Shown here: positions 1-33,735 of the stretch, in pieces
Layout: each line of letters opens with the position of its first letter
Numbering within the stretch: the stretch's first letter is position 1
Source of the DNA: a virus
Virus record (IMG/VR): IMGVR_UViG_3300047497_000036
Location: 1 to 33,735 of that record
Reading direction: 5' to 3' (one strand)
Length of the DNA: 33,735 nucleotides
Notes under the pieces: model-generated
What the model was told of the DNA's origin: nothing
Seen by the model: the letters and a program-made list of their open reading frames with translations, nothing else
Database searches by the model: none
Translations under genes and position numbers: made by a program

Positions 1-276
1 CCCGGTGAAGAGCACGACCCCTAGCGGGAACTTCACCTTGCCACCGAGATCGATCACCGAGGCCGCTTCGACCTCGACGACCTGCCAGAGTGCGCCCTCT
101 TCACGGACGATCGACTGCGCATGGCCCTCTCCTTTCAGGTAGCCGTGCAGGCCGTGCCCGCACTCCCTCGAATCCTTCCAGTCGGGCGCCTCGACGGGCC
201 CCGACTCGGGCCAAACGAAACCGCCATACGCCGAGCGGTCGGCCTTGACGGTTCGAAGGACGAGAACCGTGCTCAC
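1..276 (-). CDS. Phage protein of unknown function, C-terminus cut by window end
   Basis: The first 92 codons of a leftward gene that runs off the window are visible. It starts at a GTG overlapping the TGA of the upstream nuclease gene (GTGA), so the two are translationally coupled. The translation begins MSTVLVLRTVKADRSAYGG and continues with a WPESGPVEAPDW stretch, a CGHGLHG motif and a DLGGKVKFP strand near the cut. From memory this resembles an uncharacterised family found in phages and actinobacteria; I know of no assigned function. Codon use is the same GC-rich type as its neighbours. The gene is certainly real by codon pattern and coupling; its role is unknown. Confidence 0.75.
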   Translation of the reverse strand, partial: MSTVLVLRTVKADRSAYGGFVWPESGPVEAPDWKDSRECGHGLHGYLKGEGHAQSIVREEGALWQVVEVEAASVIDLGGKVKFPLGVVLFTG

Positions 277-1511
277 GACGCCTCCCTCAGCTTCGTCGCC
301 CACGCCTCGAGCAAGGCCGCGAGCTCGGCGCGCGGGATCTCGAGGGCGTCGATCAGCGAGTCGACGGTCAAGCCCCCGTGAAAGACGTTCGTCGAGGGGG
401 CGACGGTGACCTGATCGGCCTTGCGCGGGCGACCGCGCTTCGGCGCCTCGGTCGCCACGCCAACCGGCGGGGGCGCAGCCGCACCGACCGGCGGGGCCGG
501 GGGTAGGGCGCTCTCGGGCGGGTTCACCGGCGCCGGCGCGGGCAGGGTCGCCGCGGCGCGGCTCGCGGCCAGGGGCTCGCCCGGCGCTACGGGCTTCATG
601 AAGGTCGCCGGGATCGCCGCTGCGGGCGCGGGCGCGACCGACTCCGGCGGAGTCGTCGGGGCCGGCGGGGGCACGGCGCAGCCGGCGGGGGTCCTGCGCA
701 GCCGGTCGAGTAGAGAGCCTGTACGTACATCGCCCATGGGGGGATTCTCCTTTTCGTTCCATGCCGACGCGTGGACGCTCGGCGAAAGGTTGCACTTGTT
801 CCGGTAGGGGCACCCGCCGAACGCGTCGCACGCGAGGGGCGACGGCGGGAGCTCCTCTGCTTTCGTGATCCCCCCTCTTGTGGTGACGATCTCTCTCGCG
901 ACCGCGTCGATCCGCTCGAACTCCCCCACGACGTGGGGCGCGGCGAGCGGGAGGTGCACGCGCATCGCCCGCGCCGCGCCCCGTGTCCGGGTGTACCCCC
1001 AAACCGCGTCGACCTCGTCGGCGCCCTCGAGCATCGCCGCGAACGCGTAGGTGATGCACTGAGTGTCGTTCCGAAGGATCTCCGCGGTCTTCGCCCAACG
1101 GAAGTCGCCGGTCGTCTTCGTATCCCAGACAAGGGGGCGGCCGGGCGTGTCGATTCCGGGCACGATGCGCGAGTCAGGCGCCCAGAGATCGAGCTCGCCT
1201 TGCCAGCCCCACGCCCCGCCGAAGGGCGACGGGAAGACGAACTTCCTCCGCAGCTTCATCCCCGGCGACATCGGCGGGGGGAGCAGCGGCGCGAGGGCGG
1301 TGGCGATCTCGCCCGACCGGCGGGTGAAGTCGAACGCCCGCCCGGTCGCGAGGTACGGGTCAAGCTGCTCGTCCTGTACCTCGGTGCCTAGCGCAGCGCT
1401 GGCGTTCTGCGGGGTCTCGACCTTCTCTATGTACTTGAACGCCCACTTCCTTTTGCAGAGGGTCCACGTATCGATCTGGGTCGGCGAGTACAGGTCGAGG
1501 TTAGGGTCCAC
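273..1511 (-). CDS. PD-(D/E)XK nuclease, Cas4/RecB type, with AT-hook tail
   Basis: This 412-aa protein carries the marks of a Cas4/AddB-like exonuclease. The N-terminus has SPTQIDTWTLCKRKW with Cys19. The metal centre is Asp108 (GELDLW), Asp130-x-Lys132 (WDTKTTG) and Gln151. A C-x5-C-x5-C cluster (Cys228, 234, 240) together with Cys19 would bind an Fe-S cluster, as known for the family. Residues 275-355 are a Pro/Ala-rich linker, followed by an AT-hook-like KRGRPRK at 358-364 and a short helical C-terminus. The likely role is DNA end processing or recombination in phage replication. It starts at GTG with AAGGG just upstream, which is part of the repeated GTCACCACAAG motif. The linker and AT-hook are unusual additions to the core, which is normally near 250 aa. 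Confidence 0.85.
   Translation of the reverse strand: MDPNLDLYSPTQIDTWTLCKRKWAFKYIEKVETPQNASAALGTEVQDEQLDPYLATGRAFDFTRRSGEIATALAPLLPPPMSPGMKLRRKFVFPSPFGGAWGWQGELDLWAPDSRIVPGIDTPGRPLVWDTKTTGDFRWAKTAEILRNDTQCITYAFAAMLEGADEVDAVWGYTRTRGAARAMRVHLPLAAPHVVGEFERIDAVAREIVTTRGGITKAEELPPSPLACDAFGGCPYRNKCNLSPSVHASAWNEKENPPMGDVRTGSLLDRLRRTPAGCAVPPPAPTTPPESVAPAPAAAIPATFMKPVAPGEPLAASRAAATLPAPAPVNPPESALPPAPPVGAAAPPPVGVATEAPKRGRPRKADQVTVAPSTNVFHGGLTVDSLIDALEIPRAELAALLEAWATKLREAS
877..887 (-). repeat. Copy A of the 11-bp motif GTCACCACAAG (inside nuclease gene)
   Basis: An exact minus-strand copy of GTCACCACAAG, here lying inside the nuclease coding sequence (codons for V-T-T-R). Unlike the other three copies it is not followed by a start codon, although AGGGG follows it. 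Confidence 0.6.
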
Positions 1512-1516
1512 GTGCC

Positions 1517-1551
1517 CTTGTGGTGACGACAGCGGAAGGTGTCACCACAAG
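1517..1551. promoter_or_regulatory. Divergent control region: inverted pair of GTCACCACAAG
   Basis: CTTGTGGTGAC (1517-1527) and GTCACCACAAG (1541-1551) form a perfect 11-bp inverted repeat around a 13-base spacer between the leftward nuclease gene and the rightward replication block. Each arm ends 5-6 bases before a start codon (GTG at 1511 on the minus strand, ATG at 1558 on the plus strand) and its AAG forms part of the Shine-Dalgarno sequence. It could be an operator pair or a shared translation leader. The base-level repeat is certain; the function is inferred. Confidence 0.65.
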
Positions 1552-1557
1552 AAGCGC

Positions 1558-1668
1558 ATGCTCACTCCGATCCCGACGACGTACGCGGGCGTGACGTTCC
1601 GATCGCGGACTGCGAAAGACCTGATTCAGGCAGAGAAACGCGCACGTACGCAAAGGTTCTGGGGTTGA
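1558..1668 (+). CDS. 36-aa small protein upstream of and coupled to the replication gene
   Basis: A short ORF starts at ATG six bases after a GTCACCACAAG copy (AAGAAG acts as Shine-Dalgarno) and ends in a TGA overlapping a TTG start of the next gene (TTGA at 1665-1668). The peptide has a TYAGVTFRSRTAKDL stretch and a basic C-terminus. The YxGVxFRSR pattern faintly recalls the N-terminus of some phage nuclease-like proteins, but at this length no function can be given. Its third positions are G/C-rich, better than the competing frame that starts at 1539. It could be a leader peptide or a regulator. Confidence 0.5.
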   Translation: MLTPIPTTYAGVTFRSRTAKDLIQAEKRARTQRFWG

Positions 1669-3458
1669 TCACCTTCGCCCTTTATCCCGTAGTCGGCGGG
1701 CGGTGCGGCTGCGGGAATCCCGAGTGCAAAAACGCCGGCAAGCATCCCGCCGAAGCGTGGTCTCGTATCCCCGACGACCGCGCGCCCCTTGTTCCCACCG
1801 AGACGCAGGGCGTAGGTATCGCCACCGGCGCACGTTCCGGCGTCTTCGTGCTCGACATCGACACGAAGAACGTGGACGGGTTCGCAGAGCTCGCGAAGCT
1901 CGGCGACCTGCCGGACACCTATGCCGTGCAGACGCCTACAGGCGGGGCGCATCTCTATTTCCGGCACCCCGGGTTCCCTGTTCGGAACTCGGCCCCGAAG
2001 TCGAACCCGATCGCCCCCGGCCTCGACATCCGAGGCGACGGCGGTTACGTCGTCGCGCCCGGGTCGCCGCACGCGAACGGCGGGCGGTATGAGGTCGTCT
2101 GCGACGCTCCGATCGCCGACGCGCCCTCGTGGCTCCTCTCATGGCCCGGGCTGAAGCACCGGGGCACCGAGCTCGCGGCGCCCGCGGCCGACGTCGAGGC
2201 GCGTGTCGCGTCCGTTCCGAAGGCGTGGCGCATCGCGAAAGCAAAAGCGTGGGCCGCGACGCAACCCCCTGCGATCGAGGGGGCTGGCGGGGACGGGCAC
2301 ACGTTTCAGGTCGTGACCCGCGTCGTACACGACTTCTGCCTCACCGATCAGGACATGATCGACGAGGCGCTCGTCGAATGGAACTCAAGGTGTCAGCCAC
2401 CATGGGCCGGCGCCGAATGGACGCACAAGGTCGACTCGGCGCTGAATCATTCGACAAAGGAATGGCGCACGGGGATAACGCTGGAGTACGCGGCCGAGAA
2501 CTTGCTTTCCGCGGAGGTGCCGGACGCGCCCGAGGGGTGGGGTGTCATCGACTGGAACAAGCTCGACCCCCCGATCCGTTGGGTCGTCGAGGGCGTCGTT
2601 CAAGAGGCGACCGTATCGCTGGCCTTCGGCCCGCCGAACGCCTTGAAGACGTGGACGATGTACCTGATCGCTGCGGCCGTGGCATCGGGCACGCCCTGGC
2701 TTGGGCGCCCCGTCGGCCGTGGCCTCGTCGTGATCCTCGACTACGAAAGTAGCGAGAGGCAGGCGCGCCGACGCATGCGCGTGCTTCAGCAACGGGGGAT
2801 CACCGGCATCCGCTACGTGAACCCGAAGGAAATGCTCGACGAGCCCGACTTGTGGGTGCGCTTGGCCGAGCTGAAGCCCGCGCTCGTCGTCGTCGACTCG
2901 CTGTCACGCGGCATGATCGGCCGAGACGAGAACGATGCCAAAGCGATGGCGATCCCGCTCGACCTCGCGAAGCGCCTCGCGCGCGACTGCGGCGCGGCGA
3001 CGATCTTCATCCACCACAAGAACAAGAGCGCGGCTGAAGGGCACATGGCTGCTCGAGGCTCGGGCGCGATCACGGCCGCGGCCGAAGGGTGGCTCGAGTT
3101 CGACGACTTCGAAAAGGGCTCGGGAAGCGTTCAGCGCGCCACGCTTCGCTGCGGGCGCCTGACGGAGTCGATCGCGTTCGACGACATTCGGTTGGAGCTC
3201 TCCGACGAAAAGGGGCTCGTCGAGGTGAAGGCTGCGGGGTCAGAGCCCGTGTCGAAGGGGCTGGACAATCGCGAGCGCATCTTCTCGATCTTGCGTTCGC
3301 GATCGGAGGGTGTGCCTCGGAAGGAGCTGCGCGGCGTGCTTCGGGGCACGATGCAGAAACGCGAGGCTGACATCTCCGAGCTGCTCGTGTCTGACACGCT
3401 TGTGAAGTTCAAAAGGGACGGCGAAGAGTGGGTCATGTTGCGTCCTGGGGCGCCCTAG
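1665..3458 (+). CDS. Replication protein: Prim-Pol primase/polymerase fused to RecA-like ATPase
   Basis: About 597 aa from the TTG that overlaps the upstream stop. The N-terminal archaeo-eukaryotic Prim-Pol domain shows CGCGNPECKNAGKHP, catalytic Asp64-x-Asp66 (LDIDTKN), GGAHLYFR and the GLDIRGDGGYVVAPGS block. A linker domain follows (about 190-300). Then comes an AAA_25/RepA-like ATPase: P-loop GPPNALKT (322-329), Walker B LVVVD (Asp411) and IHHKNK (449-454). The P-loop lacks the usual second glycine, a change also seen in phage RepA-like proteins. The C-terminus (about 540-597) looks like a winged helix. It would prime and unwind phage DNA at the AT-rich repeats directly downstream. The start is uncertain: an in-frame GTG at 1539 exists but lies inside the repeated motif. 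Confidence 0.85.
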   Translation: MITFALYPVVGGRCGCGNPECKNAGKHPAEAWSRIPDDRAPLVPTETQGVGIATGARSGVFVLDIDTKNVDGFAELAKLGDLPDTYAVQTPTGGAHLYFRHPGFPVRNSAPKSNPIAPGLDIRGDGGYVVAPGSPHANGGRYEVVCDAPIADAPSWLLSWPGLKHRGTELAAPAADVEARVASVPKAWRIAKAKAWAATQPPAIEGAGGDGHTFQVVTRVVHDFCLTDQDMIDEALVEWNSRCQPPWAGAEWTHKVDSALNHSTKEWRTGITLEYAAENLLSAEVPDAPEGWGVIDWNKLDPPIRWVVEGVVQEATVSLAFGPPNALKTWTMYLIAAAVASGTPWLGRPVGRGLVVILDYESSERQARRRMRVLQQRGITGIRYVNPKEMLDEPDLWVRLAELKPALVVVDSLSRGMIGRDENDAKAMAIPLDLAKRLARDCGAATIFIHHKNKSAAEGHMAARGSGAITAAAEGWLEFDDFEKGSGSVQRATLRCGRLTESIAFDDIRLELSDEKGLVEVKAAGSEPVSKGLDNRERIFSILRSRSEGVPRKELRGVLRGTMQKREADISELLVSDTLVKFKRDGEEWVMLRPGAP

Positions 3459-3483
3459 TGATTTCGCGCACTTACAGAATTAC

Positions 3484-3504
3484 GGGTGACAATTACTGTC
3501 ACCC
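3484..3504. other. Hairpin GGGTGACA / TGTCACCC in the origin candidate
   Basis: A perfect 8-bp inverted repeat with a 5-base loop (ATTAC), starting 25 bases after the replication gene stop. It is followed by CCAAAA on the plus strand rather than a T-run, so it is a poor terminator. It may be a protein binding site within the repeat cluster. Confidence 0.5.
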
Positions 3505-3603
3505 CCAAAATTACGCCCGTAATTACGGATCTCGCAAACGAAGGTAAAGCGTGGAATTTATTGCGATTACGGGCGTAATTTTAGGATCGATTTTCCCCTA
3601 TAA

Positions 3604-3640
3604 TTACGCCCCCCGAGTGCCTATAGGCACGGGGGCGTAA
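3604..3640. other. Long hairpin with central palindrome GTGCCTATAGGCAC
   Basis: The 14-bp perfect palindrome (3617-3630) is extended by TTACGCCCCC on the left and GGGGGCGTAA on the right, giving a stem of about 17 bp with a small bulge. Its outer ends are AATTACG-type repeats. It sits between the iteron cluster and the RuvC-like gene. It may be an origin structure, an operator or a transcription pause site. Confidence 0.5.
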
Positions 3641-3669
3641 CTGGGGCGGCTGTCAGGGGTGCTCTTTCC

Positions 3670-3680
3670 GTCACCACAAG
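3670..3680 (+). promoter_or_regulatory. Copy D of GTCACCACAAG, leader of RuvC-like gene
   Basis: An exact copy of the 11-bp motif ending five bases before the ATG at 3686. The following AGAGGG gives the Shine-Dalgarno sequence. It shares the downstream GCATGCTC with the copy at 1541. Confidence 0.6.
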
Positions 3681-3685
3681 AGGGC

Positions 3686-4141
3686 ATGCTCGTCACGATC
3701 GACCCCGGGGTGCACTCGGGTTGGGCGCTCTGGGGGTTGCACGGACTGATCGCGTGCGGTCTCGGCGACCCTCGAAGCTGCAAGCTGCACCGGGTGACGT
3801 CAGACGATCCCGACGTCGACACGATCCGCGACGTGTGGATCGAGCGCCCGGTCGTGTACCCGCACTCGCCCGTGCGCCCGAACGACCTGATCACCCTGGC
3901 ACTCGACGCCGGGCGTTGGGCGGGGATCTACGAAGCGTGCGGAGTCGAGGCGCACTTCGTGACGCCGGCGGAATGGAAAGGGCAAGTCCCCAAGGCGATC
4001 CATCACGCGAGGATCTGGGGCGTGCTCTCGGCCGAGGCGCAAGAGGTCGTCGAGAAGGGCTGCAGGAAGCTCGCGCCCTCGAAGCGTCACAACGTGCTCG
4101 ACGCGGTCGGGCTCGGGCTCTGGGTTAGGGGGTGGAGGTGA
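3686..4141 (+). CDS. RuvC-like Holliday junction resolvase
   Basis: A 151-aa protein with the RNase H-like fold pattern of RuvC. The first strand is VTIDPGVHSGWALWG with Asp6, the second acidic residue is Glu53 (DVWIERP), and the C-terminal KRHNVLDAVGLG supplies His135 and Asp139. A DAGRWAGIYEACG helix and VTPAEWKG follow the usual order. It would resolve branched DNA before packaging, matching its place after the replication gene and candidate origin. ATG 3686 is chosen because AGAGGG precedes it and the protein then begins directly at the first catalytic strand. The next gene begins at its stop. Confidence 0.8.
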   Translation: MLVTIDPGVHSGWALWGLHGLIACGLGDPRSCKLHRVTSDDPDVDTIRDVWIERPVVYPHSPVRPNDLITLALDAGRWAGIYEACGVEAHFVTPAEWKGQVPKAIHHARIWGVLSAEAQEVVEKGCRKLAPSKRHNVLDAVGLGLWVRGWR

Positions 4142-4143
4142 GC

Positions 4144-4332
4144 GTGCGATACATCGTCGCGCGCCCGGGCGCGCTCGTGGCCTTCGACTCGATCGGCGAC
4201 GCACGCGAGCACGCGTACAAGCAGGCGCGCCCGAAGGGCTGGAAGCAAAAGTTCGTGATTCTCGAGGTGAGGGAGATCGAAACGCTGTTTCCGCTCGGCT
4301 CGCCGACGGGGCGCGGAGCAAAGGCGACATGA
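4144..4332 (+). CDS. Small protein of unknown function
   Basis: A 62-aa protein (MRYIVARPGALVAFDS onward) with a KQARPKGWKQKFVILEVREIE strand-rich centre and no recognisable domain. The GTG at 4144 is preferred because a full GGAGGTGA lies five bases before it; a GTG at 4138 overlapping the RuvC-like stop is also possible. It is coupled at both ends: the next gene's ATG overlaps its TGA. It belongs to the early rightward operon; its role is unknown. Confidence 0.65.
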   Translation: MRYIVARPGALVAFDSIGDAREHAYKQARPKGWKQKFVILEVREIETLFPLGSPTGRGAKAT

Positions 4333-4691
4333 AACTCTCAGCGGAAGACGTGAAAGCGATCGACGCAGCGGTCGCGTCGGTGGCGCATCGACTGCAGCCC
4401 GAGGATCGCTTCGACCTGCGGCAAGAGCTCGCGTTGCGCCTGCTCTCGCGCGAGCGGCGCCCGGGCAACGTGCGCGAATGGCTGCGCGAGGCCGCGCACG
4501 GATGGACGGTTGACTTTCTGCGCTCGGCGACGAAACAGCGCGAGCTTCTGCACGAGCTGCACGAGTTCGGTGGCGGCCCGTACCGTCGCGGCGCTGAATG
4601 GCGCCCGACGTGGTACCCGCCGCACCCCGACGCGGTTGAAGGGCCTTGGCTTGCCTGCGAAGGCGCTCGGCTTATGCGCGTAAAGAAGTGA
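4329..4691 (+). CDS. Sigma-70 region-2-like protein lacking region 4
   Basis: A 120-aa protein whose residues 5-75 follow the ECF sigma region-2 pattern: an initial helix, then FDLRQELALRLL (compare the usual DLVQEVFLRL), GNVREWLREAAHGWTVDFLRS (compare NVRAWLRRIARNLAIDHLR) and a basic KQREL end. Beyond about residue 80 there is an aromatic, proline-rich tail (AEWRPTWYPPHP) and no region 4 helix-turn-helix. It overlaps the previous gene by ATGA. It may direct host RNA polymerase to phage late promoters or act as an anti/co-sigma factor. The family assignment is by pattern only. Confidence 0.6.
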   Translation: MKLSAEDVKAIDAAVASVAHRLQPEDRFDLRQELALRLLSRERRPGNVREWLREAAHGWTVDFLRSATKQRELLHELHEFGGGPYRRGAEWRPTWYPPHPDAVEGPWLACEGARLMRVKK

Positions 4692-4770
4692 CTTCCTTAG
4701 CTTTTTACGAATTGTCGATTTCCAACCGAGTCGGGGCCCTTTTGGATCGACTCCTGTAGCAGAGGGGACA

Positions 4771-5475
4771 GTGCGTCCACATTGGCTAGTCGCTGCGTTT
4801 TTCCTCGGTGCGACGTGTTGCCGCCCGGCTGCAAAGCTGGAGCATCCGCGCCCTTCCCCCGAAACTCTTGCGGCGCAGCTGGTAGATGAGACCGTCGCGC
4901 TCTACGACTCCGAGCAGGAAGCCCCGTTCTGCTCTGGCGTCTGGATGTCCGATGCGGTTTTCCTGACCGCCGACCATTGTGTCGCCTCGAAGCACGCGAC
5001 CCCCGGCGACGTGCTGTCATACGTCGTGCGGCGCGACGTGAGCGAAGCCGGCGACATTCGCACGATCCGTCACGCTGCAGTGCTCGCGGTCGACGAGACG
5101 CACGATCTCGCCCTCCTACGCGCGCTCGATCCCCCGCCCCACACTGCGGCCCGTCTTTCGTCCAAAAAGCTCGTGGCGGGGCTGCCAGTGTTCACGATGG
5201 GGCATCCCGTGAAGCTCTGGTGGTCGTTCTCCTCGGGCGAGATCGCGGCGGTGCGCATCCTCGCCGACGAGGACGAAGACCCCGTGCACTACGTGCAGGC
5301 AACCGCGCCCGTGTCGCCAGGCTGCTCAGGCGGGGGGCTCTTCGACGACGAGGGAAACCTCGTGGGCGTGACCCGGGCCGTCTGGGGCCGCCAGTTCGGG
5401 GCCGAGAACACGAACCTGTTCGTCCACCGCGACTCGGTCGCAGTGTTCCTGCAGCACGAAGGGATCACGTCGTGA
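4771..5475 (+). CDS. Secreted trypsin-like (S1 family) serine protease
   Basis: A 234-aa protein starting at GTG, eight bases after AGAGGGG. Residues 1-20 form a signal peptide with Cys16-Cys17; the lipobox is imperfect, so lipidation is uncertain. The full chymotrypsin-fold triad is present: His69 (TADHC), Asp112 (DETHDLALL) and Ser186 (SPGCSGGGLF). FCSGVWM before the His motif and GHPVKLW between Asp and Ser fit the S1/HtrA-type layout, with no PDZ domain. It would act in the periplasm or outside the cell. It lies between the sigma-like gene and a coupled small gene. A secreted trypsin-like protease is unusual in a phage and may be a lysogenic-conversion or moron gene. Confidence 0.85.
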   Translation: MRPHWLVAAFFLGATCCRPAAKLEHPRPSPETLAAQLVDETVALYDSEQEAPFCSGVWMSDAVFLTADHCVASKHATPGDVLSYVVRRDVSEAGDIRTIRHAAVLAVDETHDLALLRALDPPPHTAARLSSKKLVAGLPVFTMGHPVKLWWSFSSGEIAAVRILADEDEDPVHYVQATAPVSPGCSGGGLFDDEGNLVGVTRAVWGRQFGAENTNLFVHRDSVAVFLQHEGITS

Positions 5476-5675
5476 CCTTCGACGAGGCCAGGCAGAGCGC
5501 GATTGATAAGTTCTGCTCTCTTGCGATCGGCCTCACGAAGCGCGCGACGGCGCTCGACGACAAGGCTACGCGCCTCATGGACAAGGTCGTCGTAATCGTC
5601 GCCCTCTGCGAACTCCCCGGCGACGCCCCCTTGCGGGCGTACTGTCAACCGAACGTGCTGGCTCTCGAGTGCTGA
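5472..5675 (+). CDS. Small protein of unknown function
   Basis: A 67-aa protein starting at a GTG that overlaps the protease stop (GTGA). It begins MTFDEARQSAIDKFCSLA, continues as an amphipathic helix (TKRATALDDKATRLMDKVV) and has three cysteines in the C-terminal half. There is no signal peptide or known domain. Tight coupling suggests co-expression with the protease; whether it is an inhibitor or partner is open. Confidence 0.6.
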   Translation: MTFDEARQSAIDKFCSLAIGLTKRATALDDKATRLMDKVVVIVALCELPGDAPLRAYCQPNVLALEC

Positions 5676-5848
5676 AACACTGACACTGAACGCAGCCCCG
5701 ATGTAGTACAAGTGAACAGGGGTATACGGGTACCCACCTAACCCCTTGAAAGTGCGCCTGATTCGCGGATTGTGAGTGAATCAATTCAAGTCAGAACGAA
5801 CCGACCGCTGAACACGACGCACACTCAGAACGACTGCGGGCTACCACG
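5676..5848. promoter_or_regulatory. Intergenic gap before the terminase genes, possible late promoter region
   Basis: This 173-bp gap separates the early and packaging blocks and is less GC-rich than its surroundings. It contains the palindromic GGGTACCC near 5728 and a TTGAAA hexamer near 5746. I cannot find a convincing matching -10 element, so no promoter is pinpointed; its position makes it the best place for late transcription to start. Confidence 0.3.
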
Positions 5849-6382
5849 ATGGCACGGAAACGAACCGACTTCGGCCACGCGGTAAACGCCGAGATCGAAG
5901 CCCGAACCGCCCGCGGGGAGTCGGCCGAGACGATCGCTGCGGCACTCGGAATGCCGGCGCAGCTCAGCACGATACGGCGACGTCAGGCCGAGCTTCGGGG
6001 CAAGGCGCCCCCACACTCCGCCCAGCGCGCCGGCGAGCCCGCGCCCCCGAGCGTCGCGCCGTCCCCGCCGACCCCCGCGGGCACCGGCGGGGAGGACGTG
6101 CCCGACGAGGTGCCCGAGGGCACCCCGATCGAGCAGATCGACCGCTGGCTGAAGGTCTTGAAGCAGGGTGCGAACCTCGCCGAAGAGCACAAGAACCTGA
6201 AAGATCTGGCGAGCATTGCCGCAAAGGTCGCCACGCTCATGGCGTTGCGGCACCGGGTCGCCCCGCTCCCGAAACTCGACCCTTCGGACAACCCCGACTT
6301 CAAGGCGCTCGCCGCGCAGGGCCGAGAGCGCCTCGCAAAGCTTGCTCTTGAGCTCTTCCAGCCCCAGAACGCCGCGGAGTGA
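5849..6382 (+). CDS. Putative terminase small subunit
   Basis: A 177-aa protein directly upstream of the large terminase. Residues 10-52 look like a DNA-binding helix-turn-helix (ARTARGESAETIAAALGMPA then STIRRRQAEL). A Pro/Gly-rich linker runs from about 53 to 90, followed by a helical oligomerisation region (IEQIDRWLKVLKQGANLAEEHKNLKDLASI). The N-terminal HTH, flexible linker, helical core and gene order support DNA recognition for packaging. The assignment rests on position and architecture rather than on a diagnostic motif. Confidence 0.65.
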   Translation: MARKRTDFGHAVNAEIEARTARGESAETIAAALGMPAQLSTIRRRQAELRGKAPPHSAQRAGEPAPPSVAPSPPTPAGTGGEDVPDEVPEGTPIEQIDRWLKVLKQGANLAEEHKNLKDLASIAAKVATLMALRHRVAPLPKLDPSDNPDFKALAAQGRERLAKLALELFQPQNAAE

Positions 6383-7877
6383 CTCCCCGGCGGCCCAATG
6401 GGTCGCCCGATTCGAGGATCTCGGCCCCGAAGTCGCCCCGCGCGTGCTCCTCGCCGCGTGGGACGCCCTCCCGATGCTCGAACGGGTCGCCCTGGCGGCC
6501 GACTGGTCGTTTTGGGCTCGATCGAAGCAGCTCGCGCCCCTCGGAGCATGGAAAACGTGGGGATTCCTCACGGGGAGAGGTTTCGGCAAGACGATCGCCG
6601 TTTCGAAGTTCGTCAACGACGAAGTCGAGGCCGGAAACGCCCGCCTGATATGCCTGGCGGCGCAAGACGAGGCATCGGCGCTCGACATTCAGGTTCTGGG
6701 GCCCTCGGGGCTCGTCGCGACGGCACCCCCGTGGAATCGCCCGACATGGGAGGCATCGGCGCTGCAACTCGTGTGGCCAAACGGGGCGCGGGCGTACGTC
6801 AGGACGCCCGAGGTGCCCGGGAAGATCCGCGGCCTCGAGTATCACCTCGCGTGGATCAGCGAATTGCAGTCGTGGCCCGCAGCCACGAGGCAAGAGGCGC
6901 TTGACAACGTGTTCCTTTCGACGCGGCTCGGGGCCGCGCGAGTCGTGTGGGACGCCACGCCGAAGCGCAGGCATCCCCTTTTGAAACAGCTCCTCGCCTC
7001 CCACGAGGCGAATCCCTCCTTTCACCGGGTCGTGCGCGGGACCACGCACGAGAACGCGGCGAACCTCGGTGAAGGGTACATCGGGGAGATAGAACGCAAG
7101 TTCGGAGGGACGCAGCGGGGCCGCGAAGAGCTGCTCGGCGAGATGCTCGCCGACTCCGAGCTCGCTCTCGTTCGCCAGGAATGGATCGACCGCACGCGCG
7201 CGGCGCGCCCCGAGCGCTTCGCCCGCAAAATCGTCTCAATCGACCCGGCGGTGACGAACCGCAAGGGCTCCGACACGACGGGGCTCGTTCAGGTCGGCTC
7301 GTCGGATGACGGACGCGCGTACGTGCTCCGTGACTCCTCGGGCAAGGTCGATGTCGAGCGCTGGGGGTCGCTGGCGCTCGACTGGTACGCCGACGACGAT
7401 TGCGATCTGATCCTCGCCGAGACGAACAAAGGCGGATCGCTCGTCGCGACGACGCTGCGCCTGCTCGCGCAGGGGCGCGGGCTCGAGGTGATCGTCGTTG
7501 GGAAGGACGAGCGCCCCCACAAGGTCCGGGGAAAGGTCTTCGTCAAGGAAGTGTTCGCCCGCGGCGCGAAGGAAGAGCGCGCCGAGCCCGTCGCGACGGC
7601 ATACGAGAAGCGGCGGATCTCGCACGTGCTCGGAGTCGACCTCGCGAGCCTCGAAGACACCCTGACCACGTGGGAGCCCGCCCCCGGCGCCGATTCCCCG
7701 GGCGACCTCGACGCCCTAGTTCACGCCGTCGTCGAGCTGCTCGACCTCTCGCAGAACACGGCCGACCCGGCGAAAGACTTCGTCGGGATCAAGCAGGTAG
7801 CGAAGCAGATCGCGGCGCCACCGAAACCTACCTCGCTCGCCCAAGTATTCCGAACGGGAAGGGGCGACCGACTCTGA
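6342..7877 (+). CDS. Terminase large subunit (packaging ATPase and nuclease)
   Basis: About 511 aa. The ATPase domain has a classic P-loop GRGFGKT (78-84) preceded by WKTWGFLT. The Walker B position reads HLAWISELQSW, keeping the catalytic Glu174 but with Ser where Asp is usual. The RNase H-like nuclease has Asp301 (VSIDPAVT), Glu360 (ILAETNKGG) and Asp455/Asp457 (PGDLDAL), the standard spacing. It cuts and pumps DNA into the prohead. No ATG lies upstream of the ATPase; TTG at 6342 or 6348 is the likely start, overlapping the small subunit by about 40 bases, and is uncertain. Confidence 0.9.
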   Translation: MLLSSSSPRTPRSDSPAAQWVARFEDLGPEVAPRVLLAAWDALPMLERVALAADWSFWARSKQLAPLGAWKTWGFLTGRGFGKTIAVSKFVNDEVEAGNARLICLAAQDEASALDIQVLGPSGLVATAPPWNRPTWEASALQLVWPNGARAYVRTPEVPGKIRGLEYHLAWISELQSWPAATRQEALDNVFLSTRLGAARVVWDATPKRRHPLLKQLLASHEANPSFHRVVRGTTHENAANLGEGYIGEIERKFGGTQRGREELLGEMLADSELALVRQEWIDRTRAARPERFARKIVSIDPAVTNRKGSDTTGLVQVGSSDDGRAYVLRDSSGKVDVERWGSLALDWYADDDCDLILAETNKGGSLVATTLRLLAQGRGLEVIVVGKDERPHKVRGKVFVKEVFARGAKEERAEPVATAYEKRRISHVLGVDLASLEDTLTTWEPAPGADSPGDLDALVHAVVELLDLSQNTADPAKDFVGIKQVAKQIAAPPKPTSLAQVFRTGRGDRL

Positions 7878-7895
7878 TCAAGAAAGCGCGCAAAC

Positions 7896-9266
7896 ATGGG
7901 AGCCAGATCGAAGCGCGCGAAGATCGTCAAGACCGCAGACCAGTTCGATCTTGATCGCCTCATTCGCCGCATTCGGATGCCGCGCGACGGGCGGAACTCG
8001 ATCGACTCATGGTCTCTTGAGAACATCTATAACGCGCGCAACTCTCAGATGCTCGGGCAGTTCGTCGAGCCCGCGCGCATGGCCGAGCAGATGCGCACCG
8101 ACGACGCGCTCAGCGTCGCATGGGAGCAGAGGCTCGCGCCGCAACGGTGCATCCCGGTCGCCATCTCGGCCGCGAAGGGCGCTCGAGGCGAGGCGATTGC
8201 CGACGAGGCAGACGCGCTCTTCGGCGCGAACGGAGTAGGGATCAACGCCGAGACCCTGGCGGATATCCATTCCGACCTTGTGAACTTCGGAGTCGCCTTC
8301 GCGATCAACGACGCGACCCCGCGCGAGGACGGTTCGCGGATCGACTTCGAGATGCGCTACTGGCCTATCGAATATGTTCGATGGGATCCCGTGTTCCGGG
8401 TGTTCAAGGCGCGCGCCGATCCGACGACGGTGCAGCCGGGCGACATCCCCGACGACCCCGACAATCAGTACGGGTTCATCGGCGGGTTCTGGATTCCGAT
8501 CATCCACGGCGACGGGCGTTGGGTGATCTTCAAAAAGCACGACCTCGAACCCTTCCGCAAAGAGGCCGCGATCCTTCCGAGCGCTCTCGTTTGGGCGCGC
8601 CACGCGTTCGCCGCGAACGACTGGCGCAAGGGCTCGAAGAGCCACGGCTCGGCGAAGGTTGTCGGCGAACTACCCGCGGGCGTGCCCTTGCAGCAGGGCG
8701 ACGGCAATCTGACGCCCGAGGCTCTCGCGTTCGTCGATCTGCTTCTCTCGATCGCCCACGACGACGCCCCCGCCGGCATTCGCCCCGCGGGGTCGAGGAC
8801 CGAGTTCGTTACGAACAACTCCACCGCATGGCAAGTGTGGAAGGAGCTGATGGAGAACGCCGAGAAGGCCGCGGCGCGCATCTACCTCGGCACGGACGGT
8901 ACCCTCGGGCAGTCGGCCGGGGCGCCCGGGGTCAGCGTCGAGGATCTCTTCGGCGTCACGCACACGAAGGTGTCGGGCGACCTCGAAGCCCTCGAGCGCG
9001 GGATCGATACTGGGGTGATCCAGCCCTGGTGCGCGGTGAACTTCGGCGACACGCGACTCGCGCCGCGAAGGAAGTACGTGCTCCCGAACGACGAGGCCGA
9101 AAACGTCTCTGACGACTACGCAAAGCGGAATGCCGCGTATCTCGACGCGCTGAAGACCGCGAAGGACGCAGGTGCGGCCTTGACTCCTGACTACGTCGCC
9201 GAGCTCGCGAAGCACTACCGCGTGCAGGTCGTCACGATGGCGCCGACCCCCGCCCCAGCATCATGA
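7896..9266 (+). CDS. Portal protein, Mu gp29-like (DUF935 type)
   Basis: A 456-aa protein between the large terminase and the Mu-type protease, the normal portal place. Middle motifs (DIHSDLVNFGVAFAIND, MRYWPIEYVRWDP) and the C-terminal block IYLGTDGTLG, then VSVEDLFGVTHTKVSGDLEALE and QPWCAVNFGD, match the Mu gp29/DUF935 portal pattern (ring-forming dodecamer at the packaging vertex). It starts at ATG 19 bases after the terminase stop. The last codons overlap the protease gene start (ATGA). Confidence 0.85.
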   Translation: MGARSKRAKIVKTADQFDLDRLIRRIRMPRDGRNSIDSWSLENIYNARNSQMLGQFVEPARMAEQMRTDDALSVAWEQRLAPQRCIPVAISAAKGARGEAIADEADALFGANGVGINAETLADIHSDLVNFGVAFAINDATPREDGSRIDFEMRYWPIEYVRWDPVFRVFKARADPTTVQPGDIPDDPDNQYGFIGGFWIPIIHGDGRWVIFKKHDLEPFRKEAAILPSALVWARHAFAANDWRKGSKSHGSAKVVGELPAGVPLQQGDGNLTPEALAFVDLLLSIAHDDAPAGIRPAGSRTEFVTNNSTAWQVWKELMENAEKAAARIYLGTDGTLGQSAGAPGVSVEDLFGVTHTKVSGDLEALERGIDTGVIQPWCAVNFGDTRLAPRRKYVLPNDEAENVSDDYAKRNAAYLDALKTAKDAGAALTPDYVAELAKHYRVQVVTMAPTPAPAS

Positions 9267-10504
9267 TCAAGACCCGAACGATCAAGCTCGCGCTCGACGA
9301 CGGCGCCCCGCTCCCGACCGAGTTCCTGCTTTTCGTCAAGGGCTGGAACGAGACTGAGAATGGGCGCTTTCTCTTCGACGACGTCGCCGCAAAGTCTGTC
9401 ATGCAGGCGTGGGAGACGTGGGGCGTCGACCTCATGATCGACCTGGAGCACCAGATGCTCTATGTCGCGCCGGGCTCGCCCGACCCGACGGCGCGCGACG
9501 CGCGCGGATGGTGCGGCCTTGAGCTGCGCGCGGATGGCTCGCTCTGGGCGGTGAACGTTCGGTGGTCGCCCGACGGTGCGCAGCGCCTCGCCGAGCGCCG
9601 TCAGCGCTACGTGTCGCCAGCATTCGAGACCGACCCGAAGACGAAGCGCGTTCTGCGCATGATCAACGTTGCGATCACGGCAATGCCCGCGACGCATAAC
9701 ACGCCCGCCCTTGTGGCGGCTTCCGTGAAAGGACACAAGGGAATGGATCCGGAGATGATCAAGGCCGCGCTCGAGGCGGTCGAGAAGGGCGACACCGCCG
9801 CGGCAATGGAGATCCTGAAGGGCCTGATCGTGGCCGCAGCCGCGGGCGGAGAGCCCGACGGCGACGAGCCTGGGGCCGAGGGCGACGGCGCTGAAGGTGT
9901 GCCCGCGATGGAGTCGGATCAGGTCGTCGACCCGAAGGTCGTCGCGAATGCCGACGACGAGGGCGCCCCCGCGAAGAAGGACGACGACTCCGACGAGCCC
10001 GAAAAGAAGGCCATGCACGCGATGCTGGCGAAGATGACGGGCAAGAGCTCGCCCACCGAGATCCTCGCGGCGGTCGCCTCGTATCAGGCCGCGTTCGTGA
10101 CGCTCGAGGCGCAGCAAGTCGCCCTTGCGAAGCAGCAAGCGGCCCTAGACGCTGGCGAGCGCCGGCGCCTCGTCGCTGAGCTCGTGACCCTCGGCGCGGA
10201 GTTCCCCGCGACCGTGTGGGCCGACCAGAAGGCGAAGAAGCTGAAGGCGCATTGGGCATCGATGCCCATGGACGCCCTGCGCTCGCACGTGGCGACGCAG
10301 CGTGAGGCTCGCGGCGGCAAGCGTGCCCCGTCGCCGAAGCCTGCGCAGATCGCGGCCCCGGGCGCCGAAGTCGGCCCCGCCGTCGACGTGTCGACGCTCT
10401 CGGCTCAGGAGCTCCAGTTCTGCAAGGACGCCGGAGCAGATCCCAAGGACTACGCGCTTCTGAAGGCGAAGCGTGACGGCGCGAACGCGCGAAAGGACCA
10501 CTGA
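9263..10504 (+). CDS. Mu gpI-like prohead protease with C-terminal scaffold
   Basis: A 413-aa protein. The N-terminal 150 residues carry the Mu-type protease signature: MIDLEHQ, GWCGLELRADGSLWAVNVRWSPDGAQ, RYVSPAFETDPKTKRVLRMINVAITAMPATHNTPAL. The His of LEHQ and the Ser of VSPAF are the likely catalytic pair by analogy with gpI. The rest (about 160-413) is an acidic, Ala-rich, coiled-coil scaffold region with Gln-rich helices (QQVALAKQQAAL). It would assemble and mature the head, then cut itself out. A nested scaffold-only start is plausible (separate entry). Confidence 0.85.
   Translation: MIKTRTIKLALDDGAPLPTEFLLFVKGWNETENGRFLFDDVAAKSVMQAWETWGVDLMIDLEHQMLYVAPGSPDPTARDARGWCGLELRADGSLWAVNVRWSPDGAQRLAERRQRYVSPAFETDPKTKRVLRMINVAITAMPATHNTPALVAASVKGHKGMDPEMIKAALEAVEKGDTAAAMEILKGLIVAAAAGGEPDGDEPGAEGDGAEGVPAMESDQVVDPKVVANADDEGAPAKKDDDSDEPEKKAMHAMLAKMTGKSSPTEILAAVASYQAAFVTLEAQQVALAKQQAALDAGERRRLVAELVTLGAEFPATVWADQKAKKLKAHWASMPMDALRSHVATQREARGGKRAPSPKPAQIAAPGAEVGPAVDVSTLSAQELQFCKDAGADPKDYALLKAKRDGANARKDH
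9743..10504 (+). CDS. Putative nested scaffold protein (Mu gpZ-like internal start)
   Basis: An in-frame ATG at codon 161 of the protease gene falls exactly at the junction between protease and scaffold parts (MDPEMIKAALEAVEKGD). AAAGGA lies ten bases upstream and AAGGGA abuts the ATG. In Mu, gene Z is known to be translated from inside gene I in the same way. The product here would be 253 aa. This is an inference from the start context and the family precedent. Confidence 0.5.
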   Translation: MDPEMIKAALEAVEKGDTAAAMEILKGLIVAAAAGGEPDGDEPGAEGDGAEGVPAMESDQVVDPKVVANADDEGAPAKKDDDSDEPEKKAMHAMLAKMTGKSSPTEILAAVASYQAAFVTLEAQQVALAKQQAALDAGERRRLVAELVTLGAEFPATVWADQKAKKLKAHWASMPMDALRSHVATQREARGGKRAPSPKPAQIAAPGAEVGPAVDVSTLSAQELQFCKDAGADPKDYALLKAKRDGANARKDH

Positions 10505-10506
10505 TC

Positions 10507-11235
10507 ATGTCGAATCTAACTAGCGGCGCGCCGATTCAGCCCGTCGGCCGCGGCGGCCAGAAGAACGTCTACCCGGTGAAGGCGACGGCGCAGCTCTACG
10601 AGAGCGCCATGGTCGCCGAGATCGGCGGGGCCCTCTGCACCGGCACGACCGCCGGCGCCGGCGACTGCGTCGGCGTCGTCACACACGACGCGCTCGGCGG
10701 GGCTAGCGACGGCGCGGTGCGCGCCGAGGTGCTTACCGACGTGATCGTGAAGATGACGGCGGGGAGCAACGCGCCGACCGACGCGACGGCGAAGTTCTCG
10801 CCGCTCTACATGGAGACGGATAACACCGTCGGTACGGGCGCCGTGGGGCAGCGTCTCGCGGGGCTCTTCATGGGCCTCGAAGACGACGGCCTCGTGCGCG
10901 TCTACATCGGTCCGGCGAAGCCCGGCGCGTCTATCGTGAACGGCACCGCGCTCGCCGACACCGCGTCGCAGAACGCCGAGATCATCGGGGCGAAGACCCG
11001 ATACACGTTCCCGACGATGTCGCAGAACAGCGCCGTCACGCTCGTGACCACGAACGCCGTCGCCGGCGACGAGATCACGATCTCGCGCACCGACGCGAGC
11101 GCACACACCCTCACGATCACGAACGGCGGATCGGGTGCCGGAAACCTCGCCGTGCTCGTCGCCTCGAAGGTCGGGTTCTGTAAGGCATACTTCGACGGCA
11201 CGAATTGGAACCTCGATTCCTGCTCGGGCACCTGA
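10507..11235 (+). CDS. Capsid decoration / structural cement protein (DUF2190-like)
   Basis: A 242-aa protein. Its first 145 residues resemble the small capsid-cement family (IQPVGRGGQKNVYPVKATAQLYESAMVAEIGG, then GVVTHDALGG and a VRVYIGP end). The last 90 residues form a second beta-rich domain (YTFPTMSQNSAVTLVTTNAVAGDEITISRTDASAHTL cut here) like decorations used on virion surfaces. It sits between scaffold and major capsid, where Mu-like phages place such proteins. Start ATG comes two bases after the preceding stop. Confidence 0.65.
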   Translation: MSNLTSGAPIQPVGRGGQKNVYPVKATAQLYESAMVAEIGGALCTGTTAGAGDCVGVVTHDALGGASDGAVRAEVLTDVIVKMTAGSNAPTDATAKFSPLYMETDNTVGTGAVGQRLAGLFMGLEDDGLVRVYIGPAKPGASIVNGTALADTASQNAEIIGAKTRYTFPTMSQNSAVTLVTTNAVAGDEITISRTDASAHTLTITNGGSGAGNLAVLVASKVGFCKAYFDGTNWNLDSCSGT

Positions 11236-11267
11236 GCGGATCTGACCGGACATAAAAGGAAAAGGCA

Positions 11268-12389
11268 ATGCCCCTCAATCCGTTTTTCAGGCAGGACACT
11301 CTACCCCCGACCTCTGCAGCGGCGCTGCGCGAGTTCCAGGATCGCTACCTCGCGGTTCTCGCAGCGTCGAAGCCCGGCGGGTGGGCTGACGACTTCGGCG
11401 ACCTCGTGCCGACCGATCGATCTGAGGTGACGTTCCCCGTCTCCCAGATGCACACGCTGTACACGCGCACGGAGTCGGAGTCTAAGTTCCGCACGCTGCG
11501 CGAGGCGAGCTTCGACGTGAAGTCGGAGGAGTTCGACGCCGGCTATGATGCCAAGGCGCTCGACATCCTGCAGAAGGTCTTCGCGTACCGGCAGTGGTCG
11601 CAGGCGCCTGCCCGGCTCGTCGAGGCTGAGGCGCAGCACCGTCATAATATGATGGCGCTCGTTCTTGACGGCTCGGGCAACCGCGGCGGTGCGGTCGGGT
11701 CGGCGAACGACCCCGGGGGCGTAGGCCGCCTCTGCGTCGACGGCAAAGACTTCTTTGCCGCGAATCACCCGATCAACATTGTCGATCCGACGGTGAAGCG
11801 GGTGAAGGATGGCTCGGCTACGTGGTCGAACTACCAGAGCACCGCGAAGAACGTGCTCGGGTCGACGGCCACGGGCAACACGGGCACCTTCTCGATCGAC
11901 AACCTTCAGGCCGAGGTCACGACCTCGCAGAACGAGGTTTGCGACGAGAACGGCCAGCTTCTCGGGTTCGACCCCGATACGATCGTCGTGCCGAACGACT
12001 ACTTCGAGCCGCTGCGGATTGGCCTCGCCAACGCCCGTATGCTGCAGTTCGTCGCCGACGTTGGCGGCGCCTCGAACGCGATCGGCGCGGCTGCGCTGGA
12101 GAACCCCTACAAGGGCCGATTCAACATCGTTCCGGCGAAGGAGTTCACTCAGTCCTCGGGGAGCACGGCTGACTGGTATCTCATCGACTCGAAGCTCCTT
12201 CGGGCCGGGATCATGCCGTGGGTCATCATGAGGCAGACGGTCGACACCGCCCTCGCGCTTCGCACGTGGGACGAGTCTTCGGACTACTTCAAGGACACCG
12301 GGCGCCTGAAGGTCAGCTCGCACATCTGGTACGGGTTCGCGCTCGCCCTCCCGCACGCGATCCGTCGGATCAAGGGACCGACCCGGTAA
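11268..12389 (+). CDS. Major capsid protein, Mu gpT-like
   Basis: A 373-aa protein with a strong Shine-Dalgarno (AAAAGGAAAAGG). The sequence shows the gpT pattern: an N-terminal DRYLAVLAASKPGGWADDFGDLVPTDRSEVTFP region split here by the length rule, a KSEEFDAGYDAKALDILQKVFAY helix, DGKDFFAANHP, GFDPDTIVVPNDYFEPLR, and the C-terminal LLRAGIMPWVIMRQ with SSHIWYGFALALPHAI. It has the HK97 fold by family and builds the icosahedral shell. It follows the decoration gene and precedes connectors, as in Mu. It is the best candidate for the most abundant protein. Confidence 0.85.
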   Translation: MPLNPFFRQDTLPPTSAAALREFQDRYLAVLAASKPGGWADDFGDLVPTDRSEVTFPVSQMHTLYTRTESESKFRTLREASFDVKSEEFDAGYDAKALDILQKVFAYRQWSQAPARLVEAEAQHRHNMMALVLDGSGNRGGAVGSANDPGGVGRLCVDGKDFFAANHPINIVDPTVKRVKDGSATWSNYQSTAKNVLGSTATGNTGTFSIDNLQAEVTTSQNEVCDENGQLLGFDPDTIVVPNDYFEPLRIGLANARMLQFVADVGGASNAIGAAALENPYKGRFNIVPAKEFTQSSGSTADWYLIDSKLLRAGIMPWVIMRQTVDTALALRTWDESSDYFKDTGRLKVSSHIWYGFALALPHAIRRIKGPTR

Positions 12390-12398
12390 GGGGCTCCA

Positions 12399-13064
12399 AT
12401 GACGACGGTCTACGCAACGCAGGCCGACGTCTACAAGTACGGCCTCCCTCGCGGGGCGCTCGGCAACCCCGGGCGCCTCGCGGCCTCTGCCCCGGCGTCG
12501 ACGAGCACCGTCGAGCTGATAGAGCACTCCTTCTCGCTCGGCGACTCGATCACGTTCCGCACGCCCGATGGGGACACGAGCGCGGCTCTCCCGAGCCCGC
12601 TCCTTGCGGGAGTCATCTACTACGCCGTTCCCGTCACCGACTCGACTTTTCGAGTCTCGACGACGCCCGACGGGCTGAGCCTCGTGACGTTCACGACCGA
12701 CGGCGCCTCGGTGATCGTGACGGCGGATCTCCCTTGGGCGGCCTTGCTCGAGTTCTACTCGAGATGGGTGGAGGGGTTCCTGCCCGCGCATGCGGTGCCC
12801 CTCGCCGCGCCGTACCCGATCACGATCGTCGGGATCGTCGCGCAGCTCGTCGCCAAGCGAGCGCAGATCCTCTCCGGCCTCGTGTCGGAGAGCATGAACG
12901 ACACCGAGGCGGCTGCGGCGAAGCAGCTCGAGAGGTTCGCGCAAGGCATCCCCGTGCGCGATGTCGCCGCGACGCAAGTCGAGACGAACCTCGCGGTGAA
13001 GCGGGCGTGTCGTGACGATCGGATCGGCCGGTGGTCGCGCTGGCCCGGCGGGCCCCTCGAGTGA
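12399..13064 (+). CDS. Head-tail connector, Mu gp36-like (DUF1320) with inserted domain
   Basis: A 221-aa protein. The start (MTTVYATQADVYKYGLP) and the C-terminal half (HAVPLAAPYPITIVGIVAQLVAKRA, then MNDTEAAAAKQLERFAQGI) fit the Mu gp36/DUF1320 adaptor. Between them, residues about 47-106 form an extra beta-rich module (LGDSITFRTPDG, IYYAVPVTDSTFRVSTTPDG) common as an insertion in phage structural proteins. Usual family length is about 140 aa, so the insertion explains the size. AAGGGG precedes the ATG. The stop overlaps the next start. Confidence 0.65.
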   Translation: MTTVYATQADVYKYGLPRGALGNPGRLAASAPASTSTVELIEHSFSLGDSITFRTPDGDTSAALPSPLLAGVIYYAVPVTDSTFRVSTTPDGLSLVTFTTDGASVIVTADLPWAALLEFYSRWVEGFLPAHAVPLAAPYPITIVGIVAQLVAKRAQILSGLVSESMNDTEAAAAKQLERFAQGIPVRDVAATQVETNLAVKRACRDDRIGRWSRWPGGPLE

Positions 13065-13444
13065 ATTCGCTCTCCAAGTTCGCTGACGACCTGCGACGGC
13101 TCCCTCGAGTCGTCGCTCAGCAGGTCGCGAAGGAGGCCGCGCCCGAGATCACGAGGCTCGCGAAGGCGTCGTTCGACGCGAGCCAGACGCCCTACGGAAT
13201 CCCTTGGGCGCCGGGTGAGAAGGGGCAGAAGGTCACCCTTCGAAAGACCGGCGCGCTCGAGGGGAACCTTCGATACGTCGCGATCGGCACGAAGCTGCGC
13301 GTCGCCCTCGGCGTCGCTTACGCGAAGTTCCAGATCGGCAAGCGCCCGGTGTTTCCGGGGCAAGGCGGGGCGCTGCCCCCGTCGTATGTGCAGGCGCTGC
13401 AGCGGATCGCGGTGCGCGTCGTGCGCAGGGAGCTCGGGCGATGA
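13061..13444 (+). CDS. Tail completion / virion morphogenesis protein
   Basis: A 127-aa protein starting at a GTG that overlaps the previous stop. It has a helical N-terminus (FADDLRRLPRVVAQQVAKEAAPEI), then DASQTPYGIPWAPGEKGQKV, LRKTGALEGNLRYVAIG and the GVAYAKFQIGKRPVFPG block with a helical end. TPYGxPWxP and the LxxTGxL pattern are typical of the Mu gpG-like / virion morphogenesis family that completes the neck or tail. It is coupled to the next gene by ATGA. Confidence 0.65.
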   Translation: MNSLSKFADDLRRLPRVVAQQVAKEAAPEITRLAKASFDASQTPYGIPWAPGEKGQKVTLRKTGALEGNLRYVAIGTKLRVALGVAYAKFQIGKRPVFPGQGGALPPSYVQALQRIAVRVVRRELGR

Positions 13445-13989
13445 TCCACGAAATCGGCGTCGAGCTGCAGGCGGCGATCGCCTCGCGCCGCTGCCCCTTC
13501 GAGGTGATCGACGGGCCCGAGTTCCGGGATACGTCGACCTTCGGGCGCGAACGCATCGTCATCGAATACGACGGCGACGACGGGTACGTCGCGACGCACA
13601 AGGCAGGCGGTCCGAGACCGATCACGATCTACTCGCGCCAGCAGGCGTGCAAGATCACGATCTACGCGAAGTCGCCGAGCAAGGGCGCGACCTACTGGGA
13701 GCACCAGCGGCGCGCAAGCAAGGTGCTCGATTTCGTGCTCGTCGGCCTCTACAAGGTCGCGAAGGAACGAAAAAACCTACTCGAGGTGAAGTCGGGGCAC
13801 TTCATGTTGCCCGACGACTTCAAAGGCACCGAAACGCCCGGCGGGGCGAAGTACGAGCTGAAGTTCACGTTCGATCGCGGCGTCGCCGATCGCTTGTGGG
13901 ACGACACCGCCGACCCGTCGACCACGCTCGACGCCACGACGGTTACAAGCGCCGAGACCGGCGCCACAACGGCAACGATTACCGGATAA
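13441..13989 (+). CDS. Neck / tail terminator candidate (position of Mu gp37)
   Basis: A 182-aa protein with no motif I can name firmly. It starts MIHEIGVELQAAIASRRCPF, has strands FGRERIVIEYDGDDGYVAT and ACKITIYAKSPS, and a helical YWEHQRRASKVLDFVLVGLYKVA segment. The Thr/Ala-rich last 25 residues look flexible. It lies directly before the sheath, the place of the tail terminator in Mu-like phages, and its alternating strand-helix layout is compatible. The function is inferred from position. Confidence 0.5.
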   Translation: MIHEIGVELQAAIASRRCPFEVIDGPEFRDTSTFGRERIVIEYDGDDGYVATHKAGGPRPITIYSRQQACKITIYAKSPSKGATYWEHQRRASKVLDFVLVGLYKVAKERKNLLEVKSGHFMLPDDFKGTETPGGAKYELKFTFDRGVADRLWDDTADPSTTLDATTVTSAETGATTATITG

Positions 13990-13998
13990 GGATTCACG

Positions 13999-15876
13999 AT
14001 GGCCAATCTCCCCGAAGCGTCGGTCCAGATCGACGAGACCGCGGGCGCACTCGCCGGCGGTATCGACTACCTCGTCGTGATGTCGCCGGTGTCGCAGAAC
14101 GCCGACATGACCCCGAGGATCTTCGCCTCGACGAAGTCGATCCTCGCGCTGCACAACTATTCGCAGGGCGCCGACTACGCGGCGCTGCACTTCGCCGAGA
14201 CCCGCAAGCCCGTGATCTTCGTCGGCATGCCGATCGAGGTGCCGGGCGTGCTCGGAAGCTTCGACAATTCAGGCATGGCGGGCACGAGCCTCGTTACCGT
14301 GTCGGGCTCGCCGCTCGACGAGGTCGACGGCTCGGTCACGTTCCTGAACTCGGGCACCGTCGGCACCGACCAGCTCCTGCTCTCGCTCTCGTGCGATGGC
14401 GGCACCTCGACGCAGACGGTTCGCCTCGGCGCCGGCACGGTCGTGCAGGGCGACGTGTTCCTGTTCCGCTCCACGGCGCCGCTCTGGAACGCGGCCGACC
14501 TCACGACCGTGCGCAACGCGCTCGCGAACAACGAGAACCTCGCGCGCTCGTGGCTCGTGTGCGGCGACGTCGACCCGACGCTCGCCGGGAACGTCGTCAC
14601 CGAGATCAGCAACTACGAGACGGCGAATCAGCGCTTCGAGTATGCCCGCACCTCGGCGAAGGACACCGTTTTCAGCGGGCGCGCGTCGCGCGTCACGAAG
14701 ACCGCGCAGCTCGCCGGCGACAGCGTGACCTTTGCGGCCTCGGGCCACACGATCACCCGCTCGGCGGGCTCGTTCATCACGGACGGGTTCGCGGTCGGCG
14801 ACGTCGTCACGGTCGCAGGCACGACCTCGAACAACGGCACGCTTGGCGCGCTGACCGGCCTCTCGGCGACCGTCATGACGTTCGCTTCAGGCGTCGTGAA
14901 CGAAGGGCCGCTCTCGTCGGGCGTCACGATCACCGGCTCGGCTGGCTACGTCTTCGACGGCACCGCGCATACGATCACGCGCTCTTCGGGCTCCTTCAAG
15001 AACGACGGCTTCGCGGTCGGCGACTCGGTGCTCCTCGCCGGCACGTCGTCGAACAATGGGACCTTTGGCCCGATCGCGGCGCTGACTGACACCGTCATGA
15101 CGTTTGGCTCGGGGCTCACAAACGAGACCGTAGCTTCGGGGATCGTGTCGATGACGAAGAGCCTCACCATGGCGACTTTCGTCGCCGCGAGCGTCGCGGC
15201 CTTCGCGAGCATCCAAGGCGAGAGCGAGAAGCGGATCGACATCTCCCTCGGCCGCGGCCGGAAGGAGTCGCAGATCACCTCGTGGGAACTTCGGCGCCCG
15301 GCCGCATGGGCCGCGAGCCTGAGGGAGTACCAGCACGATCTCCATATCCCGTGCTGGCGCAAGGCCGACGGCCCCTGCCTCGACTGGAGCCTCACGGACG
15401 CGAACGGGAACACGGTCGAGTTCGATCAGCGCACCGACGGGGGCGCGCTCGAGGGGCTCTTCACATGCTTCCGTACGTGGGCGAACGGGCCGTCGGGGGC
15501 GTTCATCGCGCTTTCGCTGACTCGCGACCTCGACGGCGCTTTCCTCTCGCGAACGCAGAACCTCGCGGTTGCTGACCTCGCGTGCACGGTCGTGCAGATC
15601 GAGACCGAGAACGCGATCGGGCAAGTGCTGCAGCTCAACGACAACGGCACCGGAACAGACGCGTCGCTCTCTCTCATCGAAGAGCGCGTGAACACGGCAC
15701 TACAGGACAACCTTTTGAAGGATGTCCTGAAGGAGGGGCCGCGCGCCTCGAATGCCGTTTGGACGGCGAGCCGCACCGACGTGCTCAGCACTCCGGGGTC
15801 GACGTTGACCGGAAGTCTCGCGCTCAATCTGAACGGCACGATCGAGAAGATCGCCACCGTCTGCAAGGTCTCGTAA
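13999..15876 (+). CDS. Contractile tail sheath protein (DUF2586 type) with inserted repeats
   Basis: A 625-aa protein. Residues 1-235 (start MANLPEASVQIDETAG) and about 385-625 form the sheath core. The C-terminus shows ESEKRIDISLGRGRKES, SPITSWELRRP-like sequence and GQVLQLNDNGTGTDASLSLIEERVN, which fit DUF2586 sheath-like proteins. Residues about 245-375 are an insertion with two copies of a 74-aa unit (separate entry), probably surface-exposed. Contraction of the sheath drives the tube through the host envelope. The tail tube follows 12 bases later. Confidence 0.8.
   Translation: MANLPEASVQIDETAGALAGGIDYLVVMSPVSQNADMTPRIFASTKSILALHNYSQGADYAALHFAETRKPVIFVGMPIEVPGVLGSFDNSGMAGTSLVTVSGSPLDEVDGSVTFLNSGTVGTDQLLLSLSCDGGTSTQTVRLGAGTVVQGDVFLFRSTAPLWNAADLTTVRNALANNENLARSWLVCGDVDPTLAGNVVTEISNYETANQRFEYARTSAKDTVFSGRASRVTKTAQLAGDSVTFAASGHTITRSAGSFITDGFAVGDVVTVAGTTSNNGTLGALTGLSATVMTFASGVVNEGPLSSGVTITGSAGYVFDGTAHTITRSSGSFKNDGFAVGDSVLLAGTSSNNGTFGPIAALTDTVMTFGSGLTNETVASGIVSMTKSLTMATFVAASVAAFASIQGESEKRIDISLGRGRKESQITSWELRRPAAWAASLREYQHDLHIPCWRKADGPCLDWSLTDANGNTVEFDQRTDGGALEGLFTCFRTWANGPSGAFIALSLTRDLDGAFLSRTQNLAVADLACTVVQIETENAIGQVLQLNDNGTGTDASLSLIEERVNTALQDNLLKDVLKEGPRASNAVWTASRTDVLSTPGSTLTGSLALNLNGTIEKIATVCKVS
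14746..15122 (+). repeat. Two tandem 74-aa (222-bp) repeats inside the sheath gene
   Basis: Unit 1 (from 14746) and unit 2 (from 14968) share HTITRS-GSF--DGFAVGD, AGT-SNNGT and TVMTF-SG--NE at protein level, with a 222-bp period. DNA identity is clear but imperfect, so the duplication is not recent. Confidence 0.8.
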
Positions 15877-15888
15877 GGAGAGCCGCAA

Positions 15889-16386
15889 ATGCCGAATCTC
15901 GAGTTTCCGACCCTGAACGGGGTCGCGCCCTCGTGGGCTGACATCCAAACGACCTTCGTGATCGGCGGCGGGCCGCTGATCTTCATGACCGACATTGCGG
16001 CTCTCAAGTGGAGCCGCAAGGTCGACGTGGGAAAGCAGCGCGGCGCGAGCGGCGGGCGAATCCTGAAGCAGACCACGGGGCAGGTCGACTACGATGCGTC
16101 GGCGACGCTGTACCGCTCGGGAAAGCGCGCGCTGATCAAAGGACTCATGACGCAGGGGATCCCCCGCGGGCGACAGCTCGCGATCTCCGGCGTCGGGTTC
16201 GACGTGCTGATTCAGCACACGCCCCCGGGGGAGATCGAGATCTACCAGGTCAAACTCAAGGGCTGCCGCTTTCTCGGCGACGCCGACGACATGAAGGAAG
16301 GAGCCGACCCCGACAAGATCGAGGTCACGCTCAACCCGATCGAGATCGTCGACATCATCAACGGCATTGAAGTCGCGATGCTCTGA
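15889..16386 (+). CDS. Tail tube protein
   Basis: A 165-aa protein after a strong TAAGGAGAG Shine-Dalgarno. Its size and its place just after the sheath are those of the contractile tail tube. Visible patterns are WADIQTTFVIGG, DIAALKWSRKVDVGKQRG, YDASATLYRSGKRALIKGL and a C-terminal DPDKIEVTLNPIEIVDIING, the strand-rich layout of tube proteins that form stacked hexamers. A structured 117-base gap follows before the chaperone gene. Confidence 0.75.
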   Translation: MPNLEFPTLNGVAPSWADIQTTFVIGGGPLIFMTDIAALKWSRKVDVGKQRGASGGRILKQTTGQVDYDASATLYRSGKRALIKGLMTQGIPRGRQLAISGVGFDVLIQHTPPGEIEIYQVKLKGCRFLGDADDMKEGADPDKIEVTLNPIEIVDIINGIEVAML

Positions 16387-16388
16387 TC

Positions 16389-16482
16389 CTCCGAGGGCGT
16401 CTTCGGACGCCCGGAGCACTCAGCCCACGAGGGGGGTTACTACCCCTGAAGGACGGGTCTCCCGAACCCCTCGGGGGCTGAG
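16389..16482 (+). promoter_or_regulatory. Two hairpins in the leader of the tail assembly chaperone
   Basis: Hairpin 1 (16389-16416) pairs CTCC and GGGCGTC with GACGCCC and GGAG around a perfect TTCG tetraloop. Hairpin 2 pairs CTCAGCCC (16419-16426) with GGGCTGAG (16475-16482) and continues with GAGGGG/CCCCTC inside. No T-run follows either, so they are more likely mRNA processing or expression-level elements than terminators. AAAGGA and the ATG follow hairpin 2. Confidence 0.55.
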
Positions 16483-16503
16483 CTTCTCCAAAGGACGGAT
16501 CCC

Positions 16504-16935
16504 ATGGCAACGCTCGAAGACATCGAGAAGCGCCGAGCCGACCGGCTCGCCGCGAAGAACAAGGCACGCGCGGAGCAGGAACTCGCGGATCTCGAGGCGA
16601 TCGACAAGCTCGAGGCCGCGGGCGACGAAGTGCTCCGCACGATGACGGCGAACGACTTCAAGCCGGGCGTGCCTTATCGGATCGCATTCCGCTCGCCTTC
16701 GCCCGAGGTGTATAAGCGCTACGCCGATCAGGTCGGCAACGCTTTGCAGAAGGGCGACGCCGGCGCGCGAAAGAAGGCGCAAGAGCTCCTCGCGCAGTCG
16801 TGCATCGCGTACCCCGAGAAGGGCTCGGACGCGTACAAGGCACTGCTCGCGGGCTTCCCGGGCGTGCTCCTCTCCATGGCCATCGAAGTGGCGAAGGTCG
16901 CCGAGCTCGAGGCCGAAGAAGAGGGAAAAGGCTAA
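16504..16935 (+). CDS. Tail assembly chaperone, short form (gpG-like)
   Basis: A 143-aa protein just upstream of the tape measure gene. It begins with a charged coiled-coil (LEDIEKRRADRLAAKNKARAEQ), then FKPGVPYRIAFRSPSPEVYKRY and helical segments, ending EEEGKG. By position and by the slippery heptamer near its end it is the 0-frame product of a lambda G/GT-type chaperone pair, which binds the tape measure protein during tail assembly. It should be far more abundant than the frameshifted form and absent from the finished virion. Confidence 0.75.
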   Translation: MATLEDIEKRRADRLAAKNKARAEQELADLEAIDKLEAAGDEVLRTMTANDFKPGVPYRIAFRSPSPEVYKRYADQVGNALQKGDAGARKKAQELLAQSCIAYPEKGSDAYKALLAGFPGVLLSMAIEVAKVAELEAEEEGKG

Positions 16936-17096
16936 AAGCCCGCGTCGAGCGCGCGCAGGCACACCCCGGCGTCTTCGGGGATTGTCTGGCCGCATGGGCG
17001 CGGGGCGACGAAGGGCTTGATCGCGATGCCGCGATCGCCGTCGTCGCAGAAACACTCTGGCTCGTTCGGCAGTTCCTACGCTCTCAGGCGAAGTGA
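16504..17096 (+). CDS. Tail assembly chaperone, -1 frameshift extended form (gpGT-like)
   Basis: The heptamer G GGA AAA (16923-16929) lies in the correct phase, two codons before the TAA of the short form. Slipping back one base at AAA gives AGG CTA AAA and a further 55 codons to the TGA at 17094, making a 197-aa fusion. The added domain (ARVERAQAHPGVFGDCLAAW then a helical VVAETLWLVRQFLRS end) has no start codon or Shine-Dalgarno of its own, and its codon use is coding-like. The overlap with the tape measure start follows the usual arrangement. Confidence 0.75.
16923..16929 (+). other. Programmed -1 ribosomal slippery heptamer GGGAAAA
   Basis: It matches X XXY YYZ in the chaperone reading frame (GAG GGA AAA GGC TAA) and is close to the lambda GGGAAAG site. 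It is directly followed by the short-form stop. Confidence 0.75.
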
Positions 17097-18970
17097 TGGC
17101 AGAGAACGAAGCCAGTTTTACGATCGACCTTCCCGTTACGGGGAAGGAGCGGATCGACGCGGCCTCTCTCTCGGTGGACGCGCTCGCGGCGAAGCTCGAC
17201 TCCGTGTCGAAGGCTTCGAAGGCCGCGAGTGACGCCGTCCGGGTGGCTGATGCTGCCTATCGTGCGGCCGAGGCGACTGCCGACAAGGCTGCAAAGGCGG
17301 TCGAGAAGGTCACGCTCGCCGTCGAGGCGCAACGGGCGGCGCTCGCGAAGGCGGGCGAAACCGGCGACTCGAAGGCGATCGACGCGGCGGCCGAGAAGCT
17401 GCGCGCGCTCGTCGAGAGGCAGAGCGAGGCGCATGCCGCGGCCGAGAAGGCGAACGCGGCGCTTGCCTCCGAAACGGCGAAGCTCGACGCGCTGAAGAAC
17501 GCCGCGGGCAAGGCCGAAGAGGCCGAGAAGCAGCTGACGAAGGCGCTCGCCGACAAGAAAGAGAAGGCCGAGAAGCTGCAAGCGGGACTCGACGCGCTCG
17601 GCGGTCCGGTCGCCGACATGGCAACGAAGGCGTCGAGCCTGAAGGACAGATTCACGGCCCTTTCGGGCGCCGTCGAGGCGAACCCGTACGCGGCTGCGGC
17701 GGTCGCCGCGCTCGCCCTCTCCGCGGCGATCGTCGCGGTAGGTGTCGCGGTCGCGTCGACGCTCGCGAAGATCACCGAGTTCGGGGTTCGCCTCGCCGAC
17801 ACCCGTCGAAGCGCCGACCTGCTCGCCGCGGGATGGCTGCGGTTCGCGAAGGACGCGAGCGGCGCCTCGGCGCTGAACGACAAGATCAACTTTCTTACTT
17901 CTCGCCTCCCCCTTGCGCGCGAGCAGATCGCAGGGATGGCGCAGAACCTCGCGCTCGCGGGGCTCCGCGGGAAGGCGCTCGAAGACACGCTCCAGCGCCA
18001 GGCGATCTACGCCGCGAGGATCAAGTTCGGCCCCGACTTCGAAAAGCAGATGTTGAGCCTCGACGAGCAGTCGAAGGTTTTCCAGTACAACCTTTCGCGC
18101 GTCTTCGGCGGGCTGAACATCGAACCTCTCTTGAAGGGGCTCCAGAAGCTGATCGCCCTCTTCGACGAGAACACCGAGTCGGGCAGGGCGATCAAGGTCG
18201 TCTTCGAGTCGCTGTTTCAACCCCTCGTCGATTGGGCCGCGAAGTCGACGACGAGCGTGGAGCGCTTCTTCCTGAAGTTCGAGATCTTCGTGCTGAAGGC
18301 GCTGATCGCGATCAAGCCCTGGGGCTCGACGCTGAAGACGATCGCCGAGATCCTCGTGATCACGGCTGCGATCATTATCGGCGTCTTCGTCGTCGCGATG
18401 GCGGCGCTGATCGGCTCGGCGCTCTTCTTCATTACCCTTCCCGCGCTCGTCATCGCCGGGCTCGTCGCGATCGGCTTCGCCGTCGTCAAGGCCGCGAAGT
18501 GGATCGGCTCGATCGACTTCGTCGGGATCGGCAAGTCGATGATCGACGGGCTCGTGAACGGGATCAAGAGCAGGGCATCGGCCGTGTTCGACACGTTGAA
18601 AGACGTCGCGACCGGCGCCGTCAAAGCGGCCGAAAAGGTGCTTGGGATCGCGTCGCCGGCAAAGCGGCTGATCACGACCGGCGAGCAGACGGGCGAAGGG
18701 ATGGCGATCGGCCTCGAGCGCTCGGGCGACCGAGTACAAGGCGCGATGGAGTCGATCGTTTCGCCCCCACCCGCGGCCTCGGGCGCGAAGCCCGGGGGAG
18801 GCAGCGGCGGGGCTGCGGGAGCGAAGCCCGGCGCGAACCTCTCGAACGTGGTCTTCAACTTCCACGGCGTGAAGGACGCCGAGGACGCTGAAGGGAAGTT
18901 CCGCGAGACCCTGACGCGCATCCTAGAGGGGGACGCGGCGCAGCTCGGCGCGGCGGTGCCGAATGCCTAA
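17096..18970 (+). CDS. Tail tape measure protein
   Basis: A 624-aa protein (a GTG one codon earlier overlaps the frameshift product's stop). Residues about 20-165 are a long Ala/Lys/Glu coiled coil. Hydrophobic segments occur at about 195-225 (AAVAALALSAAIVAVGVAVA) and 415-465 (ITAAIIIGVFVVAMAALIG and more), as common in tape measures that cross the host membrane. The C-terminal KVLGIASPAKRLITTGEQTGEGM motif is characteristic of the family. A Gly/Pro-rich linker precedes the last 35 residues. It sets tail length, scaffolds the tube and enters the host; the length suggests a tail of about 90-100 nm by the usual rule. Confidence 0.85.
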   Translation: MAENEASFTIDLPVTGKERIDAASLSVDALAAKLDSVSKASKAASDAVRVADAAYRAAEATADKAAKAVEKVTLAVEAQRAALAKAGETGDSKAIDAAAEKLRALVERQSEAHAAAEKANAALASETAKLDALKNAAGKAEEAEKQLTKALADKKEKAEKLQAGLDALGGPVADMATKASSLKDRFTALSGAVEANPYAAAAVAALALSAAIVAVGVAVASTLAKITEFGVRLADTRRSADLLAAGWLRFAKDASGASALNDKINFLTSRLPLAREQIAGMAQNLALAGLRGKALEDTLQRQAIYAARIKFGPDFEKQMLSLDEQSKVFQYNLSRVFGGLNIEPLLKGLQKLIALFDENTESGRAIKVVFESLFQPLVDWAAKSTTSVERFFLKFEIFVLKALIAIKPWGSTLKTIAEILVITAAIIIGVFVVAMAALIGSALFFITLPALVIAGLVAIGFAVVKAAKWIGSIDFVGIGKSMIDGLVNGIKSRASAVFDTLKDVATGAVKAAEKVLGIASPAKRLITTGEQTGEGMAIGLERSGDRVQGAMESIVSPPPAASGAKPGGGSGGAAGAKPGANLSNVVFNFHGVKDAEDAEGKFRETLTRILEGDAAQLGAAVPNA

Positions 18971-19535
18971 TATCATCGACAACGAAGAGCTTTACCTTTC
19001 GATCGTGCTCGGGGGAAAGAACTCGCCTGGCAGGGTCACGCTCTCGGGCCACGATCGCGTTGCGAAGTGGGACGTGCAGACGGGCCCCTTCATGCTCGGC
19101 GGGCGAACGATCCTTACGGGGATCCCGCCGATCGAGTTCTCCGCGTCCTTCTACCTCGTGAAAGATCCCGCGCAGGGCTTGAACGACTTCGACTTGTGGG
19201 ACGACTTCCAGAAGCTGATCGACTCGACGATCGCCGGGGTGACCTCGAGCTCGCTCGTCGGCGGTCCGGGGAAGCAACCGAAGGCGCTCGATATCTATCA
19301 TCCCGACCTCGCGCGCAACTACATCACGAGTGTCTGCAAGGCCAGCGTCGGAGGGTTCGTGTACGACGACAAGGGCGGGGCGACGGTCGTCGTCAAGTTC
19401 CAGGAATACCGCCCCATGCGTCGCATCGGGGGCGCAACCCTCGGCTCGAACAAGGACGCGAACGACCCGAATGCCGACCTGAAGAAGCAGGGCGCCGACC
19501 TGACCGCACAATATCAGAAAACCCCCTGGGGCTGA
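18963..19535 (+). CDS. Tail/baseplate protein of unknown exact role
   Basis: A 190-aa protein whose ATG overlaps the tape measure stop by eight bases. It is rich in strands (LYLSIVLGGKNSPGRVTLSGH, AKWDVQTGPFMLGGRTIL, SASFYLVKDP) with a C-terminal KFQEYRPMRRIGGAT and a soluble, charged tail. Between tape measure and hub genes, Mu-like phages carry gpN-type or LysM/DNA-circularisation-type tail proteins. The sequence does not let me choose, but a tube-to-hub adaptor is the likeliest role. Confidence 0.5.
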   Translation: MPNIIDNEELYLSIVLGGKNSPGRVTLSGHDRVAKWDVQTGPFMLGGRTILTGIPPIEFSASFYLVKDPAQGLNDFDLWDDFQKLIDSTIAGVTSSSLVGGPGKQPKALDIYHPDLARNYITSVCKASVGGFVYDDKGGATVVVKFQEYRPMRRIGGATLGSNKDANDPNADLKKQGADLTAQYQKTPWG

Positions 19536-19536
19536 C

Positions 19537-20682
19537 GTGCTTCCGATCACGCTGAACGGCAATCAGGTACTCGACGCCAGGCTCACGATCCCCGCGTGGG
19601 GCGTGTCATGGCACGACGTCACGATCGCCGGCGAGGTGACGCTCTCCGGCGCCGTGTCGCTCGCGGTGCGCGACCTGACGATCAAAGGGACGGTGCTCTC
19701 GGGCGGCCCCGCGCACGGGCGTTCATTCTACCGTCTCGCGGCGGGGGCGGGCGGGTGGGGCAAGGCGCTGAAGAAGCGCGCCTATTCGAACGACGCCGGG
19801 GTGAAGCTCGTTTCGGTGCTTTCCGACGCGGCGAGCGAGGCGGGCGAGACCCTCGACACGACCACGATCGATCTGAAGGCGACCGTCGGCGTGTTCTGGG
19901 TTCGCCCCGCCGGCCCCGCGTGCGACACGCTCGCCGCGCTCGCCCCCGGTGCCTGGTACGTCGGCGAGGACGGCCAGACGCGCCTCGGCGCCCGCGCCCC
20001 GTCGATCTTGCCCTCGACTGTCACCCGCACGTCGCAAGTCGACCTCGCTCGAGGCACCCTCACGCTCGCCAGCGACTCGATCGCGGCGATCCTCCCCGGG
20101 CTCTCCGTGGACGGCCTTACGGCCGTCGACGTCGAGCACACGATCGACGAGCAAGGCACGATCCGCTCGAAGGTCTGGGGGAAGCAGGGTTCGGGCACCT
20201 CGCGGCGACTCGCGGCGCTTCAGGCAATCGTCGACCGGCTCGACCCCGATCGCCTCTTCCGCGGGATCTACGAATACCGCATCGTCAGCCAGCAGGGCGA
20301 GCGCCTCAACCTGCAGGCGGTGCGCGTGAGCCTCGGACTGCCCGACATCCAAAGGGTGAAGGTGCGTCCCGGGCTTCCTGGGTGCAAAGCGACGTATCCC
20401 GCGACGGGTATGTGCGTGCTCGTCGGGTTCGTGAACGCCGACCAGAGCGCGCCCGTCGTCCTCGCGTTCCAGGACGCCGAGAGCGGCTCTTTCCTCCCGA
20501 CGACGCTGCTACTCGCCGGCGGGGGCGCGGCGGTCGGGCGGGTCGGCGACCCGGTGCGGATCACGGCCGCGGAGATCAACGCCGCGGGGCTAGTAGCGAA
20601 CCTGTCGACCGGCGCCGTCACTGCCACGGGCGACGCCGTCGGGGCGATCGACGGCGGTTCTTCGAAGGTGTTCAGTGGGTAA
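19537..20682 (+). CDS. Baseplate hub protein with C-terminal spike/OB-like region
   Basis: A 381-aa protein starting at GTG. The first about 270 residues look like a hub (strand-rich start, TTTIDLKATVGVFWVRPAG, DTLAALAPGAWYVGEDGQT, DPDRLFRGIYEYRIVSQQGERLNLQAV). From about 275 the sequence changes to an OB-like PGCKATYPATGMCVLVGFVNADQ segment and Gly/Ala/Thr repeats (LVANLSTGAVTATGDAVGAIDGG), as in gp45/gpV-type spikes. Hub and spike are normally two genes in Mu (gp44 and gp45), so this may be a fused or compact version. It precedes gp25- and J-like genes. Confidence 0.6.
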   Translation: MLPITLNGNQVLDARLTIPAWGVSWHDVTIAGEVTLSGAVSLAVRDLTIKGTVLSGGPAHGRSFYRLAAGAGGWGKALKKRAYSNDAGVKLVSVLSDAASEAGETLDTTTIDLKATVGVFWVRPAGPACDTLAALAPGAWYVGEDGQTRLGARAPSILPSTVTRTSQVDLARGTLTLASDSIAAILPGLSVDGLTAVDVEHTIDEQGTIRSKVWGKQGSGTSRRLAALQAIVDRLDPDRLFRGIYEYRIVSQQGERLNLQAVRVSLGLPDIQRVKVRPGLPGCKATYPATGMCVLVGFVNADQSAPVVLAFQDAESGSFLPTTLLLAGGGAAVGRVGDPVRITAAEINAAGLVANLSTGAVTATGDAVGAIDGGSSKVFSG

Positions 20683-21088
20683 CGTCAACTTCGGCACCGA
20701 TACGAGCTGCACGACCGGCCTCGTGACAGGGCGTCTCTCGAGCGGCCTCCGACTGGTCGGCGAGGCGATGTTCCGCCGGCTCACGACCTCCCGAGGGCTG
20801 CTGAAGGGCGGCGAGGACGAGCAGAACTACGGGCTCGATCTTGCCGACGCGGTCGGCAAGATCACGAACGCCAGTCAACAGGCCGCGGTTCAACAGCAGG
20901 TCGAGCAAGAGGTTCTCAAGGACGAGCGGATCGACACGGCGACGTGCACGATCACGAGCACGGTCTCGGGCCCCTCGACGTCGTGGCAAGTCACGATCGA
21001 AGCGCAAACCGGACAAGGGCCCTTCTCGCTCGTGCTCGGGGTCTCGGGCGTGACGGTGGATCTCCTCGGTCTGAACACGGGGCAATAA
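20675..21088 (+). CDS. Baseplate wedge protein, gp25/gpW-like (Mu gp46 position)
   Basis: A 137-aa protein starting at GTG inside the end of the hub gene. The core GLRLVGEAMFRRLTTSRGLLKGG (split by length) and NYGLDLADAVGK fit the conserved centre of gp25-like wedge proteins, which join hub and arms. A Gln-rich helix (QQAAVQQQVEQEVLKDERI) and strands with TSWQVTIEAQTGQGPF follow. Size and order before baseplate J agree with Mu gp46. Confidence 0.7.
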   Translation: MGNVNFGTDTSCTTGLVTGRLSSGLRLVGEAMFRRLTTSRGLLKGGEDEQNYGLDLADAVGKITNASQQAAVQQQVEQEVLKDERIDTATCTITSTVSGPSTSWQVTIEAQTGQGPFSLVLGVSGVTVDLLGLNTGQ

Positions 21089-22267
21089 ATGGCCGACTCC
21101 CTCGCATCGCTACTCCTTCAACAGACGCAGGCCGCGATCTACTCGGCCGCGCTCTCGATCGCGACGACGCTCGGCCTGCCCGTGTCATCGTGGCTTCCTG
21201 GCGACCCGACGCGCTCGCTGCTCTACGTGGAGTCGACGTTTCTCGAGCAACTCGAGCAGATCGTCGTCGGGTTCATTCAATCAGGCTTCCTTGACTACGC
21301 GTCGATCCCGAATGCCGATGGGAGTACGAACCCGTGGCTCGCGATCCTCGCGAAGCAGATGTTCAACGTCGACGTTCCCGGCGCGACGTATGCCGAGACG
21401 AGCGTCACCCTCACGAACTCGGGCGGCGGGCTCTTCGATCTCGGCCCCGGTGACGTGACGCTAAAGAACTCGACGACGGGGGCGACGTACCACTCGACCT
21501 CGGGCGGGGTCTTGAACCCCGGCGGCACGCTGACGATCGACGTCGTCGCCGACGTCGCCGGCGCGGCCGGATCGGCTGCGGCAACCGAGATCGACACCGT
21601 CGTGACGGGGCTGCTCGGGGTGACCTGCTCGAACCCCGCCGCGGCGGTCGGGATCGATGAGCAGTCGCCGCAAACGACCGTCGCGCAGTGCCGCGCGAAG
21701 CTCGGCTCGCTCTCACCGAACGGCCCCGCATCGGCCTACTCCTACGTCGCCTTGAACCCGGCCCTGACCGGAACGGCGAACGTCACCCGCGCGAGGGTCT
21801 ACTCCGACTCCGACACGGGCGACGTCACGATCTACGTCGCCGGCCCCTCGGGCGCCGTCGCCGGCGGGGACGTCACCGCGGTCCAGAACGCGATCGAGAA
21901 GTGGGCCGCGCCCCTCTGCATCACCCCGACTGTCGTCTCGGCCTCTGCGGTGACCGTCGCCGTCACCTACACGATCTGGCTTTACCAGAGCGTGAACGCT
22001 GACTCGACGACCATCCAGAACGCCATACAGACCGCCCTCGAGCAGGCCTTCGCCGAGCGCCCGATCGGCGGGGACATCATCCCCCCAGCGACGACCGGCG
22101 CTCTGTACGCGAGCCTGATCCAAGACGTGATCGGCGACGTCTACCCCGGGCAAACCTTCCGCGTGGCGGTGTCTCTGCCTTCGGGTGACGTCGCCCTCGG
22201 CAATGGCGACGTGCCCGAGCTCGGCGTCGTGACCGGTACTGTCAACCTGATCCCCGACCCGCTCTGA
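21089..22267 (+). CDS. Baseplate J-like wedge protein
   Basis: A 392-aa protein with the baseplate_J layout. The N-terminal helices contain DPTRSLLYVESTFLEQLEQ and ASIPNADGSTNPWLAILAKQ. A beta domain follows (VTLTNSGGGLFDLGPGDVTL). The conserved centre has GIDEQSPQTTVAQCRAKLGS and ARVYSDSDTGDVTIYVAGPSG. The C-terminal wedge fold ends with DVIGDVYPGQTFRVAVSLPSGD. It forms the baseplate periphery that triggers contraction. Its stop overlaps the next start (TGATG). Confidence 0.85.
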   Translation: MADSLASLLLQQTQAAIYSAALSIATTLGLPVSSWLPGDPTRSLLYVESTFLEQLEQIVVGFIQSGFLDYASIPNADGSTNPWLAILAKQMFNVDVPGATYAETSVTLTNSGGGLFDLGPGDVTLKNSTTGATYHSTSGGVLNPGGTLTIDVVADVAGAAGSAAATEIDTVVTGLLGVTCSNPAAAVGIDEQSPQTTVAQCRAKLGSLSPNGPASAYSYVALNPALTGTANVTRARVYSDSDTGDVTIYVAGPSGAVAGGDVTAVQNAIEKWAAPLCITPTVVSASAVTVAVTYTIWLYQSVNADSTTIQNAIQTALEQAFAERPIGGDIIPPATTGALYASLIQDVIGDVYPGQTFRVAVSLPSGDVALGNGDVPELGVVTGTVNLIPDPL

Positions 22268-23082
22268 TGGCGACTACTTTCCGATCCCTGCGCAAGTTCG
22301 CGGGCCCGCCGTGGCTCGTCGTGAACGGCGACTCGGCCGCGGTCGGGTATGTGCTCGACGCGCTGAAGGATGCCTTCGTCGACCGTCTCGAAAAGGGGCT
22401 TCTCGCGCGCTTCCCCCAGCAAGGCCCCGACGGCTCGCCCGCGGCCGACGACGCGCTCGCGGCGATGGGTCGCGACCGGCGGATCAAGCGGGGGATCTTC
22501 GACACGTCGGCCGCGTACGCGCTTCGCCTGCTCCGGTGGCTCGACGACTGGAAAGTCGCCGGCAACCCCTACGCCCTTATGCAACAGCTCGCGGCCTACC
22601 TGGGGCCGAGTGTCTCGCTTCGGACCGTCGACGCACGCGGGAACTGGTACAGCCGCGCGGCCGACGGCACCCTTTCCGTCAACCGCCAGCAAGGGAATTG
22701 GGACTGGTCGGGGCAGAACGCCTACGACGTCGCCCGATGGTCGCGCTTCTGGGTGATCATCTACCCTAACGGGCTCTGGCAGCCCGGCCCGAAGTGGGGC
22801 GACGCGGGGGCGAAGTGGGGCACGCCCGGGCGCACGTGGGGATCGACGGCGACCTCGGAGCAGGTCGCGTCGGTGCGATCCCTCGTCGCCGATTGGAAGC
22901 CCGCGGGCACGCGGTGCGTGAATATCATCGTCGCTTTCGACAATACTTCTTTCGACCCGACGCAGCCGCGAGACGGTACAGGGCTCCCTAACGGACTCTG
23001 GTCGCTCCCGAGCTATACGAACGGATCCAACGCGCAGGCGCCCTCGCGCCTCGCCACTGCCAGATATTGGGACGGTGTCTGA
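22267..23082 (+). CDS. Baseplate/tail protein, gpI-like (Mu gp48 position)
   Basis: A 271-aa protein placed between baseplate J and the tailspike, as gpI/gp48-type wedge proteins are. It starts MATTFRSLRKFAGPPWLV. The first 120 residues are helical (LDALKDAFVDRLEKGLLARF, RLLRWLDDWK). Trp/Gly-rich blocks follow (WQPGPKWGDAGAKWG, RTWGS), then RSLVADWKPAGTRCVNIIVAFD, a stretch typical of the family's C-terminal domain. The end probably docks the spike. Its stop overlaps the spike start. Confidence 0.65.
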   Translation: MATTFRSLRKFAGPPWLVVNGDSAAVGYVLDALKDAFVDRLEKGLLARFPQQGPDGSPAADDALAAMGRDRRIKRGIFDTSAAYALRLLRWLDDWKVAGNPYALMQQLAAYLGPSVSLRTVDARGNWYSRAADGTLSVNRQQGNWDWSGQNAYDVARWSRFWVIIYPNGLWQPGPKWGDAGAKWGTPGRTWGSTATSEQVASVRSLVADWKPAGTRCVNIIVAFDNTSFDPTQPRDGTGLPNGLWSLPSYTNGSNAQAPSRLATARYWDGV

Positions 23083-26000
23083 TGTCGAATAACTCCACGC
23101 CGTGGCTTGACGGCCTGCTGAACGGCTTTCGCCGGATGCTCGTCGGGGGCAACCCTGTCGCGATTCCGCCGACGCAGATCGCGAACGATCTGAACATCGT
23201 CAAGGGCGCGAGCGCCGTGTTCAACCCGAACACCGGGGCGCTCGATCTGTCCTTCGCCGGCGGCGCCGTCGCTTACGTCAACGTCACCGACGCGCCCTAC
23301 AACGCAAAGGGTGACGGGACCACGGACGATTCCGCGGCCATTGCGGCGGCGGCCACTGCGGCCCAGGGCCTGGGGGCCGGGGTCTACTTCCCCCACGGGA
23401 CCTACAGGATCAGCACCACCACCGCGCTGGCTAACGCACCGTCAGCGATTGAGCTTGGGGCGCAGATCTCGGTAGACTCCGGGAAAACCCTGACCTTTGC
23501 CGGTCTGGTGGACGGCGCCCCGGACCAGTATATTTTTCCGGGGTCCGGAACCGTCATCTTAGACGGCAATGCCGGGGTCTATGCCGTGTGGTTCGGGGCC
23601 GGGGTCAAGGCAGACCTGGCCGCAGTAATCAACGCCTGCGATACGGCCCTGGCCAGCAATGTGGGTTTTATTTGGGTGAACGTCAACGGGGGCAACTTGC
23701 TCTCTTACGTGGTCATCCACCAGGGCCACCACCTCCGCCTTTGGCCAGGCACATACGCCCCGAACTTCAATCACGATACGTTCAACCTGAACGCTACCCC
23801 GTGGTTGCTGGACGATTACACATCGCTTAGGGGGGCGGGGGATTCGACGGTCCTTCTGGAGAACGCGGGCGCCGCATCTTGGGGACCTGGCCAAGCCCAG
23901 ATCGTGATTGACGCCTATCAGCACGTGGTGGACGCCAATATCAATAACCTTGGCGGTTACGGCCACCTTCAGATCAGTGACGTTCAGATCCAGGCCCCGC
24001 CCGGTAACGCCTTCGGAATTGACGGCGCGGTGGGGGCCATCCAGCTAGGCAACGTTTACGGTTGCGTTATCGAGCGGGTGACGTGTCACCGGAATCATGG
24101 CGGGGGTGTCTACCTTGGCGCGCTTAGTACACCGCGCATCATGTCCGGGTGGGCTGTCTCTTGTGGCGCGGGCCCCTCCGGCCCCACAATACTTACAGGC
24201 ACCGGGACCAAGTTCTCTAGCATTCTCTTCCCTGGCCAAGTATTCGTTATCACGGATTTGCGGGACGCGGGCATTGTCCTAACCGGGACCGCAGGATCCA
24301 ATGTCTGGACTACGCCTCACGACTTGACCGCGGGGCCGGTACAGCTAAAGGCATCCGAGTCCATCGTCATTGATCTGCTACAATACGTGGTGTCCAGTGT
24401 CACCTATGATTCTGGCTCCGGTCTAAGTACGGTAACAACCGTTGAACAATGTAACAGTACAGGTCAACGCTACTTTGACCGCGGTTTTTTCAATATCTAT
24501 AGCATCCGGTCCGATACGAATATGCAGTTCCAGTCTGCTGTTACCGGGTATGCGGGAGACTACTTCGGGCCGGCTCTTTCTAACGTCAGTATCGCCCCCC
24601 TCTTTTGCGCGTACAATAACAAGATCGCCAAGTGCACGTTCCGCGGGTGTTACGGCCAGGTAGTTGGCCCGGTCAACGCTATGGGACTGGACATTGAGTC
24701 TTGTGACTTTTTGGAGCCTTCCCCCTCGCTGGCCGATGCTCTAACCTACCTGGATTGCGAGGCGAATTCCGGTTATTCATACATGGCCCGCATCCGTGTG
24801 CGCGGGTGTCTATTCGATGGGGCGGGGGCTTTCTGGGATGGCATAACTAACGGCTCGGCCAGCGGTATCCAGATCGTAGGCCCCACCGGCGCTAGCGGAC
24901 AGGAGCCTGTCTACGGCGGTTCGGCCATGCAGGATGATGGCCATATTATTTCCGATAACGTGTTCAAAAACATGATTTTCGGAATAAATGCCCTGTGTGT
25001 GTCTAACGTGGTCATCTCCGGCAACATGATAAAGACTGTTGCCGCAAATGGCGCAGGCATAGGTCTATGTAACGATGTTAAAATAACTGGCAATTACTTT
25101 GACGATCCTGTTGACGCCATCGGCATTTCAGGTTGCCAGCATGTAAAAGTGGTTGGTAACACATTCCGGGGACGCGGCAACCCTCAGACAGTTCTCGCAC
25201 AAGACATGACAGGGATTACGGGGGACCCGTACAATCCTGCGACCACATATCCGACCGATTACGTTGCCGTGGAGGGAAACATCTTCGAAGGTCCCTCCCC
25301 TGTTATTACCCTTGTAGGTGCCCACTCTAGCGCCGATAACGTAGTCAATGGCGTTAGGTGTACTAGCACCAATCGAGGTCAGGCCGTGGCTCCGCGGCTT
25401 GTTACGACCAGCGCCACCCTAAACGCCACGGATTGTGCGGTATTCGTGGACGCATCAGGCGGAGACTTGACGCTTACCCTGCCTAGCGCCGCGGTCCTCC
25501 CCCTCGCAGGCACCTTCCCGGAGTACAGGATCAAGCGCGTTGATAACTCCGGCCACACTGTAACCGTTGCAACTACCTCTGCCCAGACCATAGATGGGGC
25601 GGCCCCCTCCCCCCTGGCCGGTCGCGCTACTCTGTTCATTATCAGCGATGGGACCAACTGGCAGAACTTCCCGGCGGCTGGGGGTGGCGGAGGCGCTACA
25701 TGGGGCGGCCTAGGGGCGCTAAATGTCTCTATTATCCCTGATACAGATAACGCCTATGACCTCGGGTCCGGGGCGGATAGGATGCGTGCGGGGTACTTCG
25801 CGGGTTTCCTCGCTGTTGGAACTAGTCCGGCACTCTCAGGGCTTTTGAGGCTGGCCAACAATCAATCGATCGTCTGGCGCAATTTCAATGATACCGCGGA
25901 TGTGACGGTCTTTACGTTCGATAATACGCACAATTTGCAGATCGCCTCCCCGGCAAGCATCGGAGTACAGGCCCCCAATCAGGTCTTTATTTCGGCTAGC

Positions 26001-26363
26001 GGCTATGGGACTACATTCCTTTGCGGCGCCACGGCGGCGGTTGCTGGCCCTTTGACGGGGTTTTCTGCCCCCCTCAGATTCGGAGATTCTGGAGGAATTG
26101 ATCTTGGGACGGGTGGCACCACCACACTATCCTCCGCCCAGTATCAAAACCCCATAATCACTGTAACATCTGCTGGGTTGACCGGCGGCGCCACCCTGGC
26201 CTTCCCCACCACGTCCACTTATTATGTGGTAGACGCGACCGGCGTATCTTTCGGTGGATACGCTGTTACGGTCTCTGCCGGTACCGGGGCCGTAACAGGG
26301 TCTATCACCACCCCTGGAATCTACCTCGTGCGTGTCACGGGGAATAACGTTTACGTCAAGTAA
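23082..26363 (+). CDS. Tailspike / receptor-binding protein with pectate-lyase-type beta-helix
   Basis: A 1093-aa protein. The first about 80 residues are a phage-typical anchor (GNPVAIPPTQIANDLNIVKG). Residue 73 onward is the pectate_lyase_3 start (YNAKGDGTTDDSAAIAAAA, then GVYFPHGTYRIS), followed by a long right-handed beta-helix with NosD-like repeats (VVISGNMIKTV, DVKITGNYFDD, HVKVVGNTFRG). From about 790 a second region has TLTLPSAAVLPLAG and AYDLGSGADRMRAGYF-type fibre domains and a strand-rich end. It would bind and probably cleave surface polysaccharide. From about codon 85 codon use and base composition differ from all neighbours (more A/T-ending codons, CTG/GGG rather than CTC/TCG), a sign of acquisition. 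Confidence 0.8.
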   Translation: MSNNSTPWLDGLLNGFRRMLVGGNPVAIPPTQIANDLNIVKGASAVFNPNTGALDLSFAGGAVAYVNVTDAPYNAKGDGTTDDSAAIAAAATAAQGLGAGVYFPHGTYRISTTTALANAPSAIELGAQISVDSGKTLTFAGLVDGAPDQYIFPGSGTVILDGNAGVYAVWFGAGVKADLAAVINACDTALASNVGFIWVNVNGGNLLSYVVIHQGHHLRLWPGTYAPNFNHDTFNLNATPWLLDDYTSLRGAGDSTVLLENAGAASWGPGQAQIVIDAYQHVVDANINNLGGYGHLQISDVQIQAPPGNAFGIDGAVGAIQLGNVYGCVIERVTCHRNHGGGVYLGALSTPRIMSGWAVSCGAGPSGPTILTGTGTKFSSILFPGQVFVITDLRDAGIVLTGTAGSNVWTTPHDLTAGPVQLKASESIVIDLLQYVVSSVTYDSGSGLSTVTTVEQCNSTGQRYFDRGFFNIYSIRSDTNMQFQSAVTGYAGDYFGPALSNVSIAPLFCAYNNKIAKCTFRGCYGQVVGPVNAMGLDIESCDFLEPSPSLADALTYLDCEANSGYSYMARIRVRGCLFDGAGAFWDGITNGSASGIQIVGPTGASGQEPVYGGSAMQDDGHIISDNVFKNMIFGINALCVSNVVISGNMIKTVAANGAGIGLCNDVKITGNYFDDPVDAIGISGCQHVKVVGNTFRGRGNPQTVLAQDMTGITGDPYNPATTYPTDYVAVEGNIFEGPSPVITLVGAHSSADNVVNGVRCTSTNRGQAVAPRLVTTSATLNATDCAVFVDASGGDLTLTLPSAAVLPLAGTFPEYRIKRVDNSGHTVTVATTSAQTIDGAAPSPLAGRATLFIISDGTNWQNFPAAGGGGGATWGGLGALNVSIIPDTDNAYDLGSGADRMRAGYFAGFLAVGTSPALSGLLRLANNQSIVWRNFNDTADVTVFTFDNTHNLQIASPASIGVQAPNQVFISASGYGTTFLCGATAAVAGPLTGFSAPLRFGDSGGIDLGTGGTTTLSSAQYQNPIITVTSAGLTGGATLAFPTTSTYYVVDATGVSFGGYAVTVSAGTGAVTGSITTPGIYLVRVTGNNVYVK

Positions 26364-26446
26364 ACTCCCACTTGCCACGCCCATAGTGCGGCGGGGTCTG
26401 GGTCTCTGCCTGGGTTTACACGCAGTGAGTGAGAGAGAGTGAAAAC
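26364..26446. other. Short gap after the tailspike gene
   Basis: An 83-base stretch. It holds CGCAGTGAGTGAGAGAGAG-type purine-rich sequence that supplies the Shine-Dalgarno of the next gene. I see no terminator-like hairpin. Confidence 0.4.
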
Positions 26447-26626
26447 GTGAAAGACGATCATCTATCCCCGGTCGTTGTGAACTCTCTTCTCGCGACGGGC
26501 TTCGGCGCTATCTCCGCCGAAGCCCTCACGTACGCCGAGAAAATGCTCTCGGTGCTCGTCTTGGCAGTCGTTGCTGAGTGCGGGCGAAGACTCGTTTCGA
26601 AGTTCTGGAAAGGTGGAAAGTCATGA
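26447..26626 (+). CDS. Small single-pass membrane protein, holin candidate
   Basis: A 59-aa protein; GTG 26447 is chosen because GAGAGAG lies about eight bases before it, and a GTG at 26429 would add six residues. The N-terminal half (HLSPVVVNSLLATGFGAISAEALTYAEKM, split by length) is uncharged and amphipathic, followed by a hydrophobic segment MLSVLVLAVVAEC and a basic tail (RRLVSKFWKGGKS). Position at the head of the lysis block and the basic C-terminus suggest a holin, but only one clear membrane segment is seen. Confidence 0.45.
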   Translation: MKDDHLSPVVVNSLLATGFGAISAEALTYAEKMLSVLVLAVVAECGRRLVSKFWKGGKS

Positions 26627-27162
26627 TTGCTTGGGTCAACGCAAACCTCCCGATGCTCCTCGCCTGCTGGGCTGCACTCGGCGCTCTGTCCGGGCTGCTT
26701 GCTGCGAAGCTTCCCGCGGGTTTCGCGCAGAAGCTCTTCGCCGTGCTCTCGCACATCTCGCCCGCGAACCTGCTCGCGGCGTGGACGGCGCTGAACGGCG
26801 GATCCGCACCCCCGGCACCCCCGGCGCCCCCGGTCGTCGGCAAGCCCTCTGAGCGGGGCTTCGCCTCCATGCGTTCGATGCTCGCGGTTGTGATCCTCGC
26901 TGTCGCGGCGATCGTCGGCGTGCGCGCCCTGACCGGGTGCCAGATCATACCGGCGGTGCCCGCGATCGTCGACTGCGGCGGGAGGATCGCCGACGACGCG
27001 GCTGCAGGGATGTCCCTTTCGGCGATCGTCGCTGACGTCGCGCAACCGTGCGGAATGGACGTCGCGCAGGTGATCGCCTATTTGCTCGCTTCGAAGGATC
27101 CGCGCGTCATGAGCTCCCCGGCTCTCGCCGAGGCCAAGCGCGTGGAGAGGCTCTTCAAGTGA
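26623..27162 (+). CDS. Two-pass membrane protein of the lysis block
   Basis: A 180-aa protein whose ATG overlaps the previous stop (ATGA) after GAAAGGTGGAAAG. Membrane segment 1 is residues 9-30 (LPMLLACWAALGALSGLL). A Pro-rich linker (PPAPPAPPVVG) follows. Segment 2 is 86-105 (MLAVVILAVAAIVGVRA), ending in LTGC, which reads as a lipobox at Cys106. A helical C-terminus ends LAEAKRVERLFK. It may be a holin, or the second part may be a lipoprotein made from the internal ATG at 26869, a spanin-like arrangement. The function is inferred from context. Confidence 0.5.
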   Translation: MIAWVNANLPMLLACWAALGALSGLLAAKLPAGFAQKLFAVLSHISPANLLAAWTALNGGSAPPAPPAPPVVGKPSERGFASMRSMLAVVILAVAAIVGVRALTGCQIIPAVPAIVDCGGRIADDAAAGMSLSAIVADVAQPCGMDVAQVIAYLLASKDPRVMSSPALAEAKRVERLFK

Positions 27163-28070
27163 TCCCGCTCGTCGTCGTGGCGAAGGCGACGCTCGTTTCT
27201 TTCGTCGTCTTCGCCTTGGCGGTGCTCTTGCGCGTGGCGCTCGCCCGTCCCCGCCGGCCGTACGGCCGCGGCCTTCACCGGCCCGACCCGGCGAAGCACG
27301 CGCACCGCCTGCACGCGGCCCAGCACCTTGGGCTGACCGGCACGCCCAAGGGCGCGGCTCAGTGCGTCGTGTGCCCGCGGCTCGATCAGGGGCAAACCTC
27401 GACGTGTCACGCGCACTCGGGCGTGGCGGCGCTCTGGTGCCGCTACGCAACGAAGGGCGCGCCCCTTCCGTGGATCCCTTCGCCCGGGCTCCTCGCGTCG
27501 TGCACGTACGCCGACGTCCGTGCCGCGAAGTACCCCACGAACTACCTCCCGCCGCTCTCCGACGACGGCGCCGACCTCTCCGACGACGCCGAGGCATTGA
27601 AGCGTTGGGGGATTGACGCCATGGGTCCGCAGATCCCCGGTCGGTCGGGGGCGAGCGACGTGCCCGACGACGTGCCGGGCGTGCCCTTCGCCGAGCCGAA
27701 CCGCTACGCCGTCGAGCGAGCCTCGAGTCACATCATTACGGGGGAGTATCAGATCCCCGTCGACGCGAACGCGCCGGTGACGGTCGCCCTCGCCCTCGAC
27801 GCCGGGATCCCCGTGTGGCTCGGGTGCTTCGTTGATTCAGCCTTCGAAAACCTCGGGGCGAAGGACATCGCGCAACCGCCGAACGAGAGCGATCCCTATG
27901 GCGGGGGTCATGCGATGTACATCTCGGGCTACCGCACGAACGCGAAGGGCGAGTTCGAGTTCCGCGTTGAGAACTCTTGGGGCACCGGGTGGGCCGATGG
28001 CGGCGCCGTATGGGCCTCGAGCGCGTGGCTGAAAGCCTGCTGGATGCTTTGGCCAATGGCGGTCGCATGA
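27159..28070 (+). CDS. Membrane-anchored papain-like cysteine protease (C1 family)
   Basis: A 303-aa protein starting at a GTG overlapping the previous stop (GTGA). Residues 3-29 form one membrane anchor (LVVVAKATLVSFVVFALAV). The peptidase C1 signature is complete: oxyanion Gln77 and Cys83 in DQGQTSTCHAHSG, His251 in GGGHAMYISGYR and Asn272 in VENSWGTGWADGG. A papain-type propeptide is not evident. Known phage C1 enzymes are rare; in a lysis block it might attack envelope proteins, or aid entry if packaged. It overlaps the next lipoprotein gene by ATGA. Confidence 0.8.
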   Translation: MIPLVVVAKATLVSFVVFALAVLLRVALARPRRPYGRGLHRPDPAKHAHRLHAAQHLGLTGTPKGAAQCVVCPRLDQGQTSTCHAHSGVAALWCRYATKGAPLPWIPSPGLLASCTYADVRAAKYPTNYLPPLSDDGADLSDDAEALKRWGIDAMGPQIPGRSGASDVPDDVPGVPFAEPNRYAVERASSHIITGEYQIPVDANAPVTVALALDAGIPVWLGCFVDSAFENLGAKDIAQPPNESDPYGGGHAMYISGYRTNAKGEFEFRVENSWGTGWADGGAVWASSAWLKACWMLWPMAVA

Positions 28071-28273
28071 GACAGATCGTTGCAGCCCTGATCATCGTCT
28101 ACGTTGCGCGCGTCCTTCTCGGGTGCGCGCACGGCACGGGGCCGAGTCCCGTTACCCCGCCTCCCGACGCGGCCGACGCTTCGCCGTGCGACGTCGACGA
28201 CGCGATCAACGCCGGGCGCCTGATCCGCCAGCCCGACGGGGCAGCCCTTTATATCGTTTGCGGTGACACATGA
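28067..28273 (+). CDS. Small lipoprotein, outer-membrane spanin (Rz1-like) candidate
   Basis: A 68-aa protein with a signal sequence (MRQIVAALIIVYVARVLLGC) and lipobox LLGC at Cys20. The mature part is short and Pro-rich (PSPVTPPPDAADASP). Size, lipobox and Pro-rich tail are those of o-spanins, but no coupled Rz-like inner-membrane partner with long coiled coil is embedded here. It overlaps the protease upstream and the lysozyme downstream by ATGA. Confidence 0.55.
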   Translation: MRQIVAALIIVYVARVLLGCAHGTGPSPVTPPPDAADASPCDVDDAINAGRLIRQPDGAALYIVCGDT

Positions 28274-28908
28274 GGGATTCTGTCAAAGCAGCCTTCAACC
28301 GTTTTACCGACGCGTTCGAGGGTCACACCGACTTCATGTACCTCGACGTCCTCGGGTGGGCGACCACCGGCCGAGGGAACCTGATCGACCCGATCGAGCT
28401 CGCGATCAACCTGCCTTGGCTGAAGGCCGACGGCACGCCCGCGAGCAAGGGGCAGATCACGGACGAATGGAACACGATCAAGGCGCTGCAGAGCATCCGC
28501 CAGCGCGGCGGGTTCGCCTACAAGCCCTACACGACGCTCCACCTCGCCGAGGACGCGATCGACACCCTCTGCCTGCAGAAGGTCGCCGCGAACGAGAACG
28601 CGCTTCGGAAGGTCTTCCCCGCGTACGACTCGTGGCCCGCCGACGCGCAGCTCGGGCTCCTCTCCATGGCTTGGGCCATGGGGACCGGGTTTCGCTTCCC
28701 GAACTTCACCGCGGCGGCGAACCGCGGCGACTGGCAGACCGCGGCCGAGCAGTGCCGCATGCGAACCGACGGCAATCCCGGCGTCGCGCCGCGGAACACG
28801 GCAAACGCGAAGCTCTTCTTCAACGCCGAGCTTGTCACCGCGTACGCGCTCGATCCGTCCGTCCTCTACTACCCGAACAGCCCGGCGCATCCGACGACCG
28901 GAGGTTGA
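28270..28908 (+). CDS. Endolysin, T4-type lysozyme (GH24-like)
   Basis: A 212-aa protein. Glu17, Asp26 and Thr32 (FEG, MYLDVLGW, ATTGRGN) have the same 9- and 6-residue spacing as the Glu11-Asp20-Thr26 triad of T4 lysozyme. AQLGLLSMAWAMGTGF (146-161) matches the conserved helix of the family, followed by the FPNFTAAANRGDW region. It hydrolyses the glycan backbone of peptidoglycan. No signal peptide is present, so it needs a holin from this block. It is slightly longer than T4 lysozyme (164 aa). Start ATG overlaps the lipoprotein stop. Confidence 0.8.
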   Translation: MRDSVKAAFNRFTDAFEGHTDFMYLDVLGWATTGRGNLIDPIELAINLPWLKADGTPASKGQITDEWNTIKALQSIRQRGGFAYKPYTTLHLAEDAIDTLCLQKVAANENALRKVFPAYDSWPADAQLGLLSMAWAMGTGFRFPNFTAAANRGDWQTAAEQCRMRTDGNPGVAPRNTANAKLFFNAELVTAYALDPSVLYYPNSPAHPTTGG

Positions 28909-28911
28909 TCC

Positions 28912-30132
28912 ATGCCCTCGACTGTCCTCAGCTCGATCGCCATCGCGTCGTCCACGGACGCGACCCCGATCACGATCACGACCTCGGCGCCGCACAACCT
29001 CGTGACGGGGGCGCGTGCTTCCGTCCGGGGGCACTTGCTGAACACCAACGCCGACGGCGATTGGGTCGTCACGGTGATCGACGGCCTGAACTTCACCCTA
29101 AACAGCTCCTTCGGCAACGGGGCCGGGGCCGGGGGCGCGACGGGTGCCGTCTACCCCGACCCGAGCTCGTTCCCTGAGCCGAGCGACGGCGACGACGCGA
29201 CCGCGGCGAGCGTCGACGCGGCCTTTCAGGCGCTCGCTTACCAGGCCGGGCAGGCGGGCCAGCGCATCTCCATGCAGGTCGTCGACCCGACGTCGTCGAC
29301 GGCCTACCGCTCGCCCACGTGGGCCGCGTACGCCCGCCTGATCGGCTGCGGCGGGGGCGGGGGCGGGGGCTCTGGCGCGGCCGGAAGCACGGGCGCGACG
29401 CAGGCCGGCGGGGGCGGGGGCGGCGGGTCGGCTCCCTTCTGTGACGTGATCGTGCCCGTCATCTCCAACACCGATTACAACGTCGTGATCGGAGGGGGCG
29501 GTGCCGGCGCGGGAGGCCCCTCGACCGGCGACGGCGGCGCGGGGACGCAGGGCGGGGCGACGACCTTCTCCGGGCCCGGGGGCACGAAGGCATATTTCGT
29601 CGGCGCGTCCGGGGGCGCTGGGGGCACGACGTTGGGCACGACGGCGGCCACGGCTGGCGGCCCGACGAACAGCGGCGTCGGGAGCTACCCGAGCCCCGTC
29701 GCCGCGGGCGTCGTGCTCGAGGGTTGCGGCGGGTACGGGGGCTCCACGGGTGTAGTCGTGGGCAACACCGGCGGGGGCTACCCCGGGTCGGTAAGCCGAC
29801 ACGTCGGCCTCGGCGGGGCCGGGGGCGCGGGCGGAGCACCGAGCGGCGGCAACGCCGGCGGGTGCGGCGGTGGCGGCGGCGCCGGCGGCCCGCAGTCGGG
29901 TACGGCCTCGGCCTTCGCCGCGTCGCCCGGCGGGGCCGGCGGGGCCGGGGGCGCGGGCGCGACCTCGGGGCCAGGTAGCGCCGGCGGGGCCGGCGGGAGC
30001 GGCGGTTTCGGCGCCGGGGGTGGCGGCGGCGGTGGCGGGGGCAACGGTAGCTCGGGCAACTCGAACGGCGGGAGCGGAGGAAACGGCGGGGCCGGCTGCC
30101 TCACGATTATCTGGATGGCGAATTATCTCTGA
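28912..30132 (+). CDS. Glycine-rich tail tip / adhesin-like protein
   Basis: A 406-aa protein. Residues 1-80 form a beta module (PITITTSAPHNLVTGARASVRGH, DGDWVVTVIDGLNFTL) like the FCCH-type insert of phage tail proteins. Residues about 95-140 contain helical AASVDAAFQALAYQAGQAGQ and a YRSPTWAAYARLIGCGGGGGG transition. From about 145 to the end, Gly exceeds half of the residues in runs such as GGAGGAGG, ending CLTIIWMANYL. This recalls the polyglycine-II tips of T4-like gp38 adhesins, which bind outer-membrane proteins. The Gly-rich coding strand is strongly G-skewed. It could be a virion adhesin or a fibre tip. Confidence 0.6.
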   Translation: MPSTVLSSIAIASSTDATPITITTSAPHNLVTGARASVRGHLLNTNADGDWVVTVIDGLNFTLNSSFGNGAGAGGATGAVYPDPSSFPEPSDGDDATAASVDAAFQALAYQAGQAGQRISMQVVDPTSSTAYRSPTWAAYARLIGCGGGGGGGSGAAGSTGATQAGGGGGGGSAPFCDVIVPVISNTDYNVVIGGGGAGAGGPSTGDGGAGTQGGATTFSGPGGTKAYFVGASGGAGGTTLGTTAATAGGPTNSGVGSYPSPVAAGVVLEGCGGYGGSTGVVVGNTGGGYPGSVSRHVGLGGAGGAGGAPSGGNAGGCGGGGGAGGPQSGTASAFAASPGGAGGAGGAGATSGPGSAGGAGGSGGFGAGGGGGGGGGNGSSGNSNGGSGGNGGAGCLTIIWMANYL

Positions 30133-30249
30133 TTATTGCCTACGCGTCGTCAAGAATTATTTTCGGTAGGCTGGGTGCAGCCCTTGGCGATGTACCCGCA
30201 GATTCGGTCAGAGAGGGGCTTGGTGAAGCTCGCGCTCTCCCACGGAGGT

Positions 30250-30585
30250 TCATGGGAGCTCCGGTAAGTCGACCGTTTGCCCGGCGAGCGCGTGGCCGCT
30301 GTCGGAGAGGAACTGGATCCGACCGTCGCGCACGTACGAGTGACAGCGCGGCGAGTACACGTCTCCGGGCTTGTATGGCGCCACCACCTTGGCCGGGTCG
30401 GCATCGGCCGGGATGCGTCTCTCGTAAACAAGGATGCTGGGCGAGAGCGTGGGGCGCTCCTCGTCGCCATTGAAGTCCCACCCCTTAGGGTGAGGCTTGA
30501 TCGGGACGGTGTGAGGTTCGTTGCACCCAGGACAGGCGAAGGCCACGCGTTGCCGGCTCTCTGACACGTACTCGACCCGCCTCAC
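30250..30585 (-). CDS. DUF6527-like phage protein
   Basis: A 111-aa protein with the conserved pattern CPGCNEPHTVPI, WDFNGDEERPTLSPSILV, CHSYVRDGRIQFLSDSGHALAGQTVDLP. From memory these blocks define DUF6527, small phage proteins often near lysis genes and once misnamed ammonia monooxygenase; two CxxC/CH pairs may bind zinc. Function unknown. The GTG is chosen because it overlaps the upstream stop (GTGA) and has GAGGGG six bases before it. A TTG seven codons earlier is less likely. Leftward, opposite to the tail genes. Confidence 0.75.
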   Translation of the reverse strand: MRRVEYVSESRQRVAFACPGCNEPHTVPIKPHPKGWDFNGDEERPTLSPSILVYERRIPADADPAKVVAPYKPGDVYSPRCHSYVRDGRIQFLSDSGHALAGQTVDLPELP

Positions 30586-30821
30586 CGCGTCCCCCTCGGA
30601 CACCAAGGCGCGTCCGTCGTGACTTGCAGCGTGATCGCGGCCCCCGTCCCGTCGCTCGCCGGCCGCACCCCAACGCGACGTCGGAGATGATGTCTCCGCG
30701 GATCATTCGGTGGATGTCCGAATTCTGGAATCCCGCGCAGCCGTCGACCGTCGTTCTCTGTTTCCAGTTCGTGGATTCGGTCCCATTCGCTCGCCCCGGA
30801 TGACGCCTGCTCCTTGATCAT
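30582..30821 (-). CDS. Small protein upstream of the DUF6527-like gene
   Basis: A 79-aa reading frame starting at ATG three bases after GAGGGACC and ending in a TGA overlapping the DUF6527-like start. It begins MIKEQASSGASEWDRIHELE, an acidic helix, and continues basic (HHLRRRVGVRP). I recognise no domain. Coupling at its end favours a real gene; third-position bias is fair in the second half. Confidence 0.5.
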   Translation of the reverse strand: MIKEQASSGASEWDRIHELETENDGRRLRGIPEFGHPPNDPRRHHLRRRVGVRPASDGTGAAITLQVTTDAPWCPRGTR

Positions 30822-30899
30822 GGTCCCTCGCTCCTGTCCCCGATGCCGCTGATAGCCTTGCGGATCGCCTCAAGCCGGCCGCACAGCGCGATAAGCCGG

Positions 30900-31430
30900 T
30901 CAGCGCTTGCAGGCAGCCGCGGCCTTCGCGACCTCGTCGGCGAGCCGCTTCGCGCGGGCGCGGTCGGTCGCGAGCTCGGCCGCCTCGCCGGCGCGTCGGG
31001 CGGTCGTGATCTGCAGATCCTCGCCGAGGCGGTGCAGCTTCGCCAGGGACACGACCCCGGCAGGGTTCGCCTTCTCGGCCGCGATCAGCGCCTGCAGGTC
31101 GGCGATCTCCGCGTCCGTGCGGCGTAGGGCGCGCGCCGCGCGATCGGCCGCTTTGAGCCACTCCGAGGCGCCCTCGAGCTTCGCCAGGGCGACGGGCTTG
31201 TTCCCCGGGTCGCACGGGGGCGAGGTGAAGTGCTCCGCCTCGGCCGCCGTAGTGGCCGCGGCGAAACGGGCCGCGGCTGCCTGCTCGGCCGCCGCGTCGC
31301 ACACGACCCCGTCCTCGTCGACGCCGTCGACCACGCCCGCGTGACCGTCGCAGGGGTTCGGGGCGCCACCGTCGGCTGCGCGGGCGGGGGTGACGAGGAG
31401 CAGGAGGGCGAACAGCACGAGCAGGCGCAT
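30900..31430 (-). CDS. Secreted coiled-coil protein of unknown function
   Basis: A 176-aa protein with a clear signal peptide (MRLLVLFALLLLVTPARAADGG, cleavage after ARA). The mature part has four cysteines near the start (NPCDGH, VVCDAA, PPCDPG) and then a long Ala-rich coiled coil (ARRTDAEIADLQALIAAEK, RRAGEAAELATDRARAKRLADE, split by length) ending AAAACKR. It could be a periplasmic spanin-like or adsorption-control protein; nothing specific shows this. It starts 14 bases after the 51-aa gene and is leftward. Confidence 0.6.
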   Translation of the reverse strand: MRLLVLFALLLLVTPARAADGGAPNPCDGHAGVVDGVDEDGVVCDAAAEQAAAARFAAATTAAEAEHFTSPPCDPGNKPVALAKLEGASEWLKAADRAARALRRTDAEIADLQALIAAEKANPAGVVSLAKLHRLGEDLQITTARRAGEAAELATDRARAKRLADEVAKAAAACKR

Positions 31431-31443
31431 GGTCTGACCTACG

Positions 31444-31599
31444 CTACGCCGAACGGAAACCTTCCACCAGCCCCCGGGCGCCCTCGCGGCCCCGGGGGCT
31501 TTCGCGTTCCAGGCGCTCGCGTCGGATCATCTCCTTCGCCGGCACTCCGCGCAGGTCGTCGATCAGCGTCGGGCGGTCTTCTCTGCTAGGCTCGTTCAT
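31444..31599 (-). CDS. Small protein of unknown function
   Basis: A 51-aa frame (MNEPSREDRPTLIDDLRGVP onward) with GGAGGGG about nine bases before the ATG and a charged helix (AKEMIRRERLERE). Part of it overlaps a strong inverted repeat. The Shine-Dalgarno and the short distance to the secreted-protein gene support it; no function is visible. Confidence 0.5.
   Translation of the reverse strand: MNEPSREDRPTLIDDLRGVPAKEMIRRERLERESPRGREGARGLVEGFRSA
31469..31500 (+). terminator. Terminator-like hairpin AGCCCCCGGG / CCCGGGGGCT
   Basis: A perfect 10-bp inverted repeat with a 12-base loop. On the plus strand only TTT follows, so it is a weak intrinsic terminator; on the minus strand there is no T-run. 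It overlaps the C-terminal codons of the 51-aa gene. Confidence 0.35.
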
Positions 31600-31699
31600 G
31601 ACGGGGCCCCTCCGCGGGCTCGGTCCGGGCCGGGGGCGTTGGTAGCGCAGCCCGGTCGTTTCATTGAGCCTAGCTCCAGATCGGGCTCGTGCACGAGCT

Positions 31700-31721
31700 T
31701 TCGGGATCCTTTTCGGGATCC
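31700..31721. repeat. Two direct copies of TTCGGGATCC beside the attP core
   Basis: Copies at 31700-31709 and 31712-31721, 12 bases apart, with a third at 31875-31884 on the other side of the core in the same orientation. They are candidate arm-type integrase or excisionase binding sites. Confidence 0.5.
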
Positions 31722-31739
31722 TTGGGCCCCTGATCCTTG

Positions 31740-31796
31740 TGCGAACGGAGGGAGTTGAACCCTCACGAGAGTTACCTCGCCAGAACCTGAATCTGA
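31740..31796 (-). tRNA. 3' half of tRNA-Leu(CAG), attP core candidate (not a complete tRNA)
   Basis: Read on the minus strand this shows an anticodon arm TCAGA-TTCAGGT-TCTGG (anticodon CAG), a class II variable arm with CGAG/CTCG pairing, a T arm GAGGG-TTCAACT-CCCTC, and the acceptor strand CGTTCGC plus discriminator A. The 5' half (acceptor, D arm) is absent upstream. It is therefore the piece a phage carries to restore the host tRNA gene after integration. It lies just downstream of int, as expected. Confidence 0.75.
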
Positions 31797-31874
31797 CTCC
31801 GGCCTTCTGAACCCTCGCAATTACCGTCGTTTTTGCCCGGTCTCGGGTCGCCGAAGGGCCCCCGGGGGCCCTGA

Positions 31875-31884
31875 TTCGGGATCC
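31875..31884. repeat. Third TTCGGGATCC copy, int side of attP core
   Basis: An exact copy of the repeat found twice at 31700-31721, located ten bases before the integrase stop. Confidence 0.45.
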
Positions 31885-31893
31885 GCGGGCTCC

Positions 31894-32955
31894 TCAGCCC
31901 CGGCCCCGCAGTCGGAGCACCGCCCGGGCTGCCTGCTCGCCCGTCGTGACGTATCGGGCGGTCGTGCTCACGTGTCGGTGTCCGACGAGGTGCGCGACCC
32001 CCGCCAGCGGCGCCCCCGAGTTTACGTCGTGCGTGATCCTCGAATGCTTGAAGTCGTACACGCCGATCCCCCGACCCTCGAGCCCCGCGGCCTTCAACGC
32101 GGCCTTGAGCGAGAACCGCAGCGACTCGGGCTCGGCGTCGAAGAGTCGCCCCTCGCCCGACTTGGGCCACACGCGGTCGAATGCCTTGCGCGCCGCAAGG
32201 GTGATCGGCACCTCTCGCTCCATGCCTTCCTTGTCGATGTCTCGGCTGATGAAGAGCTTCCCCGAGCCCTTGACGTAGTGCTTGCCCGCTTCGAGCTTCA
32301 GCACGGTGATCGGCCGAAGCCCGGTTTCCCAGAGCACGGCGAAGAGCGGGCGCACCCAGCAGCCAGTTCGCCTCGAACGTTCGGGCATCGCCGCCAAGAT
32401 CTTGCGCACCTCTGCCGGGCGCATGATCACGGCCTTCGCCTTGCGCGCGTTCTTGGCCCGCACGCCCGCATGGCCGTGCTTCGGAAGCTTCGGCACCTCA
32501 TCGATCGTCACACCGCGCACCCCGAGCCAATCGCGGAACTGGCGAAGGGCCGAGAGCTCCTTCCGCAGCGTGCTCCGGGTCGCCTGCTGGATGCGCTTGG
32601 CGATGTAGTCGCCGTACGTCGGCCGCGTGAAGCGCTCGAGGGATCGGAAGTGCGGGAGGAAATGCGCCCGGAAATAGTCTTCAACGGTCTTCGTCGTGCC
32701 CGCCGCGTGCTGCGTTCCGTAGGCGAGCAGGAACTCGGCCGAGACCTTGGCGAGGTCGCCCGAGACCGGCAGATCCGCTACGCGGCCCGAGACCCTTTCG
32801 GCGTAGATCCTCGCGGCCTCCGTAGCAGCCTCGCTAGGATCGCTTCGACCTGTTCCGACGACGTAGCGGACGCCTTCCCACCGGAAGCGAACGCGATACT
32901 GGGTGCGGGGCGGCCGGGGAGGTACGAGTTTCCAGCCTTCTGCCGATCGAGCCAT
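31894..32955 (-). CDS. int: Tyrosine recombinase (phage integrase)
   Basis: A 353-aa protein with an N-terminal arm-binding domain (YRVRFRWEGVRYVVGTG, residues 20-36), a SAM-like core-binding domain (about 65-160), and a catalytic domain carrying Arg214 (TGLRP), Lys242, His304-x-x-Arg307 (FKHSRITHD), His326 (LVGHRHVS) and Tyr335 (TARYVTT). All six conserved positions are present. It recombines attP with a tRNA-Leu gene, whose 3' half lies about 100 bases downstream. The ATG lies deep inside the AlpA-like gene; a later start would lose the arm-binding strands, so the overlap appears real. Confidence 0.9.
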   Translation of the reverse strand: MARSAEGWKLVPPRPPRTQYRVRFRWEGVRYVVGTGRSDPSEAATEAARIYAERVSGRVADLPVSGDLAKVSAEFLLAYGTQHAAGTTKTVEDYFRAHFLPHFRSLERFTRPTYGDYIAKRIQQATRSTLRKELSALRQFRDWLGVRGVTIDEVPKLPKHGHAGVRAKNARKAKAVIMRPAEVRKILAAMPERSRRTGCWVRPLFAVLWETGLRPITVLKLEAGKHYVKGSGKLFISRDIDKEGMEREVPITLAARKAFDRVWPKSGEGRLFDAEPESLRFSLKAALKAAGLEGRGIGVYDFKHSRITHDVNSGAPLAGVAHLVGHRHVSTTARYVTTGEQAARAVLRLRGRG

Positions 32956-33104
32956 GCGAGTAGGTCCGATCGAGCGTACCGGACGAGTCGCCCGATGTGG
33001 AGCGCCGGCACGTTCGGCCGCACGTAGCGCTTGAACGTTGACAGACCCATGCCGAGCAGCGTCGCGGCCTGGCGCGGGGTGAGCGGCGTATCGGGGTCGA
33101 TCAT
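32778..33104 (-). CDS. AlpA/MerR-type helix-turn-helix protein, putative excisionase
   Basis: A 108-aa protein starting at ATG overlapping the previous stop (ATGA). Residues 1-60 are a winged HTH of the excisionase/AlpA type: PLTPRQAATLLGMGLSTFKRYV, then VPALHIGRLVRYARSDLLAWLDRQK (each split by length). Such proteins bend att DNA and direct integrase to excise, or regulate int. The rest (about 65-108) is basic and low-complexity and overlaps int by 178 bases in another frame; this tail may be merely read-through beyond the functional domain. Confidence 0.75.
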   Translation of the reverse strand: MIDPDTPLTPRQAATLLGMGLSTFKRYVRPNVPALHIGRLVRYARSDLLAWLDRQKAGNSYLPGRPAPSIAFASGGKASATSSEQVEAILARLLRRPRGSTPKGSRAA

Positions 33105-33421
33105 TCGAAGATGTCCCGGGGGCGGTGCACGACGGCCGGAATGCGACGGCGCGGCGAGATGTGCAGGGGCACGATCGAGCGGTGACCCGCCGCGCGCAGA
33201 GCTTCGGGGTTGAGCATCTCGAAGAGCCGCGCCATGTCTCGATTCCACGCGATCCGCTCGGCCCGCTCCCGCAACCTCGCGGGCACGCTCCGCCACCAGG
33301 CGACGACGTTGCGCAGCCACCACGAGGCGCGGGGCGGGAGCACGGGCAGGGGCGCGGCGCGGTAGGGGGTCACGGCTTCCCCGTCTCCGGGTCGGTGCAG
33401 TTCGAGTTCTCGGGGGGTCAT
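33101..33421 (-). CDS. Small basic protein of unknown function
   Basis: A 106-aa protein from an ATG that overlaps the previous gene's TGA. It begins MTPRELELHRPGDGEAVTPY, has a Trp-rich helix (ASWWLRNVVAWWRSVPARLR) and NRDMARLFEMLNPEALRAAGH, and ends RRRIPAVVHRPRDIFE. No known domain is apparent. It lies in the leftward early operon between a zinc-binding-type protein and the AlpA-like gene, and is coupled to both. Confidence 0.6.
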   Translation of the reverse strand: MTPRELELHRPGDGEAVTPYRAAPLPVLPPRASWWLRNVVAWWRSVPARLRERAERIAWNRDMARLFEMLNPEALRAAGHRSIVPLHISPRRRIPAVVHRPRDIFE

Positions 33422-33597
33422 GGCTTGGCCCTCTCCATCCGAATCCGAGCGTGAACGTCCCCCGCGACCGCCTGCAAGCGCAGGGCACACTCCTCGCACG
33501 CCCGCGCCTTCGCGCCGTCCGTGAACGTGACCACGTACGTAGCGGGGGCTTCGCACGTCTCTTTCGTGTCGGGGCGCACGGCTTGGCAGGTCGTCAT
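33418..33597 (-). CDS. Small Cys-rich, possibly zinc-binding protein
   Basis: A 59-aa protein starting MTTCQAVRPDTKETCEAPAT. Cys4 and Cys14 in the first strand and a CEEC-like pair (RACEECALRL) give four cysteines, suggesting a zinc ribbon. A helical end follows (QAVAGDVHARIRMERAKP). It overlaps both neighbours by ATGA. Role unknown; DNA- or RNA-polymerase-binding ribbons of this size are common in phages. Confidence 0.6.
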   Translation of the reverse strand: MTTCQAVRPDTKETCEAPATYVVTFTDGAKARACEECALRLQAVAGDVHARIRMERAKP

Positions 33598-33735
33598 GGC
33601 CCAATTCCCGCGCAGTAGGTACACGCGCCCTCCGGGGTCTTCGAGCGCCCGCACCAGTAACCCCTGTCACGGGCGTTTCGGTGCCGTCGGGCGCGACGAC
33701 GAACACCTCGACATCGCACCACGAGGTGACGATCC
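33594..33735 (-). pseudogene. Partial Cys-rich gene, apparently split by a frameshift, N-terminus outside window
   Basis: At the right edge one minus-strand frame reads IVTSWCDVEVFVVAPDGTE then TPVTG, clearly coding. The continuation YWCGRSKTPEGACTYCAGIGP with a stop overlapping the next ATG is in another frame. The two join if the run of four Gs (CCCC at 33661-33664) had one more base. The result would be a Cys-rich ribbon-like C-terminus (CG...ACTYC). The break may be a sequencing error, a real mutation or a -1 slip; the listed call is tentative. Confidence 0.4.

Follow-up and report, generated by a model that had tools for sequence, protein, structure and literature searches.

Phages 7-11 and phiEco32 have phage sigma promoters that are short, well conserved and present in low copy number (PMC4331800). 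Here, these promoters and other described systems are compared with an 11-bp word, GTCACCACAAG, found in the window (the complete IMG/VR record of 33,735 bases under analysis, probably a fragment), and with the corresponding words of two related phages, G003 and G005. The likeness to phiEco32 and 7-11 lies in short (9-12 bp), conserved words placed in few copies before one temporal class of genes, in a sigma factor of the phage's own (found here in the relatives G003 and G005), and in relatives that carry different motifs at matching positions (PMC4331800); the window, G003 and G005 display 4, 5 and 5 copies of a short, low-copy word upstream of genes, 14/14 of them oriented. The words of phiEco32 and 7-11 are A+T-rich and -10-like (TAATGTATA, TGTGATGTTATA), whereas those of the window and G003 are not and that of G005 comes nearer (PMC4331800). 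Besides, the words described here, known from sequence alone, differ far more between relatives than those of phiEco32 and 7-11.

The late promoters of T4 (gp55) have in common with the words of the window and G003 a single box, no -35 conservation and, presumably, a phage sigma-like reader, but they consist of a TATA box found at ~50 sites before late genes, whereas the words here are non-TATA and stand at 4-5 sites before replication genes (PMC2988020). Neither GTCACCACAAG nor GTCACTACAGG, the word of G003, is of the TATA type, while a block found upstream of the G005 copies is unlike the lone -10 box of T4 late promoters (PMC2988020). The operators and stoperators of cluster A mycobacteriophages are also asymmetric words oriented with transcription and near gene starts (PMC9283540); they differ in numbering >20 sites of 13 bp genome-wide, against 4-5 in the replication region here, and in a repressor with two DNA-binding domains (PMC9283540), whereas the HTH searches described below recognised no repressor here. 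Finally, the start-associated sequences (SAS) of cluster K mycobacteriophages are asymmetric words just before the starts of non-structural genes of different families, as here, although they are copies of GGGATAGGAGCCC containing AGGAG, 11-19 in number and almost always 3-7 bp from the start (PMC3203893); the word described here is phage-specific, its distance runs from 5 to >100 bp, and neither the SAS word nor the 3-7 bp spacing is found. Altogether, the kind of system is already known and the member is new, and its best supported and least expected property is the full replacement of the word at positions that are kept (Table 1).

Table 1. Genes, word copies and other features in the window and in related phages
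Feature	Record	Position	Strand	Basis	Remarks
PD-(D/E)XK nuclease	window	273..1511	(-)	PF12705 E 6e-8	first gene of leftward operon
36-aa ORF	window	1558..1668	(+)	from sequence	stop overlaps presumed primase TTG start (TTGA)
Prim-Pol / AAA primase-helicase	window	1665..3458	(+)	PF09250 E 9e-30, PF13481 E 4e-27	
RuvC-like Holliday junction resolvase	window	3686..4141	(+)	phrog_1770 E 8e-10	identity 59% to G003, 52% to G005
120-aa helical protein	window	4329..4691	(+)	faint likeness to sigma region 2	
Trypsin-like serine protease	window	4771-5475		PF13365 E 1e-22	between ruvC and terminase genes
Putative papain-like cysteine protease	window	27048-28070		PF00112 E 0.0032, phrog_16701 E 1.1e-5	adjoins endolysin gene
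Copy A of GTCACCACAAG	window	877..887	(-)	exact match	inside nuclease ORF, same strand, in frame as V-T-T-R
Copy B of GTCACCACAAG	window	1517..1527	(-)	exact match	ends before nuclease GTG 1511
Copy C of GTCACCACAAG	window	1541..1551	(+)	exact match	ends before 36-aa ORF ATG 1558
Copy D of GTCACCACAAG	window	3670..3680	(+)	exact match	ends before RuvC-like ATG 3686
Word GTCACTACAGG	G003	3979	(-)	exact match	
Word GTCACTACAGG	G003	10927	(-)	exact match	
Word GTCACTACAGG	G003	14898	(-)	exact match	counterpart of copy B, orthologous divergent region
Word GTCACTACAGG	G003	14916	(+)	exact match	counterpart of copy C
Word GTCACTACAGG	G003	17394	(+)	exact match	counterpart of copy D, 6 bp before ruvC
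G005 word	G005	22069	(-)	pattern match	
G005 word	G005	29289	(-)	pattern match	
G005 word, GGGGCTATTTC	G005	33116	(-)	pattern match	counterpart of copy B, orthologous divergent region; 5 bp before nuclease GTG
G005 word	G005	33164	(+)	pattern match	counterpart of copy C
G005 word	G005	35966	(+)	pattern match	counterpart of copy D, 11 bp before ruvC
Iteron-like array	window	3459-3669			AATTACG, all 6 window copies in array
Iteron-like array	G003	16985-17394			AGTTCCCG, 7/10 copies in array
Iteron-like array	G005	35552-35966			GCGAAAGT, 9/10 copies in array
Leftward gene at divergent region	G003	14025-14891			long NAAE/NAAR/NAAV repeat run
74-aa possible helix-turn-helix protein	G005	33197-33421			first rightward gene, place of window 36-aa ORF
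SNF2-like helicase	L031	3324-5861			G005 29311-31848

Four copies of one word in the window

An exact search of both strands of the full window returned exactly four copies of GTCACCACAAG, all inside 2.8 kb, as the initial annotation had listed them (877, 1517, 1541 and 3670). Three were said to precede the nuclease, the 36-aa ORF and the RuvC-like gene by 5-6 bases, and the measured distances to the start codons are 5, 6 and 5; the sequence GCATGCTC, reported downstream of two copies, is indeed common to those at 1541 and 3670. In agreement with the earlier estimate of far less than one copy by chance, the exact 11-mer would be expected 0.006-0.044 times, counting both strands, under Markov orders 1-4 (0.007 is used as the summary value), and GTCACCACAAG has the lowest Poisson probability (~1e-10) among the window 11-mers present at least three times, being the most over-represented of them. 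Copies B and C, 13 bp apart, are perfect inverted repeats of each other over 11 bp, and they lie between divergent genes whose start codons are separated by 46 bp. The 36-aa ORF on the rightward side has no family match and no relative in G003 or G005.

The nuclease genes of G003 and G005 lack a counterpart of copy A at the corresponding point. Copy A may be an internal site that serves genes lying further to the left, since G003 and G005 each also have one intragenic copy, in a sigma-like gene; alone among the four, it could also be an accident, chance being refuted for the three gene-start copies. That the copies as a whole are a chance repeat, or reflect coding or Shine-Dalgarno constraint, might be argued from there being four of them only in the window, one in coding sequence. 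This is extremely improbable when 0.007 copies are expected and different words stand at the orthologous places in two relatives, and coding constraint, which the initial annotation had named as something that might explain every copy, accounts for none of those at gene starts.

Different words at orthologous places in related phages

Relatives were recovered by alignment of the terminase, then of RuvC, nuclease and DNA polymerase; the window RuvC or primase alone as query yielded no useful relatives, a DNA similarity search against named phages gave no match, and a search of host genomes gave distant terminases only. G003 (IMGVR_UViG_3300010396_000018, 46 kb) was found by its terminase, 71% identical to that of the window, and also shares nuclease, RuvC, portal, head genes and integrase with it. 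The window nuclease is 46-50% identical to that of G003, and a nuclease is found in G005 as well. The latter and G006 are one virus in two metagenomes, reached through RuvC (52%). The evidence base is thus three distinct phages, known from metagenomes only.

GTCACCACAAG is absent from G003, where GTCACTACAGG occurs in exactly five copies, and the word of G005, GGGGC[AT]AT[AT]TC, also occurs exactly five times. The G005 pattern was derived from four copies and then predicted the fifth (22069), which falls at the place orthologous to the G003 copy at 3979, that is at the 3' end of a sigma-like gene and upstream of an orthologous small gene. Five of the five word positions are orthologous between G003 and G005, three being common to the window, and the 4-5 sites of each phage all lie in the replication half; in G003 and G005 the word also precedes an ssb-like gene and the small gene behind the sigma-like gene. 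When the window, G003 and G005 were cross-checked, no phage's word was present in either of the other two, the expected copies per phage word being 0.007, 0.007 and 0.07. A direct search of viral contigs for the inverted GTCACCACAAG pair found none, because the relatives use other words. The initial annotation had made its case depend on the motif standing before orthologous genes in close relatives: the positions of the sites are conserved, but each phage has a word of its own there. Even at the divergent region of G003, where the leftward gene is unrelated to the nuclease, the word sites are kept. In more distant relatives (L032-L049, L053-L062, L081-L095) we observed no convincing word; the automatic enrichment scan missed even the known words and is uninformative either way.

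Orientation and spacing of the copies

All 14 copies (window 4, G003 5, G005 5) run with the gene that they precede or lie in, for which we calculate a probability of ~6e-5 if orientation were random. The word ends 5-7 bp before the start codon in 7/14 copies and 11, 21, 22, 46, 77 or >100 bp before it in the others, and several distant copies, three of them with longer leaders, have an ordinary Shine-Dalgarno of their own downstream. Computed anti-SD pairing is -1.7 to -4.0 kcal/mol at the word-associated starts versus -5 to -7.5 kcal/mol for many structural genes, so that the motif runs into Shine-Dalgarno sequences, as had been noticed, in a weak sense only.

These values bear on the possibility that the word is a translational element, which in the mRNA leader would bind a protein or aid the ribosome, either as a translational operator or as a start-associated sequence of the cluster K kind. 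Every copy is on the coding strand, seven end close to a start codon, and in the window and G003 the word can merge at its 3' end with a weak AGGG or AAGG; but the remaining starts lie at the larger distances given above, some with a separate Shine-Dalgarno, the end of the G005 word has no Shine-Dalgarno part, and the fixed partner block upstream of that word fits DNA better. Pairing of the divergent copies into an RNA hairpin is weak (z -1.8), with a gap of 13 bp in the window, 7 bp in G003 and 37 bp in G005. Such an element therefore appears improbable, and the translational operator suggested at first is disfavoured by start distances of 5 to >100 bases and by the ordinary Shine-Dalgarno of the distant copies. 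The start distances, the separate Shine-Dalgarno sequences and the weak anti-SD pairing argue against an extension of the Shine-Dalgarno or a ribosome-binding element, as do weak folding and the inconstant gap against a conserved RNA hairpin of the divergent pair.

The perfect inverted repeat between divergent genes, found in both the window and G003, would suit a dyad operator, with copies B and C as the half-sites bound by a repressor dimer in a divergent control region like that of lambda. With gaps of three different lengths in three phages and single copies before ruvC and other genes, this arrangement is very improbable, and a fixed palindromic operator was rejected on the same grounds. 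A replication-protein operator, also raised by the initial annotation, is not favoured, since a separate and different iteron-like array lies between primase and ruvC in each phage. The array repeat differs from phage to phage, and these arrays are possible replication origins.

Oriented copies, separate transcription units and a phage-specific word together suggest that a phage protein reads the word in DNA as a signal for transcription. It is very probable that the word is a signal by which this particular virus starts or controls transcription, and not a chance repeat or ribosome-binding site, and the copies are likely to be sites of transcription control, specific to each phage, in the early/replication region.

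Sigma factors, a candidate promoter and its rivals

In G005, AAA(T/C)A stands upstream of every copy, always at the same distance (block score 28/30, equalled by 0/3000 random samples), and AAA[TC]A-N12-GGGGC occurs only at the five word sites in the 38 kb of G005. When WATWTC is taken as the -10, the upstream hexamer lies 16 bp away, in a sigma-70-like layout. No second upstream block was found for the window and G003 words (p 0.11 and 0.28).

Beside the gene for DNA polymerase A, both G003 and G005 carry one for a sigma-70 factor that has regions 2 and 4, and this gene is found in G006 too; G003 and G005 also encode a second sigma-like protein, in which region 2 alone is present. No such sigma-70 gene was found in the window, which stops short of the corresponding region; the window phage presumably has the same gene beyond its left end. 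Region 2.4/3.0 of sigma-70 is the part that reads the -10 region. It is there that the G003 and G005 factors diverge (TRRRKRRPTV against near-canonical TRIIHIPHHV), in step with the word change in these two phages. As for the 120-aa helical protein, its AlphaFold model (pLDDT 72) has an ECF sigma factor as best PDB match (E 0.45, helical N-terminal part), and it is present in G003 (47%) and absent from G005, which has a different word. These observations are suggestive of a sigma-2 domain and make the protein a candidate regulator only.

Our best, though tentative, reading is that the copies are phage-specific promoters recognised by a phage sigma factor, to which we give somewhat less than an even chance; both the promoter function and the reading by sigma are inferred from what the sequences show directly, namely the copies, their positions and orientation, the joint word change, the upstream block of G005 and the sigma genes of G003 and G005. 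The copies would be promoter cores, or an essential part of them, one per early/replication transcription unit, namely the leftward operon of the nuclease, the rightward one of the primase, ruvC and, in G003 and G005, the ssb-like gene and the small gene as well. The reader would be encoded by the phage itself, its sigma-70-family protein being the most likely candidate, and would read the word as double-stranded DNA in one orientation, with the RNA starting a few bases downstream. A copy 5-7 bp before a start codon would give a leaderless or nearly leaderless transcript, while one further off would leave a normal leader. A change in the DNA-reading part of the factor would cause all copies to change together, and this joint change of copies and reader would leave related phages with unlike words at corresponding sites. 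In favour of promoters, seven copies end at the distance from the start codon that is expected if the RNA starts at the codon; against them, the window and G003 words are neither A+T-rich nor accompanied by a second box, the four window copies and the five G003 copies are each invariant within their phage, which is stricter than usual for sigma promoters, and the co-change of sigma and word is seen in two phages only.

What makes a repressor a serious rival is that, in the window and G003, the word is poor in A+T for a promoter box, lacks a second box and does not vary. The copies would then be operators of a phage immunity or early-gene repressor acting on an asymmetric word, perhaps as a monomer, and would overlap short promoters. 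The tyrosine integrase of these phages makes it probable that they are temperate and so in need of a repressor. A word that does not vary at all within the window or within G003 suits recognition by a specific DNA-binding protein, the 74-aa possible helix-turn-helix protein of G005 has a weak match to a repressor family (E 0.098), and each word is asymmetric and follows the direction of transcription, like those of cluster A (PMC9283540). On the other hand, an HTH_3 search of four records gave no match while all 14 controls were positive, no HTH family was seen among the window proteins scanned, the sites number 4-5 rather than >20, and the fixed AAA(T/C)A block of G005 would be unexplained unless it is part of an overlapped promoter. 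The regulatory recognition site put forward by the initial annotation is supported by the conserved positions, and its identification as a repressor operator is the main rival of the promoter reading, with a somewhat lower chance. A T7-type promoter was considered as well. The G003 word, TCACTACAGGG, resembles TCACTATAGGG, which we take to be the T7 promoter core; we treat this likeness as coincidence, as nothing is conserved upstream of the G003 word and no T7-type RNA polymerase was found (PF00940 matched nothing in four records, nor did it give a signal in the control genomes), the only polymerase recognised being DNA polymerase A.

Returning to phage-specific promoters, a wider claim, which we consider rather unlikely to hold in full, is that the lineage keeps a five-site early/replication regulon in place while the word is swapped wholesale (GTCACYACARG compared with AAATA-N12-GGGGCWATWTC) in step with the phage sigma, part of the lineage making leaderless replication transcripts from a single, non-A+T-rich 11-bp promoter box. 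The words would indicate which genes switch on together as a replication programme in an uncultured lineage, and would offer a natural example in which a regulator and the DNA word that it reads change in concert while the target positions are retained; matched sigma/word pairs could help to read sigma specificity from sequence.

Among other genes, the putative cysteine protease adjoins the endolysin gene, and the trypsin-like serine protease gene, an unusual cargo for its position, is also kept in G003 and G005. The SNF2-like helicase of G005/G006 is ~280 aa longer than in G003 and carries an intein-like insert (ECFTGTTLV...HVVHN).

Follow-up and report, generated by a model that had tools for sequence, protein, structure and literature searches.

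That a replication origin lies immediately 3' of the initiator-helicase gene has been established for SaPI/PICI Rep (PMC6092414); for SCCmec Cch2 the support is biochemical (PMC7581432). In both systems, short iterons around an AT-rich stretch are read by the C-terminal domain of the helicase (PMC6092414, PMC7581432). For ORF904 of the Sulfolobus plasmid pRN1, the essential origin is a stem-loop of about 100 nt, beginning 54 bp past the stop codon (PMC4234260). P4 alpha unites primase, helicase and winged helix in one protein that binds origin repeats, and the origin of RSF1010 (IncQ) combines iterons with the priming hairpins ssiA and ssiB (PMC4234260). A sequence-only reading of the phage DNA studied here had placed a candidate origin after its Prim-Pol gene, which is where the published initiator-helicase origins lie (PMC4234260, PMC6092414, PMC7581432).

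The window, by which we mean the whole stretch of 33,735 b that was analysed, is a complete IMG/VR record of 66.5% GC, classed as linear, and contains Mu-like portal, terminase and capsid genes as well as an integrase gene. A gap of 227 b separates the Prim-Pol/AAA_25 gene (stop at 3458) from a gene for a RuvC-like resolvase (ATG at 3686). Sequence comparison suggests that positions 3478-3642 in this gap are very probably a replication origin made of iterons and hairpins, which the primase-helicase of the phage itself would read. The features are as follows, with the strand given for the coding features.

1539-3458 (+): replication gene, encoding a Prim-Pol, an AAA_25 (RepA-type, RecA-fold) helicase and a probable C-terminal winged helix (Pfam; closest structure 1g8y)
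3258-3440 (+): C-terminal domain of the replication protein, proposed iteron reader (AF2 model; the repeat motif tracks this domain across homologs)
3478-3527: left iteron block, with AATTACG at 3478+, 3509+, 3518- (palindrome 3509-3524) and 3521+
3484-3504: 8-bp perfect inverted repeat GGGTGACA-ATTAC-TGTCACCC, a hairpin or operator-like dyad
3504-3585: large foldback with 20-nt arms (3504-3523 and 3566-3585), 95% complementary, and a 42-nt loop
3525-3610: AT-rich stretch of 43% GC that separates the iteron blocks and reaches into them, candidate unwinding element
3565-3642: right iteron block, with the palindrome 3565+/3572-, then 3602+ and 3634-
3604-3640: iteron-hairpin-iteron element TTACGCCCCC-cga-GTGCCTATAGGCAC-GGGGGCGTAA with a CT..AG core, candidate single-strand priming hairpin
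3686-4141 (+): RuvC-like Holliday junction resolvase, the next downstream gene (phrog_1770, E 8e-10)

The first iteron lies 20 b past the stop codon of the replication gene. Exact AATTACGSS sites number five (3478+, 3509+, 3516-, 3572- and 3602+), and record-wide all of them fall within the region, which holds three more sites with one mismatch (3521+, 3565+ and 3634-). The cluster in both orientations within about 165 bases (3478-3642) is thus as had been described, and the earlier count of about seven sites is corrected to eight. The shorter AATTACG matches six times in the record, always in the region, against an expectation of 1.07 and with none of 100 shuffles reaching six, and the best 7-mer (short-repeat) cluster of the record is this same region. 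The sites pair as two palindromes of 7+2+7 form, AATTACG-CC-CGTAATT (3509-3524) and GATTACG-GG-CGTAATT (3565-3580). These near-identical palindromes make up the arms of the large foldback and are able to fold onto each other.

The 8-bp perfect hairpin proposed from the letters is present at 3484-3504, as is the long hairpin at 3604-3640, which carries the palindrome GTGCCTATAGGCAC at its tip (3617-3630) and inverted TTACG sites at its foot, with a stability of -16.2 kcal/mol (z -4.7). Folded as DNA, the whole region reaches -52.6 kcal/mol (z -6.1), and no shuffle is as stable. The sharp contrast with the GC-rich genome also holds: nowhere else in the record is AT content as high as in the region (41-43% versus 66.5% GC), and the AT-richest 133-b segment begins at 3472 with 41.4% GC. 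No switch in GC skew is visible, which carries little weight either way, the curve being almost flat across the whole 33.7-kb fragment.

In the replication protein, Pfam places the Prim-Pol domain at residues 69-198 (E 8e-30) and the AAA_25 domain at residues 338-498 (E 4e-27), and the nearest solved structure to the helicase is RSF1010 RepA (1g8y), both by sequence and by predicted fold (fold E 1.2e-11). The C-terminal domain is modelled as three helices followed by a beta hairpin, which is the order of a winged helix (AF2, residues 261-321 of the translation of window positions 2478-3455, pLDDT about 42-76). It is thus a probable winged helix, the confidence of the model being moderate to low. 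Pfam does not recognise this domain in the window, its model as an isolated domain has a poor fold and a fold search with that model was empty; the C-terminal domain of a relative (L007) just misses Pfam HTH_24, scoring 21.8 bits where 21.9 are required.

The replication ORF opens at GTG 1539, and TTG 1665 is the likelier start. A 36-aa ORF (MLTPIPTTYAGVTFRSRTAK...) at window positions 1558-1668 (+) ends in TTGA, and because this stop overlaps the likely Prim-Pol start at TTG 1665, translational coupling of the two is suggested. The sequence GTCACCACAAG occurs four times exactly in the window, at 877-887 (-), 1517-1527 (-), 1541-1551 (+) and 3670-3680 (+), and three of these copies stand a few bases ahead of start codons (1511 GTG -, 1558 ATG + and 3686 ATG +), running into the Shine-Dalgarno sequence; they resemble the start-associated sequences known from certain mycobacteriophages. 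A gene for a trypsin-like serine protease (Pfam Trypsin_2, E 1e-22) is located at 4771-5475 (+), after the replication genes and before those for packaging. Further on, GC falls to 55-58% at about 23500-26500, within a long ORF (23067-26363) that is probably tail-fibre-like and foreign in composition.

Queries with the Prim-Pol alone (viral_contigs, genome_contigs), with the RuvC-like protein and with the divergent start-motif pattern returned no close relatives, and the terminase query gave one relative at 67% (L122), whose contig starts at the terminase and is without the region. No relative with AATTACG iterons was found in searches by Prim-Pol, terminase or palindrome. The exact 16-bp palindrome is present in 24 phage contigs, which is the chance level, in no case beside an AAA_25-type helicase. 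A pattern scan of IMG/VR for two TTACGSSCGTAA palindromes 25-55 b apart matched four contigs, and in two of them (L004 and L006) the palindrome repeats lie directly 3' of an AAA_25 helicase stop, L006 having about a dozen GTTACG copies there. One of the other matches (L003) was set aside as an AT-rich tandem repeat, and in the last (L005) the repeats follow a VapE-like primase. In that contig, paired GTTACGCGCGTAAC palindromes are found right 3' of the VapE-like primase gene (L005:2458-2506; IMGVR_UViG_3300036781_000138, 12761-12809) and a second pair about 1.8 kb further on, at 14609-14643; these could be origin or operator sites. The corresponding scan of genome_contigs gave 22 loci, one of which (L110) has a TTACG-type pair directly after an AAA_25 stop, and the remaining loci were dismissed as unrelated repeats with no adjacent AAA_25 gene. 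Six bacterial contigs (L105, L107, L111, L113, L119 and L121) carry several close TTACGSSCGTAA palindromes unrelated to AAA_25 genes, and some of these clusters look like dispersed chromosomal repeat families.

Because the palindrome pairs in L004, L006 and L110 adjoin AAA_25 stops, a survey based on the helicase was undertaken, in which 80 metagenomic phage loci were reduced to 34 non-redundant ones. An array was scored when the 300 b after the stop held a 7-mer cluster stronger than in any of 60 dinucleotide shuffles. Downstream arrays were present in 28 of the 34 non-redundant viral loci, compared with 2 of 30 upstream regions, and in 28 of 34 the cluster after the stop was the unique strongest of the whole 4-7 kb locus. 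The sample was picked by similarity to L015, a plasmid protein encoded by a gene that itself has an array; 28/34 is therefore too high as a general rate, and the figure for annotated phages and plasmids at the same stringency, 10 of 20 with two more borderline, is fairer. The annotated carriers are FP_Lugh, Diane, CRP-831, Javan311, BCJA1c, EFC-1, PB15, ChibiTotoro, a Methylobacterium plasmid and a Caenibius plasmid. No array was found directly 3' of the AAA_25 gene in Gordonia Upyo and Ligma, Nocardia NBR1, Corynebacterium BFK20, Caulobacter GB2A and Microcystis Mae-JY30.

The arrays begin 1-75 b past the stop and have 4-13 copies each, often all on the same strand. Their motifs vary by lineage (TGCGGAAG, CCGGACA, GGCGTAGG, GCGTGACA, TTTATACA, GGTTACGG, AATTACG and others), and the gene that follows differs among homologs, being a resolvase, a pyrophosphohydrolase or a hypothetical gene. 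In the loci compared, it is the position and architecture that is conserved across homologs, not the letters. Five loci (L039, L044, L090, L091 and L095) share the element CTAAGTCATTGAWWTCATTG between iteron blocks of differing motif, and four others (L015, L022, L026 and L029) share another, about AACCCGCAGAAAACCGTG, in their downstream arrays; either may be an unwinding element, or a site for a host factor, that origins have in common even where their iterons differ.

Another recurring feature is a hairpin whose core reads CT..AG. Since inverted iterons make hairpins themselves, a test for any strong hairpin is less specific, and core-specific tests were used. The CT..AG hairpin was found downstream in 15 of 56 loci, compared with 0.8 expected in shuffles and with 1 of 52 upstream, an enrichment that is partly post hoc in that the core was defined after part of the sample had been viewed. 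Inverted iterons often flank it on both sides in the manner of 3604-3640, as for instance in L014 (GCGCAACACAACCCTATAGGGTTGTTGCGC), L056 (GTGACACCCCCTATAGGGGGTCAC) and PB15 (GGTTCACACACCTTATAGGTGTGAACC). The recurring hairpins of the relatives are mostly without a T-run after them, and the CT..AG hairpin is for this reason not an ordinary terminator. The recurrence of the layout of replication helicase gene, iteron array and hairpin downstream of the stop, and its rarity upstream, supports the candidate origin that had been proposed.

A C-terminal domain that reads the repeats should vary together with the motif. In partial Mantel tests, in which shared ancestry can inflate the correlation and is not fully removed, similarity of the motif tracks the last 105 residues when the ATPase domain is controlled for (partial r 0.41, 0 of 2000 permutations), and in the reverse test the ATPase domain adds nothing clear (partial r 0.11, p 0.09). 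Such covariation is what a C-terminal iteron reader would be expected to produce.

Other explanations of the region have to be considered. The repeats might be operators of a regulator acting on the downstream resolvase operon, or serve autoregulation of the replication gene, with the origin elsewhere. The dyads AATTACGSSCGTAATT and GGGTGACA-N5-TGTCACCC do resemble dimeric operator sites, the region sits ahead of a gene in the same direction, and conserved repeats were seen in no close relative. Across homologs, however, the array goes with the helicase gene that precedes it, whereas the gene that follows varies, and as many as 13 copies in one array, frequently all on one strand, is unlike an operator. 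A scan for sigma-70-type promoters found none, and the covariation of the motif is with the helicase's own C-terminal domain. We consider it unlikely that the repeats are operators only.

Hairpins this strong, coming straight after a gene, would also suit transcription terminators or RNA elements that end the replication transcript, and there is one terminator-like match in the region; this sole site is on the minus strand, opposite to the gene, and 0.5 such sites are expected by chance. After the long hairpin comes CTGGGGCGG, which is no T-run, in line with most of the relatives, no Rfam match was obtained, and termination would leave the multiple iterons unexplained, which makes this explanation highly improbable. 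We give equally little credence to a site of recombination (attP) or packaging (pac/cos), or to a patch of imported DNA that is AT-rich by chance. The inverted repeats and the AT-richness could fit attP, and odd patches do occur in mobile phage genomes, but the integrase gene is far off at 31894-32952, the terminase genes begin about 2.2 kb downstream, and unrelated phages and plasmids show this architecture again after homologous helicases, which neither chance nor att sites would explain.

For the proposed replication origin, we infer a sequence of C-terminal binding, melting, helicase loading and priming. The AATTACGSS copies would be iterons bound most likely by the winged-helix-like C-terminal domain of the Prim-Pol/RepA-type helicase, and this binding would gather the replication protein where the gene encoding it ends and lead to opening of the AT-rich stretch. 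The RecA-fold RepA-type helicase could then load as a hexamer on the opened DNA, and the fused Prim-Pol would prime the exposed single strand, possibly at the distal hairpin with its CTATAG core. By analogy with the ssi hairpins of RSF1010 and the stem-loop of pRN1 (PMC4234260), the CT..AG hairpin may be a priming or loading signal.

It is tempting to extend this to a widespread class of phages and phage-plasmids, in which a primase-fused RepA-type helicase with its own origin reader would load itself at a 3' iteron-hairpin origin, iterons and C-terminal domain would diversify as matched pairs, and the CT..AG hairpin would be the common priming or loading signal; we regard the case for this as evenly balanced. 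In the open-access papers searched, we found no report of a rule that the origin lies 3' of the AAA_25 helicase gene. As the same repeat-and-hairpin plan stands in the same place among relatives, the origin would be readable straight from the genome, and origins of many uncharacterised tailed phages could, if the proposal is true, be located by sequence directly 3' of the AAA_25/RepA-type helicase gene. A large natural set of DNA-binding domains, each with its cognate iteron, would likewise be available for work on specificity and incompatibility, and the downstream-iteron plan of the initiator-helicases of SaPI, SCCmec and pRN1 would extend to RecA-fold helicases.

Like SaPI/PICI and Cch2, the phage has its candidate iteron origin directly after the initiator gene, and in it two iteron sets (3478-3527 and 3565-3642) flank the AT-rich stretch 3525-3610. 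Unlike helicases of the SaPI Rep/D5 type, its helicase is of the AAA_25/RepA type, with a RecA fold and fused to a Prim-Pol, and SaPI, PICI and SCCmec are satellites or cassettes whereas this is a full tailed phage. As in pRN1, Prim-Pol, helicase and winged helix (here a modelled one) are in a single protein and a large stem-loop lies just 3' of the gene, the 20-nt-arm foldback starting 46 b past the stop and being of a size comparable to the pRN1 stem-loop; pRN1 differs in having an SF3 helicase and no iterons, compared with an AAA_25/RepA-type helicase and an iteron-built origin here. The fused primase-helicase-initiator logic proposed here is that of P4 alpha, which has a TOPRIM-type primase and an SF3 helicase, while the primase of the phage is a Prim-Pol/AEP. 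With a helicase of the RepA/AAA_25 type, the phage stands outside the SaPI/PICI, pRN1 and P4 families, although the proposed logic is alike. It resembles RSF1010 in its iterons and hairpins and in its helicase, for which the hexameric plasmid helicase RepA is the closest in the PDB. Loading of the RecA-fold helicase of RSF1010 requires a separate iteron-binding protein. Whereas RSF1010 divides the work among three proteins (RepA, RepB' and RepC), the Prim-Pol, the RepA-type helicase and the presumed iteron binder of this phage are one chain.
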